A DNA stretch of 64,000 bases, taken from assembly GCF_005925345.1 (NCBI RefSeq), contig NZ_SSHJ01000011.1:62001-126000 (forward strand). The letters are read 5' to 3'. Under the pieces are notes generated by a model. That model saw nothing but the letters and a program-made list of their open reading frames with translations, had not been told where the DNA came from and did no database searches. This document shows positions 1 to 64,000 of the stretch, in pieces; positions within the stretch are counted from its first letter, which is position 1, and each line of letters begins with the position of its first letter. This DNA is from Pedobacter ureilyticus. GTDB taxonomy: Bacteria > Bacteroidota > Bacteroidia > Sphingobacteriales > Sphingobacteriaceae. Both the position numbers and the translations under genes were made by a program.

Positions 1-72
1 AATAACCCAATATAATAATCCATATTCTGCCCTAGTACCAGTTACAATACAAACTTTTCGCTTGTTCTCCAT
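1..72 (-). CDS. legG: UDP-sugar hydrolysing 2-epimerase, NeuC/LegG family (5' end only)
   Basis: The minus strand from 72 encodes an ATG-initiated N-terminus (MENKRKVCIVTGTRAEYGLL, continuing past the window edge), 24 codons of which are present. The VTGTRAEYG motif is the nucleotide-binding start of hydrolysing UDP-HexNAc 2-epimerases (NeuC/LegG/NnaA). In nonulosonic acid synthesis this enzyme releases UDP and inverts C2 to give the free mannose-type sugar that the neighbouring NeuB-family synthase condenses with phosphoenolpyruvate. It starts 4 bases after the synthase stop codon, so it is the next gene of the same operon. The rest lies outside the window, so catalytic residues cannot be checked. 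Confidence 0.85.
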   Translation of the reverse strand, partial: MENKRKVCIVTGTRAEYGLLYWVI

Positions 73-76
73 TATC

Positions 77-1087
77 TTAAAGATTAATTAGGTCATCTTC
101 CTCGAAATCGTATTGTGCTATTGTACCAATCACCTCATCCCATCTCATTGGACTAATACCGCTACCAGGTCTTTTTACTCCAATATTGTCATCAGAAAAC
201 TGTTCGCCTTTATTAATTTTCTTTATAGCAATGATACTTTTTCTAACAATAGCCATATTTTTTGTTTCGGAGGCTGAAGGTTCTTTAATACCACTTCCAG
301 ACATGGCCATATCAATATTTCTAATTGCTAGAGCCATTGCTTTCAGCTCTTCTGGATTCAAAGAAGCAGGATGGTCTGGACCGGGCATTGTTTTATCTAA
401 GGTAAAATGCTTTTCTATAATATTAGCTCCTAATGCTACTGCTGCTATAGGAACTTCTATCCCCAACGTATGATCAGAATAACCAATTTCAACTCCCAAT
501 TTCTTTTTAATTTCTAGCATTGCCTTCAGATTAACATCAATCATTGGTGTAGGATATTCTGTATTACAATGCAGTATGGTAATATTATCTTTCGCTATGC
601 CAGCATCCAGAAACACATTTAAAGCTGAACTGATATCTTCTAGCGTTGCCATGCCTGTAGATAAAATAACTTTTGGGAACAACTCGGCTGCTAAACGTAA
701 GTAAGGTAGATTGGTAATCTCACCAGATGGTATTTTCACTATATCTAATCCAATAGTTGATAAGTATTGCAACGAAGTTAAATCAAAAGCAGTAGAAAAA
801 AAATTTATACCCTTCTCCCTACAATAATGAATTAGTTTTTCATGATCATCTTCAGAAAGCTCCAATTTTTTTAGCATTTCCAGTTGAGATTCATTAGCGT
901 CTTTTGTATTATCAATTTGATAATCTGCCTTTTTTGCTTTAACTGAAACTAACTTATCGGCTTTAAAAGTTTGAAACTTAACATAATCAACACCCGCGTC
1001 TACTGCTACGTCTATGAGTTTAAATGCATTCTCAAGACTTCCATTATGATTTACTCCAGCTTCTGCAATTATAATTGTCTTTTTCAC
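77..1087 (-). CDS. legI: N-acetylneuraminate/legionaminate synthase (NeuB family)
   Basis: The 336-residue protein is a PEP-condensing sugar-acid synthase. It has the NeuB TIM barrel from residue 1 to about 255 (IAEAGVNHNG near the start, IPSGEI, LSTGMA, GYSDHT, EKHFTLD, GPDHPASL) and a C-terminal SAF/antifreeze-like domain from about 275 (VRKSIIA, PGSGISP). NeuB enzymes join a 6-carbon ManNAc-type sugar to PEP to make a nine-carbon sugar acid. The start codon is GTG, overlapping the upstream acetyltransferase stop as GTGA, which suggests translational coupling. The flanking legB-, legC-, legH- and legG-like genes point to a legionaminic-type substrate rather than sialic acid. Pseudaminate synthase (PseI) is the main alternative; sequence alone does not settle it. 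Confidence 0.88.
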   Translation of the reverse strand: MKKTIIIAEAGVNHNGSLENAFKLIDVAVDAGVDYVKFQTFKADKLVSVKAKKADYQIDNTKDANESQLEMLKKLELSEDDHEKLIHYCREKGINFFSTAFDLTSLQYLSTIGLDIVKIPSGEITNLPYLRLAAELFPKVILSTGMATLEDISSALNVFLDAGIAKDNITILHCNTEYPTPMIDVNLKAMLEIKKKLGVEIGYSDHTLGIEVPIAAVALGANIIEKHFTLDKTMPGPDHPASLNPEELKAMALAIRNIDMAMSGSGIKEPSASETKNMAIVRKSIIAIKKINKGEQFSDDNIGVKRPGSGISPMRWDEVIGTIAQYDFEEDDLINL

Positions 1088-1722
1088 TTGTTTATGCTTT
1101 TTGCAGGGTTGCCTGCTTGTATGTCTTTGGCAGTGACGTTTTTAATTACTACCGATCCTGCTCCTATTACAGCTTTATCTCCTATAACAATTTGATTAGC
1201 AACAGTAGCATTACTTCCAACAAATACTCCATTCCCAATTCTACAATTCCCGTTTAAGATCGCCCCAGTAGAAATATGTGTATGATCACCAACAATTGTA
1301 TCATGTTCAATGTCACAACAGTTATTTAAAATGCAATTTTTACCAATTATGGCTCCAGCATTTACAGTTACGTGATGCATTACAATAGTGCCAGCTCCTA
1401 CATTACTATGTACTGAAACATGAGCCGAAGGAGCTACTACCGTAGCTATAACTGCTTTATTTTCATTCAATATATGAAATAACTTTTCTTTCAAAGCCAC
1501 TGATTTTATCTGTCCTACGGTAATCAAGAAGCTATACCCTTGTTCAACATATTTTGCAATGTCTTGGTCTGTCCCTATAATTTGATAGTTAAGAACACTT
1601 GTTCCTACCAGCTCTGCTAAATCTAATATGCCAATTATGTCAAATTGCCCAGTTTGTTCAATCACGTCGATGCAGACTTTGCAATGTCCACCGCCACCAA
1701 TTAAAATGAGCCTAGCTTTCAT
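1084..1722 (-). CDS. legH: Sugar O/N-acetyltransferase, NeuD/PglD/LegH type
   Basis: The protein has 212 residues from the ATG at 1722; a TTG three codons' width upstream gives one extra residue but is less likely. It shows the NeuD/PglD layout: a short N-terminal nucleotide-fold lobe (LILIGGGGHCKVCID) followed by a left-handed beta-helix of hexapeptide repeats from about residue 90 to the end, finishing with GNPAK. Family members acetylate the 4-amino group of UDP-4-amino-4,6-dideoxy sugars, or O-acetylate sialic acid. Lying between an aminotransferase and a NeuB synthase, it most likely makes the N-acetyl group of a legionaminic-type precursor. It begins 3 bases after the legC stop. Confidence 0.8.
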   Translation of the reverse strand: MKARLILIGGGGHCKVCIDVIEQTGQFDIIGILDLAELVGTSVLNYQIIGTDQDIAKYVEQGYSFLITVGQIKSVALKEKLFHILNENKAVIATVVAPSAHVSVHSNVGAGTIVMHHVTVNAGAIIGKNCILNNCCDIEHDTIVGDHTHISTGAILNGNCRIGNGVFVGSNATVANQIVIGDKAVIGAGSVVIKNVTAKDIQAGNPAKSINK

Positions 1723-1725
1723 CAA

Positions 1726-2874
1726 TTATTTTACCCTATAACCGCTCGGAATATTGACTAACCGATCCGCAATGCAAGTACTATTAGTTAGGTCGTCCGT
1801 TTGACAGTTTTTAAACATTGGTAAACGGTTCATTAACTCCCACACTGGTCTTGTCATTACGCCTCTATCATTGGTAAATTGCAGAAACTCATTTCTTTGC
1901 TTTACATCATCTAAAAGAATAGCATTTAACCAATAGTTAGCCTTACAATCAATTGGCTCCTCAATAAAATTTATGGGAACTTCCTTAAAAAAATCTTTGT
2001 ATTTGGCAGCTAATTCTCTTTTATTCTCCACAAACATTGGCAATTGCTCTAATTGAGCACAGGCCAATGCAGCGTTCAAATTTGGCATACGGTAGTTATA
2101 ACCAATTTGATCATGCACAAACTCCCATTTATGTGGCACTTTAGCTTGGGTAGTTAAGTGTTTAGCTTTTTTTGCTAGAACTTCGTCATCAGTAACTAAT
2201 GCACCGCCACCGCCGCAGGTTACAGTTTTATTTCCATTGAAACTAAAAATGCCTACCTTTCCAAAAACACCGGTATGTTTGCCTTTATAATAGCTACCTA
2301 ACGACTCAGCAGCATCTTCAACTAATGCAATATCCCATTTACGACAAATAGCAGCAATTTCATCTATTCTACAAGGTAGCCCAAAAGTATGCATAGGCAC
2401 ACAAGCAGCTATCCGCTTGCCAGTACCTTTATTATAACATCCATCTGTTCGCAATTCTGCATTGGCTTCTAAAAATTTTGTTAACGCTATTGGCGACATA
2501 CCCAATGTTTCTTTATCAACATCAATAAATACGGGCTTTGCACCAATGTATGAAATAGCGTTCGCTGTTGCGATGAATGTTAAGGCTTGTGACAGCACTT
2601 CATCATCTCTTTCTACATCAGCTAACAACAAGCCTAAATGCAACGCATTAGTTCCATTTACGATGGCTATGGTATATTTTGAGCCAGTAATCTCAGCCAT
2701 CATTTCCTCGAAACGATTTACATATGCTCCAACCGAGGAAACGAAAGTAGAATCGATAGCATCTAAAACATATTTGCGCTCATTGCCTATAAATATAGGC
2801 TCATGTAAAGAAATAAAGCCCTTATTAGGATATTGCTCTTTTACAAAATCAACTACTTTTTGAAATTCTTCCAT
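1726..2874 (-). CDS. legC: PLP-dependent sugar aminotransferase, LegC family
   Basis: This 382-residue DegT/DnrJ/EryC1-family aminotransferase carries GTNALHL (phosphate binding), VEDAAESLGS near residues 185-194 (cofactor ring contacts) and SFNGNKT with the predicted PLP lysine at K216, followed by a glycine run typical of LegC. The expected reaction is amino transfer from glutamate to the 4-keto-6-deoxy sugar made by the adjacent dehydratase. It starts 3 bases after legB and is followed immediately by the acetyltransferase gene, so the three steps are encoded in biochemical order. A PglE/PseC-type enzyme is the alternative; the FNGNK motif and length favour LegC. Confidence 0.85.
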   Translation of the reverse strand: MEEFQKVVDFVKEQYPNKGFISLHEPIFIGNERKYVLDAIDSTFVSSVGAYVNRFEEMMAEITGSKYTIAIVNGTNALHLGLLLADVERDDEVLSQALTFIATANAISYIGAKPVFIDVDKETLGMSPIALTKFLEANAELRTDGCYNKGTGKRIAACVPMHTFGLPCRIDEIAAICRKWDIALVEDAAESLGSYYKGKHTGVFGKVGIFSFNGNKTVTCGGGGALVTDDEVLAKKAKHLTTQAKVPHKWEFVHDQIGYNYRMPNLNAALACAQLEQLPMFVENKRELAAKYKDFFKEVPINFIEEPIDCKANYWLNAILLDDVKQRNEFLQFTNDRGVMTRPVWELMNRLPMFKNCQTDDLTNSTCIADRLVNIPSGYRVK

Positions 2875-2877
2875 TTT

Positions 2878-4059
2878 TTACATTTTTGCATCTAAGTATT
2901 TCCCAGTTTCTTTGTGACCAAAATCTGGTATCATTTGATGGAATAAATCAACTAGTTGTTCTTTGGACCACTTCTTTTCAGTCTTATATTTCGATATAAT
3001 AGCTGTAAAATTATTAAGCTTATCATTTTCAAAATAAAGTTCATTTTTAATGATGCCTAAGTTCTCGAATTTCTCCATATCTAGAATTTCGCTTGAAGTA
3101 AAAAACTCTTCAAAATCCTTTTCGCCGGTAGTATCACTATTTGTGAAATAACAAGGCCATTTTTTTTCTTGAGGTAAAGCTTTAATAAGTTCTCTTGCCT
3201 CTTCTTCACTCTCGCAAAAATACGGCTCATAACCCAATTCATTCAAATATTTAACAGCAATATCTGCAAAAGTGATTAAATGTAGGTCTTCATTTAACTT
3301 AGGAAAGAAGATGTCTCTATTATCTCCAAAGATGCAAGACATTAAACACAACTCTCCTGATTCTTTTGGGATCACAAAATATCTCTTAATATCATTTGGT
3401 GCAACTATAGGTTGTTTCTTCTGAATTCTTTGGTTAAAACCATGTAACAGAGATCCGTCAGAGAAAGCTACATTTGCAAAACGAGCAGTTGAAATACTTA
3501 TTTCCTTGCTCTTGCGCATCAAAAACATTTCCATGATACGCTTGGATGCCCCCATCATATTTACTGGGTTTGCTGCCTTATCGGTTGAAACACAGAAATA
3601 TTTTTTTACTCCTTTTGCTATAGATTGGTTGATGGTTTTCTCTGTATTAAAAATATTGACATCAATCATGCGCATCAACGTAAAGGGGTCTTTCTCACTA
3701 CGCACATGTTTTAATGCAGATAAGTTAAGCACAAAGTCAAAATTACCATCTGCTTCAATAAACGCATCATATTCCACTGATCCAATATCTAATGCAAAAG
3801 TTTGAAAATCTCCATCTATATAACCAAATGAGCTTCTGATATCCCGTACCAGCTCAACCAAATTATTTTCACTAATATCAACTACATGCAATTTTTGCGG
3901 GTTTCTTTTAAAGATCTCTTTCACAGTCGCCTGCCCTATAGATCCAGCACCACCTAAAACCAAAAACCTCGATTCATTAACGATAGAAGAAAGGAATACT
4001 TCGCTCTTTAATATATCTTCCGTAAACAACTCCGACGATCGACCTATAAGACTCAACAT
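2878..4059 (-). CDS. legB: UDP-N-acetylglucosamine 4,6-dehydratase, soluble CapD-type (LegB role)
   Basis: This 393-residue extended SDR has a Rossmann motif GGAGSIG at 36-42, SALKHV near 114-119 and STDKAANP at 158-165. The catalytic region reads S158, M169, K173: methionine stands where PseB/FlaA1 have the tyrosine of YxxxK. The same Ser-Met-Lys arrangement is described for WbpM and PglF, which make the 4-keto-6-deoxy sugar without C5 inversion, whereas PseB inverts C5 toward pseudaminic acid. That points to the legionaminic/bacillosamine branch. Unlike WbpM it has no N-terminal membrane helices. A C-terminal tail of about 90 residues has no motif I recognise. It is the first gene of the nonulosonic set and lies 3 bases after wzz. 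Confidence 0.82.
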   Translation of the reverse strand: MLSLIGRSSELFTEDILKSEVFLSSIVNESRFLVLGGAGSIGQATVKEIFKRNPQKLHVVDISENNLVELVRDIRSSFGYIDGDFQTFALDIGSVEYDAFIEADGNFDFVLNLSALKHVRSEKDPFTLMRMIDVNIFNTEKTINQSIAKGVKKYFCVSTDKAANPVNMMGASKRIMEMFLMRKSKEISISTARFANVAFSDGSLLHGFNQRIQKKQPIVAPNDIKRYFVIPKESGELCLMSCIFGDNRDIFFPKLNEDLHLITFADIAVKYLNELGYEPYFCESEEEARELIKALPQEKKWPCYFTNSDTTGEKDFEEFFTSSEILDMEKFENLGIIKNELYFENDKLNNFTAIISKYKTEKKWSKEQLVDLFHQMIPDFGHKETGKYLDAKM

Positions 4060-4062
4060 ATA

Positions 4063-5160
4063 TTAGCTATTAATAATAAGATTGTATAACCGTTTGACTA
4101 TAAGCATAAAAACTCCCAAAAACCCAAAAATCAACCCACCCAGCACAATACCTTTAGCTTTCCCAAATCTTTCTTTTTGCAAAGGATAAATTGGCCCGTC
4201 TACTATTTGCAATAAAGGAGCCTCTTTCATCAAAGCCATTTTAGACATTTCTAAGTTCTGTATCAAAGAGCTTAAAATTGCTTTATTTGTTTCGGCCGAG
4301 GCTTGTGCTCTTTGAATTGGGGCTACGCGTTGCACCTGTCTAGTTGGATTCATGTTTGGTGTGGCATCAGAAACTGCCGCTGCACTAAAAATTGCGCCAT
4401 TCATTACCGCTCGAACAGAATCTGTCTTACGCTGTAAAATCGCGACATTACCTAGAGATTTCTTGGTTTTCGTTTGTACGTAAAAGTCATTCACATTTTG
4501 AACGATTTCCTCATTAAAACGCTTAGCAAACAACTCATTGTTAGACTTTACATCTACTCGGATTTTGCTTAACTTCTTGTCTGGTTTAGCCACCGAAAGA
4601 TAAGATTTGCTGATACTCTCCACGATACTACCAACCACACTGTCACGCAAGCGATCTCGTTTGGCCAGTTCAAAATCGCCGACTTTGAATTGTAGCTCTT
4701 TTAATTCTTCTTTTTCAGCCCAGGCTTTTCTTAACTCATTAATTTCAATATATTTTTCAATAAGCGGCTGGTTTGTCACGGTATCTACTGGGCTAAACAA
4801 TGCTTTTTCGATCATCTTTCTAGATTTATAGAAATCCAAAATGTTATCTCCTTGAAACATGTCGCCACCTCCACCTCCTAAATCAATTCCCATCATGGAG
4901 GCCACACCTGCATAAGCACCTAAGCCCCCACCTTTTTCTCCACTCTCCAGCACAAAAGTGGTGGTAGCGGTATAAATTGGTTTCTTAATGAAAGAATAAC
5001 CTAAACCCAATAAAGCGCCTGCCACACTAGCAGCAATAATAATCCACTTCTTGCTCCATAGGTATTGCCACCATTCTCTTATTTTTAAGATGAGTTCCTT
5101 TAAAGAAATCTCATCCTCTTGTACTTGTACATTTTTATTTTTTTCTAAATCGTTTGTCAT
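4063..5160 (-). CDS. Wzz-type polysaccharide chain-length determinant protein
   Basis: The 365-residue inner-membrane protein has the classic Wzz topology: a short cytoplasmic N-terminus, a first transmembrane segment near residues 39-58, a long periplasmic stretch with helical charged sequence, and a second transmembrane segment near 338-356 preceded by a proline-containing region (DGPIYPLQKERFGKAKG). A glycine-rich loop (GLGAYAGVASMMG...GGGGG) follows the first helix. There is no C-terminal tyrosine kinase domain, so it resembles Wzz of the Wzy pathway more than a Wzc kinase. It sits between wbpB and legB. With the upstream Wza-like exporter it implies a polymerised surface polysaccharide. 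Confidence 0.82.
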   Translation of the reverse strand: MTNDLEKNKNVQVQEDEISLKELILKIREWWQYLWSKKWIIIAASVAGALLGLGYSFIKKPIYTATTTFVLESGEKGGGLGAYAGVASMMGIDLGGGGGDMFQGDNILDFYKSRKMIEKALFSPVDTVTNQPLIEKYIEINELRKAWAEKEELKELQFKVGDFELAKRDRLRDSVVGSIVESISKSYLSVAKPDKKLSKIRVDVKSNNELFAKRFNEEIVQNVNDFYVQTKTKKSLGNVAILQRKTDSVRAVMNGAIFSAAAVSDATPNMNPTRQVQRVAPIQRAQASAETNKAILSSLIQNLEMSKMALMKEAPLLQIVDGPIYPLQKERFGKAKGIVLGGLIFGFLGVFMLIVKRLYNLIINS

Positions 5161-5173
5161 TATTCGATCAATG

Positions 5174-6238
5174 CTAAACTAAATATTTTTTCTCTTGTGG
5201 TGTTGTTTTTCCTATTTTACGCTGCTGATAAATGTTTGAAATGATTTCGACTACTTCTATACCTTCCTGTAAAGATACATCAGGTTTTTCTAAACCATTT
5301 AAGGTATTTACTACATTTTCTATGACCTGTTGATGGTTAGATGCCGAGCCTTTGTAAGCGCCATAATGATTTACCAATTGGTGCTCATCCAAAACTGGCT
5401 TATCAGTACCATCAATTTGGCAATATTCTAACACATTCATGTACTGCCCACCGATTTTTACTGTACCTTTTTCTGCAATTACGGTAATGCTACTTTCAAA
5501 ATTACTTTGAAATACTGAAGTAGAATAAGAGATCATTCCAGCTGCACCATTTGCCAATTCAAATTTGATTAAACCACTATCTTCAAACGCTGTAGTTTCT
5601 TGGTGGTTGAAATTATAAAAGTCGGCGTTGATATTTGTGATTTTGCCAAAGGTCCAGTTCAACACATCAATAAAATGCGAAAACTGCGTAAACAAAGGAC
5701 CGCCATCAAGCGCTAATGTGCCATGCCAACTGCCTTTGGTGTAATAATGCTCGTCTCTATTCCAAAAGCAGTTCATTTGCACCATATAGATTTTGCCTAA
5801 GGCACCGCTATCTGTCATTTGTTTTAGCCACTTTACCGTAGCAGAATATCTATTCTGCACTACTGGGAAAGCGTACCTGCTATTTTTATCCGCTGCCACT
5901 AAAATGTCGTAGGCTTCCTCAACTTGTAAGGCTATCGGTTTTTCGATAACTACGTGATGTCCTTCGTCAATACATTTAACTGCTTGCTCGGCGTGCAATC
6001 CGTTTGGCGTACAGATATTAATCACATCAGCATTCATATCAGACGCTAAAAAAGCATCTATATTGAAAAAATGTGGCACATGGTAATCCGAAAGCTGTAG
6101 TTCTTCCGGCTCTCGCAAATCTATAGTTGCTACCAACTCCGCATTTGGATGTTGTGCAATTAACTCGGCATGTCTTTTACCGATATGCCCGCAACCTAAA
6201 ATAGCAAACTTAATTTTCTTCAAAGTCAACTTAAACAA
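5174..6238 (-). CDS. wbpB: Gfo/Idh/MocA oxidoreductase, WbpB-like UDP-sugar 3-dehydrogenase
   Basis: Up to 354 residues. The Rossmann motif ILGCGHIGKRHAE lies near residues 13-24 and the family signature EKPIAL at 99-104. With wbpA, wbpE and wbpD upstream, the expected role is NAD-dependent oxidation of the C3 hydroxyl of UDP-GlcNAcA to the 3-keto sugar that WbpE aminates. The start is unusual: no ATG precedes the conserved fold, and in-frame TTG codons at 6238, 6229 and 6223 are the only close choices. The one at 6223 gives MKKIKFAILG, which looks most like family N-termini. The stop precedes wzz by 13 bases. Function is inferred from context; other Gfo/Idh substrates are possible. Confidence 0.78.
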   Translation of the reverse strand: MFKLTLKKIKFAILGCGHIGKRHAELIAQHPNAELVATIDLREPEELQLSDYHVPHFFNIDAFLASDMNADVINICTPNGLHAEQAVKCIDEGHHVVIEKPIALQVEEAYDILVAADKNSRYAFPVVQNRYSATVKWLKQMTDSGALGKIYMVQMNCFWNRDEHYYTKGSWHGTLALDGGPLFTQFSHFIDVLNWTFGKITNINADFYNFNHQETTAFEDSGLIKFELANGAAGMISYSTSVFQSNFESSITVIAEKGTVKIGGQYMNVLEYCQIDGTDKPVLDEHQLVNHYGAYKGSASNHQQVIENVVNTLNGLEKPDVSLQEGIEVVEIISNIYQQRKIGKTTPQEKKYLV

Positions 6239-6542
6239 ATTAACGTGAGTATGGAACCTTACAACCTAGTGCAAATTCCTTCTCATCAACCCATCTCAAA
6301 GTCTTTCCTGCCCTCATGCCGGGCATTGGCACTCCATTTTTTCGTTTTTATATATTTTTTTCGGCGGTACTCAAGAGAGCTTCGCTGTTTGAACGACCAA
6401 AATGGAGAAAAAGTCGTCGGCTGCTTATTTTTCTTTAAAGGCAATGCTTTGGCTAATCGCTGTTAGCCGAAAAATAAGAGGCCGATTTTGAGTATATTTA
6501 AAGGCTCTGCTAAGGCATGACATATCTCCAAATACTTAAAAA
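6239..6542. other. 304-base gene-free gap inside the wbp gene set
   Basis: This gap separates wbpD from wbpB although the flanking genes are tightly packed. It contains the nested inverted repeat at 6418-6484 and a T-rich stretch near 6339-6361, but no open frame with recognisable protein sequence on either strand. It could hold an attenuator, a terminator with a downstream promoter, or the remnant of an inserted palindromic element. No good TAnnTTTG box for wbpB was found. Confidence 0.5.
6418..6484. repeat. Nested inverted repeat between wbpD and wbpB
   Basis: The outer arms at 6418-6433 and 6469-6484 pair at 14 of 16 positions (CGGCTGCTTATTTTTC against GAAAAATAAGAGGCCG). A perfect inner stem GGCTAA (6451-6456) / TTAGCC (6463-6468) closes a 6-base loop. 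A transcript of either strand could form a branched hairpin. It is not followed by a simple U-tract, so it is not a textbook terminator. Confidence 0.7.
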
Positions 6543-7118
6543 CTACTTTATTTTAGTGATTTGGTTATCTATCAATTGATATTTCTCTCCGCTTTCTGGA
6601 CATTGAGTAATGTTACTCACGTTAAAGTTTAAGGTATGTCCGTACTCGCTTACCCAGCCCACATGCACCCCCGGATTGCCCATTACTAAAGAGTAAGGTT
6701 TAACATCTTTAGTGACCACGGTGCCTGCGGCAATAAATGCGTAGCTGCCAACGGTATGGCCACAAATAATAGTTGCATTGGCGCCAATGGTAGCTCCTTT
6801 TCTAATCAGTGTTTTTTTAAACTCTTGTTTACGATTGATAAAACTTCTAGGATTTTTCACGTTAGTGAATACCACCGAAGGACCAACAAAAACATTGTCT
6901 TCTAGTACTACACCCGTATAAACGGATACATTATTTTGGATCTTAACGCCATTACCAATCTCAACCTCATCAGCTATCATCACATTTTGCCCCAAACTAC
7001 AATCATTGCCTATTTTTGCATGAGGCATGATATGGCAAAAATGCCAAATTTTAGTCCCAGCACCTATCTTTGCCCCTTCATCTACCACTGCTGTTTCATG
7101 TACAAAATAATTAGGCAT
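6543..7118 (-). CDS. wbpD: UDP-sugar 3-N-acetyltransferase, WbpD-like
   Basis: The protein has 191 residues from the ATG at 7118 (MPNYFVHETAVVDEGAKIG); an upstream ATG at 7154 would add 12 residues encoded inside the end of wbpE and is less likely. It is a left-handed beta-helix acetyltransferase with hexapeptide repeats over most of its length (IGAGTKIWHFCHIMPHAKIG, VQIQNNVSVYTGV-like coils, GANATIICG) and the terminal VMGNPG. WbpD acetylates the 3-amino group of UDP-GlcNAc3NA to give UDP-2,3-diacetamido-2,3-dideoxy-glucuronate. The start overlaps the wbpE stop by 8 bases, consistent with coupling. Confidence 0.85.
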   Translation of the reverse strand: MPNYFVHETAVVDEGAKIGAGTKIWHFCHIMPHAKIGNDCSLGQNVMIADEVEIGNGVKIQNNVSVYTGVVLEDNVFVGPSVVFTNVKNPRSFINRKQEFKKTLIRKGATIGANATIICGHTVGSYAFIAAGTVVTKDVKPYSLVMGNPGVHVGWVSEYGHTLNFNVSNITQCPESGEKYQLIDNQITKIK

Positions 7119-8238
7119 TTGCGCAAAAAGCATTGATGTGAGTAATGATATCATCTTGTTGTGCTATCGATAGATGAGCGATAGGCAAGGCTAATACCTT
7201 ACCGCAAAGATCTTCGGCAACAGGAAAATCGCCGACTTTATAGCCTAATGAAGAAAAAGCTTGCTGCAAATGATTAGGTTGCGAATAATAAATCATTGTG
7301 GCAATATCATGATCTGCCAAATATGCTTTGAGTTGGTCTCGCTGCTCGGAATTTTTTAAAAGGATACAATATTGGTTGAAACTATGTTTTGTATATTCCC
7401 TCTTTACGGGAATGTCAATATTAAGCGATTTTAACCCTTCGTTATAATGCTGCGCCAAAGCTATTTTCCTATCGATATTTACTTCAAGCTGTGTAAGCTG
7501 ATGACATAAAATCGCCGCTTGCAAAGTGTCTAACCGTGAATTAACACCAACATACTGGTGGTCGTATTTTTTTTGTTGGCCGTGGTTGGCCAACATTTTT
7601 ATCTTGTTTGCCAAAGATTGATCTCTTGTAAAAACGGCACCGCCATCGCCAAAACAAGCTAGGTTTTTAGTTGGGAAGAAAGAGGTACAGCCTATGGTTC
7701 CAAAAGTGCCAAGCTTCTCTCCGTTATACTCACTGCCTAAAGCCTGTGCCACATCTTCGATTACAAATATTTGATGTTTATTGGCCAACGCCATAATCGG
7801 ATCCATATCTGCTGCAGCACCAAACAGATGAACCACAATCACCGCTTTGGTTCGAGTTGTTATCTTTTCTTCAATGTTTTTTGCCGTAATATTAAAATCT
7901 TCTGGAGATACATCTGCAAACACAGGGGTCAATCCTAAAAAAGATACGGCTTCCGCTGCCGCGATGAAATTAAAAGTAGGCACAATCACTTCATCACCAT
8001 GATTTAAGCCTAGCGCCATCAATGCTAAACAAAGCGCATCTGTGCCATTTCCACAGGGGATGACCTGGTTAATATTGAGATAATCCGCCAGTTGATTAGC
8101 AAATTGTCCAACTTCTGGTCCGTTAATATAAGCGCCATCACTTAACACTTTTTGGATAACCCCATCAAGCTCTGCTTTATTAGCACTATATAGTTGCGTC
8201 GCATCAAAAAATGGAACTTTCACCTTAAAGTCGAGCAT
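7111..8238 (-). CDS. wbpE: PLP-dependent UDP-3-keto-GlcNAcA aminotransferase, WbpE-like
   Basis: The protein has about 375 residues from the ATG at 8238. Motifs are CGNGTDALCLAL (phosphate binding), VIEDVAQALGS near 160-170, and SFFPTKNLACFGDGG with the predicted PLP lysine near K192. The FFPTKNLG-like signature is typical of WbpE/WlbC enzymes, which transaminate the 3-keto group of UDP-uronic acids using glutamate. The start overlaps wbpA by 14 bases; a GTG at 8223, directly after the wbpA stop, is an alternative that would begin at KVPFFDATQ. Order and overlap with wbpA and wbpD place it in one transcription unit. Confidence 0.86.
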   Translation of the reverse strand: MLDFKVKVPFFDATQLYSANKAELDGVIQKVLSDGAYINGPEVGQFANQLADYLNINQVIPCGNGTDALCLALMALGLNHGDEVIVPTFNFIAAAEAVSFLGLTPVFADVSPEDFNITAKNIEEKITTRTKAVIVVHLFGAAADMDPIMALANKHQIFVIEDVAQALGSEYNGEKLGTFGTIGCTSFFPTKNLACFGDGGAVFTRDQSLANKIKMLANHGQQKKYDHQYVGVNSRLDTLQAAILCHQLTQLEVNIDRKIALAQHYNEGLKSLNIDIPVKREYTKHSFNQYCILLKNSEQRDQLKAYLADHDIATMIYYSQPNHLQQAFSSLGYKVGDFPVAEDLCGKVLALPIAHLSIAQQDDIITHINAFCANA

Positions 8239-9493
8239 CAATAATTGTACGATCTAAAAAAGCTTTGGTGTCAAAAATCACAGCCTGCTCGCCATTTTTC
8301 AAAGCTGCAAAATCTAGAGAAAGAAACTCTTGATGGCTTACCGCCAAAATAATGCTGTCGTATTTGTCTTCCAAATTTGATAAAAGTGTAATACCGTATT
8401 CTTCGTGCACTTGCCCCTTATCTGCATAAGGATCGTAAACAGCTATATTTACACCAAACTGTTGTAGTTCATGATAAATATCAATTACCCTAGAGTTTCT
8501 AATATCTGGACAGTTTTCTTTGAAAGTAATTCCTAAAATTAAGGCTTTAGAGCCTTTAATGGCATTACCTTTCTTTATCAGCAGTTTTACTACTTTATTG
8601 GCGACAAACATGCCCATGTCATCGTTTACACGACGGCCAGAGAGAATTACCTGCGGATGATATCCCAACAGTTGTGCCTTGTGAGCCAAGTAATAGGGAT
8701 CTACGCCGATACAATGACCACCAACCAAACCTGGCTTAAATTTTAAAAAGTTCCACTTGGTACCCGCAGCTTCAATCACATCGTTGGTGTCTATACCTAC
8801 ACGATCAAAGATTAAAGCCAACTCGTTTACAAAAGAGATATTGATATCACGTTGGGCATTTTCAATGGCTTTAGAAGCTTCTGCTACTTTGATACTTGGG
8901 GCTTTGTGTGTACCTGCAGTAATGATACTAGCATATAAATTATCTACAATGTCTGCAATGGCAGGAGTAGAGCCCGAGGTAACTTTCTTTATTTTAGTAA
9001 GGGTATTTACCTTGTCTCCCGGATTGATCCGCTCTGGCGAATAGCCACAGAAAAAATCGGTGTTAAATTTTAAGCCAGCATATTTTTCTAATACAGGCAC
9101 ACAATCTTCTTCTGTACAGCCTGGGTAAACAGTAGATTCGTAAATCACGATATCACCTTTTTTAAGCACTTTCCCCAACATTTGGGATGCTTTCAACAAA
9201 AGCACTAAATCTGGTGATTTGAACTGATCTATTGGTGTGGGTACCGTTACAATGAAAACATTGCATTTCGAAATATCGTTTACCGCAGAAGAAAACACTA
9301 AATTTCCGGTAGACAATACTTCTTGAAGCAAGTTCATGTCTGCTTCCTTAGTTCTATCTTGTCCTTGCTGAAGTTCGGCAGCCCGCTCTACATCAATATC
9401 AAAACCGACTACTTTATATTTTTTGGCAAATTCTATAGCTAGCGGTAAGCCAACATATCCTAAACCAATAACACCAATATGGTAATGCTGCAC
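8225..9493 (-). CDS. wbpA: UDP-N-acetylglucosamine 6-dehydrogenase (WbpA/TviB-type)
   Basis: This 422-residue UDP-sugar dehydrogenase has the N-terminal NAD-binding motif GVIGLGYVGLPLA (7-19), the central motif VAEASKAIENAQRDINI, and the catalytic cysteine C261 within GLVGGHCIGVDPYYL. The C-terminal UDP-binding domain contains ILGITFKENCPDIRNS. Family members oxidise the C6 hydroxyl of UDP-GlcNAc twice to give UDP-GlcNAcA, the first step of the diacetamido-uronic acid route completed by WbpB, WbpE and WbpD. The start codon is GTG at 9493. UDP-ManNAc dehydrogenase (WecC) is the alternative; the presence of wbpBED favours UDP-GlcNAc. Confidence 0.87.
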   Translation of the reverse strand: MQHYHIGVIGLGYVGLPLAIEFAKKYKVVGFDIDVERAAELQQGQDRTKEADMNLLQEVLSTGNLVFSSAVNDISKCNVFIVTVPTPIDQFKSPDLVLLLKASQMLGKVLKKGDIVIYESTVYPGCTEEDCVPVLEKYAGLKFNTDFFCGYSPERINPGDKVNTLTKIKKVTSGSTPAIADIVDNLYASIITAGTHKAPSIKVAEASKAIENAQRDINISFVNELALIFDRVGIDTNDVIEAAGTKWNFLKFKPGLVGGHCIGVDPYYLAHKAQLLGYHPQVILSGRRVNDDMGMFVANKVVKLLIKKGNAIKGSKALILGITFKENCPDIRNSRVIDIYHELQQFGVNIAVYDPYADKGQVHEEYGITLLSNLEDKYDSIILAVSHQEFLSLDFAALKNGEQAVIFDTKAFLDRTIIDARL

Positions 9494-9526
9494 TTTATTT
9501 TATAAAAAGTTGGGAATGATCAATGA

Positions 9527-11983
9527 TTACCTCAATAAACTCACAATGATAGCCGCTACAGACGCTATTCCAGTACCGATCCCAATCCAACCTTGAGCTG
9601 TTATTTTCTCTCGTTCAGCTTTAACCGGCACCATAATTTCGGCACCTGGCTTAACTTTCGGATAGTTGTTGAAGAACAAAAACTTTTTTGCTGCCTCGGC
9701 AGAGCCATTGGCATATTTGATATAAGCTCTGTTTTTTAATGCAGCATTAGTGAAGCCGCCAGCGCCATTTACGTATTGTTTGAAACTCTTACCTGGCACA
9801 TAAACAATACTATTAGGATTTAAAACTTCGCCGGTAACCTTTACGGTTTGCAGCTGTTTAGGTACCCTGATGATATCTCCCTCTTCTAAAATCAAATCTT
9901 GCCTAGATAAAGGCTTCTGCAAAATTCTCTCTAAGTTTATTCCAACCAAATCAGATTGTGCCAGCTTTTCGTCTATCTTCTTCGCCGTGTCAGGCGAATT
10001 TAGGTTCTTTTCTTTTACTCTTTCCAAGTTAAGAAATTTCTTTTCCTCTTCCTCTTGGTTATTAATGGCGTTCTTATCTGCTGGATTTACTTTTTCGGCT
10101 CCTGGTCTTTTCAAGGAAGCACCTTCAGCATACGCAAATGTAGTTAAGCCGCCAGCTCGCTTAATCAAATCAGAAATGCGGTAATCTTTTGAAGTGATCG
10201 TATACATTCCTGGATACAGTACCTCTCCCTCAATCTTTACTTGCTTTTGAATAACGTAACCTTCCGAGCTTCGCACAGAAATGATATCAAACGGTTGGAT
10301 TTTGAATTTTTCGCCCAACACCTTTAAGTCTTCATCTATATTAACTACAAAAAGATCTGCTGTTTTTGAGGAAACAGAGTTTGGATCGTTATTTTTTATC
10401 CGTCTAGAAACTTCAATTCTATTTGGACTAGCACCTTCTTTTAAGCCGCCCGCCATTTGAATAATGTCTTCCAATTTGATGTTTTCTGCATATTCAAAAG
10501 TGCCCGGTGCTCTAACTTCGCCTTGTATGGTTACCGTATATTCTTCTCTTAAATCAAAAATGGAGTTAATAGTTACCTTATCTTCTCTGGTCAATAAAAT
10601 ATCTTTTTCTTCTCCTGATAAAATCTTCGCCACATCAAATGAAACAAAAAACTGTGTCTTATCTGGATTTAAACGATTGATATATCCCCTGTTTAAGAAA
10701 GCATCTTCGGTAATACCATCAGCCTTTTTGATTAAGCCAGAAAGTGTTAAACCTTTGTCGAGCGCATAGATACCTGGTCTAAACACGGCTCCTATAATCT
10801 CTACCCTATTTTCAAACCTTTCTAATATCGCCTCTACCACAAATTTATCGCCATTTTTAGGCTGATAAACGGCGTATTGCGAAGCTGAGATATCTCTAAT
10901 TCTTCTTTCCTTATTGGTGTTTTGAAAGGTTTTTATTTTTGCGGTGTAAGCATCGGCGGTAAACCCTTGTGCAAACGCTATCACATCCTGTAACGTTTCG
11001 TTTGGCTTAACTTCAAATATTGCAGCGTCTTTAACCTCGCCGGAAATTTCTACCCTTTTATCGTACGTAGGGATATTAATTACGTCTTGATCTTGCAGAC
11101 GCACGTTACCAGTCTGTATTCCTTTGAGCAAGAAATCGTAAACATCAATGGTAGCGATAACTTTATTGTTTCTAATGACTTGGATATTTCTGAACGAACC
11201 ATTTTGAGATGGGCCTCCCGAAACATACAAAGCTCTATAAACATTTGCCAGCGATGGCAATGTATAGCTACCTGTTTTTACCGCCTGACCAGTTACTGTT
11301 ACCTGTATGCTTCTAATGTTTCCCAGATTAATCGCTACCGAAGTCCTACCCGTTTTTAATGATGGATAGGTTTTTGACATTGCTGCTTTAATCTTCGAAG
11401 TGGCTTGCTCTATGGTTAAACCTCCCACCATAATTCTGCCAACATACTCTAAATTAATAGCGCCCTCGGTACTTACCTGGAGGTTATAGCTACGTTCATT
11501 ATCACCAGTAAGGTCTATAATTAATTTATCATCTGGTCCCACAATATAACTTTTGGGTGTGGCAATCCTCAAATTAGGTTCAAAAGTAATATTTCCGTTT
11601 TTAAATAACTCAGCACCAAACACCTTACTCTTTATCTCATCATCATCTTCTTTCTTTTCATTCGTTACAGACCCACCGTTGGTAGTTTCGCTATATTCTC
11701 TACCTGCCGCAATGGTATTCTTATCGGTAGTTTGGCCCGAACCTTGTTTCTTCAGTTTTTCTACTCTAGCTCTAAATTTAACTATTTCATCTTGTTTAAT
11801 ACCCCTAGAAATAGCCATTTGCTCTAGCTGTGCTTCGGAAGTATAGCCCATAGACTCGGCCTGTTTTACCATTTGCAAAATTTGTGCGTCAGACAGTTCG
11901 TCTACTTTAATGTTTGAACCGACTTGGCCAAAACTTGCCATTGCAACAACAACAAGCAGTAAGGAAAGAAATATTTTTTTCAT
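9527..11983 (-). CDS. Wza-like outer-membrane polysaccharide export protein with multiple SLBB domains
   Basis: This 818-residue exported protein starts with a signal peptide (MKKIFLSLLLVVVAMASFGQ). A low-complexity helical stretch runs to about 130, then the polysaccharide-export domain (YIVGPDDKLIIDLTGD near 145-160) and a series of SLBB beta-grasp repeats recognisable by V-x-G-x-V-x-x-P-G motifs (VTGQAVKTGSY, IIGAVFRPGIY, IQGEVRAPGTF, IEGEVLYPGMY, VTGEVLNPNSI). The C-terminus ends in a hydrophobic segment near 795-816 (GIGTGIASVAAIIVSLL) that could be the membrane-crossing helix. It is about twice the length of E. coli Wza, the usual form in Bacteroidota. It would form the exit channel for the glycan built by the downstream genes. 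Confidence 0.87.
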   Translation of the reverse strand: MKKIFLSLLLVVVAMASFGQVGSNIKVDELSDAQILQMVKQAESMGYTSEAQLEQMAISRGIKQDEIVKFRARVEKLKKQGSGQTTDKNTIAAGREYSETTNGGSVTNEKKEDDDEIKSKVFGAELFKNGNITFEPNLRIATPKSYIVGPDDKLIIDLTGDNERSYNLQVSTEGAINLEYVGRIMVGGLTIEQATSKIKAAMSKTYPSLKTGRTSVAINLGNIRSIQVTVTGQAVKTGSYTLPSLANVYRALYVSGGPSQNGSFRNIQVIRNNKVIATIDVYDFLLKGIQTGNVRLQDQDVINIPTYDKRVEISGEVKDAAIFEVKPNETLQDVIAFAQGFTADAYTAKIKTFQNTNKERRIRDISASQYAVYQPKNGDKFVVEAILERFENRVEIIGAVFRPGIYALDKGLTLSGLIKKADGITEDAFLNRGYINRLNPDKTQFFVSFDVAKILSGEEKDILLTREDKVTINSIFDLREEYTVTIQGEVRAPGTFEYAENIKLEDIIQMAGGLKEGASPNRIEVSRRIKNNDPNSVSSKTADLFVVNIDEDLKVLGEKFKIQPFDIISVRSSEGYVIQKQVKIEGEVLYPGMYTITSKDYRISDLIKRAGGLTTFAYAEGASLKRPGAEKVNPADKNAINNQEEEEKKFLNLERVKEKNLNSPDTAKKIDEKLAQSDLVGINLERILQKPLSRQDLILEEGDIIRVPKQLQTVKVTGEVLNPNSIVYVPGKSFKQYVNGAGGFTNAALKNRAYIKYANGSAEAAKKFLFFNNYPKVKPGAEIMVPVKAEREKITAQGWIGIGTGIASVAAIIVSLLR

Positions 11984-12023
11984 GAGCCGAGGCTAATCAA
12001 CTTTGTTTTTGCTCGAATGTTTG

Positions 12024-13175
12024 TTATTCGAAATAGTTTAACGTTTTATAATTTCCTTGTTTCAGATATTCGTCTTTCTTCATCAAGTTTAAATCAGATT
12101 GCATCATATCTTCTACTAGGCCTTGTAAATCGTACTTTGGTTTCCAACCTAATTTAGTCTTAGATTTGGTTGGATCTCCCAACAATAAATCAACCTCTGT
12201 TGGTCTAAAATATTTTGGATCTACCTTTACAACCGTTTCGCCCAATTTTAGCGTTTCTAAATTTAAACCCAATTGAGCAGCTTTTTCTGTGTCTATATCA
12301 ATGATCACGCCTTTTTCTTGTTCATCCTTACCAGAGAATTCTACAGTAATGCCCAATTCGGCAAAAGCCATTCGCACAAAATCACGAACTGTAGTGGTAA
12401 CACCAGTAGCTATAACGTAATCTTCCGCCTTTTCTTGCTGAAGAATTAACCACATGGCTTCGATGTAATCTTTAGCATGCCCCCAATCACGTTGTGCAGA
12501 AAGGTTACCTAAGTACAAGCAGCTTTGCAAACCAAGACCTATTTTTGATGCTGCTCTGGTAATTTTACGGGTTACAAATGTTTCTCCCCTCAATGGGCTC
12601 TCGTGGTTAAACAAAATACCGTTGCAGGCAAACATATTGTAAGCTTCACGATAGTTTTTAGTAATCCAGAAACCGTAGATTTTTGCAACGCCATAAGGCG
12701 AACGAGGATAAAACGGGGAATTTTCGTCGTAAAAGCCTGCTGCATTTTTATTTTCGGGCAAACCACCATATAACTCTGAGGTAGAAGCCTGATATATTCT
12801 TGTTTTCTTTTCTAATCCCAAAATGCGTACTGCTTCAAGAATTCTTAATGTTCCTACGCCATCCACATTAGCTACATATTCTGGTGAATCAAATGAAACT
12901 TTAACATGCGACATTGCACCTAGGTTATAAATCTCATCGGGCTGTGTCTCCTGAACAATCCTAATTAGATTGGTAGAATCGGTTAAATCTCCATAATGCA
13001 TTTTAAATCTTACATCATTCTCATGCTGATCTTGATATAAATGATCTATACGATCTGTATTGAAAAGAGAAGATCTTCTTTTTACGCCATGAACAAAATA
13101 CCCTTTTTTTAACAAGAACTCTGTCAAATAGGCGCCATCCTGGCCGGTCACCCCCGTAATTAGTGCAACTTTCAT
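12024..13175 (-). CDS. gmd: GDP-mannose 4,6-dehydratase
   Basis: This 383-residue extended SDR makes GDP-4-keto-6-deoxy-D-mannose, the precursor of GDP-fucose, GDP-rhamnose or GDP-perosamine. It shows [19 protein letters not shown] at 8-26, HGVKRRSS, the active-site segments STSELYGG and [15 protein letters not shown] (Tyr-x3-Lys), and the Gmd signature [19 protein letters not shown]. Length and motif order are normal for the family. It is the first gene of the minus-strand polysaccharide block, 40 bases upstream of the exporter. No GDP-fucose synthase or other follow-on enzyme lies in the window, so the final sugar is unknown. Confidence 0.95.
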
Positions 13176-13257
13176 TTATTAAATCTCTTAAAATTATTGG
13201 CTAAAAATACCTAACCAAGGCTTTGTGTAACAAAAATGTCGTAGATATTTAGCGCCC

Positions 13258-13265
13258 CAAAATTA
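13258..13265 (-). promoter_or_regulatory. Candidate -7 box upstream of gmd
   Basis: The minus strand reads TAATTTTG, matching the Bacteroidota -7 consensus TAnnTTTG, about 80 bases upstream of the gmd ATG. No convincing -33 TTG is seen at the usual spacing. It is the only good match in the 263-base gap 13176-13438 and could drive the whole polysaccharide block. Confidence 0.35.
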
Positions 13266-13438
13266 GCATTTTTATTGAATTAATGTCATGCAATTTATGC
13301 GACTCTGTGTTATTAACAAAACAATTTAGGAATACCAAACAATTAGCTAAAGGTTTTGTTTAATAAGGTTTGGGCTTACGATTAAAACTCTAAATTTCTT
13401 TCTTTACCGCTTTAGCAAACCAAGATTACACAGCTATA

Positions 13439-13966
13439 TTACAGCAACTTGCCCAAAACCTGTTGCCAGTTATCTACACGCTCGTATTCGGTAACGAGCA
13501 AGTTATGCGGAGAAGTAAACAGCAAAGGTCTGCCTTCGAAACCAACAAAGTTTTTGATCCGATCGTCGATCATGATATCTACATCGACAATTTTCTCGCC
13601 ACAAAAAACAACATTCTTCCAACTAATGAACGGAAAATGTTCGCCTAACCAATCCAATTTATCTTCCAAAGAATTTCTGAACTCCATTGCCGCAGACACA
13701 ATATACACTTCATATTTCGATTGCAATTGCTGCACAGCCTCTACCGCACCATCAATAACGGGCAAATCTCTAAAAAAACCTTTTTCGTTGATATAGTCAA
13801 ACCACTTATCATTCACTTCTTCCGGCACATTTTGAAAAATCTCTGTCCCTGGCTTAATCACTAAATCCATGGGAACTTGATGATCTCGGTTGTAAAGCTG
13901 TATAAATTTATAGATAGGATCAGCCAAAACCTCGTCCATATCTATGGCTATTCTCATTTTTCTCAT
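13439..13966 (-). CDS. 5'(3')-deoxyribonucleotidase-like HAD phosphatase
   Basis: The 175-residue HAD-fold protein has catalytic motif I as IDMDEVLADP near residues 8-17 (nucleophile D9, acid/base D11), a motif II-like region YIVSAAMEFRNS, and the acidic motif DVDIMIDDRIKNF. This matches the NT5C/5'(3')-deoxyribonucleotidase family, which removes phosphate from (deoxy)nucleoside monophosphates. The gene begins at ATG 13966, overlapping the tex stop by one base as TAATG; an in-frame ATG at 13957 gives MRIAIDMDE and may be the true start. Substrate specificity is inferred from family resemblance only. Confidence 0.75.
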   Translation of the reverse strand: MRKMRIAIDMDEVLADPIYKFIQLYNRDHQVPMDLVIKPGTEIFQNVPEEVNDKWFDYINEKGFFRDLPVIDGAVEAVQQLQSKYEVYIVSAAMEFRNSLEDKLDWLGEHFPFISWKNVVFCGEKIVDVDIMIDDRIKNFVGFEGRPLLFTSPHNLLVTEYERVDNWQQVLGKLL

Positions 13967-16284
13967 TATTTAAACATCCCCTTTAATTTGGCCAACTTAG
14001 CCTGCAAATCGCCATCAACTTCTTTTTCTTTTTTAGGCTGATTTTGATCGAACTGCTTACGATTCTGCCCAGTACGTTGTTGCGCTTCGCTTTTATTTCT
14101 ATCTCCCTGTTCCTTATTCCTCATATCTTTCGGACTTCCCGACTTCCTAACTTCCTGACTTTCTTCCTTCATTGATAAAGAAATTCTTTTACGGTCAACA
14201 TCTACATCGGTTACTGTAACTTGTACCACTTGGCTTACTTTTACCACCTCGTTGGGGTTGGCTACAAAGCGGTTGGCCAACTGACTGGTATGCACCAAAC
14301 CATCCTGATGTACGCCAATATCTACAAAAGCGCCAAAGTTGGTGATATTGGTCACAATACCTTTTAACTTCATACCTTTCTTCAAATCGGCCATACTATT
14401 TACACCTTCGGCAAAGCTAAAAGCTTCAAATTGCTCACGAGGGTCGCGACCAGGTTTGGCCAATTCTTTCATGATATCTTGTAAAGTAGGCAAACCCACT
14501 GCTGCGCTTACATATTTTTGCAGGTTTAGCTGTTTTTGCAGCTCTGAATTTTTCATCAGCTCTGCTACAGAAACACCTAAATCTTTAGCCATTTGCTTTA
14601 CCAAATCGTAGCGCTCTGGGTGTACGCCACTACTATCTAAAGGTTGCTCGGCATTGCGGATACGCAAGAAACCAGCCGCTTGTTCAAAGGCTTTATCGCC
14701 CAAGCGTGGCACTTTCTTTAAACTCGCCCTATTTTTAAAAGCGCCATTAGCAGTTCGGTAATTGATGATATTTTGCGCCAAGCTTTCGCCCAAACCAGAA
14801 ACGTAAGCTAAAATTTGTTTCGATGCCGTGTTCAGTTCTACACCAACGGCATTTACGCAACTCATTACCGTATCATCCAAACTTTGCTGCAATTTACTTT
14901 GGTCTACATCGTGCTGGTACTGCCCTACACCAATAGATTTAGGATCTATTTTTACCAATTCTGCCAATGGATCCATCAACCTCCGGCCAATAGACACTGC
15001 ACCACGCACCGTTACATCATGCTCAGGAAATTCTTCCCTAGCCAAAGGCGATGCTGAATAGATAGATGCGCCACTTTCGTTCACCATCACAATAGTTACC
15101 TTCGCTAAATTCAATCCTCGCACAAAGGTTTCGGTTTCTCTACCTGCTGTTCCGTTACCAATGGCAATGGCTTCAATATTATATTTCTCGCAAAGCTGAT
15201 TGATTTTCCACTCGGCATCCTTAATATTGCCTTGCCCGGTATGTGGATAAATGGTAGTGTTTTCTAGCAAATTCCCCTGTCTATCTAAACAAACCACTTT
15301 GCAGCCCGTTCTAAAACCTGGGTCAATAGCCATTACGTTCTTTTGCCCTAGTGGCGCCGCCATTAACAACTGACGGGCATTTGAAGTAAAAACCCTAATG
15401 GCTTCTTTGTCTGCTTTTTGTTTAATCGCTGCTCTTAATTCGGTTTCCATGGCAGGGCGCAACAAACGTTTATAGCCATCGTAAATGGCCAATTCTACAT
15501 GTTGGCTTGCGCTATTATTGCCGACGATAAACTGCTTTTCTAATAATGCAATAGCATCTTCATCTGGCGGCAGCACGTCTAATTTCAATAATCCTTCTTC
15601 TTCGCCACGCAACATGGCCAAAACTCGGTGCGAGGGTGCATTTTTAGCACTTTCTTCCCAATCAAAGTAGTCCTTATATTTAATAGCTTCTGCTTCTTTG
15701 CCTTTGGCTACAACAGCTTTGTAAGTCGCTTTTTGCTCAAAGTATTTGCGCATTTTAGTTCTGACTTCCGCATCCTCGTTAATTATTTCGGCAATAATAT
15801 CTCTTGCGCCGGCCAAAGCTTCGTCTGTACTAGCCACACCTCTTTCATTATCGATATAAGCTGCGGCTTCATTTTCTACATCAATTCTGCTTTGTGCCAA
15901 AATGCGTAAAGCCAATGGTTCTAAGCCTTTTTCTCTCGCTACCGATGCCCGTGTTTTTCTTTTTTGCTTGTATGGAAGATAAATGTCTTCCAACACCGTT
16001 AAGCTCTCCGCCGTATTGATTTTTTTCTCTAATTCTGGCGTTAATTTTCCTTGTTCGGTAACTGATTTTAAAATAGCTTCCCTTCGTTTGTCAAGTTCCT
16101 TTAATTGTTGCGCTAAATCTCTAATGGCTGCAATTTGCACCTCATCTAAACTGCCCGTAACTTCTTTTCTATATCTCGAAATAAAAGGAACCGTAGCGCC
16201 TTCTTCCAAAAGCGTTAAAGTGGCGTTAACCTGTTTGCTGTTAATATTGAGCGTAGTAGCAATATGTTGTAGGTGATCGTTCAT
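13966..16284 (-). CDS. tex: Tex family transcription accessory / RNA-binding protein
   Basis: The protein has 772 residues from the ATG at 16284; a TTG two codons upstream is the less likely start. It has the full Tex architecture: an N-terminal helical domain with PFISRYRKE, a YqgF-like nuclease fold with MAIDPGFRTGCK and GNGTAGRETE, helix-hairpin-helix repeats (RTANGAFKNRASLKKVPRLGDKAFEQAAGFLRI), and one S1 RNA-binding domain near 630-705 (LKGIVTNITNFGAFVDIGVHQ). Tex proteins bind nucleic acid and affect transcription and fitness; the biochemical role is not fully settled. The roughly 65-residue tail after S1 is highly charged, and part of it is encoded by the 8-base tandem repeat at 14134-14165. 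Confidence 0.93.
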   Translation of the reverse strand: MNDHLQHIATTLNINSKQVNATLTLLEEGATVPFISRYRKEVTGSLDEVQIAAIRDLAQQLKELDKRREAILKSVTEQGKLTPELEKKINTAESLTVLEDIYLPYKQKRKTRASVAREKGLEPLALRILAQSRIDVENEAAAYIDNERGVASTDEALAGARDIIAEIINEDAEVRTKMRKYFEQKATYKAVVAKGKEAEAIKYKDYFDWEESAKNAPSHRVLAMLRGEEEGLLKLDVLPPDEDAIALLEKQFIVGNNSASQHVELAIYDGYKRLLRPAMETELRAAIKQKADKEAIRVFTSNARQLLMAAPLGQKNVMAIDPGFRTGCKVVCLDRQGNLLENTTIYPHTGQGNIKDAEWKINQLCEKYNIEAIAIGNGTAGRETETFVRGLNLAKVTIVMVNESGASIYSASPLAREEFPEHDVTVRGAVSIGRRLMDPLAELVKIDPKSIGVGQYQHDVDQSKLQQSLDDTVMSCVNAVGVELNTASKQILAYVSGLGESLAQNIINYRTANGAFKNRASLKKVPRLGDKAFEQAAGFLRIRNAEQPLDSSGVHPERYDLVKQMAKDLGVSVAELMKNSELQKQLNLQKYVSAAVGLPTLQDIMKELAKPGRDPREQFEAFSFAEGVNSMADLKKGMKLKGIVTNITNFGAFVDIGVHQDGLVHTSQLANRFVANPNEVVKVSQVVQVTVTDVDVDRKRISLSMKEESQEVRKSGSPKDMRNKEQGDRNKSEAQQRTGQNRKQFDQNQPKKEKEVDGDLQAKLAKLKGMFK
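14134..14165. repeat. 8-base tandem repeat inside the tex C-terminal tail
   Basis: The plus strand carries four near-copies of an octamer beginning ACTTCC or ACTTTC: ACTTCCCG, ACTTCCTA, ACTTCCTG, ACTTTCTT. On the coding strand they encode part of the polar tail after the S1 domain (around SQEVRKSGSPKD). The unit resembles short repeats seen between genes in related genomes (recollection, not checked). Confidence 0.6.
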
Positions 16285-16409
16285 AATCAATTTTAAAAGA
16301 GGTTAAAATTAACCTAATTAAATTGATTTGGAAAATAACGGATGTAGCTCTTGGCAATTTCGGCCCTTCTTTCCTCTGCAATCTTTTTGTTGACATTGCC
16401 AATCCTAGT

Positions 16410-16476
16410 TGTCATGTTGAGCTTGTCGAAACATGTGCTCTTTAACTCAAAATCCTTCGACAAGCTCAGGATGACA
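16410..16476. repeat. Extragenic palindrome, TGTCAT..TGAGCTTGTCGA type
   Basis: The arms at 16410-16429 and 16457-16476 pair at 18 of 20 positions (TGTCATGTTGAGCTTGTCGA against its near-complement), around a 27-base centre. It resembles REP-like sequences common between genes in Bacteroidota. There is no transposase in the window to explain its movement. Confidence 0.75.
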
Positions 16477-16596
16477 CCCAACAAAAAGGATTTACGCTGC
16501 AATAAGGTTTATATCCGAAAGCCTAGTATCTCTTGGCAAGGCTGCATTTTTTCCTAGTCAACGGTTTAAAGAAAGCTATGCCCACAAAATTAATCA

Positions 16597-16658
16597 GCCA
16601 CAGATGCACAGATTTTAAAATATCAAATAATACAAAATTTTATTTGTGCATCTGTGGC
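16597..16658. repeat. Extragenic palindrome, GCCACAGATGCACA family, copy 1
   Basis: A perfect 14-base inverted repeat, GCCACAGATGCACA (16597-16610) and TGTGCATCTGTGGC (16645-16658), encloses 34 AT-rich bases. Related copies lie at 42245-42327 and 58755-58887. Like them it is upstream of a plus-strand gene. Confidence 0.85.
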
Positions 16659-16750
16659 AACAGACAACTAAAACATACCCTACAATAGGGTGTTATATCA
16701 TACAACAATCAAATCGTACGGTTAAAAATCGTAATTCGTAAATCGGTTTG

Positions 16751-16758
16751 TATCTTTG
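16751..16758 (+). promoter_or_regulatory. hflX -7 promoter box
   Basis: TATCTTTG matches the Bacteroidota -7 consensus TAnnTTTG and ends 9 bases before the hflX ATG. The start site would then fall at or within a few bases of the ATG, giving a very short or absent leader. The -33 element is poor (GTTAAAA at about the right place). Confidence 0.5.
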
Positions 16759-16767
16759 TATTAATTA

Positions 16768-17967
16768 ATGGGAAAACAGAAATTTTATGACACAGCGCCC
16801 AAGCAAGAGCGGGCGATTTTAGTAGGGGTAGCTTTGCCGGGCGAAAAAGCCGAGCAAACCAAAGAATATTTAGATGAGTTGGCCTTTTTGGTAAATACAG
16901 CAGGTGGTGTGGTAGAAAAAACTTTCACCCAACGTATGCAAAAGCCAGACCGTGCTACTTTTGTGGGCACCGGTAAGTTGGAAGAAATACAGACCTATGT
17001 AAAAGCAGAAGAAATTGATATCGTGGTGTTCGATGATGAACTTTCGCCATCACAACTGCGTAATATAGAACGAGAACTGAAAGTTAAAATCTTAGACAGA
17101 AGTAATTTAATTCTCGATATTTTTGCGGGCAGAGCACAAACTGCACAAGCAAAAACACAGGTAGAACTAGCACAATTGCAATACTTGCTGCCACGTTTAA
17201 CGCGTATGTGGACCCACTTAGAGCGTCAAAAAGGAGGTATCGGGATGCGTGGCCCGGGTGAAAGCCAAATCGAGAGTGACAGAAGGATGATTTTAGAAAA
17301 AATCACTTTGTTAAAAGACCGCTTAAAACTGATTGACAGGCAAAACGAAACGCAGCGCAAAAACCGCGGACAGTTAATTCGTGTGGCTTTGGTGGGTTAT
17401 ACCAACGTTGGTAAATCAACCATCATGAATATGTTGTCTAAATCTGAAGTGTTTGCCGAGAATAAACTTTTTGCAACCTTAGATACTACAGTTAGAAAGG
17501 TAGTTATTGAAAACTTGCCATTCTTGCTATCAGATACCGTTGGTTTTATCCGTAAGCTACCTCACCATTTGGTAGAGTGCTTTAAATCTACCTTAGATGA
17601 AGTGCGTGAAGCCGATATTTTGGTACATGTGGTAGATGTTTCACATCCAAATTTTGAAGACCAAATACACACCGTAAACGAAACTTTGAAAGACTTAGGC
17701 GCAAGGGATAAGGAAACGATTATGGTATTCAACAAAATCGATGCTTATGTTGCTCCAGAGTTTAATAATTTGGTAGATGTTGATGAGCAACGTGAACCCG
17801 TAACCTTGGCAGATTTCAAGAAAACTTGGATGGCGCACAACAATGCTCCGGCCATTTTTATATCAGCTACGCAAAAAGAAAATTTAGAAGAATTTAGAAC
17901 ATTATTGTACGATAAAGTGAAAGATATTCATACCACGAGATATCCGTATGATAGGTTGCTTTATTAG
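16768..17967 (+). CDS. hflX: Ribosome-associated GTPase HflX
   Basis: The 399-residue protein has the HflX N-terminal domain (GVALPGEK, VGTGKLEEI, DDELSPSQLRNIE), the linking coiled region with QLQYLLPRL and GGIGMRGPGESQIE, and the Obg-type GTPase domain: G1 GYTNVGKS near 210-217, G3 DTVGF, and G4 FNKID. HflX binds the 50S subunit, splits stalled or stressed 70S ribosomes and hydrolyses GTP. The usual C-terminal domain is short. It is transcribed alone, with a TATCTTTG box immediately before the ATG. Confidence 0.95.
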   Translation: MGKQKFYDTAPKQERAILVGVALPGEKAEQTKEYLDELAFLVNTAGGVVEKTFTQRMQKPDRATFVGTGKLEEIQTYVKAEEIDIVVFDDELSPSQLRNIERELKVKILDRSNLILDIFAGRAQTAQAKTQVELAQLQYLLPRLTRMWTHLERQKGGIGMRGPGESQIESDRRMILEKITLLKDRLKLIDRQNETQRKNRGQLIRVALVGYTNVGKSTIMNMLSKSEVFAENKLFATLDTTVRKVVIENLPFLLSDTVGFIRKLPHHLVECFKSTLDEVREADILVHVVDVSHPNFEDQIHTVNETLKDLGARDKETIMVFNKIDAYVAPEFNNLVDVDEQREPVTLADFKKTWMAHNNAPAIFISATQKENLEEFRTLLYDKVKDIHTTRYPYDRLLY

Positions 17968-17981
17968 TGAATAACCAATTA

Positions 17982-18490
17982 TCAAGCACCAATAATCAAA
18001 TTAGCGAAAGCGTAAATAGTTGTAGAATTAACTGGATTTCTTGATGATTGCGTTAAAAATGAGTGTAAGTTGTTGGGCTTCATCAACTAGTTTGTTTTTG
18101 GTTTCATCTAAAAAAGGCTTGTCGTGAATATCAATAAGATTTAGCCAAAGCTTGGTTTCTTTCGCTTCTTTTCGGCAAATTTTTATTCTGAAAAGAAAAT
18201 CAGCTTTGCTTAAACTTTCATTTGCTTCTATATAGTTCGCAGCAACAGAACCAGAAGACCTAGTGACTTGTTTAATGTCTTGTATGTTAGCAATATTAGC
18301 CGTTACTTCTTTGCAATAACTTCTTACAGCTTTTGCAAAAAGGAAAGTTCTGTTCTCTAGGTCGAAGTTTGTAAAGTTGCTCATTAATTAAATATAAGTA
18401 TTTTTACATCGGATTTTGATTTGAACTGTCTTTAAGAGCTTTTAGAAGTAATTTTGATAAGGGATTTGTGATTTGATTATTGGTGCTTGA
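17982..18490. repeat. 19-base inverted repeat pair framing the four-helix-bundle gene
   Basis: TCAAGCACCAATAATCAAA at 17982-18000 is perfectly complementary to TTTGATTATTGGTGCTTGA at 18472-18490. The 471 bases between them contain little besides the S23-type gene. Sequence outside the arms continues with similar short words (CAATTATCAA, CCAAT), as in other spacers here (for example 24362-24385), so the arms may belong to a dispersed repeat family rather than being element ends. Confidence 0.7.
18028..18384 (-). CDS. Four-helix-bundle protein, S23 / 23S rRNA intervening-sequence family
   Basis: This 118-residue, wholly helical protein matches the S23/IVS-encoded family: FDLENRTFLFAKAVRSYC at the N-terminus, then VTRSSGSVAANYIEANES and KADFLFRIKICRKEAKETKLWLNLI. 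Such proteins are encoded within 23S rRNA intervening sequences in some bacteria, and as stand-alone genes in many Bacteroidota. Their function is not established; a related fold (Avd) works with retroelement reverse transcriptases, but none is present here. The gene is opposite in strand to hflX and rbfA and is framed by a perfect 19-base inverted repeat. Confidence 0.85.
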   Translation of the reverse strand: MSNFTNFDLENRTFLFAKAVRSYCKEVTANIANIQDIKQVTRSSGSVAANYIEANESLSKADFLFRIKICRKEAKETKLWLNLIDIHDKPFLDETKNKLVDEAQQLTLIFNAIIKKSS

Positions 18491-18540
18491 GCATTGGAGT
18501 TTGATAATTGAATATTGGAATTTGGTAATTTATTTAAGAT

Positions 18541-18930
18541 ATGGAAAGTAACAGACAAAAGAAGTTTGCAGGATTATTACAGGAAGAATTGGCGTCAATT
18601 TTTCAGCGTGAAGGCGCTGCTTACTTGCCAAATACATTGGTAACCATTACTAAGGTTCGAGTATCGCCAGATTTAGCGGTGGCTAAAGTTTACCTTAGCT
18701 TTTTAAATACAAACAACACGAGCTTATCTGTAGCTACGGTTAATTCTCATGCTGGCGAAATTAGATATAAACTCGGTTCACGCATTCGCCATCAGGCTCG
18801 TGTAGTGCCTACTTTAACTTTCTTTGTAGATGATACCAATGAGTATGTAGAAAGAATGGACCAAATTTTCGACAAAATAGCAAAAGAGCGCAAAGACACC
18901 GACGGCAGCGAGAACACAGAGAGCGAATAA
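18541..18930 (+). CDS. rbfA: Ribosome-binding factor A
   Basis: This 129-residue KH-type protein has the RbfA N-terminus (RQKKFAGLLQEELASIFQRE), the core ITKVRVSPDLAVAKVYLSFL, and RIRHQARVVPTLTFFVDDT near 80-99. RbfA assists late 30S maturation and cold adaptation by binding near the 5' end of 16S rRNA. An acidic, serine-rich tail follows residue 115. The stop codon abuts the ATG of the downstream hemolysin III-like gene, so the two are probably co-transcribed. Confidence 0.93.
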   Translation: MESNRQKKFAGLLQEELASIFQREGAAYLPNTLVTITKVRVSPDLAVAKVYLSFLNTNNTSLSVATVNSHAGEIRYKLGSRIRHQARVVPTLTFFVDDTNEYVERMDQIFDKIAKERKDTDGSENTESE

Positions 18931-19566
18931 ATGAATAAATACATCCGGGAACCTGGAAACTTTATTACTCATTTTCTGCCTGCAATTTTAGCGTTGCCAG
19001 GATTACACCTATTGCTAGAAAAATCTTCTACTGTTTTTGAAAATGTAGCGGCATGGGTTTATGGTGGTGGTATCTTATTACTTTTTAGCGTAAGTGCTAT
19101 TTATCATAGTGTACCTAAAACAGCATATGGCATTAGATTTTGGCAGAAATTTGACCACTGTTGCATCTATTTAATGATTGCTGGCTCATTTACGCCAACC
19201 ACTTTAATTTTGTTTGAAGGCTGGGTAAGGTGGCTTGCTTTTAGTTTGGTATGGCTGGTAGCAATTATTGGCTGCTTGCTCAAAATTTTCAATAAGCTAA
19301 AAAAAGGAAATCTTTCTACTGCCCTCTATATTGCTATGGGCTGCTTAATTATTCCTTTTATGGCTAAAATGATTGAAAGCGTGCCTCCAATGGGTTTGGT
19401 TTGGTTGTTTTTGGGTGGAGTTTTCTATATCGGTGGCACTTATTATTATGCAAAAGACAAACCTTTGTACAAGTATTTACATAGCCACGAACTTTGGCAC
19501 CTATTTGTAAACTTTGGTGCGTTGTCACATTTTTTCTACAACTACTTTTACGTGTTTAAAGGTTAG
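18931..19566 (+). CDS. trhA: Hemolysin III / PAQR family membrane protein
   Basis: This 211-residue inner-membrane protein has seven predicted transmembrane helices. The metal-ligand pattern of the family is visible: SAIYHSVP near 58-65 and the C-terminal HELWHLFVNFGALSHFFY, giving several conserved histidines. Bacterial members (TrhA) are linked to membrane-energetics and fluidity homeostasis; the hemolysin name is historical. It follows rbfA with no gap. No signal peptide is present or expected. Confidence 0.88.
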   Translation: MNKYIREPGNFITHFLPAILALPGLHLLLEKSSTVFENVAAWVYGGGILLLFSVSAIYHSVPKTAYGIRFWQKFDHCCIYLMIAGSFTPTTLILFEGWVRWLAFSLVWLVAIIGCLLKIFNKLKKGNLSTALYIAMGCLIIPFMAKMIESVPPMGLVWLFLGGVFYIGGTYYYAKDKPLYKYLHSHELWHLFVNFGALSHFFYNYFYVFKG

Positions 19567-19893
19567 GTTCTACCCGCAGATGTTCGCTGATTTCTCCGCA
19601 GATATAAGGGGATGTAATTTTACGGCACAAGTTTAGGTTAAAGTAAGCCTATGCAAATCAGCGATAAATATTAGGCTTTTGAGGGGCTTTCTTAAATAAT
19701 TGCAAAGCCTTTAGTTAAATAAACCCGGTTGTAGCGAACACGTAGGGGCAAACTTATGTTTGGCCCGAAGTAAAGCGTAAAACGGGGCTTTCGAAACAAC
19801 AGAGCTACCATCTTTGCTTTTCAAAAATCAAAGTTTAAAAGTAACAAAGGCAATGCAAAGCTAAGCTTTTACAAATAAATCGTAAATTTAAGT
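19567..19893. other. 327-base intergenic region with two palindrome types
   Basis: Two direct copies of CCGCAGAT (19574-19581 and 19596-19603) and an inverted pair CGCTGATTT (19585-19593) / AAATCAGCG (19655-19663) form one imperfect palindrome. A second element at 19745-19766 (GGGGCAAAC to GTTTGGCCC) resembles the palindromes after mfd. No coding sequence or RNA gene is apparent. The last 40 bases would hold the promoter of the next gene, but no clear TAnnTTTG box is seen. Confidence 0.55.
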
Positions 19894-20550
19894 ATGAGCA
19901 AATTGATTTTGATTTTCTTATTAGGCTTATCGTTACAAATAAATGCACAGCAGCACCCAACCATTAAAAACGGATTGGAGTCTTTTGTGAGAGCCAATAC
20001 CATTTACCCTATGTATGCGAAAGAAAACTGCATACAAGGAAGTATTGAAATTGCATTTAAAATAAATAAAGAGGGAAAAGTAACCTATACAAGCATTACC
20101 AAAGGTATTGGTGCAGATTTAGATGCCGAGGCGCTGCGGCTAATTAAGCTTACCAGCGGAAAATGGACCGTACCTACAGGCTACGACACTACATTTCTTA
20201 TTCGTTCGCCGATGAAATTTTCGCTACAAGACTATGGCTGTGAGCAGCTTAACCCAGGTAGTATGGGGCTAGCTATTAAACAGTATAATGATGATATGAC
20301 TTCGCTTAGTAAAATAGCTAATTTCTATAGAAATAGAGAAAATGGAACAGAGAACTTTATTGAAGAAGAGACAATCATTGCCTTAAAAAATGAAATGGGA
20401 GTTGATGATGAGTATTTGAACAAGAAAATAGCTATTGCAGAGAAAAAAATTAGTCAGGGAGATTTGCAAAGCGCCTGCGAAGATTTTAAGTTTGTGAAAT
20501 ATATGGGCTCTACAAAAGCGGACAAACTGCTTGCCAAATATTGTAAATAA
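19894..20550 (+). CDS. Secreted protein with orphan TonB C-terminal domain
   Basis: The 218-residue protein has a cleavable-looking signal peptide (MSKLILIFLLGLSLQINAQ) followed directly by a TonB C-terminal-like domain at about 35-115 (YPMYAKENCIQGSIEIAFKINKEGKVTYTSI, DAEALRLIKLTSGKW). The TonB membrane anchor and proline-rich spacer are missing. The remaining 100 residues are helical and tetratricopeptide-like (LSKIANFYRNRE, ISQGDLQSACEDFKFVKYMGS). In true TonB this domain contacts outer-membrane receptors; without an anchor it cannot transduce energy in the usual way. It is followed after 2 bases by a small membrane protein gene. Confidence 0.7.
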   Translation: MSKLILIFLLGLSLQINAQQHPTIKNGLESFVRANTIYPMYAKENCIQGSIEIAFKINKEGKVTYTSITKGIGADLDAEALRLIKLTSGKWTVPTGYDTTFLIRSPMKFSLQDYGCEQLNPGSMGLAIKQYNDDMTSLSKIANFYRNRENGTENFIEEETIIALKNEMGVDDEYLNKKIAIAEKKISQGDLQSACEDFKFVKYMGSTKADKLLAKYCK

Positions 20551-20552
20551 AC

Positions 20553-20954
20553 ATGCGTACATTTCTCCGTGCTTTTGCTTTTCTAGATTTAATATCACTT
20601 GTTTTTATGTCGATGCAATTATGGGCGATATTAAAAAACTATAGCAACTTCTCTTTGCTTTCAGAAAAAGTACAGGGCGTACTTATGTTTCCAATGTTTA
20701 TTTTAGTCTTAACTGGTGCTTATGGCTTATTTTTCATCAAAAAATTTGGATTTGTTAGCTATTACATTCAATTTCCTTTTAGGCTTTACCTCTGGGTTTT
20801 TACGTTAGGTTTTATCACTTTATTTCCAGAGGCATTGGGCAATTACGATGATAAATGGTTTTCGATACTATTTAAAGCGTGTTTTGTTGGCGAATTCATA
20901 AGATTATTTTTAACCGTCAAGTTTCATTATCAACTAAAGGCACAATCACATTAA
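20553..20954 (+). CDS. Small four-helix membrane protein of unknown function
   Basis: The 133-residue protein has about four hydrophobic segments (residues ~5-25, 43-65, 74-95, 105-125) with few charged residues between them. I do not recognise a family. It starts 2 bases after the TonB-domain gene, so the two are probably co-transcribed. Its last 38 bases overlap, in antisense, the 3' end of the convergent lipid-kinase gene; both frames look genuine at their ends. Confidence 0.65.
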   Translation: MRTFLRAFAFLDLISLVFMSMQLWAILKNYSNFSLLSEKVQGVLMFPMFILVLTGAYGLFFIKKFGFVSYYIQFPFRLYLWVFTLGFITLFPEALGNYDDKWFSILFKACFVGEFIRLFLTVKFHYQLKAQSH

Positions 20955-21813
20955 TGGCATTGGGTAGTATCTTTGCCTCTACTTTATTTGTTTTTCCCAA
21001 ATACTCGCCGTCTACCTGAAAATGAGCTTTGTATTTGGTGGTTATCTGCACTTCTGATGCGTGAAAACTTTCTATTTTTTTGGGGTTCCATGGGAGTTTA
21101 CTGATCCATATTTTCAAAATCTCCATTACATCGTATTCTTTAATTAAAATAATTTCAAAAACATCGTCATCTAATTTACCATCTGGGTTGATATTAAAAC
21201 CTGTGCCGTATTTGGTGGCATTGGCAATAACCACCATCGCTGCTTTAGTCTTAATTTGACGGTCGGCAACTTTAAATTGCACTTGCATTTTTCTGTGGTT
21301 CCAAAAGGCATGCCATGCCGATTTTGCATAAGTTAACATGCCTCTGGTTGGTAGTTCATCAAATTTTTTAACTAGATAGGCATTAAAACCAATGTCTGAT
21401 AAATGAATGCAGAGTTCATCGTTAACCATAGTAGCATGGATTTTTTTCGGCGTTCCATTTGCGGCAACGGCTAAAGCTTCTTCAAAATTTAACGGAATAC
21501 CAAGCTCCTTAGCCATTCCATTAGCCGAGCCTGCTGGTATAACCCCAATAGGTATTTCTGTATTTAATAAGCATTCGGCAACCAGTTTTAAGGTGCCATC
21601 GCCACCTACGGCAATTACCCTATCTGCCTTTATTTTTTGTATTGCTTTGGTAACCTGCTCAACGTTACATTTGCGTGGCAGCTCAAAAATCTCGATAGCA
21701 ATGTCGCTATCGCTAAAAAAATTGATAATCTGCTCGCTTAAACTGGTGTCTTTATCTCCAGAACCTCGATTTACTACAAAAAGTAACCGTAATTTGGTTT
21801 GTTTATTGGTCAT
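20917..21813 (-). CDS. Diacylglycerol/lipid kinase, YegS/DagK catalytic-domain family
   Basis: This 298-residue protein has the DAGK catalytic fold: a start NPRSG-like motif VVNRGSGDKD, the nucleotide-binding motif VIAVGGDGTLKLVAECLL near 80-97, PIGVIPAGSANGMAKELGIP, and the C-terminal beta-sandwich with INPDGKLDDDVFEIILIKE. Members phosphorylate diacylglycerol, phosphatidylglycerol or sphingoid bases with ATP. It is divergent from a phosphatidate-phosphatase-like gene only 51 bases away, which would catalyse the opposite reaction if the lipid is diacylglycerol. The specific substrate cannot be told from sequence. Confidence 0.85.
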   Translation of the reverse strand: MTNKQTKLRLLFVVNRGSGDKDTSLSEQIINFFSDSDIAIEIFELPRKCNVEQVTKAIQKIKADRVIAVGGDGTLKLVAECLLNTEIPIGVIPAGSANGMAKELGIPLNFEEALAVAANGTPKKIHATMVNDELCIHLSDIGFNAYLVKKFDELPTRGMLTYAKSAWHAFWNHRKMQVQFKVADRQIKTKAAMVVIANATKYGTGFNINPDGKLDDDVFEIILIKEYDVMEILKIWISKLPWNPKKIESFHASEVQITTKYKAHFQVDGEYLGKTNKVEAKILPNAINVIVPLVDNET

Positions 21814-21864
21814 ATAAATAATATGATATAAAACAACAATTGCGCTAGTCTGTTTTAAATAAAT

Positions 21865-22842
21865 ATGTCAAAAAAAAATGCAGAAGTAAAGGTATATCAC
21901 GGCTACGGCCATACGCATAATTTGGTAGTTTATGGCCATGTTTTTAAGCATAGGGCCGTTGCAAAGCAACGTTTCAAAAATGGCTTTTTTGTAAATCTAA
22001 GACATTTAGTTAAGCTATTTGTGCTGAAACCCTATCCTTTTGCTAAAGTTCAACTAAATTTTAACGGCCAAACTATAGTTACCAATGCTGCATACGATGG
22101 CTTTTTTAAATTTGAATGGGAAGCCAATGAAAATGTAGTAGCTGGATGGCACGAGGTTGATGTTACCGCCTTTACCGAAGAAGGGAAACAATTAGCAAAG
22201 TCGACAGGTTCTTTATACGTTCCGCATATTACGCAGTACGCTTTTATTTCTGATATTGATGATACCATTATGGTTTCTCACTCTAAAACTATTGGTAAAA
22301 GATTAAGAGAGCTATTGTTGAAAAATCCAAGAACTCGCAAAACATTTCAATCAACTAAATACCACTACGAACTGTTGGCAAAAGCACATACCGAACCGCA
22401 GCAGCCCAACCCTTTCTTCTATGTATCTAGCAGCGAGTGGAACTTGTACGATTACCTTTTAGAGACATTTCGTTTTAATGGATTTCCAGAAGGAGCATTT
22501 TTGCTCAATCAATTGAAGCGCTGGAAAGATTTACTGAAAACAGGTAAAACTGGACACGAAGGAAAGTTATTGCGGATCATGAGAATTATAGATGCTTTTC
22601 CTAACCAAAAATTTATTTTCTTTGGCGATAATTCACAGAAAGATCCAGAAATTTATTATAAAATTGCAGAAAAATATGGCAAAAATATAATTGCTGTTTA
22701 TATTAGAAACGTGAGAAAATCTAAATTATTCGAAACACAAGAAATATTGAATAAATTAGAGGACAAAAATATTAGTACCTGCCTTTTTGTGCATAGCGAA
22801 GACGCCATTGCTCACTCCAAAAAAATAGGCTTAATTAGTTAA
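21865..22842 (+). CDS. App1-type phosphatidate phosphatase-like protein (DUF2183)
   Basis: The 325-residue protein has an N-terminal all-beta region (about 1-115) and a HAD-like App1 catalytic domain with SDIDDTIMVS near 128-137 (DxDxT nucleophile motif), YVSSSEWNLYDYL, and IFFGDNSQKDPEIYYKIA. Yeast App1 dephosphorylates phosphatidic acid and related lipids; bacterial homologues share the catalytic domain. There is no signal peptide or membrane helix, so it would act at the inner face of the membrane. It is divergent from the lipid kinase and lies 5 bases before a META-domain lipoprotein gene. Confidence 0.83.
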   Translation: MSKKNAEVKVYHGYGHTHNLVVYGHVFKHRAVAKQRFKNGFFVNLRHLVKLFVLKPYPFAKVQLNFNGQTIVTNAAYDGFFKFEWEANENVVAGWHEVDVTAFTEEGKQLAKSTGSLYVPHITQYAFISDIDDTIMVSHSKTIGKRLRELLLKNPRTRKTFQSTKYHYELLAKAHTEPQQPNPFFYVSSSEWNLYDYLLETFRFNGFPEGAFLLNQLKRWKDLLKTGKTGHEGKLLRIMRIIDAFPNQKFIFFGDNSQKDPEIYYKIAEKYGKNIIAVYIRNVRKSKLFETQEILNKLEDKNISTCLFVHSEDAIAHSKKIGLIS

Positions 22843-22847
22843 CAAGT

Positions 22848-23246
22848 ATGAAAAGAATAATTTTTGCATTGCTAGTAACGCTTACACTACAAGCCTGCAC
22901 CAAAGACCTTAGCTTGATTAAACAAAATGATACCAAATGGGTTTTAACCCGTTGGCCAGGAAAAATTTTACCTACCACTGCAGAAGCTACACTAAATATT
23001 ACTGAAGGAAGTAAAATTGGTGGTAAATCTTTTTGTAACACTTATGGAGGCAATGCGGTAATCAACGGAAATGCTATTCAGTTCAGCAAAATTTTTGGCA
23101 CTAAAATGTACTGTGAGGCCGTAGGCGATGCCGAAAATAAGTACTATGCAGATTTAGAAAAAGTAACTGCCGGCAAAGTTTCGGGCAACAGACTTTATCT
23201 GTACCAAAATGAAACTCTACTGATGGCTTTCTTAAAAACTGAATAA
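22848..23246 (+). CDS. META/HslJ-like domain lipoprotein
   Basis: The 132-residue protein has a lipoprotein signal peptide with lipobox LQAC (acylated cysteine about residue 17). The rest resembles the META/HslJ fold: TKWVLTRWPGKILP, FCNTYGGNAVINGNAIQFSK, and MYCEAVGDAENKYYADLEKV. META-domain proteins are small envelope proteins of uncertain function, some stress-linked. Two further cysteines (in KSFCNTY and MYCEA) fit the conserved pair. It follows the App1-like gene by 5 bases, so the two likely share a transcript. Confidence 0.78.
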   Translation: MKRIIFALLVTLTLQACTKDLSLIKQNDTKWVLTRWPGKILPTTAEATLNITEGSKIGGKSFCNTYGGNAVINGNAIQFSKIFGTKMYCEAVGDAENKYYADLEKVTAGKVSGNRLYLYQNETLLMAFLKTE

Positions 23247-23298
23247 GATTTTCACCCTCAATTTCTTTACACTCTCTTTGATTGTTTTGGCATTATTA

Positions 23299-23320
23299 GT
23301 GTGTATGTTTTTCTACACAC
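23299..23320. promoter_or_regulatory. Short perfect inverted repeat upstream of a secreted-protein gene
   Basis: GTGTGTA (23299-23305) and TACACAC (23314-23320) flank an 8-base T-rich centre, 16 bases before the ATG at 23336. It may be an operator or a 5'-leader hairpin. The A-run after it on the plus strand is the wrong base for a plus-strand terminator. Confidence 0.35.
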
Positions 23321-23335
23321 AAAAAACCTTAAACA

Positions 23336-23692
23336 ATGAAAAGAACTATCTTATCTGCAGTTATGCTTGCGAGTTTTGTAGGCATGGCATCTGCTCAAAC
23401 TGTTAATGGCATTAAGCTATCTGATTTAAAAGAGGAGTATTTAGAAGTGTCCGTTTTCGAAAAAACTTTTAGCAAAAAACAATTTGTTTTTTTGGAATAT
23501 GGGCAGAATGTTAGGGAAGATTTTGATGCTGGGGTTATAAAGGATGAGAAAGGAAAGCCTTTGCCATTTAATTCACTAATTGAATTTGTTAATCATATGA
23601 AAAAATACGACTATGAGGTGTCTGAAGTTTATACGGTAAGAGATGGAGATAGTCGAGTAAAAAAGTTTTTCGTCTTGAAGCTTAAGTTGTGA
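23336..23692 (+). CDS. Small secreted protein of unknown function
   Basis: This 118-residue protein has a signal peptide ending in ASAQ (residues about 1-21). The mature part is mixed alpha/beta with many lysines and aromatics (VSVFEKTFSKKQFVFLEYGQ, VNHMKKYDYEVSEVYTVRD). I do not recognise a domain. It stands alone between the META lipoprotein and aat, with a short perfect inverted repeat just upstream of its start. A periplasmic location is the only supported inference. Confidence 0.6.
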   Translation: MKRTILSAVMLASFVGMASAQTVNGIKLSDLKEEYLEVSVFEKTFSKKQFVFLEYGQNVREDFDAGVIKDEKGKPLPFNSLIEFVNHMKKYDYEVSEVYTVRDGDSRVKKFFVLKLKL

Positions 23693-23731
23693 TTTTATGG
23701 CAATCTATCGAGTAGTTCAGTATTTTTGAGG

Positions 23732-24367
23732 ATGGTTTTTAGCTTACCTGAAGATGAAATTGTATTTCCCAATCCCAAACTGGCCGATGAAGACGGGCTA
23801 TTAGCCATTGGTGGAGATTTGAGTACCGAGCGATTAATTCTTGCATATCAGCACGGTATTTTTCCATGGTTTAGCGATGATGACCCGATCTGCTGGTACT
23901 CACCTCATGAGCGCTGTGTTATTTATCCCGATAGGATTAAAATTAGCAAAAGCATGAAGCAGACCTTAAAAAACGATAGCTATAAGGTAACTGCCAACCA
24001 AGCTTTCAAAAAGGTAATTGCAAACTGTGCAAAAGTAGTTCGCAAAGATCAACCCGGCACTTGGATTACTCAAGAAATGCAACAAGCTTACATCAATTTA
24101 CACCAATTAGGTTGGGCACACAGTGTAGAAGTTTGGAAAGAAGACAAGTTAGTAGGCGGACTTTACGGTGTTGCCATTGGTAAAGTTTTTTGCGGAGAAA
24201 GTATGTTTAGTTTGGTAAGCAATGCTTCAAAAATCGCATTGATTTATCTTTGTCAGCAAACTGATTTCGAATTGATAGATTGCCAATTGCCTAACGAACA
24301 TTTGCTTAGTTTGGGTGCCGAAATGATAGACAAAGAAACTTATATGAGTTTGCTAAATAACCAATGA
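23732..24367 (+). CDS. aat: Leucyl/phenylalanyl-tRNA-protein transferase
   Basis: The protein has 211 residues from the ATG at 23732; a TTG two codons earlier at 23726 would add two residues and is less likely. It has the Aat signatures: FPNPKLADEDGLLAIGGDLS, AYQHGIFPWFSDDDPICWYSPHERCVI, GWAHSVEVWKEDKLVGGLYGVAIGKVFCGESMFS, and DCQLPNEHLLSLGA. The enzyme transfers Leu or Phe from tRNA to proteins with N-terminal Arg or Lys, creating N-degrons for ClpS/ClpAP. Length and motif order are normal. Confidence 0.95.
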   Translation: MVFSLPEDEIVFPNPKLADEDGLLAIGGDLSTERLILAYQHGIFPWFSDDDPICWYSPHERCVIYPDRIKISKSMKQTLKNDSYKVTANQAFKKVIANCAKVVRKDQPGTWITQEMQQAYINLHQLGWAHSVEVWKEDKLVGGLYGVAIGKVFCGESMFSLVSNASKIALIYLCQQTDFELIDCQLPNEHLLSLGAEMIDKETYMSLLNNQ

Positions 24368-24427
24368 TCAAATTCCAATTTTCAAACCCTACTACATCCA
24401 GTTCAAAATGAACTAATGGCTATTGAA

Positions 24428-25009
24428 CTATTGAACACTTTTTCTCAGTTTCTCTATAAACGCTACAAACTTTTTGCTGTGATAGTTTGCAGCGCCTTCG
24501 TGCTTAAAAGATAACCTGCCTTTCGTATCGAAAACTACTGTAGTTGGCAATGAGCCTGCAAATATTTGTTCTGGCACATTGCTAGCCATTTGGTAAACTG
24601 GCATATCGTATTTTTTAGCTTTCATGTAACCATTCGCTTTTTCAAAATTACTATCGGCATCTAAAAGGATGAAAACAACATCCCCATTGTTTTTATACTG
24701 CTGGTACAATTTATTGATAGATGGCATTTCGGCTAAACAGGGTGGGCACCACGTAGCCCAAAAATTAAGGAATACCACTTTTCCTTTCAGCTCATTTAAC
24801 GCTATTGTTTTCCCATTTTGATCCTTAAATTTTAAGTCTAAAGCTGGGGTAGCTAACGTTTTTTCAGATTGAACGTCAGGATTGAATAAACCTATTTGCA
24901 TTAAACCTTGAATTACTAAAGCCTTAGCAGAAGGCACAAATAGAATTAATGCTAAAATTAGGATGAAAATCCCGTTGGAGATATATTTTTTAATGTTCTT
25001 TTTGTCCAT
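24428..25009 (-). CDS. TlpA-like membrane-anchored thioredoxin
   Basis: The 193-residue protein has an N-terminal membrane anchor or uncleaved signal (ISNGIFILILALILFVPSAKA, residues 10-30) and a periplasmic thioredoxin/AhpC-TSA domain with VVFLNFWATWCPPCLAEMPSINKLY; the active site is C-P-P-C. Such proteins reduce periplasmic disulfides, for example in cytochrome c maturation. The start ATG overlaps the stop of the M28 peptidase gene by one base (TAATG), so it is the last gene of the barrel-peptidase-thioredoxin operon. Confidence 0.85.
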   Translation of the reverse strand: MDKKNIKKYISNGIFILILALILFVPSAKALVIQGLMQIGLFNPDVQSEKTLATPALDLKFKDQNGKTIALNELKGKVVFLNFWATWCPPCLAEMPSINKLYQQYKNNGDVVFILLDADSNFEKANGYMKAKKYDMPVYQMASNVPEQIFAGSLPTTVVFDTKGRLSFKHEGAANYHSKKFVAFIEKLRKSVQ

Positions 25010-25926
25010 TATTTTTTGGTCAACTTCAGCAAAGCTATGTAAATACCATCAATTACTTTAGCCATTCGGCGGATATCTAAGGTTTCCATAGTATCCGTTT
25101 TTTTATGATAGTTCTTGTTCCTATAAAACGAAGTATCGGTAATCATCATTGCGCTATAACCAAAATCCCAATAGTTCAAATGATCGGAAAAATCAATACC
25201 GGGCAATGATCTTGGCGCATTAAACTCTTCTGTTTTTACAGCTTTCGCCTGTTTAAAATGCTGGCTAAATTCTTCAACAAATTTTCCTTTTTCGTTGGTA
25301 CTGACCAATGTAATATAATCTCCTTTGTTGCCGTACATTTTACTCATCGCCGCCACCGGGTAGTTTTGACTATTTTCTTTATCACTGAAATAACCAATCA
25401 TCTCCACAGAAATCATCCCCAAAACATCAACTTTATTATTTTTTAAAGATTTAGCATGCACGTAACTTCCCATGTGCTCGGTTCTGAAATAGGGCGGTTC
25501 TTCTAATGTAAATGCTACCAGATCAATTCGTTTATTAAGCTTCTGACCTTTCAAAAGACGAGCCAGTTCTAGCAGGCCAACTACCCCACTAGCATTATCA
25601 TCAGCGCCTTCTTGGTCACCGCAAACATCGTAATGTGCTCCTACTATAATACGTTGTTGGTTTTCTGTCCCAAAGGAGCAAACTACATTTTTATAGGTTT
25701 TTCCTTCTACTTTATATTCCTGAAAAGACACCTTGCCGCTGTACTTTAGAAAATCCTTTTTAATATAATCGGCAATTGCATTTAGCTGGTTTAAATTTTC
25801 GGGATTTCGGTACGAGGCTGTCTTGGTAATGCTTTTAAGATGCTTTTTAATAGCAGTGGTATCTGTATTTGCAGCACAGTAAAAGCTAAAAAGGCTTAGC
25901 CATAAAAAGGTTAAAATTTTCATCAT
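25009..25926 (-). CDS. Secreted M28-family zinc aminopeptidase
   Basis: This 305-residue exported peptidase has a signal peptide (residues about 1-19, ending CAANT) and the M28 metal-binding pattern: GAHYDVCGDQ (His), GADDNASGVVGLLELARLL (bridging Asp), EEPPYF (catalytic Glu and ligand), a further acidic region ISVEMIGYFSD, and SDHLNYWDFGYSAMM (last His). M28 enzymes are mostly aminopeptidases; a glutaminyl-cyclase-like activity is a less likely alternative. It begins one base after the barrel gene's stop and overlaps the TlpA-like gene, indicating one transcript. Confidence 0.85.
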   Translation of the reverse strand: MMKILTFLWLSLFSFYCAANTDTTAIKKHLKSITKTASYRNPENLNQLNAIADYIKKDFLKYSGKVSFQEYKVEGKTYKNVVCSFGTENQQRIIVGAHYDVCGDQEGADDNASGVVGLLELARLLKGQKLNKRIDLVAFTLEEPPYFRTEHMGSYVHAKSLKNNKVDVLGMISVEMIGYFSDKENSQNYPVAAMSKMYGNKGDYITLVSTNEKGKFVEEFSQHFKQAKAVKTEEFNAPRSLPGIDFSDHLNYWDFGYSAMMITDTSFYRNKNYHKKTDTMETLDIRRMAKVIDGIYIALLKLTKK

Positions 25927-25927
25927 A

Positions 25928-28837
25928 TTAATCTGGATCTACACGGAAAGCGGTACCCCTAGCACCAAATTTAGAAAGATTATAGGTTAAACCAAAAGAG
26001 AAAACCCTCGTAATCACATTGTTTCTAGAGTCGATCACTGAATTACCAGACACCTGACGAGACACCATGTTGCCTTGGTTGAGTAAATCGCTTGCACTTG
26101 CGGTTAAACTGAGTGATTTGTTCTTAAGAAAAAACTTGCTCAAGTTAGCTCCAATAAGTAAAGGATTTTGATTAGCTACTGCATATCCGTTGTTGATACG
26201 TTTAGACACAGACACGCCAATGCGGTAAGTTTTTTTTATTGTGCCATTTCCGTTTAGAGAAAGTGACAATGTTTGCAAATCTCTATTTGCGTTCTGCAGT
26301 GCGCCGTTAGAGTTTGAACTTTGCGAATAGTTAGCAGAACCGTTTAAATTAAAATCTTTTAACCTTAACCGACCATTAACATTTGAGCTAAATGTTCGGG
26401 TAATAAAAAATTGAGTGGTAGTTAACTGACCCGGATTAAAAGTTGGCGGCATCATTCCTGGTATAGACATTCCTCCGGTGTTAATAACTACGTCTGATGA
26501 TAAACCTCCGTAACCAAAACTATTTTGAAAACTTTGTACGTTATTATTATTAACTTGATTATACCCAGCGCCAACAGTAACACTACCTTTCTTAAAATTT
26601 AGATTTCCCGAAATTTGCTGAGAAAAATTTAAACCACTATTAAAATAGCGAGTATTGTTAATAAATAGCGCTCTATTAGATAGGCCTATAGTTCCGTTGT
26701 AGCCCGCCGTAAAAACTTTCTTTTTAATTGGAATGCTGATACTATAATTGCCACTCAAGTGATATGTACCATTAGTATTTTCATATCGAGTTTCCTGCTT
26801 ATAGCTACCCAAGGTGTCAGGTATTACGATTACGTTGTTTATAATTTCATTCTGTGTAGTAGAGAAATTAGCAGACGCGAACAACGAAGCTCCAGATTTC
26901 TCTTCTATGTAATTATAATTGGCATTTAATCGATGGTTAAATGATGGCTTTAAATTGGGATTGCCAATAACAATATTCTGTAAGTTTTGGGTGTTGCGTA
27001 TGGGCTGCAATTGACTGGCCGAAGGGCTATTGTTGTTACCAGAATAGCCTACACTCAACGTTTTTCCTTTCTTAATTGTTCTACTGTAGTTTAATGTTGG
27101 TGAGTAATTAAAATTATTATTGTTGATTTTTTGATCAAGGTTGATGTAATTGTTTCGCAACATAGTTGGCCTAGCATTAAAGCCTATAGCAAAACGAGCT
27201 TTCTTATTACTTTGATTGTAGTTTAGCCCAATGGTTTGCGTAATAAATAAAGATTTTAACTCAGAACTAAGCGAATCTACAAATCTATAATCGTTCGTTA
27301 AATTACTCAGCACTTCAGTAGCAGATCGGTTAAAAGAATTAGTTAAGGATAGTGCATAATTTATGCTAAGATGTTTAATATTGAAACTATCTGTAGGTTT
27401 ACTAATGGCCAGAGCGTAACTGGTACTGAATGCAAAACCTTGCGAGTTGTTTCTATTATCAATATTTCTATTGAGTACCGAATCTTTTAACAGAGATTGA
27501 TCTTGCTGGTTATAATATAAGGTATTTGTACTTATCAAATTATTAGACTTTTGACTAGAAGCATTGAAAGAGAAATTACCAGATAAGTGATTTCTTTTAT
27601 CCTTAAGCCGCTTTGAAAAACTCATATTGCCAATAACGCTTGGAGAGCTTCCCTCGGTTTGGTTGATATTTTTAAAATCTTGTCGGTTAACACCACTTTG
27701 ATTATTGAGCGATGCACTATTATTGCTGTTATTGTTGAGGCTAGCATTGACATAACCGTTCAGATACAGCGTTTTGTTTATGAGGTTAATATCAGAACTT
27801 AAGTTATGCCCAGCGTTCTTCGATTTGCCGTTACTTTGCGACAAATTGTAATATGCTCCTAAATCACTTAACGTTTCTACTGCCTGTTCATTGGTAAATG
27901 CATTTTTACCTTGGTTTAATCCATAGTTAACGCTATAACTACCTGTCTTTCCAATCTTATCTCTGTGATTAATAGAAAACGAACCATTTTGGCTATCGCC
28001 GGCACCGTTGTTTTGTGTTGTATAATTTAATCCCAGCCCAGTTTGTTTATCGCCATTCCAAATATTCATTCTATTTTTAGAGCCAACTTGATCATTAGAG
28101 CCAGCGTTAATAGCTAAGTTGCCAAACTTTCCACGGTTCATGCCCGGCTTAGTTACAATGTTGATGAGCTTTTGCGGTTCCCCAATTTTTAAGCCCGTAA
28201 AATTAGCTTGGTCACCATAATCATCAATAATTTGGATTTTAGATACGATACCAGCAGGCAAAGTGGCTATAAATTCCTTTACGTCGTTAGTAAAAAAATC
28301 TTTTCCATTTACACGCAGCTTAACTACATTTTGCCCCATGGATTTAACATTATAATCATCGTCTACCTCTATTCCAGAGAATTGCTTAATCAAATCTGCT
28401 ACATTATCGCCATCAAAAACCTGGTAGGCTGCTGCATTATACTCTACGGTATCTTGCATTACTCTAATGGGATTAGGCTTCGCCTTAATTACCACTTCCT
28501 TTAGCATATTGCTTGCCATTTTTAATTTGATATTCTCAATTTTTAGCTCTCGCTTCTTCCCAAAAGTATAATCTTGCTTGAAATCGTAATAGCCCATTAT
28601 AGCTATATGGAGCACAAAACTTTCGTCTTTTATCTTCGAAAAACTGAAATGGCCATCATCGTCTGTTTTGGTTTTCAGGGTATCTTTTTGGTTAATGAGA
28701 AGAACTGTAGCATCAGATATCGCTACACCGCTCGTGTCGGCAACTTTGCCCGCTACCTTTCTATTAGCTTGTGAAAATCCATCCAAACTGGCTAATACCA
28801 TAGACAGCGAGAGCAGTAAAATAGGTGAAATCTTCAA
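25928..28837 (-). CDS. Outer-membrane beta-barrel protein, TonB-receptor-like with carboxypeptidase-regulatory N-terminus
   Basis: This 969-residue protein has a signal peptide through DGFSQA (about residue 25), a CarboxypepD_reg-like beta-sandwich at about 28-110 (GKVADTSGVAISDATVLL, GHFSFSKI), a plug-like region at about 120-235 (VADLIKQFSGIEVDDDY, LRVNGKDFF, IQIIDDYGD), and a long Asn/Ser-rich barrel to the end. This matches the OMP_b-brl_3 group of Bacteroidota, whose ligands are mostly unknown. The start is TTG at 28837: the first ATG lies at residue 13 and would destroy the signal peptide. It heads an operon with the M28 peptidase and TlpA-like genes. Confidence 0.83.
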   Translation of the reverse strand: MKISPILLLSLSMVLASLDGFSQANRKVAGKVADTSGVAISDATVLLINQKDTLKTKTDDDGHFSFSKIKDESFVLHIAIMGYYDFKQDYTFGKKRELKIENIKLKMASNMLKEVVIKAKPNPIRVMQDTVEYNAAAYQVFDGDNVADLIKQFSGIEVDDDYNVKSMGQNVVKLRVNGKDFFTNDVKEFIATLPAGIVSKIQIIDDYGDQANFTGLKIGEPQKLINIVTKPGMNRGKFGNLAINAGSNDQVGSKNRMNIWNGDKQTGLGLNYTTQNNGAGDSQNGSFSINHRDKIGKTGSYSVNYGLNQGKNAFTNEQAVETLSDLGAYYNLSQSNGKSKNAGHNLSSDINLINKTLYLNGYVNASLNNNSNNSASLNNQSGVNRQDFKNINQTEGSSPSVIGNMSFSKRLKDKRNHLSGNFSFNASSQKSNNLISTNTLYYNQQDQSLLKDSVLNRNIDNRNNSQGFAFSTSYALAISKPTDSFNIKHLSINYALSLTNSFNRSATEVLSNLTNDYRFVDSLSSELKSLFITQTIGLNYNQSNKKARFAIGFNARPTMLRNNYINLDQKINNNNFNYSPTLNYSRTIKKGKTLSVGYSGNNNSPSASQLQPIRNTQNLQNIVIGNPNLKPSFNHRLNANYNYIEEKSGASLFASANFSTTQNEIINNVIVIPDTLGSYKQETRYENTNGTYHLSGNYSISIPIKKKVFTAGYNGTIGLSNRALFINNTRYFNSGLNFSQQISGNLNFKKGSVTVGAGYNQVNNNNVQSFQNSFGYGGLSSDVVINTGGMSIPGMMPPTFNPGQLTTTQFFITRTFSSNVNGRLRLKDFNLNGSANYSQSSNSNGALQNANRDLQTLSLSLNGNGTIKKTYRIGVSVSKRINNGYAVANQNPLLIGANLSKFFLKNKSLSLTASASDLLNQGNMVSRQVSGNSVIDSRNNVITRVFSFGLTYNLSKFGARGTAFRVDPD

Positions 28838-28857
28838 TGGTTTTTGGTTTGCTACAA

Positions 28858-28865
28858 CAAACTTA
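28858..28865 (-). promoter_or_regulatory. Candidate -7 box for the barrel-peptidase-thioredoxin operon
   Basis: The minus strand reads TAAGTTTG (consensus TAnnTTTG), 20 bases before the TTG start at 28837. No -33 TTG lies at the ideal spacing. The fit supports the TTG start choice. Confidence 0.4.
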
Positions 28866-28960
28866 ATATTTAGTTGTCAAGCTTTTTCTTTTTAACAAAA
28901 CTTTAACAGCCAAACTTTAAGTCTAGGATGCCTACTTCTAGAAATTCCATAAACTTAAGC

Positions 28961-29034
28961 AAAAAAAAATCGCCATTGCAATTGAAGAAAACTGTTGCTT
29001 AGACAGGTTATTTTCTCCAAACCGCAATGGCGAT
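28961..29034 (-). terminator. Terminator of the DUF4397 lipoprotein gene
   Basis: A perfect 11-base inverted repeat, ATCGCCATTGC (28969-28979) and GCAATGGCGAT (29024-29034), is followed on the minus strand by a run of T residues (plus-strand A-run 28961-28969). It begins 25 bases past the gene's stop. The loop is long (44 bases) for an intrinsic terminator. Confidence 0.6.
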
Positions 29035-29058
29035 GAGGTTTATTGGTGTGTTTGAGTA

Positions 29059-29775
29059 TTAATTTGCGTTGCTGTGTACAAACATTTTAGCCGCAAAGCC
29101 AGTATCGCCCGTATTGGCTTTCAAGCCTTTGGCATAAACAGTATAAATTTTTCCATCTTCTAGCTTAACGCCTGTAAGTGTAGCTTCTACTGCGCCACTG
29201 GTAGCATTTTTAATATTAAGTGTTGCGCTTTCTGCCGCGTCTACTGCCTCAAAAGTGCTAAATTCCTTAAAAGCTTTGTTAGTAGCTAAATCTGTAGCCG
29301 CACCATTTACGTTTAAACCCAAAGCCCCACCGTCTGGACTTAAATTCACAAAACGAATTTTAGCTTTTCCAGCAGCCGGTTTCTCTAAGTTGTCTTCGAG
29401 CATTAACAACTCGATATTTTCTAAGGTGTTAGCTACAAAAAGCGAATAACCCAATTGAGGCTTAAGCGTATATTGTAAACTCTTTAACGATGTTAGGTTA
29501 TTTTTCTTGGTTACATTAAATACCCTATTGCCAGAGAAAGCGCTGAGATAGCCAATTTTATTTCCAAATTCAAAATCTACATTTTGATTAGCTTTGTTGT
29601 TGTCTACATATACGTCTAACAGCTCAGTTGTAGGAGAAGCTTGAATTACATTTAAGCCAGATACCTGAATTGGCTCGTAATTATTGTCTAGTTTAGAACA
29701 AGAAGCCAAACCTAAAGACAACAACGAGAACGTTAACGCAGCAGCGATAGTTTTGTGTTTTAAAAAAAAATTCAT
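29059..29775 (-). CDS. DUF4397-domain lipoprotein
   Basis: The 238-residue protein has a lipoprotein signal with lipobox LASC (acylated cysteine about residue 26). The mature part is beta-rich and repeats the DUF4397 pattern: GLNVIQASPTTELLDVYVDN in the first half and AKIRFVNLSPDGGALGLNVNG in the second, ending with DGKIYTVYAKGL. DUF4397 proteins are abundant cell-surface or periplasmic lipoproteins in Bacteroidota with no assigned activity. It is monocistronic, with a hairpin terminator after it. Confidence 0.82.
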   Translation of the reverse strand: MNFFLKHKTIAAALTFSLLSLGLASCSKLDNNYEPIQVSGLNVIQASPTTELLDVYVDNNKANQNVDFEFGNKIGYLSAFSGNRVFNVTKKNNLTSLKSLQYTLKPQLGYSLFVANTLENIELLMLEDNLEKPAAGKAKIRFVNLSPDGGALGLNVNGAATDLATNKAFKEFSTFEAVDAAESATLNIKNATSGAVEATLTGVKLEDGKIYTVYAKGLKANTGDTGFAAKMFVHSNAN

Positions 29776-30072
29776 GATGATATAAAAAAATTAAATAATG
29801 CGGCTCATGCCATTAACTTACACTACCTTATACGTAGGCCAAGTTTAGAACGCTACATGAAGATGAATGTTTTTTATTTAAAACTGATTTTAATGGCTTT
29901 GGCTATTATAAATATTCCCAAAAATTTTCTGAGTTCACTACAAATTTATTTTCTGGGTGGTATTTTTCAGTAAACGACTTGGTAAAATTTACTTTTACCT
30001 TAGGGCTATACTTGATCTCGGAAACTAATATTTTATGATTTGAAGGAATCGGTTTAATCGGTCATCGCTCAA
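29776..30072. other. 297-base intergenic region, nothing recognised
   Basis: This AT-rich spacer lies between two minus-strand genes. It should contain the promoter of the DUF4397 gene and the end of the phosphoesterase transcript. A CAAATTTA on the plus strand near 29942 could be a distant minus-strand -7 box. No coding frame, RNA gene or clear hairpin was seen. Confidence 0.4.
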
Positions 30073-31290
30073 TTACTTCTTCTTAAGCTCTATCACGGTA
30101 ATTTCGGGCCAAATACCTACCCTTCCAGAAAAACCAATGAAACCAAATCCTCGGTTTACATTCAAAAACCGATGATTTTCTTTTTTAATGCCCGCCCAAT
30201 GTTTGTATCGAAACTGAACTGGACTCCACTTTAAACCGAAAGCCTCGATACCAAATTGCATGCCATGGGTGTGGCCGGCTAGTGTCAAGTGTATTTTAGA
30301 GGGATGGTTTTTTACTTGAGCTTCCCAATGACTGGGATCATGAGATAGCAAGATTTTGAACTCGTTTTTTGCAGACCCTTGTAGTGCTTTTTCTAAATCA
30401 CCACGCTCGCCAAAGCCCAAGCCCCAGTTTTCTATACCGGCTAAAGTAATTTTTTGCCCTTTTTTTTCAAGTTCAACATGTTCATCTAACAACAACCTAA
30501 AACCAATTTCGGCATGGTATTTTTTTAGTTGATCAAGATTTTCGCTTTTAACAGCTTCACTGTCCCATTTTACATAATCGCCATAATCGTGGTTACCCAA
30601 CACCGAAAACTGACCAAATGGCGCCTTTATTTGTGAGAAATGAGCAATGTAAGGTTTAATTTCTTCTGCCTTGTTGTTTACTAAATCGCCAGTAAACACA
30701 AATAAATCTGCTTGTTGGCGATTAATCAAATCAATTCCGCGTTGTACAGCTTTAGGATTTTTTAAACTACCGGCATGCACGTCAGAAATCTGCACCAATT
30801 TAAACCCCTCAAAAGCATCAGGAAGATCATCAAAATATAAGGTGTGCCTAATTACTCGGTAAGCATACTTACCTTTAACAATGCCATAGACAAAAGCTAT
30901 AATAATTACAGCAGACAATAGAACCCCTAAATAAACAGCTGCTAATGGCCTTTCTGGATAAATGAAATTGCCATTTCCAAAATAAGTGGCCGTTCCTAAT
31001 ATTAACCTGTAACCATCGGTAAGCAGTTCTGCAATTACAAAAACGAGCAGCGAAACAAAGTAAACCAAAAGCACATGAGCACTAATTTTAAACACAATAG
31101 TTTGTCCGTTGGTACTAAGCTTTAAAATACTGTGCGTAAATAACGCCAACAATACAGCAGGAAAAACCCACAACCACGATAACAAATAGGTTGGAATAAC
31201 CGGCGTTAATGCGCTCACAGCATATCCATTAATACAAAAGAATACCAGTGCAAATATTAAAATCGGTATAAATGGAAATTTTCTTCTCAT
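30073..31290 (-). CDS. Membrane-anchored calcineurin-like metallophosphoesterase
   Basis: The protein has 405 residues from the ATG at 31290. A longer frame from a GTG at 31323 is rejected because its first codons lie inside an extragenic palindrome. About four N-terminal transmembrane helices (residues 1-150) are followed by a phosphoesterase domain with KLVQISDVHAGS, VFTGDLVNN, VLGNHDYGD, and the C-terminal LAGHTHGMQFG; together these supply the two-metal ligands (D, H, D, N, H, H). The layout resembles YkuE/YaeI-type enzymes that act on membrane-proximal substrates, but the substrate is unknown. Confidence 0.82.
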   Translation of the reverse strand: MRRKFPFIPILIFALVFFCINGYAVSALTPVIPTYLLSWLWVFPAVLLALFTHSILKLSTNGQTIVFKISAHVLLVYFVSLLVFVIAELLTDGYRLILGTATYFGNGNFIYPERPLAAVYLGVLLSAVIIIAFVYGIVKGKYAYRVIRHTLYFDDLPDAFEGFKLVQISDVHAGSLKNPKAVQRGIDLINRQQADLFVFTGDLVNNKAEEIKPYIAHFSQIKAPFGQFSVLGNHDYGDYVKWDSEAVKSENLDQLKKYHAEIGFRLLLDEHVELEKKGQKITLAGIENWGLGFGERGDLEKALQGSAKNEFKILLSHDPSHWEAQVKNHPSKIHLTLAGHTHGMQFGIEAFGLKWSPVQFRYKHWAGIKKENHRFLNVNRGFGFIGFSGRVGIWPEITVIELKKK

Positions 31291-31307
31291 ATTTTTTAAA
31301 TAAAAAT

Positions 31308-31387
31308 CGTCATTGTGAGGCACGAAGCAATCTTACAATTTTGGCTATTTTAACCGCTTTAGGATTGCTTCGTGTCTTGCAATGACG
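31308..31387. repeat. Extragenic palindrome, CGTCATTG..ACGAAGCAATC type
   Basis: Arms of 25 bases at 31308-31332 and 31363-31387 pair at 22 of 25 positions; the conserved ends are CGTCATTG and ACGAAGCAATC. It lies just upstream of the phosphoesterase gene. Similar REP-like palindromes are common between genes in Bacteroidota. Confidence 0.8.
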
Positions 31388-31470
31388 ACTATGTTTATAA
31401 AGTTCCCTTTAGGGGATTACGCACATTTTTTATTAATTAAGGTGTGCTTAATGGCTTCGCCGTTTAGGGG

Positions 31471-33357
31471 TTAGATTAACTCAACGCTGCGGCTTACAAA
31501 CGCAGTTAATTCCGCACCGGTCAACATTCCTTGAGATAACAAGGCTAAATCAACCGCTTGCTTTGCAAATTTGCTTTGCTCTGCTTCATCAGCCGATGCT
31601 AGAATTTTGCTTACCAGTTTATGGTTTCCATTGATCGCTACTTTGTAACTATCAGGCATGCTACCGTAGAAACTCATTCCACCGCCCATTTTAGCCATGT
31701 CTTTCATTCTACGCATAAACTCATCCATCGTAATGGTAACAGGCGCATCATCTGGATTTAAGCCCACAACTTCTACAGTATAACCTGGTTTAGTAATCGC
31801 TTTTTCGAAAATACCTCTAACCGTAGTAGATTGCTCTTCACTCAATACCGATTCCAATTTTTCGTCTTTCTCGATCAATTGGTTAGCAACCGAAGCATCC
31901 ACACGTTTCAATAAAGTTTTCTCCAGCTTCTGCTCTAAACTGCTCACAAAGTGGCTGTCAATTGCCGAGTTCATCACCAAAACATCGTAGCCTTTTTTCT
32001 CTGCAGCCTGGATAAAACCGTCTTGTTTGTCTAAATCGGTCGCATATAAATAAACTACATTGCCATTTTTATTGGTTTGTGCATCGCTCACTTTTGCTTT
32101 GTATTCTTCAAAAGTGAAAGCTTCTTTTTTAGTATTGGTTAACAAGGCAAAATCCTTCGCTTTATCGTAGAATTTCTCCTCGCTAATCATTCCATATTTC
32201 ACGAACAAACCAATATCGCCCCATTTCTCTTCAAAACCTTTGCGGTCTGCTTTAAACAGTTCGCTTAATTTATCGGCTACTTTTTTAGTAATGTAGTTGT
32301 TAATTTTCTTCACGTTGCCATCAGCTTGCAAGAAACTTCTAGAAACGTTCAAAGGAATATCTGGACTATCAATTACACCATGTAGCAACATCAAGAACTC
32401 AGGAACAATGTCTTTTACTTCATCTGTGATAAACACCTGACGAGAGAATAACTTGATCTTGTTGCGCTGCATATCGAAATCTTCTTTCACTTTTGGGAAA
32501 TACAATACGCCCGTTAAGTTAAAAGGATAATCCACATTAAGGTGGATCCAGAACAAAGGATCATCAGAGAACGGATACAATTGTTTGTAAAAATCCAAGT
32601 AATCTGCGTCTGACAAATCTGCAGGTGCTTTGGTCCAAATTGGGTTGGTGGTATTTACAATGTTATCTACTTCAACCGATGTATATTTCGGTTTACCTTC
32701 TTCATCAACACCATCTTCTACGCTATCTGTTTTAGTACCAAATTTAATAGGCACAGGTAAGAATTTAGCATATTTATCTAAAATCTCTTGTAGTTTATGT
32801 TGGCTTAAAAACTCTTCGCTTTCTGCGTTAATGTGCAAAACAATGTCGGTACCACGAGTAGTTCTCGAACCTTCCGAAATTTCGAAAGAAGTACTACCAT
32901 CGCAAGTCCATTTTGCTGGCTCAGCACCATCTTGGTAAGATAAAGTATTGATTTCAACCAAATCGGCCACCATAAAAGCCGAGTAAAAACCTAAACCAAA
33001 CTTACCAATAATCTCGTTGGCATCTTTGGCATCCTTAAACTTCTCTACAAACTCGCTAGCGCCAGAGAAAGCCACTTGGTTAATGTATTTTTTGATCTCC
33101 TCGGCAGTCATACCCAAACCATTGTCGCTAATGGTAATGGTTTTTGCTTTTTCGTCTAGCTTTACTTCTACCAAAGGCTGGCCAACTTCCCCGTTAAATT
33201 GGCCCAGAGCGCCTAAGCGTTTAATCTTTTGCACCGCATCAACCGCATTAGAAACTAATTCCCTTAAAAAGATCTCATTGTCCGAATACAGGAATTTCTT
33301 GATGATTGGGAAAATGTTTTCTGTGTGTATGGAAATACTTCCTTTTTCTGTTGTCAT
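31471..33357 (-). CDS. htpG: Molecular chaperone HtpG (Hsp90)
   Basis: This 628-residue protein has the GHKL ATP-binding domain (FLRELVSNAVDAVQKIKRL, ISDNGLGMT, GKFGLGFYSAFMVAD), the middle domain (LYFPKVKEDFDMQRNKIKLFSRQVFITDEV, LNVSRSFLQAD), and the C-terminal dimerisation region with the distinctive MRRMKDMAKMGGGMSFYGSMPDSYKVAIN that shapes client binding in this phylum. HtpG is an ATP-driven cytosolic chaperone. Length and domain order are normal. It is monocistronic; I found no clear TAnnTTTG box in the 422-base gap upstream. Confidence 0.96.
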   Translation of the reverse strand: MTTEKGSISIHTENIFPIIKKFLYSDNEIFLRELVSNAVDAVQKIKRLGALGQFNGEVGQPLVEVKLDEKAKTITISDNGLGMTAEEIKKYINQVAFSGASEFVEKFKDAKDANEIIGKFGLGFYSAFMVADLVEINTLSYQDGAEPAKWTCDGSTSFEISEGSRTTRGTDIVLHINAESEEFLSQHKLQEILDKYAKFLPVPIKFGTKTDSVEDGVDEEGKPKYTSVEVDNIVNTTNPIWTKAPADLSDADYLDFYKQLYPFSDDPLFWIHLNVDYPFNLTGVLYFPKVKEDFDMQRNKIKLFSRQVFITDEVKDIVPEFLMLLHGVIDSPDIPLNVSRSFLQADGNVKKINNYITKKVADKLSELFKADRKGFEEKWGDIGLFVKYGMISEEKFYDKAKDFALLTNTKKEAFTFEEYKAKVSDAQTNKNGNVVYLYATDLDKQDGFIQAAEKKGYDVLVMNSAIDSHFVSSLEQKLEKTLLKRVDASVANQLIEKDEKLESVLSEEQSTTVRGIFEKAITKPGYTVEVVGLNPDDAPVTITMDEFMRRMKDMAKMGGGMSFYGSMPDSYKVAINGNHKLVSKILASADEAEQSKFAKQAVDLALLSQGMLTGAELTAFVSRSVELI

Positions 33358-33779
33358 ATCTTAAAAAAATTTATTGCTTATGCTCTTGTTTATCAAGCCT
33401 TGTTCCAAAACAAAATACAAGTCAAAGTGGCAGAAGGTTTGGTTGTCGTTCTAAACTGTCGAAGAATATTTGAAAATCAATTGCAGCAGCTCTTTGGTTC
33501 AAATAGTCCCGCTTTCCGTTACAATATTTTTGTTAGTACACCTTTCATTCCTCGTTCCTCGGAATCTATTTCTTTAGTGCATTAACAAACAGATTCTTCG
33601 CTGCGCTCAGAATGAAAGCAATAACCAAAAGTATTTCCACTTCAATCGGGTTTGGAAAGCAAAACCTGTGCTAATGACTTTACGTACTTAGCAAGTCTCC
33701 TCTTTTTCTTTGCGACAGAATTTTAACACAAAGTTTTTTGAAGCATTCGCAAAATACAAAGGCTTTAACTAAGTCCTAA
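33358..33779. other. 422-base intergenic region between htpG and yifB
   Basis: Apart from the palindrome at 33542-33618 I see nothing definable. Both neighbours are on the minus strand, so it should hold the htpG promoter and the yifB terminator. A short plus-strand frame (33325-33585) has no protein-like character. Confidence 0.45.
33542..33618. repeat. Extragenic palindrome, CTTTCATTC..GAATCT type
   Basis: The left arm begins CTTTCATTC and ends GGAATCT (33542-33567); the right arm begins AGATTC and ends GAATGAAAG (33591-33618). The outer 9 and inner 6 bases pair, while the middles (CTCGTTCCTC and TTCGCTGCGCTCA) are divergent. Confidence 0.6.
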
Positions 33780-35318
33780 TTACCCAGCCCAACTCTCTCT
33801 ATCCAAACTTCTATAGTGAATAGCCTCTGCCAAATGTTCAATTGTTATGTTATCGCTACCCGCTAAATCGGCAATGGTACGGGCTACTTTCAAAATACGA
33901 TCGTAAGCACGAGCAGATAAGCCTAGTTTTTCCATGGCCTGCTTAATCAGTCCTCTACCTACTTCATCAATTTCGCAGATTTTTCTTACCATATTAACAC
34001 TCATTTGCGCATTTGAATGTACACCCTCCATTTCCGCAAAACGGACATCCTGTACCTCTCTTGCTTTAATTACTCGTTCTCTAATCAAAGTGCTTTTTTC
34101 CGCAGGGCGAGAGGAAGACAATTCTGAAAAGTTAACCGGCGTTACTTCTACGTGCAAATCAATACGATCTAACAAAGGCCCGGAAATTTTGCTCAAATAC
34201 TTTTGCACCACTCCTGGCCCACATACACATTCTTTTTCGGGATGGTTATAAAAACCACAAGGACAAGGATTCATAGAAGCCACCAACATAAAGCTAGCCG
34301 GATACTCTACCGAAAAACGAGCTCTGGAGATGGTCACTTTCCGATCTTCTAACGGCTGGCGCATTACCTCCAAAACCGTTCGTTTAAACTCGGGCAGCTC
34401 ATCTAAAAACAAAACACCATTATGCGCCAAAGAAATTTCGCCAGGTTGTGGGTTCATGCCCCCGCCAACTAAGGCTACATCAGAAATAGTATGGTGCGGC
34501 GAGCGGTATGGCCTTTCGGTCATTAATGCATTGGCGGCGGGCAAACGGCCAGCTACCGAATATATTTTGGTGCTTTCTAAAGCTTCGGGCAAGTTTAAAG
34601 GAGGCAAAATAGTAGGCAACCTTTTTGCTAGCATGGTCTTACCAGCTCCTGGCGGGCCAATTAAAATCACATTGTGACCTCCAGCTGCCGCAATTTCCAA
34701 CGCTCTTTTGATATTTTCCTGCCCTTTTACATCAGAGAAGTCTTGTTCGTAACTATTGATCTGTTTGTAAAATTCTTTACGCGTATCTATTTGGACAGGT
34801 TGTGGCTGTTCCTTACCCGTAAAAAAATTAATTACATCCAGCAAACTGTCCATGCCATAAACTTCTAAATCATTCACTATGGCAGCTTCATTTGCATTTA
34901 CGTTTGGGAGGATTAAACCTTTAAATCCTTCTTTTCTAGCTTGTATGGCAATGGGCAATGCGCCTCTAATACTTTGCAAGCCACCATCTAAAGATAGCTC
35001 GCCCATAATGACATAACCACTCAACTTTTCTGCATCAATCTGTCCCGAAGCGGCTAAAATGCCAATGGCAATCGTCAAATCATAGGCAGATCCTTCCTTC
35101 CTGATATCAGCAGGTGCTAAATTAACCAGTATTTTTTGTCGAGGCATGTGATAGCCCGCAATACGAACAGCGCTTTCTACACGGTATTGGCTTTCTTTAA
35201 CGGCATTATCTGGCAATCCCACCATATAATAACTGCTACCGGCACCAATATTCACTTCGATGGTAATGGTAATTGCGTCTACACCATAAACGGCACTTCC
35301 ATAGGTTTTTACAAGCAT
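33780..35318 (-). CDS. yifB: YifB/ComM family Mg-chelatase-like AAA ATPase
   Basis: The 512-residue protein has an N-terminal ChlI-like/Lon-protease-like domain (YMVGLPDNAVKESQYRV, LVNLAPADIRKEGSAYDL), the ATPase core with Walker A GPPGAGKTMLAKRLP and downstream SPHHTISDVALVGGG and HNGVLFLDELPEF, a zinc-like cysteine group (NPCPCGFYNHPEKECVC), and the C-terminal lid. ComM, the best-studied member, is a hexameric helicase that promotes branch migration during natural transformation. Length is normal. Whether this organism is competent is not shown by anything here. Confidence 0.92.
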   Translation of the reverse strand: MLVKTYGSAVYGVDAITITIEVNIGAGSSYYMVGLPDNAVKESQYRVESAVRIAGYHMPRQKILVNLAPADIRKEGSAYDLTIAIGILAASGQIDAEKLSGYVIMGELSLDGGLQSIRGALPIAIQARKEGFKGLILPNVNANEAAIVNDLEVYGMDSLLDVINFFTGKEQPQPVQIDTRKEFYKQINSYEQDFSDVKGQENIKRALEIAAAGGHNVILIGPPGAGKTMLAKRLPTILPPLNLPEALESTKIYSVAGRLPAANALMTERPYRSPHHTISDVALVGGGMNPQPGEISLAHNGVLFLDELPEFKRTVLEVMRQPLEDRKVTISRARFSVEYPASFMLVASMNPCPCGFYNHPEKECVCGPGVVQKYLSKISGPLLDRIDLHVEVTPVNFSELSSSRPAEKSTLIRERVIKAREVQDVRFAEMEGVHSNAQMSVNMVRKICEIDEVGRGLIKQAMEKLGLSARAYDRILKVARTIADLAGSDNITIEHLAEAIHYRSLDRESWAG

Positions 35319-35349
35319 AGATAAAGATGTTTTTCAACATCAAGATAGA

Positions 35350-35357
35350 CAAATTTA
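35350..35357 (-). promoter_or_regulatory. Candidate -7 box for yifB
   Basis: The minus strand reads TAAATTTG (consensus TAnnTTTG), 31 bases upstream of the yifB ATG and just downstream of the terminator hairpin that ends the pfkA transcript. No good -33 element is seen. Confidence 0.35.
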
Positions 35358-35364
35358 ATGAAAC

Positions 35365-35396
35365 AAAAAAGGGACGGTGGTTAAACCTATCCCTTT
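35365..35396 (-). terminator. Intrinsic terminator after pfkA
   Basis: On the minus strand a 7-base stem AAAGGGA / TCCCTTT (plus-strand arms 35390-35396 and 35368-35374) with a 15-base loop runs into a T-tract. It lies about 90 bases past the pfkA stop and before the yifB promoter. Confidence 0.6.
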
Positions 35397-35486
35397 AAAT
35401 ATTTACAAACTAAACTTTATCGCTAGTAACCACCAGCCTTTTTGGCTAAAGCAGCTATTAGAAAAGTAGCCTTGGCTTTACAATAA

Positions 35487-36470
35487 TTACAATGACAAAA
35501 TCTCTGCTAATTGTAACCATGCTGGCGTAACTTGAGCGGCATCGATATGCTTAATAGCTTTAGAAAACGGTGTAAACACAATTTCCTTATTAATTTGGCC
35601 AGCCATTACTTTAGATTTACCCGCCAACAAACCTTCTACCGCAGCTACGCCTAAACGACTTGCCAATACCCTATCTGCACAAGAAGGACTGCCGCCACGT
35701 TGAATATGACCCAATACCGAAACACGGATATCATGATGAGGAAATTTTTCTTTTAAAACCTCGCCAACATTGTAGGCACCTCCTGCTTCGTCGCCCTCGG
35801 CTACTACAATAATTTTTGATGCTTTGTCTTTACGTCCATGTTCTACCCTTTCAATCAAATCTTCGGTAGTCATTTTAGCCTCCGGAATTAAAATAGCCTC
35901 GGCTCCAACACCAATACCACTTCTCAAAGCGATCAAGCCCGAATCACGGCCCATTACCTCTACAATGAAAAGCCGATCATGAGATTCTGCAGTGTCCCTA
36001 ATTTTATCTACCGCATTTACAACAGTATTAATGGCCGTATCGTAACCTATGGTTAAATCCGTACCTTCTAAATCATTATCAATGGTGCCTGGCAAGCCAA
36101 TAATTGGAAAATCGTATTCTTGGGAGAAGATATCCGCTCCCGTAAAAGTTCCGTCGCCACCAATCACCACTAAGGCATCAATGTTACTTTCAATTAGGTT
36201 TTTATAAGCTTTAGCTCTTCCTTCTGGCGTCCTAAATTCATCACAACGGGCAGTCTTTAAAATGGTTCCTCCACGTTGAATGATATTGGCCACAGATTTG
36301 CCATCCATCGGAAAAAAATCAGCGTTAATTAAACCGTCATACCCCCTTAAAATGCCTGTAACTTTTAACTTGTAGTATAAACTACCTCTAACAACGGCCC
36401 TAATGGCTGCATTCATTCCTGGAGAATCTCCTCCAGAAGTTAGCACCCCTATATTTTGTATCTTACTCAT
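35487..36470 (-). CDS. pfkA: ATP-dependent 6-phosphofructokinase
   Basis: The 327-residue glycolytic kinase has LTSGGDSPGMNAAIRAVVR at the N-terminus, VIGGDGTFTGA (ATP site), PGTIDNDLEGTDLTIGYDTA (catalytic Asp in TIDND), VEVMGRDSGLIAL and GHIQRGGSPSCADR. It phosphorylates fructose 6-phosphate to the 1,6-bisphosphate. The glycine after GGDG fits ATP rather than pyrophosphate use. The ATG follows the DsbD-like stop with no gap, so the two may be co-transcribed despite unrelated functions. Confidence 0.96.
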   Translation of the reverse strand: MSKIQNIGVLTSGGDSPGMNAAIRAVVRGSLYYKLKVTGILRGYDGLINADFFPMDGKSVANIIQRGGTILKTARCDEFRTPEGRAKAYKNLIESNIDALVVIGGDGTFTGADIFSQEYDFPIIGLPGTIDNDLEGTDLTIGYDTAINTVVNAVDKIRDTAESHDRLFIVEVMGRDSGLIALRSGIGVGAEAILIPEAKMTTEDLIERVEHGRKDKASKIIVVAEGDEAGGAYNVGEVLKEKFPHHDIRVSVLGHIQRGGSPSCADRVLASRLGVAAVEGLLAGKSKVMAGQINKEIVFTPFSKAIKHIDAAQVTPAWLQLAEILSL

Positions 36471-38153
36471 TTATTTTTTGTTCGCAAATTCAGTTAAACC
36501 TTTATCGAGGTAACCCAAATAGGCATCTATATTAAATTCTACTCCAATTGGCGGAGAAACCAGTTCTTTTTCTTCGGTATCTAACAACACATAATAAGGT
36601 TGGGCAATAGTACCAAATCTTTCCGCCTGCAAATGTTGGAATTTTTTTCCAACCGTGTTTACTTGAGTTTTCAAGATTTGCGAATAAAATTGTTCGCTTT
36701 CTGGCAAAGCAGTTTTATCATCAGTATATAAAGAAACTACAATATAGTCTTCCTTTAACTTTTTTAACACTCTTTTGTCAGACCATACGCGGGCTTCCAT
36801 TTCTCTGCAGTTTACGCAACCGTGACCCGTAAAATCTAAAAACAAGGGCTTATTTACTTCTTTAGCATAAGCCAAAGCTTCTTCGTAATCAAAGTAGCCA
36901 TCAATTCCATGTGGGATATGAAGAAAATCTGCATATTTTTTCTTTTTGCCAGATTCATCGCCATGCGAAGCGGTGCCACTACCCTCTCCAATAACAAAAT
37001 CTTGTGTAGCCAACGGCGGCACCAATGCACTCACAGCTTTTAAAGGAGCGCCAAACAAACCAGGAATTAAATACACTGCAAAAACAAAACTTGCTACAGC
37101 GATAAAAAACCTCGGTACCGAGATATAAGGCAAATCACTATCGTGAGAAAATTTGATTTTCCCCAACAAATAAACACCTAAAAGGATGGCCAAAACTATC
37201 CAAATGGCTAAGAAAACTTCTCTATCTAAAATACCCCAATGATAAGCTAGGTCTGCCGTAGAAAGAAATTTTAGTGACAAACCCAATTCTAAGAAACCCA
37301 ATACTACTTTAACCGAATTTAACCAACCCCCAGATTTAGGCAAGCCAGTCATTAAGCTTGGGAATACCGCAAATGTTGTAAAAATTAAAGCTAACGAAAG
37401 CGAAAAACCAAACATCACCACAACTGGCGTAAGCAAATCTGTATTGATAGCTACCAAAGAGGTTCCAATTAGTGGCCCAGTGCAAGAGAAAGATACCACA
37501 GCTAAAGTCGCCGCCATAAAAAATATCCCACCTAAGCCTTTAGAATCTGATTTCGCATCGAGCTTGTTTACTATAGAGCTTGGCAACATAATTTCAAACG
37601 CTCCCAAAAAGGAGATACCAAATATCAACAGGATAATGAATATAAATACATTAAAGAAACCATCGGTTGATATTTGATTAAGCGCACTTGCTCCCCAAAT
37701 TAAAGTGATGATAATACCTAAACCCACATAAATAACAATGATAGACAGGCCATAGATAATGGCACTTCTGATGCCTTTGGCTTTACTTTCGGCCCGTTTG
37801 GTGAAAAATCCAACCGTAAGGGGCACCATTGGAAAAATACAAGGCAAAAAGAATGCAGCTAAGCCCGCCAATAGGCCCAACCCGAAGGTAACCCAAAGTG
37901 ATGTTGGTTCGGTTGCAGGCGCAGCTGTTGCACTTCCACTTTTAACCGTATCTGTTACGACTTCTTTTGATGCAGGAATTTTACTGTTGGCAATGCTATC
38001 TTCTGCAGAACCAATGGTGGTAAATTCTATGTCACCTATATCGGCAGTAGTTGCAGCAGTGTCTTCTTTAGAATCTTGTGCGTAACTACTATCGGCATAA
38101 AACACCGAAAATAATGCTATTAAAAGCACCAATAATAAATTTTGTTTATTCAT
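36471..38153 (-). CDS. DsbD-like thiol:disulfide transporter lacking the alpha domain
   Basis: The 560-residue protein has a signal peptide (to SSYAQ, residue 26), a low-complexity linker to about 85, a CcdA/DsbD-type membrane domain of about eight helices (FFLPCIFPMVPLTVGFF near 102-118 and SFSCTGPLIGTSLV near 220-233 carry the cysteine-proline motifs), and a C-terminal thioredoxin domain with GHGCVNCREMEARVW (C-V-N-C). It would carry electrons from the cytoplasm to the periplasm. The N-terminal immunoglobulin-like domain of E. coli DsbD is absent here; a DsbD-alpha-like protein is encoded 244 bases upstream on the same strand. Confidence 0.88.
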   Translation of the reverse strand: MNKQNLLLVLLIALFSVFYADSSYAQDSKEDTAATTADIGDIEFTTIGSAEDSIANSKIPASKEVVTDTVKSGSATAAPATEPTSLWVTFGLGLLAGLAAFFLPCIFPMVPLTVGFFTKRAESKAKGIRSAIIYGLSIIVIYVGLGIIITLIWGASALNQISTDGFFNVFIFIILLIFGISFLGAFEIMLPSSIVNKLDAKSDSKGLGGIFFMAATLAVVSFSCTGPLIGTSLVAINTDLLTPVVVMFGFSLSLALIFTTFAVFPSLMTGLPKSGGWLNSVKVVLGFLELGLSLKFLSTADLAYHWGILDREVFLAIWIVLAILLGVYLLGKIKFSHDSDLPYISVPRFFIAVASFVFAVYLIPGLFGAPLKAVSALVPPLATQDFVIGEGSGTASHGDESGKKKKYADFLHIPHGIDGYFDYEEALAYAKEVNKPLFLDFTGHGCVNCREMEARVWSDKRVLKKLKEDYIVVSLYTDDKTALPESEQFYSQILKTQVNTVGKKFQHLQAERFGTIAQPYYVLLDTEEKELVSPPIGVEFNIDAYLGYLDKGLTEFANKK

Positions 38154-38348
38154 TTGTGTGTTGTGTTGAAGGTGTGAAATTAATGATAATTTTCTATTTA
38201 TCAGGTCAATCGCACATCATAAAAGTCTATCAGTTTAGATACAACAAAAGCGAAGTTTATTTTACTAGAATTGAGGATTTAACCCAAGAGTGTAGTCAGT
38301 TAATACTAAAGCGGTTAAACCAGTAGGTTTTACTAAAAGCCGTAAATA

Positions 38349-38378
38349 AAGAAAGGAACACCATGGCGTTCCTTTCTT
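38349..38378 (-). terminator. Terminator of the DsbD-alpha-like gene
   Basis: An 11-base stem, AAGAAAGGAAC (38349-38359) against GTTCCTTTCTT (38368-38378), with an 8-base loop is followed on the minus strand by TTTATTT. It lies 20 bases beyond the stop codon, so the gene is probably not read through into dsbD by default. Confidence 0.7.
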
Positions 38379-38397
38379 GCTTACAATATAAATCGAA

Positions 38398-38847
38398 TTA
38401 TTTTACTGGGATACTAAAACTAACTTCACTTGGTGGCAAACATTGCTTATCATCGCAAACCATAAACTCTACCTTACCTTTTACAGCAGTAGTAGCTTTA
38501 TTCAATTTTACCTTTTGCGTAAAAAGCACTTCGTTCTCAAAGTAACTTACATCCATTTTAAATACTTTTTCATACTTAGTAATAGGCTTAGGCTCCATTG
38601 TTTTACCTACCAAAGTATAATCTTTTGAAGACGTAAAAGTAAACTCAGTTCTATTTGGGCCACCTGGCTTCATGTTTTGCGAATAAAGATGCCAATTAGG
38701 ATCTATGCTAGCTTTAATGTAAAGAGTTGCTTCGTTTTTACCGGTTTTTTTTGCCGCATATTGCCATGTAACTGGATTTTCCAATTGGGCAAACGCACTG
38801 ATGGTGGTCATTACTACCATCGTTAGGATTAAAGTGATTTTTTTCAT
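38398..38847 (-). CDS. Periplasmic DsbD N-terminal (alpha) domain protein
   Basis: The protein has 149 residues from the ATG at 38847; a TTG at 38874 would place nine residues ahead of the signal peptide. After the signal peptide (ending AFAQ) the sequence matches the DsbD alpha domain: VTWQYAAKKTGKNEATLYIKA, WHLYSQNMKPGGPNRTEF, and the cysteine pair in FMVCDDKQCLPP. In DsbD this domain receives electrons from the C-terminal thioredoxin and passes them to client oxidoreductases. As a free protein it probably partners the alpha-less DsbD encoded next to it. A terminator separates the two genes. Confidence 0.82.
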   Translation of the reverse strand: MKKITLILTMVVMTTISAFAQLENPVTWQYAAKKTGKNEATLYIKASIDPNWHLYSQNMKPGGPNRTEFTFTSSKDYTLVGKTMEPKPITKYEKVFKMDVSYFENEVLFTQKVKLNKATTAVKGKVEFMVCDDKQCLPPSEVSFSIPVK

Positions 38848-38892
38848 GTGTTTATAAAAGTTAGTCAAATACAATTTTAATGTTCTAGGTGG

Positions 38893-39663
38893 TTAAATAA
38901 AAGCAACTTCCTTAAACCCAAATTCGACAGTCGCCGAGTCAATTGGTTTAATTCTTAATAAGCCTGTTTCACTAATACCTTCTATTTTACCTTCAAAAAC
39001 TTGGCCATTGTGGTTATACCTTGCAATTTTATTTAACCTATACAGCCTACTAACGTACAAATCTCTCAAGTTTGTACCTCTACCGGCTCTTAATTTTAAA
39101 TATAACTGTTCAATTTGCGTGCAAATCTCAGCCAAAAGAGCCATTAAATTTACATCTTGTTGTAAAATTTGTGCTATCGAAACTGTTCTATCTTTAAGCT
39201 CGCCTTCAAACACCAACTGGTTAATGTTTAATCCTATGCCAATAATGCTTTGTTTAATCAATCTGCCAACAATCAAATTTTCTATCAAAACGCCGCCAAT
39301 TTTCTTATCATTCAAATAAATATCATTTGGCCACTTTACAGTTAGTCCATCTGGCAAATACTTTAGCAAAACATCATTTAACGCAACAGAAACAAGCATA
39401 TTTAAAACAAACTGCTGCTCTATAGCAATAAAACTTGGCCTTAACAACAAACTGAACGTTAAATTTTTACCGGGTTCTGCATGCCACACGTTACCTAATT
39501 GCCCTCTCCCAGCAAACTGATGCTCTGCCATAATTACAGTACCTTCTGGCAATGGCTCGGAATTTGAAGTTAAGTTTTTCAGATAATTATTAGTAGAATC
39601 AACCGCTGATAATTTGATGAGATTTTGACCAACAAATAATGTTGAAAAAGTGTTATTTTGCAA
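38893..39663 (-). CDS. birA: Biotin-[acetyl-CoA-carboxylase] ligase
   Basis: This 256-residue class I biotin protein ligase lacks a DNA-binding domain. Catalytic segments are AVDSTNNYLKNL, EHQFAGRGQLGNVWHAEPGKNLTFSLLL (the GRGRxGxxW-type biotinyl-AMP loop), VKWPNDIYLNDKKIGGVLIEN and GIGLNIN. It activates biotin with ATP and attaches it to the carboxyl-carrier protein. The start codon is TTG at 39663, since no ATG or GTG lies between it and the upstream stop, and a -7 box fits it. It is divergent from rsfS. Confidence 0.92.
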   Translation of the reverse strand: MQNNTFSTLFVGQNLIKLSAVDSTNNYLKNLTSNSEPLPEGTVIMAEHQFAGRGQLGNVWHAEPGKNLTFSLLLRPSFIAIEQQFVLNMLVSVALNDVLLKYLPDGLTVKWPNDIYLNDKKIGGVLIENLIVGRLIKQSIIGIGLNINQLVFEGELKDRTVSIAQILQQDVNLMALLAEICTQIEQLYLKLRAGRGTNLRDLYVSRLYRLNKIARYNHNGQVFEGKIEGISETGLLRIKPIDSATVEFGFKEVAFI

Positions 39664-39691
39664 GTGTTGATTTTTATAATTTATTGAAGAC

Positions 39692-39699
39692 CAAAATTA
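39692..39699 (-). promoter_or_regulatory. birA -7 promoter box
   Basis: The minus strand reads TAATTTTG, a match to TAnnTTTG, ending 28 bases before the TTG start. It lies in the 45-base gap shared with rsfS on the other strand. Confidence 0.4.
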
Positions 39700-39708
39700 A
39701 TTTTTTTA

Positions 39709-40083
39709 ATGGTAAAAAAGAAAAATGCCAACCTTTCTACATACCTATCTGAAATAGCCGTACAAGGCATTCAAGAAAAAAAAGGGAACGATATTGTGCG
39801 ATTAGATTTAAGGGAACTGAACAGCTCAGTTTCTGATTATTTTGTAATTTGTAATGCAGATTCTTCTACGCAAGTAAAAGCAATTGCCGATAGTGTAGAG
39901 GATGAGATCTATAAATTAACCCAAACCCACCCCTGGAGAAAAGAAGGACAAGACAACGCAGAGTGGATTATTTTAGACTATTTAGACGTTGTAATTCATA
40001 TATTTAGGACCGAGAAACGTGATTTCTTTGGTATAGAAGAATTATGGGGCGATGCAGAAGCCACCACATATAAGAGTGCATAA
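39709..40083 (+). CDS. rsfS: Ribosome silencing factor RsfS/YbeB
   Basis: The 124-residue protein has the family core LDLRELNSSVSDYFVICNADSSTQVKAIADSVEDE and the C-terminal GQDNAEWIILDYLDVVIHIF and RDFFGIEELWGDAE. RsfS binds ribosomal protein L14 on the 50S subunit and blocks subunit joining when nutrients are scarce. The stop is 19 bases before the ftsH start, so the two form an operon, divergent from birA. Confidence 0.95.
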   Translation: MVKKKNANLSTYLSEIAVQGIQEKKGNDIVRLDLRELNSSVSDYFVICNADSSTQVKAIADSVEDEIYKLTQTHPWRKEGQDNAEWIILDYLDVVIHIFRTEKRDFFGIEELWGDAEATTYKSA

Positions 40084-40102
40084 CTCGTTAACAAGATTTT
40101 AC

Positions 40103-42193
40103 ATGGAACAGAAAAACAATTCAACCAACCCAACAGATAAGCCCAATAAACCAGCTAAGCGAATGCCTAACATTCCTAAACGCCCTCAAAAAACACCAAA
40201 ATTTAACATTTTTTGGGTGTATGCAGCCATCATTATTGGGCTTATAGCAGTCAACTTCCTATTTAATTCTGATAATGCCCAACAGGTAAGTTATAGTACT
40301 TTCGAAAAAGAAATGCTTATCCCAGGTGATGTGCAAAAAATTATCTCCTATAAAGCAGACGACATTGTGAAGGCTGAGGTATATATTAAAGACGCCAAAA
40401 AGGAAGATCCGAAGTATAAGAAATATCAAAACAAAACTGGTTTCGGAAACAGCAAAGGACCGATGGTAGTTTTCAATGCTGCATCGCCAGATCAGTTAGA
40501 TAGGCTATTGAAAGAATCTCAGGTTAACGTACCAGCAGAAAACCAGATCAAAGCAGAGCCAGTTTCAAAATCTAATGCGTGGGCAGGTGTGTTTATCAAT
40601 ATCATTTTACCACTACTACTATTTGCAGGCCTGTGGATTTTTATGATGCGCCGTATGAGTGGCGGCGGAGGCGGTGGAGGCGGCCAGATCTTCAATATTG
40701 GCAAATCTAAAGCAACATTATTTGATAAAGAGAGCCAAGTGAACATTACATTTAATGATGTTGCTGGTTTAACCGAGGCCAAGCAAGAAGTAATGGAAAT
40801 TGTAGATTTCTTGAAAAACCCTAAAAGATATACCAATTTGGGAGGTAAAATTCCAAAAGGTGCTTTATTAGTTGGTTCGCCGGGTACTGGTAAAACTTTA
40901 TTGGCCAAGGCTGTAGCTGGCGAAGCTCAAGTTCCTTTTTTCTCTTTATCAGGATCTGATTTTGTGGAGATGTTTGTAGGTGTAGGTGCGTCTCGCGTTC
41001 GCGATTTATTTAAGCAAGCTAAAGACAAGGCTCCTTGTATCATCTTTATTGATGAGATTGATGCCATTGGCAGAGCCAGAGGAAAAGGCAACATGATGGG
41101 CGGAAATGATGAGCGTGAAAATACCTTGAACCAATTGCTAGTTGAAATGGACGGTTTTGGTACCGATAGCGGCATCATTATTATGGCAGCAACCAATAGA
41201 GCCGATGTATTAGACAACGCCCTGCTAAGACCAGGCCGTTTTGATAGACAGATTTACGTTGACATGCCAGACATTAACGAACGTAAAGAAATCTTCAATG
41301 TGCATTTGAAACCAATTAAATTAGAAGATAACATTGATATCAACTTTTTGGCAAAACAAACACCCGGTTTTTCTGGTGCCGACATCGCCAACTTGTGTAA
41401 CGAAGCAGCACTAATTGCAGCAAGGAAAGGACACGAATCGGTAACAAAACAAGACTTTTTAGACGCCGTAGATAGAATTATTGGCGGTTTAGAAAAGAAA
41501 AACAAAATCATTACCAAAGAAGAAAAACGAGCAATTGCTTTTCACGAAGCAGGACACGCAACCGTTTCTTGGTTATTGCCACATGCGCATCCACTAATTA
41601 AAGTAACTATTGTACCGCGTGGACAATCTTTAGGTGCTGCTTGGTATTTACCAGAAGAAAGAAGTATTACTACCACAGAACAAATTTTAGACGAAATGTG
41701 TGCTACCATGGGCGGTAGAGCTGCAGAGAAAATTACTTTTGGCAAAATTAGTACTGGAGCTTTAAGCGATCTAGAAAAAGTAACTAAGCAGGCTTATGCC
41801 ATGGTCTCTATGTATGGCTTAAACGATAAGCTAGGTAATATTTCTTACTACGATTCTAGGGGTCAAGAAAGCTTCACCAAGCCTTACTCTGAAGCAACTG
41901 CCAGAATTATTGACGAAGAGGCCAGCAAAATTATTGAAGAACAATATGCCCGTGCCTTGCAAATATTAGCAGACAACCAAGAAAACTTGGGTAAACTGGC
42001 AGAAAAGCTCCTAACTTCTGAAGTGATCTTTAAAGAAGATTTGGAGGAAATTTTTGGAAAGCGCCCGTCTGATAACGAAGGCACCGAACTATTGGCAGAA
42101 AACGTTCCTTTTGAAAATGTTACGCCGAGCGAAGTTCCAACGTTAGAAAACAAAGACCTTCCTAATAACAACAATACAGGAGTTAGTCATTAA
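40103..42193 (+). CDS. ftsH: ATP-dependent zinc metalloprotease FtsH
   Basis: The protein has 696 residues from the ATG at 40103; an upstream in-frame start at 40052 would overlap rsfS and adds unconserved residues. It has two membrane helices (about 35-52 and 160-182), a glycine run GGGGGGGG after the second, an AAA domain with Walker A GSPGTGKT, Walker [10 protein letters not shown] and the second region of homology [21 protein letters not shown], and a protease domain with HEAGH. FtsH degrades misassembled membrane proteins and regulators. The acidic tail is variable. Confidence 0.96.
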
Positions 42194-42198
42194 ATTTT

Positions 42199-42228
42199 AT
42201 CCCGAGGTAAACTCGGGATTTTTTTTTT
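42199..42228 (+). terminator. Intrinsic terminator of rsfS-ftsH
   Basis: A perfect stem ATCCCGAG (42199-42206) / CTCGGGAT (42212-42219) with a GTAAA loop is followed by about ten T residues, 5 bases after the ftsH stop. This is the clearest terminator in the window. Confidence 0.92.
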
Positions 42229-42244
42229 GTACTGCTATTTTACG

Positions 42245-42327
42245 GCCACAGATGCACAAATTTTTGACGCGAGAATAAATTATATTTTTTAAACGATTAA
42301 AATTTATAGAGAAATACCATCTGTGGC
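42245..42327. repeat. Extragenic palindrome, GCCACAGATGCACA family, copy 2
   Basis: The left end GCCACAGATGCACA (42245-42258) matches copies at 16597 and 58755. The right end ATCTGTGGC (42319-42327) pairs with the first nine bases. The centre is AT-rich and unlike the other copies. Confidence 0.75.
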
Positions 42328-42364
42328 TAAAAATTCTCAGCAACATCAATAATTTTTACTTTCC

Positions 42365-42396
42365 TTGATAACGCAACATTACAATACTTACATTTG
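42365..42396 (+). promoter_or_regulatory. Promoter of the LUD-domain gene
   Basis: A -33-like TTG (42365-42367) is separated by 21 bases from a -7 box TACATTTG (42389-42396), which ends 6 bases before the ATG at 42403. The start site is therefore at or next to the start codon. Confidence 0.5.
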
Positions 42397-42402
42397 CAAG
42401 CA

Positions 42403-43047
42403 ATGAAAGAAAACATTACCTCAAAAGAATTAATGCTTAAAAAGATAAGGAAAGCGCTATTGGAAAAACGTGACAATCCTTATCCTAATTTAGAAGAAAA
42501 TCCGCTTTACCAACAAAATGAAGAGGAGCTTGAAATTCTATTTGCCGAGCAGCTGAGCGCCGTGTCAGGAAATTTTATTTTCTGCGAAAACGGAGTTGAT
42601 TTTATTGAGAACATTCTGGAATTGGCCGATAGATATAAATGGCGCAAAATTTATTGTTGGGAGCCCGAACTGCAACAACTGTTAAGCACCTATGAATTTC
42701 CGTTCTACCAAACCGATAAAGATTTTGAACAAGCTGAAGTAGGAATTACCATGTGCGAAGCTTTGGTGGCTCGCAACGGTTCGGTAATGGTAAGTAATCA
42801 CAATGCCGCAGGCAGAAGGTTAAGTATTTTTCCACACCACCATATTGTAATAGCCAGAACAGGCCAATTGGTGTTAGATCTGAAAGATGCTTTTCAGCTA
42901 CTAAAAAATAAATATGGCAATCAACTACCAACCATGATTAGCAATATTACCGGACCCAGCCGCACTGCCGACATTGAAAAAACTTTAGTGTTGGGCGCAC
43001 ACGGCCCTAAAGAACTTTTTGTATTCCTAATTGATGAATTTTCTTAA
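42403..43047 (+). CDS. LUD-domain protein (LutC/YkgG-like)
   Basis: The protein has 214 residues from the ATG at 42403; a TTG three codons upstream overlaps the -7 box. A helical N-terminus is followed by the LUD fold: VGITMCEALVARNGSVMVSNHNAAGRRLSIFPHHHIVIARTGQLV is the conserved core (in segments), ending with ISNITGPSRTADIEKTLVLGAHGPKELFVFLID. LutC acts with LutA and LutB in lactate oxidation, but neither partner lies nearby. The HGPKEL ending and solitary context are typical of the ftsH-linked LUD proteins I recall from Bacteroidota, whose role is unclear. Confidence 0.82.
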   Translation: MKENITSKELMLKKIRKALLEKRDNPYPNLEENPLYQQNEEELEILFAEQLSAVSGNFIFCENGVDFIENILELADRYKWRKIYCWEPELQQLLSTYEFPFYQTDKDFEQAEVGITMCEALVARNGSVMVSNHNAAGRRLSIFPHHHIVIARTGQLVLDLKDAFQLLKNKYGNQLPTMISNITGPSRTADIEKTLVLGAHGPKELFVFLIDEFS

Positions 43048-43123
43048 AGAATTTTGTTCTATCCTTAAACAGTATTACATTTATACCAAATACCAAATTG
43101 GTTTAAAGTAATTTTCTTTTTAT

Positions 43124-44194
43124 ATGAACAAAATTCAATCGGTAATTACCGGTACAGGGAGCTATATTCCCGAAAATATAATTGCTGGAAAACACTTTCT
43201 TGAGCATACTTTTTTTGATGGCGGTGTAAAAATAGACAAGGATAATGAAGAGATTGTTCAAAAATTTGCGGACATTACCGAAATTAACGAAAGGCGCTAC
43301 ATTGACGACCATCAACTAAACCACGACATAGGTACTATTGCCGCTCAACGAGCAATAGAAGATGCCGGTATCGATAAAGAAACCTTAGATTATATTTTAT
43401 TTTGCCATAACTTTGGGGATGTAAAACTGGGCAGCAACAGGGTAGATATGCTGCCTGCTTTAGCAGCAAAAGTTAAAGTGCAGTTGGGCATTACCAATCC
43501 AGATTGCGTGGCCTTCGATATCATTTTTGGTTGCCCAGGATGGGTACAGGGGATGATACAGGCAGACTACCTCATTAAGTCTGGCGATGCCAAAAAAGTA
43601 TTGGTTATCGGTGCAGAAACACTTTCGAGAATTGTAGACCACCATGATCGCGACAGCATGATTTTTGCCGATGGCGCTGGTGCAACTATTCTAGAAGCGG
43701 TAGAAGGAGAAGAAAAAACCGGAATTTTAGCACATAAAGCCCAAACTCATGCCAGCCATGCGGATATGCTAATTATGGGTGCAAGCAACAATCCGGCAGA
43801 AGACAATGGCAATGCCTATATTAAAATGAAAGGCCGAAAACTATATGAATTTGCTGTAGTTACGGTTCCACAATTGGTAAAACAGGCCATAGACAAATCT
43901 GGCCTAGATGTAAAACAAATCAAAATGGTTTTTATCCATCAAGCTAATGGCAAAATGGACCATGCCATTATGAAGCGCTTGTTTAAACTTTACGGAGAAG
44001 ATAGCGTTCCCGAAAAATTAGTGCCAATGACCATTTCTTGGCTCGGCAACAGTTCTGTAGCAACGGTACCAACGCTTATAGATTTGGTACTAAAAAACAA
44101 AGTTGATGGTTACCAGATCCAAAAAGGAGACCATGCCGTGTTTGCTTCGGTAGGTGCTGGTATGCATATCAATGCAATAGTTTACAAATTCTAG
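43124..44194 (+). CDS. KAS III-like 3-oxoacyl-ACP synthase
   Basis: This 356-residue thiolase-fold condensing enzyme has a catalytic Cys in DIIFGCPGWVQGM, His in VFIHQANGKM and Asn in WLGNSSVATVPTL, which is the Cys-His-Asn triad of KAS III. Adjacent features include MIFADGAGATILEA. KAS III enzymes condense acyl-CoA with malonyl-ACP to start fatty-acid synthesis; divergent paralogues make other acyl products. It is longer than canonical FabH (about 320) and stands apart from fab genes, so a specialised role is possible. No acyl-carrier gene lies nearby. Confidence 0.82.
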   Translation: MNKIQSVITGTGSYIPENIIAGKHFLEHTFFDGGVKIDKDNEEIVQKFADITEINERRYIDDHQLNHDIGTIAAQRAIEDAGIDKETLDYILFCHNFGDVKLGSNRVDMLPALAAKVKVQLGITNPDCVAFDIIFGCPGWVQGMIQADYLIKSGDAKKVLVIGAETLSRIVDHHDRDSMIFADGAGATILEAVEGEEKTGILAHKAQTHASHADMLIMGASNNPAEDNGNAYIKMKGRKLYEFAVVTVPQLVKQAIDKSGLDVKQIKMVFIHQANGKMDHAIMKRLFKLYGEDSVPEKLVPMTISWLGNSSVATVPTLIDLVLKNKVDGYQIQKGDHAVFASVGAGMHINAIVYKF

Positions 44195-44196
44195 AT

Positions 44197-44268
44197 AAAA
44201 GAACAAGGAGTAAAGACCAAGGATTTTTTGTAATTAGGTCTTTGTTCTTTACTCCTTAATCCTTATTC
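44197..44268. terminator. Bidirectional hairpin between convergent genes
   Basis: Imperfectly inverted arms, AAGGAGTAAAGACC on the left and GGTCTTTGTTCTTTACTCCTT on the right, form a bulged stem around TTTTTTG. It fills the 73-base gap between the KAS III-like and TPR genes and could end transcription from both sides. The GGAGTAAAGAACAAAGACC-like word looks like a dispersed repeat. Confidence 0.5.
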
Positions 44269-45758
44269 TATCCTCCTATCCTTTTTAATCCTTGCTTGGC
44301 CTCGTTTTCAATACTGTTCTCATATTCGTGGTCTTTTAAACTAATGGCGTAGTTAAAATAGGCCTTTGCCTTTGCAAGGTTTCTCTTCTTTTCGTAAATA
44401 TTCCCCATCAATACTGCAGATTTTGCTGCATAATAGTATTTCTGGGTTTTCCCAATGTTAAAAGCCATTAGATAATGAGTTAATGCCGCATCTTCTTTGC
44501 CCAAATCATCGTTTACACGTGCCAACCTGTAGGCGTACTCTATCTTATCCTTCACCGTTTTAAAGTCTTCCGCTTTGCTATCCGTTAGCGCTTCTAAGGC
44601 ACGAGTTAGGTAACCCCCATCATATAGCAGCCTAGCTTTTAAAAGTACTAAATGAGGCATTGGTGCATTGGCTTCATTAAGTGCTTGCTTATCTTTTTCG
44701 GCATAGCTTGCCCCACTGTTTCTTACCTTGTTCAAATAAGCGGTATAATTTGCCGTATCTTCTTTTAGTAACGAAATCCATGCGAGGTGTAGGTAAGTAT
44801 CTTTAACGTAATTAACACCCCGGTTGAGCTGCAGAAACTGATCAAAATTTACGGCGGCTCTCAAATCGAGCTTATTTAACCTCACTACGCCAAGCAAATA
44901 ATCTAAATAAGCAAATGATTGGTAGGCATTCCCCTTGGGTCTATTTTCAAGTATCTCAATTGCTTGTTCATTTTTACCATTTCGGGCGCAGGTATAGGCC
45001 TGCATATAAGTTTTCAAGAGACTGCTATCGGAAATGCGAGCCGTGTATTTCATTATTTTAGGGTAAGCCTGTTTACTTTTAGCCACATCAGACAAGATAT
45101 AGGCATAGTAAAAAATTACTTCTTCGTAAAATGGTTCATAAGTAGATTTTGGCAAACTTTCAGCCAGCTGGTCTAATTGGTTAAGGCCTAATTGCACATC
45201 GCCTTTTACGCCAAAAGTAGACAAAGCAGATTTCATAAAACCATCGGGAAGGGAGCCGATAACCACATTGATTAATCCCAATCCTTTAGTATTTAATGGA
45301 AAGTTTGGGAATTTTTTCTGGTTATCTTTCAACAAACCGTTGGCCTTATTAATCTCTCTGGATGCAGCGAAATAAGCGCCATATCTTCCTCGGATTAACG
45401 CCCACTGCAAATTAATTTCTGCCTGTGCATATAAATAATAGGGCGAGTTTTTATCGTCTTTACTAATTTGGTCTAGCCTTGCAGATTTCTTGGCTTCTAA
45501 CTTTTCAAATTCTGTCTTACTTTCTACCGTTAACAAATAAAAATAGTCTACATAGTTTTCTAGCAAGTGGATGATTGAGTTTTGAGGCCGAGCCTTTTTC
45601 TCGGCGGCTATTAATACCTTGGCCGTATTTAGTTTTAGCTCGAAGATGTTTTGATAAGCCTTAACGCAGTTGGCATTAAAATCAAAATTGGCAGATGCGC
45701 CAAAAGGTAATAACAAAATGAGCAGTAATAGCGGTAGGCGAAGTATTTTTAAAGGCAT
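44268..45758 (-). CDS. Secreted tetratricopeptide-repeat protein
   Basis: The 496-residue protein has a signal peptide (LRLPLLLLILLLPFGASA, residues about 6-23). The rest is all helical with TPR-like pairs, clearest in the C-terminal third (ARLLYDGGYLTRALEALTD, YRLARVNDDLGKEDAALTHYLMAF, KSAVLMGNIYEKKRNLAKAKAYFNYAI). No catalytic motif is visible. TPR proteins of this type act as periplasmic or outer-membrane scaffolds; the partner is unknown. It is convergent with the KAS III-like gene and transcribed alone from a fitting -7 box. Confidence 0.75.
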   Translation of the reverse strand: MPLKILRLPLLLLILLLPFGASANFDFNANCVKAYQNIFELKLNTAKVLIAAEKKARPQNSIIHLLENYVDYFYLLTVESKTEFEKLEAKKSARLDQISKDDKNSPYYLYAQAEINLQWALIRGRYGAYFAASREINKANGLLKDNQKKFPNFPLNTKGLGLINVVIGSLPDGFMKSALSTFGVKGDVQLGLNQLDQLAESLPKSTYEPFYEEVIFYYAYILSDVAKSKQAYPKIMKYTARISDSSLLKTYMQAYTCARNGKNEQAIEILENRPKGNAYQSFAYLDYLLGVVRLNKLDLRAAVNFDQFLQLNRGVNYVKDTYLHLAWISLLKEDTANYTAYLNKVRNSGASYAEKDKQALNEANAPMPHLVLLKARLLYDGGYLTRALEALTDSKAEDFKTVKDKIEYAYRLARVNDDLGKEDAALTHYLMAFNIGKTQKYYYAAKSAVLMGNIYEKKRNLAKAKAYFNYAISLKDHEYENSIENEAKQGLKRIGG

Positions 45759-45777
45759 TAGTATAAGTTAGCAAAAG

Positions 45778-45785
45778 CAAAGCTA
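45778..45785 (-). promoter_or_regulatory. -7 promoter box of the TPR-protein gene
   Basis: The minus strand reads TAGCTTTG, matching TAnnTTTG, 19 bases before the ATG at 45758. The -33 element is not evident. Confidence 0.45.
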
Positions 45786-45859
45786 TATAACGTAAATATT
45801 TGCCGCTTGTTTTTTGAAAAATAAAGTTTCTTTACACCTACTCTAAGAAAAATAATACC

Positions 45860-45886
45860 AAAAAAAATCCCGATGGTCAATCGGGA
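45860..45886 (-). terminator. Intrinsic terminator of the Nif3 / zinc-ribbon operon
   Basis: A perfect 7-base stem TCCCGAT (45868-45874) / ATCGGGA (45880-45886) with a 5-base loop is followed on the minus strand by eight T residues. It lies 35 bases past the zinc-ribbon gene stop. Confidence 0.88.
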
Positions 45887-45920
45887 CTTCAATTTTATAT
45901 TTGGTTGGTTGTGTACTTTA

Positions 45921-46664
45921 TTAAGCTTCCGCCAATTCTTGCGTCAAGGCCTCATCAACCAAGATACGTCCGCAGTGCTCGCAAACAATAACTTTTTTAC
46001 GTTGACGGATATCTAATTGACGTTGAGGTGGAATTTTATTGAAACAACCTGAACAAGAATCTCTATCGATAGTTACTACTGCTAAACCGTTGATTGCATT
46101 TTTTCTTAACCTGTTGTAAGCAAACAACAAACGGTCTTCGATATTTTCTTGAGCTTTCTCAGCTTTCTTCAATAAGGCTTGCTCTTCTTTTTCAGTTTCG
46201 CCGGTAATGGTACTCAGTTCTGTTTTTTTAGCCTCTAAGTCCCCTTTTCTCAAATCAAGATTAGCCTGCGCTTTTTCAAAGATTTCAGTTTTGTTGTTAA
46301 TTTCGAAACCAAATTCTTTAATTTTTTTCTCGCTCACTTGGATATCTAAATTTTGGATTTCGATTTCCTTAGTTAAAGCATCGTATTCACGATTATTTTT
46401 TACGTCTTTAAGTTGAGTATCATATTTTTTGATCAAAGTTTGAGCCTCTTTAATCATGTTTTTACGATTTACAATGGCATCTTCCGTATCATCCAACTCT
46501 GCTTTTATCTTTTGTATACGGGTTTCCAAGCCAGCTACCTCATCTTCCAAATCGGCAACTTCAATTGGCAACTCACCTCTAATTTGGCGTATTTTATCAA
46601 TTTTGGTATGTAAGTTTTGTAATTCGTATAAAGCCTTTAGCTTCTGCTCTACTGTTTGTTCCAT
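45921..46664 (-). CDS. Coiled-coil protein with C-terminal C4 zinc ribbon
   Basis: The 247-residue protein has a long coiled coil from about 10 to 185, rich in Glu, Lys and Leu heptads, then a C4 zinc ribbon at about 200-235 (CSGCFNKIPPQ and VIVCEHCGRIL). This is the C4-type zinc-ribbon/DUF164 family typified by chlamydial CT398. Members are suggested to bind sigma-54, flagellar or secretion components, or nucleic acid; the role is open. The ATG overlaps the Nif3 stop by one base (TAATG), so the two are coupled, an association seen in many genomes. Confidence 0.87.
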   Translation of the reverse strand: MEQTVEQKLKALYELQNLHTKIDKIRQIRGELPIEVADLEDEVAGLETRIQKIKAELDDTEDAIVNRKNMIKEAQTLIKKYDTQLKDVKNNREYDALTKEIEIQNLDIQVSEKKIKEFGFEINNKTEIFEKAQANLDLRKGDLEAKKTELSTITGETEKEEQALLKKAEKAQENIEDRLLFAYNRLRKNAINGLAVVTIDRDSCSGCFNKIPPQRQLDIRQRKKVIVCEHCGRILVDEALTQELAEA

Positions 46665-47761
46665 TAAATGAAATAATTTATGGGGTTTGTGTTATGCTCC
46701 GTTAAACGGATTGCAAAGTTAGGAAATTTTTCTTGAATATTATCTATCAACAAATTAGATGTAAATTGTTCGCTTTCAAAATGTCCAATATCTACTATCA
46801 TGATTTTATCTTCTGCATCGAAAAATTCGTGGTATTTAAAGTCCGCTGTTACAAAAGCATCAGCGCCAGCTGCAATGGCATTTTTCAATAAAAAACTACC
46901 CGAGCCACCACAAACGGCTATTTTTTTTATTTTTCTAGGGAGGATAAGTGTATGTCGCAATACCTTGGCCTTCATATTATCTTTCACCAAACGCAAAAAA
47001 TCTTGACCTACAAATGCTTCCGATAGTTCTCCTACCATACCTGAACCCACACTTTGCAGTTTATTTTCTAAGGCATAAATATCATAGGCCACCTCTTCAT
47101 AAGGATGGTTATTAAACAGTGCCGTTAAAATGTTACGTTCATCTTGCTGCTTAAAAATTACTTCTATACGGGTTTCGTTGGCATATTCTCGCACACCCGC
47201 TGTTCCTAAAACTGGGTTAGACTGCTCGTTGCCTTTAAAGGTTCCCACACCATCTGTATTAAAACTGCAGTCGCTGTAATTGCTGATGTTGCCCGCTCCA
47301 GCATTAAACAAAGCATTGCGGAGGTTTTCGGCATCCTTATGCTCGCAAAACGTAACCAATTTTTTTAAGACACCCGACTTTGGCACAAGGATTTTTGCAT
47401 CTTTAATGCCTAAACGCTCGCAAATTTTTGCATTTACGCCATGCTGTACACTATCTAAATTGGTATGTATAGCGTATAAGGCGATATTATTTTTGATAGC
47501 TTTTAAAACGGTACGCTCTACATAATTTTTGCCATTTAACTTTTTCAAGCCTTTAAATACGATGGGATGATGGGAGATAATTAAGTTGCAGTTTTTTGCG
47601 ATAGCTTCATCGACAATTTCTTCTGTACAATCTAAAGATACCAATGCCGCACTAATATCATCATTGGGATTACCTACAATTAAACCTGCGTTATCGTAAT
47701 CTTCCTGATAGTTAAGTGGTGCTAAGGCTTCGAGGAATTGGGTAATTTCGGATAGCTTCAT
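46664..47761 (-). CDS. Nif3-like dinuclear metal centre protein
   Basis: The 365-residue protein has the two-part NIF3/DUF34 domain. The N-terminal half contains YDNAGLIVG and NLIISHHPIVFKGLKKL plus IHTNLDSVQHGVN (metal-binding His), and the C-terminal half VCGGSGSFLLKNAIAAGADAFVTADFKYHEFFDA and DIGHFESEQF (His, Glu). An inserted domain of roughly 100 residues (about 130-230, with NALFNAGAGNISNYSDCSF) is typical of the long bacterial form. A GTP-cyclohydrolase-like or metal-handling role has been proposed but is unproven. It is the first gene of a pair with the zinc-ribbon gene. Confidence 0.9.
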   Translation of the reverse strand: MKLSEITQFLEALAPLNYQEDYDNAGLIVGNPNDDISAALVSLDCTEEIVDEAIAKNCNLIISHHPIVFKGLKKLNGKNYVERTVLKAIKNNIALYAIHTNLDSVQHGVNAKICERLGIKDAKILVPKSGVLKKLVTFCEHKDAENLRNALFNAGAGNISNYSDCSFNTDGVGTFKGNEQSNPVLGTAGVREYANETRIEVIFKQQDERNILTALFNNHPYEEVAYDIYALENKLQSVGSGMVGELSEAFVGQDFLRLVKDNMKAKVLRHTLILPRKIKKIAVCGGSGSFLLKNAIAAGADAFVTADFKYHEFFDAEDKIMIVDIGHFESEQFTSNLLIDNIQEKFPNFAIRLTEHNTNPINYFI

Positions 47762-47895
47762 GAAGTAAAAATACGGTTAATTGGTTAACTGTTGAAATTG
47801 GCTATTTGGTTAGTTGTTATTTGCCCTCGCTTTCTTCAAAAGAGAGAGAATGCCACGATGAAAGTAATTGCAAAATTTGATTTAATGTTTGAAAG

Positions 47896-47912
47896 TCTCC
47901 CCTCAGGGGAGA
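47896..47912. repeat. Short perfect palindrome, TCTCCCC-TCA-GGGGAGA
   Basis: A 7-base perfect stem with a 3-base loop, followed by ATTTAGAGGGGC. The pattern matches a short extragenic repeat type common in this phylum (recollection). It lies between the TM2-gene terminator and the Nif3 gene. Confidence 0.6.
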
Positions 47913-47924
47913 TTTAGAGGGGCT

Positions 47925-47954
47925 AAAAAAACCCTACGGTTTCTAGCCATAGGG
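47925..47954 (-). terminator. Intrinsic terminator of the DUF2752-TM2 pair
   Basis: An 8-base stem CCCTACGG (47932-47939) / CCATAGGG (47947-47954), with one non-Watson-Crick pair and a 7-base loop, is followed on the minus strand by a T-tract. It lies 26 bases after the TM2 gene stop. Confidence 0.8.
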
Positions 47955-47980
47955 ATCTAATATTTGTGTGTATTTGAATA

Positions 47981-48340
47981 TTAAAAATTGTTCATTCTTA
48001 CCATTTGCATGCTTTCGAAAACCATCTTTTGGTTATACTCAAAAGCCAAAGTTTTGTGGTTCACAATGTCAATAATAGAACCTATGAAACATAAACCAAG
48101 AGTAAGCAAGTACAAAATTCCCATTCCTATTTGCCCCACAATAAATCTTTGCAGACCTGGTACAAAAAGTGCACCTATAATAGAAAACATTAGCATATCA
48201 CTTGGGTTTTTACGCTTTCCTGAGTAAATCATTAAGAAAGTACGCAACTGTTGCTCACTTAAACCTTGGGTTGCAGATTGCAAGTATGAATATTCTTGAG
48301 GGCTAATTCCTGGCAATGACATAAAATTTTGATCGAACAT
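47981..48340 (-). CDS. TM2-domain membrane protein
   Basis: The 119-residue protein has a soluble N-terminal stretch (about 1-45), then a TM2-like core with two hydrophobic segments (FSIIGALFVPGLQRFIVGQIGMGILYLLTLGLCFIGSIIDIV in two parts, residues about 52-93); the G-x-x-R-F-x-x-G-x-x-G-x-G pattern is that of TM2 proteins. The function of this family in bacteria is unknown. It begins 2 bases after the DUF2752 gene, so the two are co-transcribed. Confidence 0.8.
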   Translation of the reverse strand: MFDQNFMSLPGISPQEYSYLQSATQGLSEQQLRTFLMIYSGKRKNPSDMLMFSIIGALFVPGLQRFIVGQIGMGILYLLTLGLCFIGSIIDIVNHKTLAFEYNQKMVFESMQMVRMNNF

Positions 48341-48342
48341 GA

Positions 48343-48651
48343 CTAAATCTCCTTATATTTTAAATAATTTCTTTGTTTGTTAATTAATTGTTTACTTAAC
48401 TGATATATGCGGTAAAGGATAATGAGCAGGGCCGGAACGCCAAACCAATGATGCCTAAAACTTGCATAAAAATCAGCATTAAAGATGGCCGTTATTGATC
48501 TACCTAAACCACATCCCGGACACCACTCGAAACCTAAATTTGCAATTGGGCATAAGGTGAAATGGTGTTCATGGGGATTAGCCGTGGCCAGTAACGTTAA
48601 CGCTAAAACCCAAAAAACGATTTCTACATATTTTCCTAATTTGCCTACCAC
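48343..48651 (-). CDS. DUF2752 membrane protein (copy A)
   Basis: This 102-residue protein has two to three hydrophobic segments and the family motif LCPIANLGFEWCPGCGLGRSI near 33-53, with the CPGCGxxR core. GTG at 48651 is the likely start. The function of DUF2752 is unknown; the conserved cysteines suggest metal binding or redox. A second, divergent copy lies at 60268-60606, also paired with a small multi-helix protein. A 10-base perfect inverted repeat lies 23 bases upstream. Confidence 0.8.
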   Translation of the reverse strand: MVGKLGKYVEIVFWVLALTLLATANPHEHHFTLCPIANLGFEWCPGCGLGRSITAIFNADFYASFRHHWFGVPALLIILYRIYQLSKQLINKQRNYLKYKEI

Positions 48652-48673
48652 TGTTTCTTTGTTGTTTATTAAT

Positions 48674-48700
48674 TAGTAACAATATTAGGGTTATTGTTAC
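48674..48700. promoter_or_regulatory. 10-base perfect inverted repeat upstream of DUF2752-TM2
   Basis: AGTAACAATA (48674-48683) and TATTGTTACT (48691-48700) flank a 7-base centre, 23 bases before the DUF2752 start. The size and position suit an operator for a dimeric regulator; a 5'-leader hairpin is the alternative. No regulator gene is adjacent. Confidence 0.45.
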
Positions 48701-48886
48701 TTGTTTTAAAGCGTATTCGACCAACGGGAAATAAAAACCGACCAATAGACAGTTTACATTTATCAGTTTTTAATTATTAGGATAAAACTGATGTGATAAT
48801 TAGCAAATGTGATGATGCGATAATACTCAGTGAATATCTAATTGGCTTTTCGCACCTTCAAACTAAAAAACTTCCGTGTAATACCG

Positions 48887-48894
48887 TATCTTTG
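48887..48894 (+). promoter_or_regulatory. mfd -7 promoter box
   Basis: TATCTTTG matches TAnnTTTG and ends 4 bases before the GTG start at 48899, implying a leaderless or near-leaderless transcript. The -33 element is not clear. Confidence 0.5.
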
Positions 48895-48898
48895 AATA

Positions 48899-51800
48899 GT
48901 GAACGTTAGAGATTTAATCAATAGATTTAAAACCGACCCAAGAGTTCTCGCAATTGCGCAGTCTTTGAACAATAGTAAGAGTAAAACTCAAATCAAGGGA
49001 TTGGTGGGTTCTTCCGATGCCGTTGTTGCACTTACCACGTATTTTTTACAGCACAAACCACAGCTTTTTGTATTGCCAAACCGTGAAGAGGCAGCCTATT
49101 TTTCGTCAGACCTAGAAAGCATTTTAGGCAAGGAAATATTGCTGTTCCCATCTTCGTTTCGTAAGCCTTTTGAGTTTACACAGGTAGATACGGCAAACGT
49201 ATTAGCCCGTGCCGAAGTGCTGAATGAATTGAACCACCAAAGCGAGTATGGGCAAATTGTAGTGACTTACCCCGAGGCTTTGGCCGAAAAGGTAATTGAC
49301 CGTAGCGTTTTAGAAAAGAACACGCTAGAAATTAACGTTGGTGCTAGTTTAGGTATCGATTTTATCAACGAGTTTTTATTCGAATACGATTTTGAACGCT
49401 CGGAGTTTGTTTACGAACCTGGGCAGTTCTCTATTCGTGGAGGTATTGTTGATATTTTCTCTTTCTCGCACGACTTGCCTTACCGTATTGAGTTTTTTGG
49501 TGATGAGGTAGAAAGCATCCGCACTTTCGAGATCGAAAGCCAACTTTCGGTTGATGAGGTGAAAACATTGACCATTGTACCTAATGTACAGGCTAAATTC
49601 CTTACCGAAAATAACATCAGCCTGTTAGATTATATTGAAAACGACACCCAGCTGTGGTTTAAAGATGTTGCTTTTACCTTAGATATCATTAGAGGTGGCT
49701 ACAAAAAAGCCAACGAACTTTGGAAAGCCCTATCTGCGGCTGAAAAACAGGCTAACCCGAATTGGTTAGATCCAAAATTTGCTTTCTCTGATGAAAAAAT
49801 GGTGGCAGATCTTTTCCAAGATTTCACTTTAATAGAATTTGGAAAGCAATTCTTCTATCAAACAGATAACGTATTTAATTTCGATACCAAACCGCAGCCA
49901 TCCTTTAATAAGGATTTCAATTTACTCATTCATAATTTTAAAGAGAATGAAAAACTGGGCGTTAACAATTTCATCTTTACCAATTCGAGCAAACAGGTAG
50001 AACGTTTGTACGCTATACTAGATGATATTGATAAAACTGTTAAGTTTATCCCAATCCACACACCTTTGCGTGAGGGATTTTTAGACGTGGCACAAAAGGT
50101 TGCTTTTTATACCGATCATCAGATCTTTGACCGTTTTTATAAATACCAACTTAAAAAAGGCTATCAGCGCAGTCAGGCCATTACCTTAAAAGAATTGAGG
50201 GACTTAAAACCAGGCGATTTTGTAACCCACATAGACCATGGTATTGGCAAATACGCAGGATTAGAAAAAGTGGAAACTAACGGCAAAATGCAGGAAATGA
50301 TCCGTTTGGTTTATGCAGATAATGACTTGCTTTATGTGAACATCAACTCACTAAATCGCATTGCGAAATACAGCGGCAAGGATGGCACACCGCCCAAAAT
50401 GAACAAACTGGGCACCGAAGCCTGGGACAAGCTAAAAAAAAGCACTAAAAAAAAAGTTAAAGATATAGCCCGCGACTTGATTAAGCTTTACGCTTTGCGT
50501 AAAGCACAAGTGGGTACAGCTTTTGCCCCAGATAGTTATTTGGACACCGAGTTAGAAGCTTCTTTCATTTACGAAGACACACCAGACCAGATGAAAGCCA
50601 CTAACGACGTGAAAAAGGATATGGAAGCACCGCACCCCATGGACCGGTTGGTTTGTGGCGATGTAGGCTTTGGCAAAACCGAAGTCGCACTTCGAGCTGC
50701 TTTTAAGGCGGTTGCCAATGGCAAACAAGTGGCGGTTTTAGTACCTACTACTATTTTAGCGTTACAACATTTTAAAACCTTTTCTTCACGTTTAAAGGAA
50801 TTTCCCTGTACGGTAGATTACATTAATCGCTTTAAAACTAGCAAACAGATTAAAGAAAGTTTAGAGAAACTGGCCGAAGGAAAAGTAGATATCATTATTG
50901 GCACACACCGCTTATTGAGTAAAGATGTAAAGTTTAAAGACCTGGGCTTAATGGTAATTGACGAAGAGCAAAAATTTGGTGTTGCTGCCAAAGAAAAATT
51001 GCGTGCGCTACGGGTAAGTGTAGATACTTTAACGCTTACGGCAACACCAATTCCGCGTACTTTGCATTTCTCGTTAATGGGTGCCCGAGATTTATCGATC
51101 ATTAACACACCACCTCCAAATAGGCAAGCGGTAACTACAGAATTACACGTTTTTAACGACAAACTACTGCAAGAAGCCATACAATTTGAGTTAGACCGTG
51201 GCGGACAGGTTTTCTTTGTGCACAATAGAGTGCAAGATTTAACGCAGCTAGCTGGTTTGATACAAACTTTGGTACCAACCGCTCGCATTGGCATTGCCCA
51301 TGGCCAGCTAGACGGCGATAAGCTAGAGGATGTGATGCTAGATTTTATTAATGGTGAAAAGGATGTTTTGGTGGCCACTACCATTATAGAAACGGGTTTG
51401 GATGTTCCGAACGCCAATACCATTATTATTAACCACGCACACATGTTTGGCTTAAGCGATTTGCACCAAATGCGTGGCCGTGTAGGGCGATCAAATAAAA
51501 AAGCATTCTGTTACTTATTGAGCTTGCCTTTATCTACCCTAACGGATGAAGCCCGCAAACGTTTAAGTGCCATAGAAGAATTTTCTGATTTAGGTAGTGG
51601 GTTCAATATCGCTATGCGTGATTTGGATATTCGTGGTAGTGGGAACCTTTTGGGTGGCGAACAAAGTGGCTTTATAGCGGAAATTGGTTTTGAGATGTAC
51701 AACAAAATCTTAGATGAAGCTATACAGGAGCTAAAAGACGACGAGTTTAAGGACTTGTTTAAAGACCAGCCCGAACGCCCTTATGTGAGTTTTACACAGG

Positions 51801-52231
51801 TAGATACCGATTTGGAAATGCACATCCCCGATAGCTACGTAACCAATATTACCGAGCGCTATAATTTATACACTGAGATTTCTAAGCTAGAAACCGAACA
51901 GCAAATTACTGTTTTTGAAAAGCGCATGAGAGACCGCTTTGGACCGGTGCCACTGCAAGTTTTAGCCATGCTTAAAGTGGTTCGCCTACAGTGGATTGCC
52001 AAGAAATTAGGATTTGAAAAAGTAAGCTACAAAAAAAATGTGCTTAGAGGCTATTTTGTAAGCGATAAACAGTCAAAATTTTTCGATTCGGAAACGTTTA
52101 ACCGCATACTGGCTTTTGCGCAATTACATCCACGGCTGTGTAATTTGAAAGAGGTAAAAGATAGTTTACGTATTTCTTTTGATAATATTGGGAATATAGA
52201 CGAGGCGGTAGAAATGTTGGAAATGATATAG
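48899..52231 (+). CDS. mfd: Transcription-repair coupling factor Mfd
   Basis: The 1110-residue protein has the UvrB-homology N-terminal domains (FVLPNREEAAYFSSDL, GQFSIRGGIVDIFSF), the RNA-polymerase interaction domain (LKPGDFVTHIDHGIGKYAGLEKV near 435-460), and RecG-like helicase motifs (Walker A GDVGFGKTEVALRAAF, DEEQ box VIDEEQKFGV, TATPIPRTL, MRGRVGRS), followed by a C-terminal TRCF domain. Mfd removes stalled polymerase at lesions and recruits UvrA. The start is GTG at 48899, with an in-frame stop two codons upstream and no ATG within the first conserved segment. Confidence 0.96.
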   Translation: MNVRDLINRFKTDPRVLAIAQSLNNSKSKTQIKGLVGSSDAVVALTTYFLQHKPQLFVLPNREEAAYFSSDLESILGKEILLFPSSFRKPFEFTQVDTANVLARAEVLNELNHQSEYGQIVVTYPEALAEKVIDRSVLEKNTLEINVGASLGIDFINEFLFEYDFERSEFVYEPGQFSIRGGIVDIFSFSHDLPYRIEFFGDEVESIRTFEIESQLSVDEVKTLTIVPNVQAKFLTENNISLLDYIENDTQLWFKDVAFTLDIIRGGYKKANELWKALSAAEKQANPNWLDPKFAFSDEKMVADLFQDFTLIEFGKQFFYQTDNVFNFDTKPQPSFNKDFNLLIHNFKENEKLGVNNFIFTNSSKQVERLYAILDDIDKTVKFIPIHTPLREGFLDVAQKVAFYTDHQIFDRFYKYQLKKGYQRSQAITLKELRDLKPGDFVTHIDHGIGKYAGLEKVETNGKMQEMIRLVYADNDLLYVNINSLNRIAKYSGKDGTPPKMNKLGTEAWDKLKKSTKKKVKDIARDLIKLYALRKAQVGTAFAPDSYLDTELEASFIYEDTPDQMKATNDVKKDMEAPHPMDRLVCGDVGFGKTEVALRAAFKAVANGKQVAVLVPTTILALQHFKTFSSRLKEFPCTVDYINRFKTSKQIKESLEKLAEGKVDIIIGTHRLLSKDVKFKDLGLMVIDEEQKFGVAAKEKLRALRVSVDTLTLTATPIPRTLHFSLMGARDLSIINTPPPNRQAVTTELHVFNDKLLQEAIQFELDRGGQVFFVHNRVQDLTQLAGLIQTLVPTARIGIAHGQLDGDKLEDVMLDFINGEKDVLVATTIIETGLDVPNANTIIINHAHMFGLSDLHQMRGRVGRSNKKAFCYLLSLPLSTLTDEARKRLSAIEEFSDLGSGFNIAMRDLDIRGSGNLLGGEQSGFIAEIGFEMYNKILDEAIQELKDDEFKDLFKDQPERPYVSFTQVDTDLEMHIPDSYVTNITERYNLYTEISKLETEQQITVFEKRMRDRFGPVPLQVLAMLKVVRLQWIAKKLGFEKVSYKKNVLRGYFVSDKQSKFFDSETFNRILAFAQLHPRLCNLKEVKDSLRISFDNIGNIDEAVEMLEMI

Positions 52232-52251
52232 ATTTTTTAAATAGGCTGTTG

Positions 52252-52304
52252 GGGCAAATAATTATTTGCCCTTATTTATCTATTGGGCGAATGATTATTC
52301 GCCC
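52252..52304. repeat. Tandem 20-base palindromes after mfd
   Basis: GGGCAAATAATTATTTGCCC (52252-52271) is a perfect 20-base palindrome. A second, 52285-52304, begins GGGCGAAT and ends ATTCGCCC with one G-T-type mismatch pair. A related element lies at 19745-19766. They sit between the convergent mfd and DUF58 genes and could terminate transcription from both directions. Confidence 0.8.
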
Positions 52305-52326
52305 GTACAGAAATCCGCCCCAGCGG

Positions 52327-53673
52327 TTAGATTTGCTGCCTCGCCTTAATGGCCAAATATCTATTTACTACATTTACGGTAAGGTTTTGCGGTGCTGTAA
52401 GCAAGCTCAAAATTCCATGCTTTGTTAATTCTTTAACCATCAAACGTTTTTCGTAAGCAAATTTCTCTGCAATGGTTTTAACGTATATTCCTTCTATATC
52501 TTTAGCACTTTCATCACTTAAGGTTTTAAGCGTTGTATTTTCAAAAAACACTACCAATAACAAATGGTATTTAGCTATGCGTTTAAGGTAGGGCAATTGT
52601 CGTTCTAATGCCGACATGCTTTCGAAATTGGTAAAGAAAACCACCAAGCTGCGTTGTTTTAGTGCCGAACGTAAGCTTACAAAAAGTGCTTCCATATCAG
52701 TTTCCAGGTAGCGGGTTTTTTCTTTGTACAGCACCTCCATTATTTTATTGAGCTGCATGGGCCTACGGTCTGCCAATACCACATTCTTAGTTTTCTCAGC
52801 AACGGTAATTAGCCCTGCTTTATCTTGCTTAATTAAAGCCACGCTTGATAAAATAAGACTGGCATTGATGGCATAATCTAACAAACTCATGCTCTTAAAA
52901 GGCATTTTCATTGCCCTCGATTTATCGATCACGCAATAAATATGCTGCGAACGCTCTTCGATGTAGGTGTTTACCATCAAGTCAGACCTACGGGCAGTAG
53001 CTTTCCAGTTAATGGTTCTAAAATCATCGCCAGCTACATAGTTTTTCACTTGGTCGAACTCCATGCTATGGCCAACCCTTCTAATTTTTTTAATGCCAAC
53101 ATCAGTTAAGTGGTTAGAGATGGCCATTAGCTCGTATTCTCTTAATTTTAAAAAGGAAGGGTAAACGGGCACCATTCCAGCACCAGCGATGTTAAATCGT
53201 CTGCTAACTAAACCCAAAGGAGACTTGACAAACAATCTGGTAAAACCAAAATCGTACTCGCCACGCTTGGTAGGCCTTAAAAAATAGTTGATGATTTTTT
53301 GCTCCCGCGATCTCAGTGTAGTGTTAAACCACAAATCACGCTTTTGAAACTGAAACGGAATTTCATCGATGATCCCCACCGAAACATGGAAAGGATAAAA
53401 GTTCTCCAAATAGATTTTCAGTTCGTTATCGTCTCCATTGCTTAAACGTTCGGGCACATCTCTTCGTAGAAACACGGCTTTTTTTGACGAATGAAGAAGG
53501 TAAATATCTGTTAAGACCAATAAAAAAAATACTCCAAATGCCATATAAGGCAAATCGCCCAAGATGGGTAAAAAGAAAGCGAAAAGAAACAAGGCCGAGC
53601 AAATGCCCAGAACTATGAAAAGTCTGTTTTCGAGAAACAGGTTGATATAGAATTTTCTAAATAGTTTTTTCAT
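52327..53673 (-). CDS. DUF58 / VWA-like membrane protein of the MoxR cluster
   Basis: The 448-residue protein has two N-terminal hydrophobic segments (about 15-58), a beta-rich region (RDVPERLSNGDDNELKIYLEN), the DUF58 hallmark VGHSMEFDQVKNYVAGDDFRTINWKATARR near 205-235 (in segments) and a von Willebrand A-like half with IYCVIDKSRAM. The metal-site motif DxSxS reads D-K-S-R-A, so the last Ser is Ala. DUF58 proteins pair with MoxR ATPases, which are thought to help assemble or metal-load client complexes. It is the last gene of the cluster. Confidence 0.88.
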   Translation of the reverse strand: MKKLFRKFYINLFLENRLFIVLGICSALFLFAFFLPILGDLPYMAFGVFFLLVLTDIYLLHSSKKAVFLRRDVPERLSNGDDNELKIYLENFYPFHVSVGIIDEIPFQFQKRDLWFNTTLRSREQKIINYFLRPTKRGEYDFGFTRLFVKSPLGLVSRRFNIAGAGMVPVYPSFLKLREYELMAISNHLTDVGIKKIRRVGHSMEFDQVKNYVAGDDFRTINWKATARRSDLMVNTYIEERSQHIYCVIDKSRAMKMPFKSMSLLDYAINASLILSSVALIKQDKAGLITVAEKTKNVVLADRRPMQLNKIMEVLYKEKTRYLETDMEALFVSLRSALKQRSLVVFFTNFESMSALERQLPYLKRIAKYHLLLVVFFENTTLKTLSDESAKDIEGIYVKTIAEKFAYEKRLMVKELTKHGILSLLTAPQNLTVNVVNRYLAIKARQQI

Positions 53674-53686
53674 TTATCTACTTTTT

Positions 53687-53771
53687 CGTAATTTCGATGA
53701 GGAGGTACGACGAAGAGAAATCTCACCACTTGTTAGATTTCTCCATTCGCTACGCTCCAGTCGAAATGACG
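53687..53771. repeat. Extragenic palindrome downstream of moxR (GAGAAATCT type)
   Basis: The left arm begins CGTAATTTCGA and ends AGAGAAATCT; the right arm begins AGATTTCTCC and ends TCGAAATGACG (at 53771). It fills the moxR-DUF58 gap and resembles the element at 54806-54880 on the other side of moxR. Confidence 0.7.
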
Positions 53772-53796
53772 ACAATATGTACGTTATGTGCTCAAA

Positions 53797-54774
53797 CTAT
53801 CTCGGCACCTCTATTTTCTTAATAATTTGTGAAATGATATCCGAAGTTGTTAACCCTTCCATTTCTTTTTCTGGACTTAGCATTACTCGATGCGCCAACA
53901 CCGGCGTAGCTACTTTAATGATATCGTCTGGCGTAACAAAATCTCTACCAGCCATTGCCGCAATGGCTTTAGCACTGTTAATTAACGCTAAAGAAGCCCT
54001 TGGCGAAGCTCCTAAGTACAAGGCTTTATTTTGGCGGGTTTCGTGAACTATCTGTGCGGCATAGGCCAACAATTTCGGCTCAACAAATAGTGATTTAATT
54101 ACCGCCCTTAGTGCAATAATTTGTGTAATAGCCAACACTGGCTTAATGTCTTCCAGCTGATGCTGGGTATTTTGTTGGTGTTGCTGCGTTAAAATCTCTA
54201 TCTCTTCTTCTAAAGATGGATATTTGATTTCGACCTTGAACAGAAAACGATCCAATTGCGCCTCTGGCAAACGGTAAGTCCCTTCTTGCTCTATTGGATT
54301 TTGTGTGGCCAGTACCATGAAAGGCTCTTCCAGTTTGTAAGTAGTTCCATCTACAGTAACTTGACGTTCTTCCATCGCTTCGAACAAGGCCGATTGTGTT
54401 TTTGCAGGTGCTCGGTTAATTTCATCTACCAAGATGATATTACCAAATATTGGTCCTTGCCTAAACTGAAACTCTGCCGTTTTTGGACTAAAAACTGCGG
54501 TACCTAACACATCAGAAGGCATTAAATCTGGCGTAAATTGTATCCGCGAAAACGTGGCTGCAATACTTTTGGCAACTAACTTTGCACTTAACGTTTTGGC
54601 TACACCAGGCACTCCTTCTAACAATAGGTGCCCATTGGCCAGCAGGCCAGCAATTAGCAAATCAATAGTTTCTGTTTGGCCTACAATTATTTTACCTAAT
54701 TGCTGCCTAATTTGCTCTACCGCTTGGCTCAGCTCGCTTAAATCGGTACGCTGGTTAAACATTTCTTGTTCCAT
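53797..54774 (-). CDS. MoxR-family AAA+ ATPase
   Basis: This 325-residue AAA+ ATPase has Walker A GVPGVAKTLSAKLVA (residues about 54-68), Walker B IILVDEINRAPAKTQSALFEAMEERQVT, sensor 1 VLATQNPIEQEGTYRLPEAQLDRF, and a C-terminal lid with YLGASPRASLALINSAKAIAAMAGRDFVTPDDI. The MoxR group works as a chaperone-like ATPase with VWA/DUF58 partners. The DUF58 gene follows on the same strand, and related palindromes lie on both sides of this gene. Client identity is not shown by sequence. Confidence 0.93.
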   Translation of the reverse strand: MEQEMFNQRTDLSELSQAVEQIRQQLGKIIVGQTETIDLLIAGLLANGHLLLEGVPGVAKTLSAKLVAKSIAATFSRIQFTPDLMPSDVLGTAVFSPKTAEFQFRQGPIFGNIILVDEINRAPAKTQSALFEAMEERQVTVDGTTYKLEEPFMVLATQNPIEQEGTYRLPEAQLDRFLFKVEIKYPSLEEEIEILTQQHQQNTQHQLEDIKPVLAITQIIALRAVIKSLFVEPKLLAYAAQIVHETRQNKALYLGASPRASLALINSAKAIAAMAGRDFVTPDDIIKVATPVLAHRVMLSPEKEMEGLTTSDIISQIIKKIEVPR

Positions 54775-54805
54775 GTTTATAATTTGTTTTTGTTTAGGCT
54801 ATTTC

Positions 54806-54880
54806 CGTCATCTCGACAATAGGAGAGATCTTTTCTTGAGCTAGATTTCTCCCTTAATTGTATTTCGGTTAGAAATGACG
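54806..54880. repeat. Extragenic palindrome upstream of moxR (GAGAAATCT type)
   Basis: The left arm begins CGTCATCTCGAC and includes GGAGAGATC; the right arm begins AGATTTCTCCC and ends GAAATGACG (at 54880). The outer ends and the AGATTTCTCC core match the element at 53687-53771. Confidence 0.65.
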
Positions 54881-54889
54881 ATTAAACCA

Positions 54890-56080
54890 TTACCTATCTA
54901 GTTTATAAAACTGCTCTATTAGTTTATTGAAATCAATTAAATATTGGTCATCGATCTTTGCTTTTTCATCCAATTTGTTAAATGAGTTGATATACCCTAC
55001 CAACTGCTCAATTAGTGCGGCATCAATTCCTGTAATTTTTACTAAGGTTTCTTTAAATTCCTGATCTAATTCTGTTGTTTTTAAGCGATACTTATTTCTT
55101 ACATACTCCAAAAAATAATTGATTTTCTTTTCAATGATATCATGATGGTTACGCTGCTGATAATATACCCTCCCAATAGTTTGGGCAAATTCTACTGAAC
55201 TGTTAGTTAATGGATCTAGGAGAGGAATAATGCGTTGCCTGCGTTTCATTTCGTAAAGCACAAAAATTAGCAAGCCAACTAAGGCCAAATAATAAGCCCA
55301 CCGCAATTCATCGTATCCAAATAAAACCCTAAATACCGATTGTTCGTTTGCCGCCGGTCGCACATAATACTCATCCCAAATAATGGTTTTAGCCGATGGT
55401 AGATATGAAAACACCTTTGCAACATAATCTGAACCATTTTCGTTTAACAAATTATAGTTGGTAAATAACTGAGGATTTGGACAAAGCAACAAGCTGCCCT
55501 TGCCAAAGCGATATTGTATAAGGTTAGGCTTTATCTCATATTTCCTCCCCAAAACTAATGCCTTGGTCGTATCCAAACCACTAAAGTATTGAGCAGCAAT
55601 TCCTTTTTCGAAATAGTAATCCATTTCCCGTTTTAGATGCGGAGATGTGAAGTTGATAGGATATTTTGTTTTATTCTGAAAATCGAAATCTGATCCTAAG
55701 TTTATTTTTAGCGAATCGGCCAGTGCTCCATCCATTTGAAAAGCAGCAATAAAAATGCGGTTACCTGCTTCCATATATTTACGCATGGCCACAAAATCAA
55801 GATTTTCTACTTTTAGGGTTGATGCAATGATGAAATAATTTGAACTTCCCTTTGGAACAGTTTTAAGCGTATTATAAATATCGGTCTTGTAAACTTTTTG
55901 TTCCGCTTTAGGAAAAACATCCTGAATGTGTTGGCGTAAAATATACGTACCAAAGGGATTTTTATCCTCAGGCAGATAAGTAGGATTCCAATTTATTTCT
56001 GCGGGCTTGGTGTACTGTGCCACAATGTAAAGCACCAATAGCAATCCACCAAAAATGAAATATATTCTTAATCCTTTCAT
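54890..56080 (-). CDS. DUF4350-domain membrane protein of the MoxR cluster
   Basis: This 396-residue protein has an N-terminal membrane segment (4-22, IYFIFGGLLLVLYIVAQY), a periplasmic DUF4350 domain beginning NPTYLPEDKNPFGTYILRQHI with IWDEYYVRP near 234-242, and a second membrane segment near 256-275, followed by a cytoplasmic helical tail of 120 residues (RVYYQQRNHHDIIEKKINYFLEYV). The DUF4350 fold resembles sugar- or peptidoglycan-binding GATase-like domains; its role is unknown. It overlaps the DUF4129 gene by 4 bases (ATGA), so the two are translationally coupled. Confidence 0.8.
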   Translation of the reverse strand: MKGLRIYFIFGGLLLVLYIVAQYTKPAEINWNPTYLPEDKNPFGTYILRQHIQDVFPKAEQKVYKTDIYNTLKTVPKGSSNYFIIASTLKVENLDFVAMRKYMEAGNRIFIAAFQMDGALADSLKINLGSDFDFQNKTKYPINFTSPHLKREMDYYFEKGIAAQYFSGLDTTKALVLGRKYEIKPNLIQYRFGKGSLLLCPNPQLFTNYNLLNENGSDYVAKVFSYLPSAKTIIWDEYYVRPAANEQSVFRVLFGYDELRWAYYLALVGLLIFVLYEMKRRQRIIPLLDPLTNSSVEFAQTIGRVYYQQRNHHDIIEKKINYFLEYVRNKYRLKTTELDQEFKETLVKITGIDAALIEQLVGYINSFNKLDEKAKIDDQYLIDFNKLIEQFYKLDR

Positions 56081-56829
56081 CTCAATGTAGTATTAAATTG
56101 TTGAAAGGATTGTTGAATTTGAGCGAAAGATACTTTATCGACAGGGAAGTCGCCATACCAAATGTACTCAAATTGATAAGTTAAGTTAGCGAAAGCTTCA
56201 TGTCCATTTTCGCCCACCATCTCTTGCACATAAGCCGAGTTGGTCTTGTTGGGCAGCCAATCTATAATTTCTCTATCACTTAGTTGTTTTAAGGTTTGCA
56301 AGTACAGTAAGCGAACAGTCAATCGATAATTCCCATTCTGCAGGCTGTTGGCAATCTCTTCGTCAAAACTGATCTCGTGGATGTTCTCTAAATGCTCATC
56401 GTAAGGTACATCTACCGCTTTAGATTTACCCGTAAACCAATTAAAATCTACGCCAATGAGCTTAAAAACAGCAAATATAATAACACCTATACCAATAGCT
56501 AGGGTAGCATATTTTAATACTTTAGGCCAAATAGATGGGCCAGAGCTTGTTTGTCTTTCACCAAACAACCTGTTGATCCAATTCCAAAAACTACGCCAAA
56601 ACCTATCCCACCAGCTTAGGCTTTCGGGTTCTTCATCGCCATATTGAAACTCCTTTTGCGATTTATATCTTTGGATAGTTTCGTTATCAAATTGCTTAAC
56701 CTGAGTTTTACTGCTATCTAGTTTTAGCAACATCGAATCTTTGGGCTTGCTTAATACTGGCTTGACCGCTTGCCGAGCCTGCAAATCCTCCGCAAAAAAC
56801 AATAAAACAACTAAGAGCAGTATCCGCAT
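56077..56829 (-). CDS. DUF4129-type membrane protein of the MoxR cluster
   Basis: The protein has 250 residues from the ATG at 56829, one base after the upstream stop; a longer frame from 56886 runs back into the neighbouring gene. It has a signal peptide (residues 1-18), an aromatic amphipathic stretch (LSWWDRFWRSFWNWINRLFG, about 71-90), one membrane helix (103-127) and a cytoplasmic C-terminal DUF4129 domain with LQNGNYRLTVRLLYLQTLKQLSDREIIDW and NLTYQFEYIWYGDFPVD. DUF4129 is known mainly from clusters with MoxR, DUF58 and DUF4350. Confidence 0.8.
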   Translation of the reverse strand: MRILLLVVLLFFAEDLQARQAVKPVLSKPKDSMLLKLDSSKTQVKQFDNETIQRYKSQKEFQYGDEEPESLSWWDRFWRSFWNWINRLFGERQTSSGPSIWPKVLKYATLAIGIGVIIFAVFKLIGVDFNWFTGKSKAVDVPYDEHLENIHEISFDEEIANSLQNGNYRLTVRLLYLQTLKQLSDREIIDWLPNKTNSAYVQEMVGENGHEAFANLTYQFEYIWYGDFPVDKVSFAQIQQSFQQFNTTLR

Positions 56830-56830
56830 A

Positions 56831-57703
56831 TTAATAATCTTCGTCTGGATGTACAACTGAAGCCTGTGTATTTCCAAACTCTTCAATTCTTTCCATTAAA
56901 CCTTGGCTTTCTTTTCTTTCGGCCAAGCTAAAATAAATAAATGCAATGGCTACCAACGGAATAATAGCAAATACTTGAGCGATGTAGATAGAGATTGAAG
57001 TAAACACATGATAGCCCTTTAGCAGCTGCAAATCGGAACCAGAAAAAGTGCTGACCATCATGAGTATATACGAAGGTGCATACACCACCGACATACAAAC
57101 TGCGGTAATGATGCCTATTACCAACAAAGTTGCAAAAGTTAACCACCAGTTCTGTTTTACTAACGCAAATGACCTACTAAAAGCATTGCCAAAATCAGCA
57201 TTCTCTAAAACCATTACGGCAAAAAAGATAGAAAATGCTGGTGTAACATAAATTCCGGGGATTAAACACAACACCGTACAGATGATCCAAAGGATATAGA
57301 TTAAAAAACCGCTCCAAAATACCCTAAAGAAATAATATTTAAAGTAGCTCCATACTTCTTCTACTGTTGGCGCTACATTACCTTTGGCAATGTATAAACT
57401 TATAAAACTAAGGATAGACACACACATGGCCGTGTAGTTGAGGATAGAGAACAACGTGGCAAACCAATAACGCCATCCAAAAATATTACTTAGTGTGCTA
57501 CCACCATAAGCATAACCACTACTCGAATCTAAAATATGCCACTGCATAAAAACACTAGAAAGTACGCCTCCTAAAATAAACACGCCACAAAGTGAGAAAA
57601 ACGTTTTAAGCAGTGCTTTAATATTCTGTTTAATGAAGAGTAGCGTTCCAGAAATTACGCCTTCAAAATCTCTAATTTGTTTAAATTCTATGTTTTCTTT
57701 CAT
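56831..57703 (-). CDS. Multi-pass membrane protein of the MoxR cluster
   Basis: This 290-residue protein has about six transmembrane segments (about 33-52, 85-108, 133-158, 160-178, 193-215, 237-262) with a cytoplasmic charged tail (ERKESQGLMERIEEFG). It resembles DUF4013/GDPD-membrane-domain-like proteins, but I cannot name the family with confidence. It starts in a one-base overlap with the SpoIIM-like gene (TAATG) and ends one base before the DUF4129 gene, so it is firmly part of the operon. Confidence 0.7.
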   Translation of the reverse strand: MKENIEFKQIRDFEGVISGTLLFIKQNIKALLKTFFSLCGVFILGGVLSSVFMQWHILDSSSGYAYGGSTLSNIFGWRYWFATLFSILNYTAMCVSILSFISLYIAKGNVAPTVEEVWSYFKYYFFRVFWSGFLIYILWIICTVLCLIPGIYVTPAFSIFFAVMVLENADFGNAFSRSFALVKQNWWLTFATLLVIGIITAVCMSVVYAPSYILMMVSTFSGSDLQLLKGYHVFTSISIYIAQVFAIIPLVAIAFIYFSLAERKESQGLMERIEEFGNTQASVVHPDEDY

Positions 57704-58662
57704 TATAAATTTTCTTGAGCGGAGGTTTTTCTAAACAACTGATAAGGGTAGATCACCACATACCAAACCATAAACGTTAACGACGATGCTAATATAAAAA
57801 TGCTTAACCAAATGGGCATGCCAGTATGTCTAGTCACAAAGCCTTCTACAAATGCAGCCAGCAAGATAATAGGAATAATGCCTATGGCTATTTTAGTGGC
57901 GTCTTTCCCGCTACGTTTAAAAGCCTGTAAACGGGTATAGGTTTTAGGAAAAAGCAGGCCGTGCCCCAATACCAAGCCAGCACCACCCACTACCACAATA
58001 GAAAGAATTTCTAACGTTCCGTGAATCCAAATGACTAGGATAGACTGGGCACCCAAGCCTTTGCTAAAAAAGTAATACTCGAAAGCTCCCAGCATAATGC
58101 CATTACGCACCAAGTAAAAAACTGGACCAATAGACAATAAAACCCCACTTACAAACATGACAAAAGAGACCCACGTGTTATTGGCAGCAATCTTAAAAAA
58201 CATGGCAAATTCACTCTCGTTTTTGTAAACGCCAAACGGGTCGCCTTTGGCAATATTTTCATTGGTCATATTTACATAGCGGTCGCCCAAAATTAGGCGT
58301 ACAAAACGATCGTCGTACTTGGCAGACAACACGCCAATACTTACCGCTAACGCAAAGAAAATGAATGAGTAAAGAATTTGTTTGCGATAGGTATAAAATA
58401 GCAGCGGCAACTCATACTTCCAATAGCTAAAAAACCGGCCTTTTTCTTCCTTTTTATTTTTATAAATGGCCTGATGAAATACAGCAGCCAAACCATTAAG
58501 ATATGCTGTGGTTTTAGACTTTGGGTAGAAAGTTTTTGCATAAGCCAAATCGTTGGTAATTTCTACAAAACGTTGGGCAAGCTCATCGGGGCTATCGGTC
58601 TTTAGCGTCTCGTAGCGCTTCCATTTTTCAGCATTTTGTTTTACAAAGAGCGCTTCTTTCAT
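57703..58662 (-). CDS. SpoIIM/DUF95-like membrane protein
   Basis: This 319-residue protein has a cytoplasmic N-terminus of about 110 residues (FVKQNAEKWKRYETL, YLNGLAAVFHQAIYK) and about five to six transmembrane segments with the DUF95 core SFVMFVSGVLLSIGPVFYLVRNGIMLGAF and WIHGTLEILSIVVVGGAGLVLGHGLLFP (in segments). SpoIIM in Bacillus scaffolds forespore-membrane remodelling, but this family also occurs in non-spore-formers beside MoxR. Here it is the first gene of the six-gene minus-strand cluster and is divergent from the RDD gene. Confidence 0.87.
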   Translation of the reverse strand: MKEALFVKQNAEKWKRYETLKTDSPDELAQRFVEITNDLAYAKTFYPKSKTTAYLNGLAAVFHQAIYKNKKEEKGRFFSYWKYELPLLFYTYRKQILYSFIFFALAVSIGVLSAKYDDRFVRLILGDRYVNMTNENIAKGDPFGVYKNESEFAMFFKIAANNTWVSFVMFVSGVLLSIGPVFYLVRNGIMLGAFEYYFFSKGLGAQSILVIWIHGTLEILSIVVVGGAGLVLGHGLLFPKTYTRLQAFKRSGKDATKIAIGIIPIILLAAFVEGFVTRHTGMPIWLSIFILASSLTFMVWYVVIYPYQLFRKTSAQENL

Positions 58663-58754
58663 TTATTTGACGTATTGCGAGAGATATTTTTTGTTAAAAT
58701 AAAACAAAAAATGTTAGCTACCATAAAAAACAACGTCAAGTTTTAAAAAATTTA

Positions 58755-58887
58755 GCCACAGATGCACAGATTTTAATCAATACCATAAGTTGTGCTAAAT
58801 TTTAATCATTAGGCAAATAAAACTTTCATTGATATCCATGAGTGCAGTAAGCGGAAATATTTTATCTATGATTGGTACATCTGTGGC
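58755..58887. repeat. Extragenic palindrome, GCCACAGATGCACA family, copy 3
   Basis: The left end GCCACAGATGCACAGATTTT (58755-58774) matches copy 1 at all 20 positions. The right end ATCTGTGGC (58879-58887) pairs with the first nine bases. The 133-base element overlaps the likely -33 region of the RDD-gene promoter and occupies most of the divergent gap. Confidence 0.75.
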
Positions 58888-58896
58888 TAAAAAAAT

Positions 58897-58904
58897 TATA
58901 TTTG
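58897..58904 (+). promoter_or_regulatory. RDD-gene -7 promoter box
   Basis: TATATTTG matches TAnnTTTG and ends 4 bases before the ATG at 58909. A TTG at 58872-58874, 22 bases upstream and inside the palindrome, could be the -33 element. Confidence 0.5.
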
Positions 58905-58908
58905 GTTA

Positions 58909-59649
58909 ATGGAAACCATCAAAATTAACACTAGTCAACACGTAGAAATAGATTATCCCGTAGCTGGTTTGGGCGAGCGTGTAGCCGCCTATCTTATCGA
59001 CTTTGCTATGTTCTTGATCATTTATTTCTTTGCGCTTATTGCCTTTGCAATTACAGGCTTAGAAAATCGATTCAACAATAGTGCTACTGTAATTTTGATC
59101 ATTGTATTTGGAATTTGCTATGTATTTTACGATTTGCTTTGCGAAGTAGCATTTAACGGACAAAGCCTAGGCAAAAAGCTATTGAAAATAAAAGTAGTAA
59201 GCCTAGACGGTGGAAGAGCCAGTATTGGGCAATATTTTATACGCTGGGTTTTTAGAATAGCAGATTTTACGCTTACAGCCAATCTATTAGGTTTCATTAG
59301 TGTTGCCGTTTCTGAAAAAAAGCAACGCATTGGCGATATCGTTGCCGGCACTACCTTAATTAGAACTGTTCCGGCTACTAAAATTGAGCATATTGCTTTT
59401 CATCCGGTAGATAACGAAGAATACACCCCTATTTTCGACAATGCGATGATGCTGAGCGACCATGACATAGAACTTATTCACGAGGTGGTGCGCACCTATT
59501 ACACCACCTATAACACACAGCTCATCTATCAAATGGCGGCAAAAGTTTCAGGGCATTTGGGTGTAAATATTCCAGAGGGAATGAATGAAATGCAGTTCTT
59601 AAAAACCGTTTCTTCAGATTATATTTATTTGACTTCGAGGGCGGTTTAA
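58909..59649 (+). CDS. RDD-family membrane protein of the MoxR cluster
   Basis: This 246-residue protein has an RDD domain in the first 150 residues with three to four membrane helices: the R-D motif reads GLGERVAAYLIDFAMFLIIY near 21-40 and the second half FNGQSLGKKLLKIKVV and RWVFRIADF. A soluble C-terminal extension of about 95 residues (SDHDIELIHEVVRTYYTTY) follows. RDD proteins are uncharacterised transporter-like or membrane-organising proteins often linked with SpoIIM, MoxR and DUF58. The 3' end overlaps the convergent SGNH hydrolase gene by 4 bases. Confidence 0.87.
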   Translation: METIKINTSQHVEIDYPVAGLGERVAAYLIDFAMFLIIYFFALIAFAITGLENRFNNSATVILIIVFGICYVFYDLLCEVAFNGQSLGKKLLKIKVVSLDGGRASIGQYFIRWVFRIADFTLTANLLGFISVAVSEKKQRIGDIVAGTTLIRTVPATKIEHIAFHPVDNEEYTPIFDNAMMLSDHDIELIHEVVRTYYTTYNTQLIYQMAAKVSGHLGVNIPEGMNEMQFLKTVSSDYIYLTSRAV

Positions 59650-60257
59650 CGTTTTTCTATGATTTTTTCTGCGATTAATTTAGTCCATTCTGTGTACATC
59701 TTACCAGAAGGATGCAAACCATCGGCTGCAATGAGGTTTGGTTTTTTAACCGCTTGGCGGGAGATTGGCGTGATATCTACATAAGTAACATCGCTAGATT
59801 CAGTTTCCTGTCTGTTTATTTCATTAAAAGCATCAATCTCTTTGCTTATCGTTTTTAAGTCTCTGCCGCTATTTTTGGCAAATTCTGTAACGCCCCAATC
59901 GGGAATTGAAACTACGTAAACTTTGTTTTTATCTCCGCCAGCAAAGCTGATGGCTGTTTCTAACAATTCAGTAAATTCTTTACAGTAGGTTTCTTGCGAA
60001 TAGCCGCGGTACTGGTTGTTTACACCAACTAGCAAAGTTACTAAGTCAAAGGTTTCGTTAATTTGCTCTTGTTGTATCGCATGACGAAGTTCATCGGTTG
60101 TCCAACCAGTTTTGGCAATTACCTTGGGGTTTTTGAAATGAATAGCTTTAGCTTTTAGGAACTCAACCAGTTGGTACGGAAAAGATTCTAATTGTTCAAC
60201 AGCCTCGCCAATGGTGTACGAATCGCCTAATGCTAAATAAGAAAGTGGTTTTACCAT
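59646..60257 (-). CDS. SGNH/GDSL hydrolase
   Basis: The 203-residue protein has the SGNH blocks: LALGDSYTIGEA with the nucleophile Ser13 (block I), TGWTTDEL with the Gly position (block II), VGVNNQYRG with Asn (block III), and the C-terminal ADGLHPSGKMY with Asp-x-x-His (block V). It has no signal peptide, so it is a cytoplasmic esterase or acetylesterase-like enzyme of unknown substrate. It ends by overlapping the RDD gene and starts 10 bases after the DUF2752 gene on the same strand. Confidence 0.87.
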   Translation of the reverse strand: MVKPLSYLALGDSYTIGEAVEQLESFPYQLVEFLKAKAIHFKNPKVIAKTGWTTDELRHAIQQEQINETFDLVTLLVGVNNQYRGYSQETYCKEFTELLETAISFAGGDKNKVYVVSIPDWGVTEFAKNSGRDLKTISKEIDAFNEINRQETESSDVTYVDITPISRQAVKKPNLIAADGLHPSGKMYTEWTKLIAEKIIEKR

Positions 60258-60267
60258 ACTAAAAACT

Positions 60268-60606
60268 TTAATGAATGTGCTGAAACAGCATTTTGTAAAG
60301 ATAGCTTGCCACCATTACAAAACCGGTAAAAAAATACATTACCTTAAGCCATTTCGCATTTTGATCAAATTTAAATAGCCAAGAGCCAACTCCGGCAGTA
60401 AAACTCAACAGAAACGGAACCGTTGGAGGGTACAACTGAAAGCTCTGTACAAAATCTCCATTGAGCAAAGCCAATACCGAACGTTGAAAGCCACAGCCAG
60501 GGCAATCAAAGCCAAATAAATATTTGAATGGACAGGGCAACAAAAAAATATCCGCTCTACTTAAAATTAGCAAAGCGGATATTTTTTGAATATGTAAAAC
60601 CAGCAC
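60268..60606 (-). CDS. DUF2752 membrane protein (copy B)
   Basis: This 112-residue protein has about three hydrophobic segments and the DUF2752 motif PCPFKYLFGFDCPGCGFQRSV near 24-44, again CPGCGxxR. GTG at 60606 is the start; an in-frame stop lies directly before it. It follows the DUF5684-like gene by 3 bases and precedes the SGNH hydrolase gene by 10. It is divergent from copy A at 48343-48651, so recent duplication is unlikely. Confidence 0.78.
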   Translation of the reverse strand: MLVLHIQKISALLILSRADIFLLPCPFKYLFGFDCPGCGFQRSVLALLNGDFVQSFQLYPPTVPFLLSFTAGVGSWLFKFDQNAKWLKVMYFFTGFVMVASYLYKMLFQHIH

Positions 60607-60609
60607 CTA

Positions 60610-61080
60610 TTAAAACTGATTTTGATTTTGCTGGTTAAATGGGTCGTTTGGATTACCGAAGCCGTTGCCGAAACCAGCCTGGTTTGCCTCCGCAGCAGAT
60701 GGCCCTAAATATTTTGCACTGCCAAAGCCTAAAATTGGCCAGAAGATAAAGCCAAGCAAAATTAAACCTACAGTAAAGCCTTCTTCTTTACCATAACTCT
60801 TGCTGATAAGGTTATAAAGCCAAACCATAAATACAATATTTACACAAGGAATAAGTAACCATAGCAACCAAATGGTTGGTTTACCTACAATTTCTATCAT
60901 GATATAAATATTATAGATAGGAATAATTGCCGCCCAGCCTGGTTTGCCAGCTTTTTCGAATGTCTTCCACATTCCGGCAATAGCAACAATAATAATTGCT
61001 AAATAAATGATAAAAAAAGTAGCACCAATACCCGCTAAGATACCAGAACCTCCAGAAGAGTAATCAGATGAATAGTCCAT
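60610..61080 (-). CDS. Small multi-helix membrane protein, DUF5684-like
   Basis: This 156-residue protein has a Ser/Gly-rich N-terminus (about 1-15), four hydrophobic segments (about 17-37, 48-67, 69-90, 100-122) and the conserved KAGKPGWAAIIPIYNIYIMIEIVGKP and GKEEGFTVGLILLGFIFWPILGFG pattern of DUF5684-type proteins, then an Asn/Gln/Gly-rich tail (QNQNQF end). No function is known. It forms a tight pair with the downstream DUF2752 gene, paralleling the DUF2752-TM2 pair at 47981-48651. Confidence 0.75.
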   Translation of the reverse strand: MDYSSDYSSGGSGILAGIGATFFIIYLAIIIVAIAGMWKTFEKAGKPGWAAIIPIYNIYIMIEIVGKPTIWLLWLLIPCVNIVFMVWLYNLISKSYGKEEGFTVGLILLGFIFWPILGFGSAKYLGPSAAEANQAGFGNGFGNPNDPFNQQNQNQF

Positions 61081-61216
61081 AATTAGTTTTAGTTTAAATT
61101 TTTAATTCTTTAAGTAAAGATAAAATTAAAGCCTGCAAATCAAAACCTTAAGCTACAAATTTTTCTTAGCACTAATTTATCTAACACTACAATTAACAAC
61201 TTAAAAACTATCAGAT

Positions 61217-61912
61217 CTAAATTAACTCCATACCAAAAAGTTTTGCGATATGGCCTTTCAGCTTTGTTTTCACTTCCTCCATATCTAATTCTCTGCCCAG
61301 TTCTCGTTGCATAGAAGTTACATCTTTATCATCTATACCGCAAGGCACAATATTTCTGAAATAAGCCAAATCTGCATTTACATTAAATGCAAAGCCATGC
61401 ATGGTTACCCATCTACTGCAACGCACACCCATGGCACAAATTTTTCTAGCTTTTTCGTTATCAGCATCTATCCATACGCCGGTAAAGCCTTCATATCTTC
61501 CGGCAGCAATTCCATAGTCTGCCAAAGTAAGAATTACAGCTTCTTCTAGCGTGCGCAAATAAAGGTGAATATCGGTAAAGAAATTATCTAAATCTAGTAT
61601 TGGGTAGCCCACAATTTGCCCAGGTCCATGATAAGTGATGTCGCCTCCGCGATTAATTTTATAGTAAGTGGCTTGCTTTTCTATCAAACCCTGTTCATCA
61701 AGCAATAAGTTTTCTGGCTTACCGCTTTTACCCAAGGTATACACATGCGGGTGTTCGTTAAAAATCAAATAGTTGGGCGTTTCCAGTTCAGTATTTTCAG
61801 TTCTGTTCTTGGTTTTTAAAGCTACTGTTTCGTTAAAAATCGCTTCCTGTTCGTCCCAAGCGTCCTGATAGTCGGTTAAACCCCAATCTATATATTTTAC
61901 TTTTTTGTTCAT
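61217..61912 (-). CDS. lipB: Octanoyl-ACP:protein N-octanoyltransferase
   Basis: This 231-residue protein has the LipB signature RGGDITYHGPGQIVGYPILDL near 95-115, EHPHVYTLGKSGKPENLL upstream, and GVWIDADNEKARKICAMGVRCSRWVTMHGFAFNVNADL with the catalytic Lys/Cys region and IVPCGI (Cys). It moves octanoyl groups from ACP to the lipoyl domains of dehydrogenase complexes; LipA then inserts sulfur. Length and motifs are normal. No lipA lies in the window. Confidence 0.95.
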   Translation of the reverse strand: MNKKVKYIDWGLTDYQDAWDEQEAIFNETVALKTKNRTENTELETPNYLIFNEHPHVYTLGKSGKPENLLLDEQGLIEKQATYYKINRGGDITYHGPGQIVGYPILDLDNFFTDIHLYLRTLEEAVILTLADYGIAAGRYEGFTGVWIDADNEKARKICAMGVRCSRWVTMHGFAFNVNADLAYFRNIVPCGIDDKDVTSMQRELGRELDMEEVKTKLKGHIAKLFGMELI

Positions 61913-62061
61913 TTTTTTAAGTCAGAAAAGTCTGCTGTCCGAAAGTTCGATGTTAATATGCCTTACTTACTCATTCTATCATTCACTAATTCAAAACTGT
62001 TTAAAGTCTGCAAGACCGATGATATTATGCTTTATTTACTCATCCAAAATTCATTCACTGC

Positions 62062-62709
62062 CTAACCAATCACGTAGCCCAACATGTAACCGTCATCAGT
62101 TTTGAAATAATTTACTTCTAGTTCTCTGGTTCCCTCAGGCAATGCTACCACAGCCATTAGGTCGCCTTCATCTCTCAGTTTAAATGATTTAATGTGGATA
62201 TCTCTCTTAAATTCCAGCTCTTTTTTACCATGCCACTTGTAGATCGCCTCTTTGGCACACCAACAAACGTACAAACCATTAATGTTGTCGCCAATTTGCT
62301 TTTGTGCCAGCTCTACATCCGACAGGAATTTGTGCCTCACCAATTTAATTTTATGCTTGATCATCTCCATATCTAAACCCACTTTTTTCTGTGCGTCGCG
62401 GCTAATCATTACCGCAGCATAATCGTAAGAGTGGCTTAGCGAGATATGGTAATCGTAATTAACCAAATAGGGTTTACCATGATCATCCATTTTACAATCA
62501 ATATATTCTTTGGTATTGAGCATGGTCCTGAGCAACAAGCGTGTACTTAACCATTGCAAAGCCCGTTTTTCGCTTTTGAAAGAGGCGATAACATCTAACT
62601 CATGTTGCCTAAGCTGTAAGCCAGACATTAAGCTATCGTGGCTTTCCTCTATCTTCCATACCGCAAGTTCGGTATGTTCATCAATTTTTAAATCAAAAAC
62701 TACGGGCAT
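62062..62709 (-). CDS. 4'-phosphopantetheinyl transferase (Sfp superfamily)
   Basis: The 215-residue protein has the Sfp-type motifs: ISLSHSYDYAAVMIS (substrate pocket), VGLDMEMI with the first metal-binding acid, and CWCAKEAIYKWHGKKE (the W-x-x-KEA motif). It attaches the phosphopantetheine arm to acyl- or peptidyl-carrier proteins. The two-half Sfp layout (about 200 residues or more) suggests broader specificity than AcpS. A -7 box, TACTTTTG, lies 22 bases upstream. Confidence 0.9.
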   Translation of the reverse strand: MPVVFDLKIDEHTELAVWKIEESHDSLMSGLQLRQHELDVIASFKSEKRALQWLSTRLLLRTMLNTKEYIDCKMDDHGKPYLVNYDYHISLSHSYDYAAVMISRDAQKKVGLDMEMIKHKIKLVRHKFLSDVELAQKQIGDNINGLYVCWCAKEAIYKWHGKKELEFKRDIHIKSFKLRDEGDLMAVVALPEGTRELEVNYFKTDDGYMLGYVIG

Positions 62710-62730
62710 CCTCTATTTAGAAAATCAATA

Positions 62731-62738
62731 CAAAAGTA
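62731..62738 (-). promoter_or_regulatory. -7 promoter box of the phosphopantetheinyl transferase gene
   Basis: The minus strand reads TACTTTTG, a match to TAnnTTTG, 22 bases before the ATG at 62709. Confidence 0.4.
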
Positions 62739-62880
62739 AGGAAATTTTAGCATAGCACAGGTAGCAATAGACAAAACCTACACAAATAATTGCGTACTTA
62801 AATCAAACAATCAAATTGCTATCACCTAGCCCTTTGCCCTTTGCTAATTTTCTCCTAATTTAGTCCAAAAAACTTTAAAA

Positions 62881-63417
62881 ATGATATTATCCGATAAACG
62901 CATACTTGAAGAAATTGATAAAGGCACCATCATTATAGAACCTTTTAAGCCAGAGTGTTTAGGCACTAACTCTTACGATGTGCATTTGGGCAAGTATTTG
63001 GCTACTTATAAAGACAGAGTGTTAGATGCCAAGAGCCACAACAAGATAGAGCATTTTGAAATTCCGAAAGAAGGGTTTGTATTGCAACCAGGCACGTTAT
63101 ATCTAGGCGTAACCGTAGAGTATACCGAAACCCATGGTCACGTACCGTTTCTAGAAGGTAAAAGTAGTACAGGCCGTTTAGGTATTGATATTCATGCTAC
63201 TGCAGGTAAAGGCGATGTTGGTTTTTGCAATACTTGGACACTAGAAATTTCGTGCGTGCAGCCCGTAAAAATTTATGCTGGTATGCCTATTGGGCAATTA
63301 ATTTATTTCGTTGTAGAAGGTAATATCGAAAATATGTACAATACCAAAGACAACGCCAAATACAACAATAAGACCACTAAACCAGTAGAAAGCATGATGT
63401 GGAAAAACAATTTTTAA
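62881..63417 (+). CDS. dcd: dCTP deaminase
   Basis: The 178-residue trimeric dUTPase-fold protein has MILSDKRILEEIDKGTIIIEPFKPE and LGTNSYDVHLG at the N-terminus, GKSSTGRLGIDIHATAGKGDVGF, and TWTLEISCVQP with the catalytic Glu, then the GQLIYF stretch. It deaminates dCTP to dUTP, feeding thymidylate synthesis. The bifunctional deaminase/dUTPase form is possible but cannot be told apart by eye. Its promoter is uncertain; an AATTTAG stretch lies about 25 bases upstream. Confidence 0.93.
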   Translation: MILSDKRILEEIDKGTIIIEPFKPECLGTNSYDVHLGKYLATYKDRVLDAKSHNKIEHFEIPKEGFVLQPGTLYLGVTVEYTETHGHVPFLEGKSSTGRLGIDIHATAGKGDVGFCNTWTLEISCVQPVKIYAGMPIGQLIYFVVEGNIENMYNTKDNAKYNNKTTKPVESMMWKNNF

Positions 63418-63546
63418 ATGTTTTGAACCTTGTAACTAAAATGATAGTCTATAGTCTGGTTGTAAAGCCTAGCTTTTTTGTAACTTAACATTATCAAAGC
63501 CAATAAAATAAGAAGATATTAAAAAGGGTAAATCAAATTTTTATAC

Positions 63547-64000
63547 ATGAAAAATAAACTCATAGCGTACCCAACGCTCTCAAGGCTCTCAAGGCAAACA
63601 ACGCTCTCTACGCTCTCTACGCTTGGAACCCTACTCTTAATTACACTAAACTCTTTTCTGCTGCAAGCACAAGATGCCAATTTAAGCAACTTTACCAAAA
63701 AGCTAGAAGAAACCACCAGCAAAAATGCTCAAGAAAAAGTATATCTGCACCTAGACAAACCTTATTACGCCATAGGCGATGACATTTGGTTTAAAGCCTA
63801 TACTGTTAATGCTAAAACCGGATTACCCTCTACCATTAGCGGTTTACTGTATGTAGAGTTAATTACCGAAAAAGATTCGGTAGCCAAACAATTGAAACTC
63901 CCTATGAAAAGTGGAATTACCTGGGGCGATTTTAAGTTAACCGATTCGTTGAGCGAGGGCAATTACCGCATTAGAGCTTATACACAATGGATGCGTAACG
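63547..64000 (+). CDS. Large exported MG2/carboxypeptidase-regulatory-like protein (5' end only)
   Basis: The frame opens at ATG 63547 and runs off the right edge with 151 codons visible. A signal peptide ends with LLQAQD near residue 43. The mature start VYLHLDKPYYAIGDDIWFK and the following GNYRIRAYTQWMRN are the alpha-2-macroglobulin MG2-like beginning of large Bacteroidota surface proteins that often continue into a TonB-plug domain. Before the signal core, residues 9-26 are encoded by two short DNA tandem repeats (CTCTCAAGG twice, CTCTCTACG twice), giving LSRLSRQTTLSTLSTL. The start may therefore be misplaced, or the repeat is a recent insertion. Confidence 0.72.
   Translation, partial: MKNKLIAYPTLSRLSRQTTLSTLSTLGTLLLITLNSFLLQAQDANLSNFTKKLEETTSKNAQEKVYLHLDKPYYAIGDDIWFKAYTVNAKTGLPSTISGLLYVELITEKDSVAKQLKLPMKSGITWGDFKLTDSLSEGNYRIRAYTQWMRN

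What the first reader, a model, noticed from the sequence alone, without database searches (positions are those of the whole stretch)
52327..59649. MoxR-DUF58-DUF4350-DUF4129-SpoIIM-RDD membrane cluster: best candidate for an undescribed system
Six minus-strand genes and one divergent RDD gene encode a AAA+ ATPase, a VWA-like membrane partner with a degenerate metal motif (D-K-S-R-A), a DUF4350 protein with a large cytoplasmic tail, a DUF4129 protein with an amphipathic tryptophan-rich stretch, an unnamed six-helix protein, a SpoIIM-like protein and an RDD protein. The set recurs in many bacteria, but its client and purpose are not established. The parts suggest an ATPase-driven machine that assembles or remodels something in the inner membrane.
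Basis: partly seen in the sequence, partly recalled or inferred. Interest (0 to 1): 0.7.

Follow-up and report, generated by a model that had tools for sequence, protein, structure and literature searches.

The report
Conserved MoxR-DUF58-SpoIIM inner-membrane gene cluster
Seven neighbouring genes, kept together in very different bacteria, look like one ATP-driven machine of the inner membrane; its job is unproven, but the few available data point to upkeep of the cell envelope or cell division.

Summary
Confirmed: all seven genes are present as stated. The set is old and crosses phyla. In a Bacteroidota sample, 49 of 50 full-length SpoIIM genes stand beside DUF4350 in it; in Actinomycetota, 30 of 33 loci with enough flank carry all seven genes; variants occur in Alpha- and Gammaproteobacteria. 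The "unnamed six-helix" protein belongs near the GPDPase_memb clan, is modelled with a CysZ/CTL1-like fold, and is naturally fused to SpoIIM in two records. The DUF58 metal site is degenerate throughout (0 of 60 rows read DxSxS), while a DUF58 elsewhere in the same genome keeps DVSSS. SpoIID and SpoIIP are absent, so it is no engulfment machine. Data on mycobacterial counterparts (SpoIIM and RDD co-purify with a divisome protein; DUF4350 needed for slow growth) and synteny with mtrA (19 of 31) lean to envelope or division. I favour a MoxR-DUF58 motor acting on a SpoIIM/GPDPase_memb-like/RDD membrane core through DUF4350 and DUF4129. Makarova et al. (2015) predicted secretion or membrane remodelling from part of the set, so "undescribed" is only partly right. 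The client is unknown.

The parts
52327..53673 (-). DUF58 protein, 448 aa: two N-terminal TM helices, then VWA-like cytoplasmic domain with degenerate MIDAS (D250-K-S-R-A)
   Evidence: PF01882 5e-20; hydropathy 20-38, 42-60; a third stretch 263-281 lies inside the VWA domain and is taken as false; D250 and R253 in 58 of 60 rows
53797..54774 (-). MoxR AAA+ ATPase, 325 aa; Walker A region G54-T61 and Walker B D117-E118 conserved
   Evidence: PF07726 7e-65, PF17863 1.4e-25; 19 rows; solved relative 2r44, 1.6e-83
54890..56080 (-). DUF4350 protein, 396 aa: N-terminal TM, extracytoplasmic domain, second TM about 259-277, C-terminal cytoplasmic tail of about 115 aa (topology inferred)
   Evidence: PF14258 4.9e-10; hydropathy 3-21; 259-277 only at the lower threshold; R280, Q282, R283, P286, N293, F298, Y306, R328 invariant in 14 rows
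56077..56886 (-). DUF4129 protein: signal-peptide-like start, short periplasmic part with amphipathic aromatic stretch, one TM, cytoplasmic DUF4129 domain (topology inferred); likelier start near 56829
   Evidence: PF13559 1.1e-8; hydropathy 17-35, 128-146
57703..58662 (-). SpoIIM-family protein, 319 aa: N-terminal helical domain plus TM bundle; N161, N162, H214, G215, E218, R244, E273 invariant in 40 rows
   Evidence: PF01944 1.8e-38; pLDDT 94.5
58663..58908 (.). 246-bp gap between the divergent SpoIIM and RDD genes
   Evidence: in 52200-59700 promoter-like matches are no more than in shuffles (17 against 22.4 +/- 4.0)
58909..59649 (+). RDD-family membrane protein, 246 aa, divergent from SpoIIM
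   Evidence: PF06271 1.9e-21; next to SpoIIM on the other strand in 78 of 80 actinobacterial loci by gene order

Best explanation
The seven genes encode one inner-membrane complex. SHOWN by sequence: the set, with nearly fixed order, is shared by Bacteroidota and Actinomycetota and, in modified form, by some Alpha- and Gammaproteobacteria; SpoIIM and the GPDPase_memb-like protein are one protein in two records. INFERRED: SpoIIM, the GPDPase_memb-like protein and RDD form a membrane core. A MoxR hexamer is held under the membrane by DUF58, whose VWA domain plugs the ring as NorD does with NorQ. Because the metal site is degenerate, DUF58 does not grip a passing client by a bridging metal ion but stays docked on fixed partners, probably the cytoplasmic tails of DUF4350 and DUF4129. 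ATP hydrolysis then changes the state of the membrane core and of the extracytoplasmic DUF4350 domain. The purpose is upkeep or remodelling of the envelope, likely linked to growth and division, not secretion or sporulation.
Against: No interaction between these proteins was tested here. In 5 of 19 Bacteroidota loci no DUF58 is found next to the set, and in L051 and L156 no MoxR either, so the motor is separable. No ORPH match in L052, L053, L155, L157 and L158. mtrA is missing in 12 of 31 loci and may be old synteny only. The Rv0954 list holds neither the MoxR nor the DUF58 counterpart. Five actinobacterial DUF58 rows read DTSRT, which might still bind metal, and two of five bat-operon DUF58 proteins have lost DxSxS as well. 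The two fusions align end to end (34% identity), so they probably are one event, not two. In M. chelonae double lysogens six genes of the set fall about 70- to 220-fold in living cells (PMC8191103, passages), which suggests that the set is dispensable there. The MoxR trees do not prove one origin.
Confidence: 0.5

Rival explanations
1. Dedicated chaperone that inserts a cofactor or metal into, or matures, one membrane enzyme encoded elsewhere (as NorQ/NorD do for nitric oxide reductase).
For: A MoxR/VWA pair with a known client works this way (PMC9976466, passages).
Against: No enzyme is a constant neighbour: among 362 non-core ORFs of at least 100 aa in 26 Bacteroidota loci (window included) only one family recurs in three or more loci, a 200-aa membrane protein in 4. 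The set is made mostly of membrane proteins rather than a chaperone pair. The MIDAS that NorD uses for its client is degenerate here.
Confidence: 0.17
2. Secretion system, as predicted for archaeal DUF4350 + MoxR + vWA loci.
For: Makarova et al. 2015 (PMC5898192, sections 3.2 and 3.3 read), who relate DUF4350 to GldG.
Against: No vWA (other than DUF58), S-layer or Ig-like domain among the ten proteins from DUF58 to DUF5684 in the window; no recurrent passenger gene beside the set in 26 Bacteroidota loci.
Confidence: 0.12
3. Stress-tolerance operon of the Bat kind.
For: Same MoxR-DUF58 pair; the bat-operon MoxR matters under heat and oxidative stress in Riemerella (PMC11834572, passages).
Against: No BatA/B-type VWA, TPR or BatD domain in the window cluster; bat-type MoxR proteins group apart (98/91; 85/85 together with the own-genome paralogue); Bat deletion in Leptospira biflexa gave no such phenotype (PMC3557215, abstract).
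Confidence: 0.1
4. Conflict or anti-phage system built on a MoxR-vWA core.
For: MoxR-vWA conflict systems are published (PMC7159879, search listing only); weak PADLOC matches.
Against: PADLOC matches are generic: DolB 31 bits and IetA 25 bits on the AAA+ domain, PD-T4-6 17 bits on RDD, none for the other five proteins. Nearly fixed gene order across phyla is unlike patchy defence islands (inference).
Confidence: 0.03
5. Conserved neighbours that are co-regulated but do not form one complex.
For: MoxR and DUF58 are missing from some loci; the SpoIIM/RDD pair changes orientation to the rest between phyla.
Against: Natural SpoIIM fusion; SpoIIM and RDD counterparts co-purify with the same bait.
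Confidence: 0.08

Closest known systems
arCOG01314/DUF4350 + MoxR + vWA predicted system (Makarova et al. 2015)
   Same: DUF4350, a COG0714 AAA+ ATPase and a vWA-type protein in one locus; SpoIIM beside vWA + AAA+ noted for bacteria
   Different: archaeal loci carry secreted vWA and S-layer/Ig-like proteins; the bacterial set has DUF58, DUF4129, a GPDPase_memb-like protein and RDD instead
NorQ/NorD and RavA/ViaA (MoxR + VWA chaperones)
   Same: MoxR ring paired with a VWA protein; RavA/ViaA act at the inner membrane and bind phospholipids
   Different: NorD needs its MIDAS for the client, here the MIDAS is degenerate; seven genes with several membrane proteins instead of a pair
Bat (Bacteroides aerotolerance) operon
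   Same: MoxR followed by DUF58
   Different: then VWA, TPR and BatD genes; DUF58 without N-terminal TM helices in 5 of 5 bat-type loci, with DxSxS in 3 of 5
MoxR-DUF58-transglutaminase loci (Listeria example; PFNA operon of bifidobacteria)
   Same: MoxR, DUF58 with two TM helices and, in the Listeria example, a DUF4129 domain
   Different: DUF4129 stands behind a transglutaminase in one protein; no SpoIIM, RDD or DUF4350 in the stretch annotated
DMP engulfment complex SpoIID/SpoIIM/SpoIIP
   Same: SpoIIM family member
   Different: no SpoIID or SpoIIP match in this genome

Membership tests
MoxR AAA+ ATPases | AAA_3 domain with Walker A/B and AAA lid | tested here: met
   7e-65; lid 1.4e-25; G54, P56, G57, A59, K60, T61, D117, E118 conserved in 19 rows
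MoxR AAA+ ATPases (MRP type) | neighbouring DUF58 gene | tested here: met
   window; found in 14 of 19 fetched Bacteroidota loci
NorQ/NorD-type MoxR-VWA chaperones | intact MIDAS DxSxS in the VWA partner | tested here: not met
   window D-K-S-R-A; 0 of 60 rows DxSxS, one of them a gap at the site
NorQ/NorD-type MoxR-VWA chaperones | VWA finger inserted in the MoxR pore | not testable with these tools
Bat operon | BatA/BatB VWA, TPR and BatD genes beside MoxR-DUF58 | tested here: not met
   no such domain among the ten proteins 52327-61080
DUF4350 + MoxR + vWA system of Makarova 2015 | DUF4350, COG0714-type ATPase and VWA-type protein in one locus | tested here: met
   (the VWA-type protein is DUF58)
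DUF4350 + MoxR + vWA system of Makarova 2015 | S-layer/Ig-like and secreted vWA proteins in the locus | tested here: not met
   ten proteins 52327-61080
SpoIIM (PF01944) | SpoIIM domain over the curated cut-off | tested here: met
   (132.5 bits, cut-off 26.9)
DMP engulfment complex | SpoIID and SpoIIP in the genome | tested here: not met
   no match to PF07454 or PF08486 in the 99.98% complete genome; the B. subtilis control rings in both
GPDPase_memb clan (PF10110 and relatives) | profile match of the six-helix protein | tested here: inconclusive
   window protein itself no match; of 17 aligned members 9 match PF10110 (best 6.1e-11), 3 UPF0259, 2 DUF7847
CysZ / CTL1 transporters | shared fold | tested here: inconclusive

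The most novel reading that the evidence does not exclude
SpoIIM, the CysZ/CTL-like protein and RDD form a conduit or scramblase for a lipid or lipid head group, gated by ATP hydrolysis in a MoxR ring that is permanently docked through a DUF58 whose metal site has been given up. This would be a new class of AAA+-driven membrane transporter or remodeller serving the envelope at growth and division sites.
Probability: 0.12. Interest if true: 0.85.

Novelty: new variant of a known kind. Interest (0 to 1): 0.5.

Why it matters
MoxR ATPases are widespread but few have known clients. This set fixes the likely partners of one deeply conserved branch, places the orphan part, and links it to the envelope through scattered published data that I found brought together in no paper. 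It also offers a role for SpoIIM proteins of bacteria that do not sporulate.
Full report
Observation. The minus-strand run is SpoIIM, a six-helix protein (ORPH below), DUF4129, DUF4350, MoxR, DUF58, with RDD divergent across a 246-bp gap. The first four touch or overlap; gaps of 115 and 123 bp precede MoxR and DUF58. By look, the gene beyond DUF58 is mfd and a lipB lies further upstream; between RDD and it Pfam shows a GDSL lipase, DUF2752 and DUF5684.

Conservation in Bacteroidota. In 148 genomes drawn across the phylum, SpoIIM passes its cut-off in 51 and DUF4350 in 47 (at E <= 0.001, 53 and 73, the latter with many long GldG-like frames). Of 50 full-length SpoIIM genes, 48 start within 3.3 kb of a DUF4350 match; one of the other two (G101, L153) turned out to hold the set without RDD, its DUF4350 found only by my own profile. 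The remaining one, G017, has SpoIIM elsewhere (L154) and a locus with only DUF4129, DUF4350 and MoxR (L052). DUF4350 frames of 380-520 aa in genomes without SpoIIM occur in 3 genomes. I fetched 19 loci. By profiles built from these genes: DUF4350 19 of 19 (by selection), DUF4129 19, MoxR 18, SpoIIM 18, ORPH 16 plus one fused (L043), RDD 16, DUF58 14; 12 have all seven as separate genes and L043 has all with the fusion. Misses: DUF58 in L037, L039, L042, L051, L052; MoxR in L051; SpoIIM in L052; ORPH in L052, L053; RDD in L042, L052, L053. Of six further loci with the set read (L153, L155-L159), ORPH is not found in L155, L157 and L158, and MoxR and DUF58 not in L156; L155 ends with its contig. 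Outside the set nothing is constant: among 362 other ORFs of at least 100 aa in 26 loci only one family recurs in three or more, a 200-aa membrane protein in 4.

Conservation elsewhere. A search with three actinobacterial SpoIIM sequences gave 80 named loci. In 78 of 80 RDD sits beside SpoIIM on the other strand; of 33 with at least 6.5 kb on the operon side 30 have all seven genes, the others 2 (L087), 6 (L111, no RDD) and 6 (L122, whose stretch ends before ORPH). The order ORPH-DUF4129-DUF4350-MoxR-DUF58 is that of the window, save that two neighbours print swapped in L128 and L058, where hits fall on shared or fragmentary ORFs; the SpoIIM/RDD pair is placed otherwise to it than in the window. 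In Nonomuraea (L059) I read DUF4129 and DUF4350 in the DNA between ORPH and MoxR. Rhizobium and Paracoccus plasmids carry DUF805 genes, two proteins in the DUF4129 and DUF4350 places (Rhizobium: Pfam matches below the cut-offs, 3.6e-4 and 7.3e-6; Paracoccus: none), MoxR, DUF58, SpoIIM, RDD. Catenovulum carries RDD, SpoIIM, a 515-aa protein with a DUF4129-like end, DUF4350, MoxR, DUF58. Other phyla were not surveyed; the MoxR loci that I read from Listeria, Cetobacterium and Leptospira are of other kinds.

SpoIIM. Forty sequences from two phyla keep N161, N162, H214, G215, E218, G229, P239, R244, E273 and T277 (with L39 and P86) without exception. The model is confident (pLDDT 94.5) and has no significant Foldseek match in the PDB. 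SpoIID and SpoIIP are absent from the genome, so the engulfment role does not carry over.

DUF58. Across 60 rows (15 Bacteroidota with the window, 43 Actinomycetota of which one is a gap here, 2 Alphaproteobacteria) D250 and R253 are kept in 58 each and DxSxS in none; five actinobacterial rows read DTSRT. The Catenovulum protein reads DSGKR. The DUF58 paralogue in the window's own genome reads DVSSS. Of five bat-operon DUF58 proteins three read DxSxS and two DQRxS, and the Listeria protein beside a transglutaminase lacks the aspartate. The motif is typical of this set, but loss of DxSxS is not unique to it. In NorD the MIDAS is needed for the client but not for binding NorQ (PMC9976466, passages).

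What others have seen. Makarova et al. 2015 (PMC5898192, sections 3.2 and 3.3 read) is the closest prior description. PMC8093794 (one section read) lists 19 proteins that co-purify with Rv0954 in M. tuberculosis; Rv3694c and Rv3695 are two of them, with LamA, PbpA and PknH. PMC8191103 (passages) names these as counterparts of SpoIIM and RDD genes of M. chelonae, and shows DUF58, MoxR, SpoIIM, RDD, DUF4350 and the Rv3689-like membrane protein falling together (log2 -6.2 to -7.8) with neighbouring glpF and glpK; the words deletion and deleted do not occur in its text, but so large a drop over one block could be one (my inference). PMC2685279 (passage) lists Rv3691 among 9 genes both required for slow growth of BCG and upregulated then. 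PMC12067865 (passages) recounts MoxR1 beside ripAB and its reported interaction with RipA, a different MoxR locus. In 19 of 31 actinobacterial loci with more than 1.2 kb beyond ORPH a gene like mtrA lies there; in one, L116, Pfam shows a response regulator, a histidine kinase and LpqB, which I recall as the mtrA-mtrB-lpqB order. None of this proves function; together it leans to envelope and division.

History. A tree of 41 MoxR proteins sets the cluster's MoxR apart from bat-type MoxR (85/85, two ungrouped rows not counted) and does not reject one clade against the eight others (p-AU 0.35). A first tree with a fragmentary row did not group them. A single old origin is possible, not shown.

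Verdict. Real, ancient, partly described, client unknown. The likeliest reading is a MoxR-DUF58 motor fixed to a membrane core for envelope upkeep (0.5). Gene content, order, fusion, the degenerate metal site and the predicted fold of the orphan rest on data; the complex, the motor action and the purpose are inferred.

Noticed in passing
L036:2811-3425 (-), L039:2839-3450 (-), L046:11244-11873 (+), L158:12794-13396 (+): A roughly 200-aa membrane protein stands on the far side of RDD in 4 of 26 Bacteroidota loci, the only recurrent neighbour outside the set.
   Followed up: partly
L042:9602-11080 (+): A D-Ala-D-Ala carboxypeptidase (Peptidase_S13, 2.5e-106) follows MoxR where DUF58 normally sits.
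   Followed up: no
L051:8302-8901 and L156:7012-7845: Where MoxR and DUF58 are missing, the next gene after DUF4350 is a sigma-70 family factor (L051) or an AraC-type regulator (L156).
   Followed up: partly
L116 and L119: Actinomadura physcomitrii appears to carry the cluster twice on different scaffolds; in the second, four of the seven genes were found in the stretch held.
   Followed up: no
L055 and L152 (own genome, C49 and C6): The genome's other AAA_3 MoxR lies beside a gene that looks like a SurA-type peptidyl-prolyl isomerase, its other DUF58 lies without MoxR near a gene that looks like lysyl-tRNA synthetase, and two VWA matches sit together on C12, so bat-type parts look scattered.
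   Followed up: partly
L146:9713-10504 (-): A BPSS1780 family membrane protein, weakly DUF7847-like (8.5e-4), lies close to the Catenovulum cluster on the other strand; DUF7847 also matched two of 17 ORPH members.
   Followed up: no
L056:2560-3643, L057:3251-3691: DUF805 membrane proteins stand at the head of the alphaproteobacterial clusters, where no ORPH was found.
   Followed up: partly
L109:6257-8992: Two S-adenosylhomocysteine hydrolase genes in tandem beside the Nocardiopsis cluster; sahH-like ORFs occur in 60 of 83 actinobacterial loci.
   Followed up: no
window 59646-59649: The RDD gene and the convergent GDSL lipase gene overlap by four bases at their ends.
   Followed up: no
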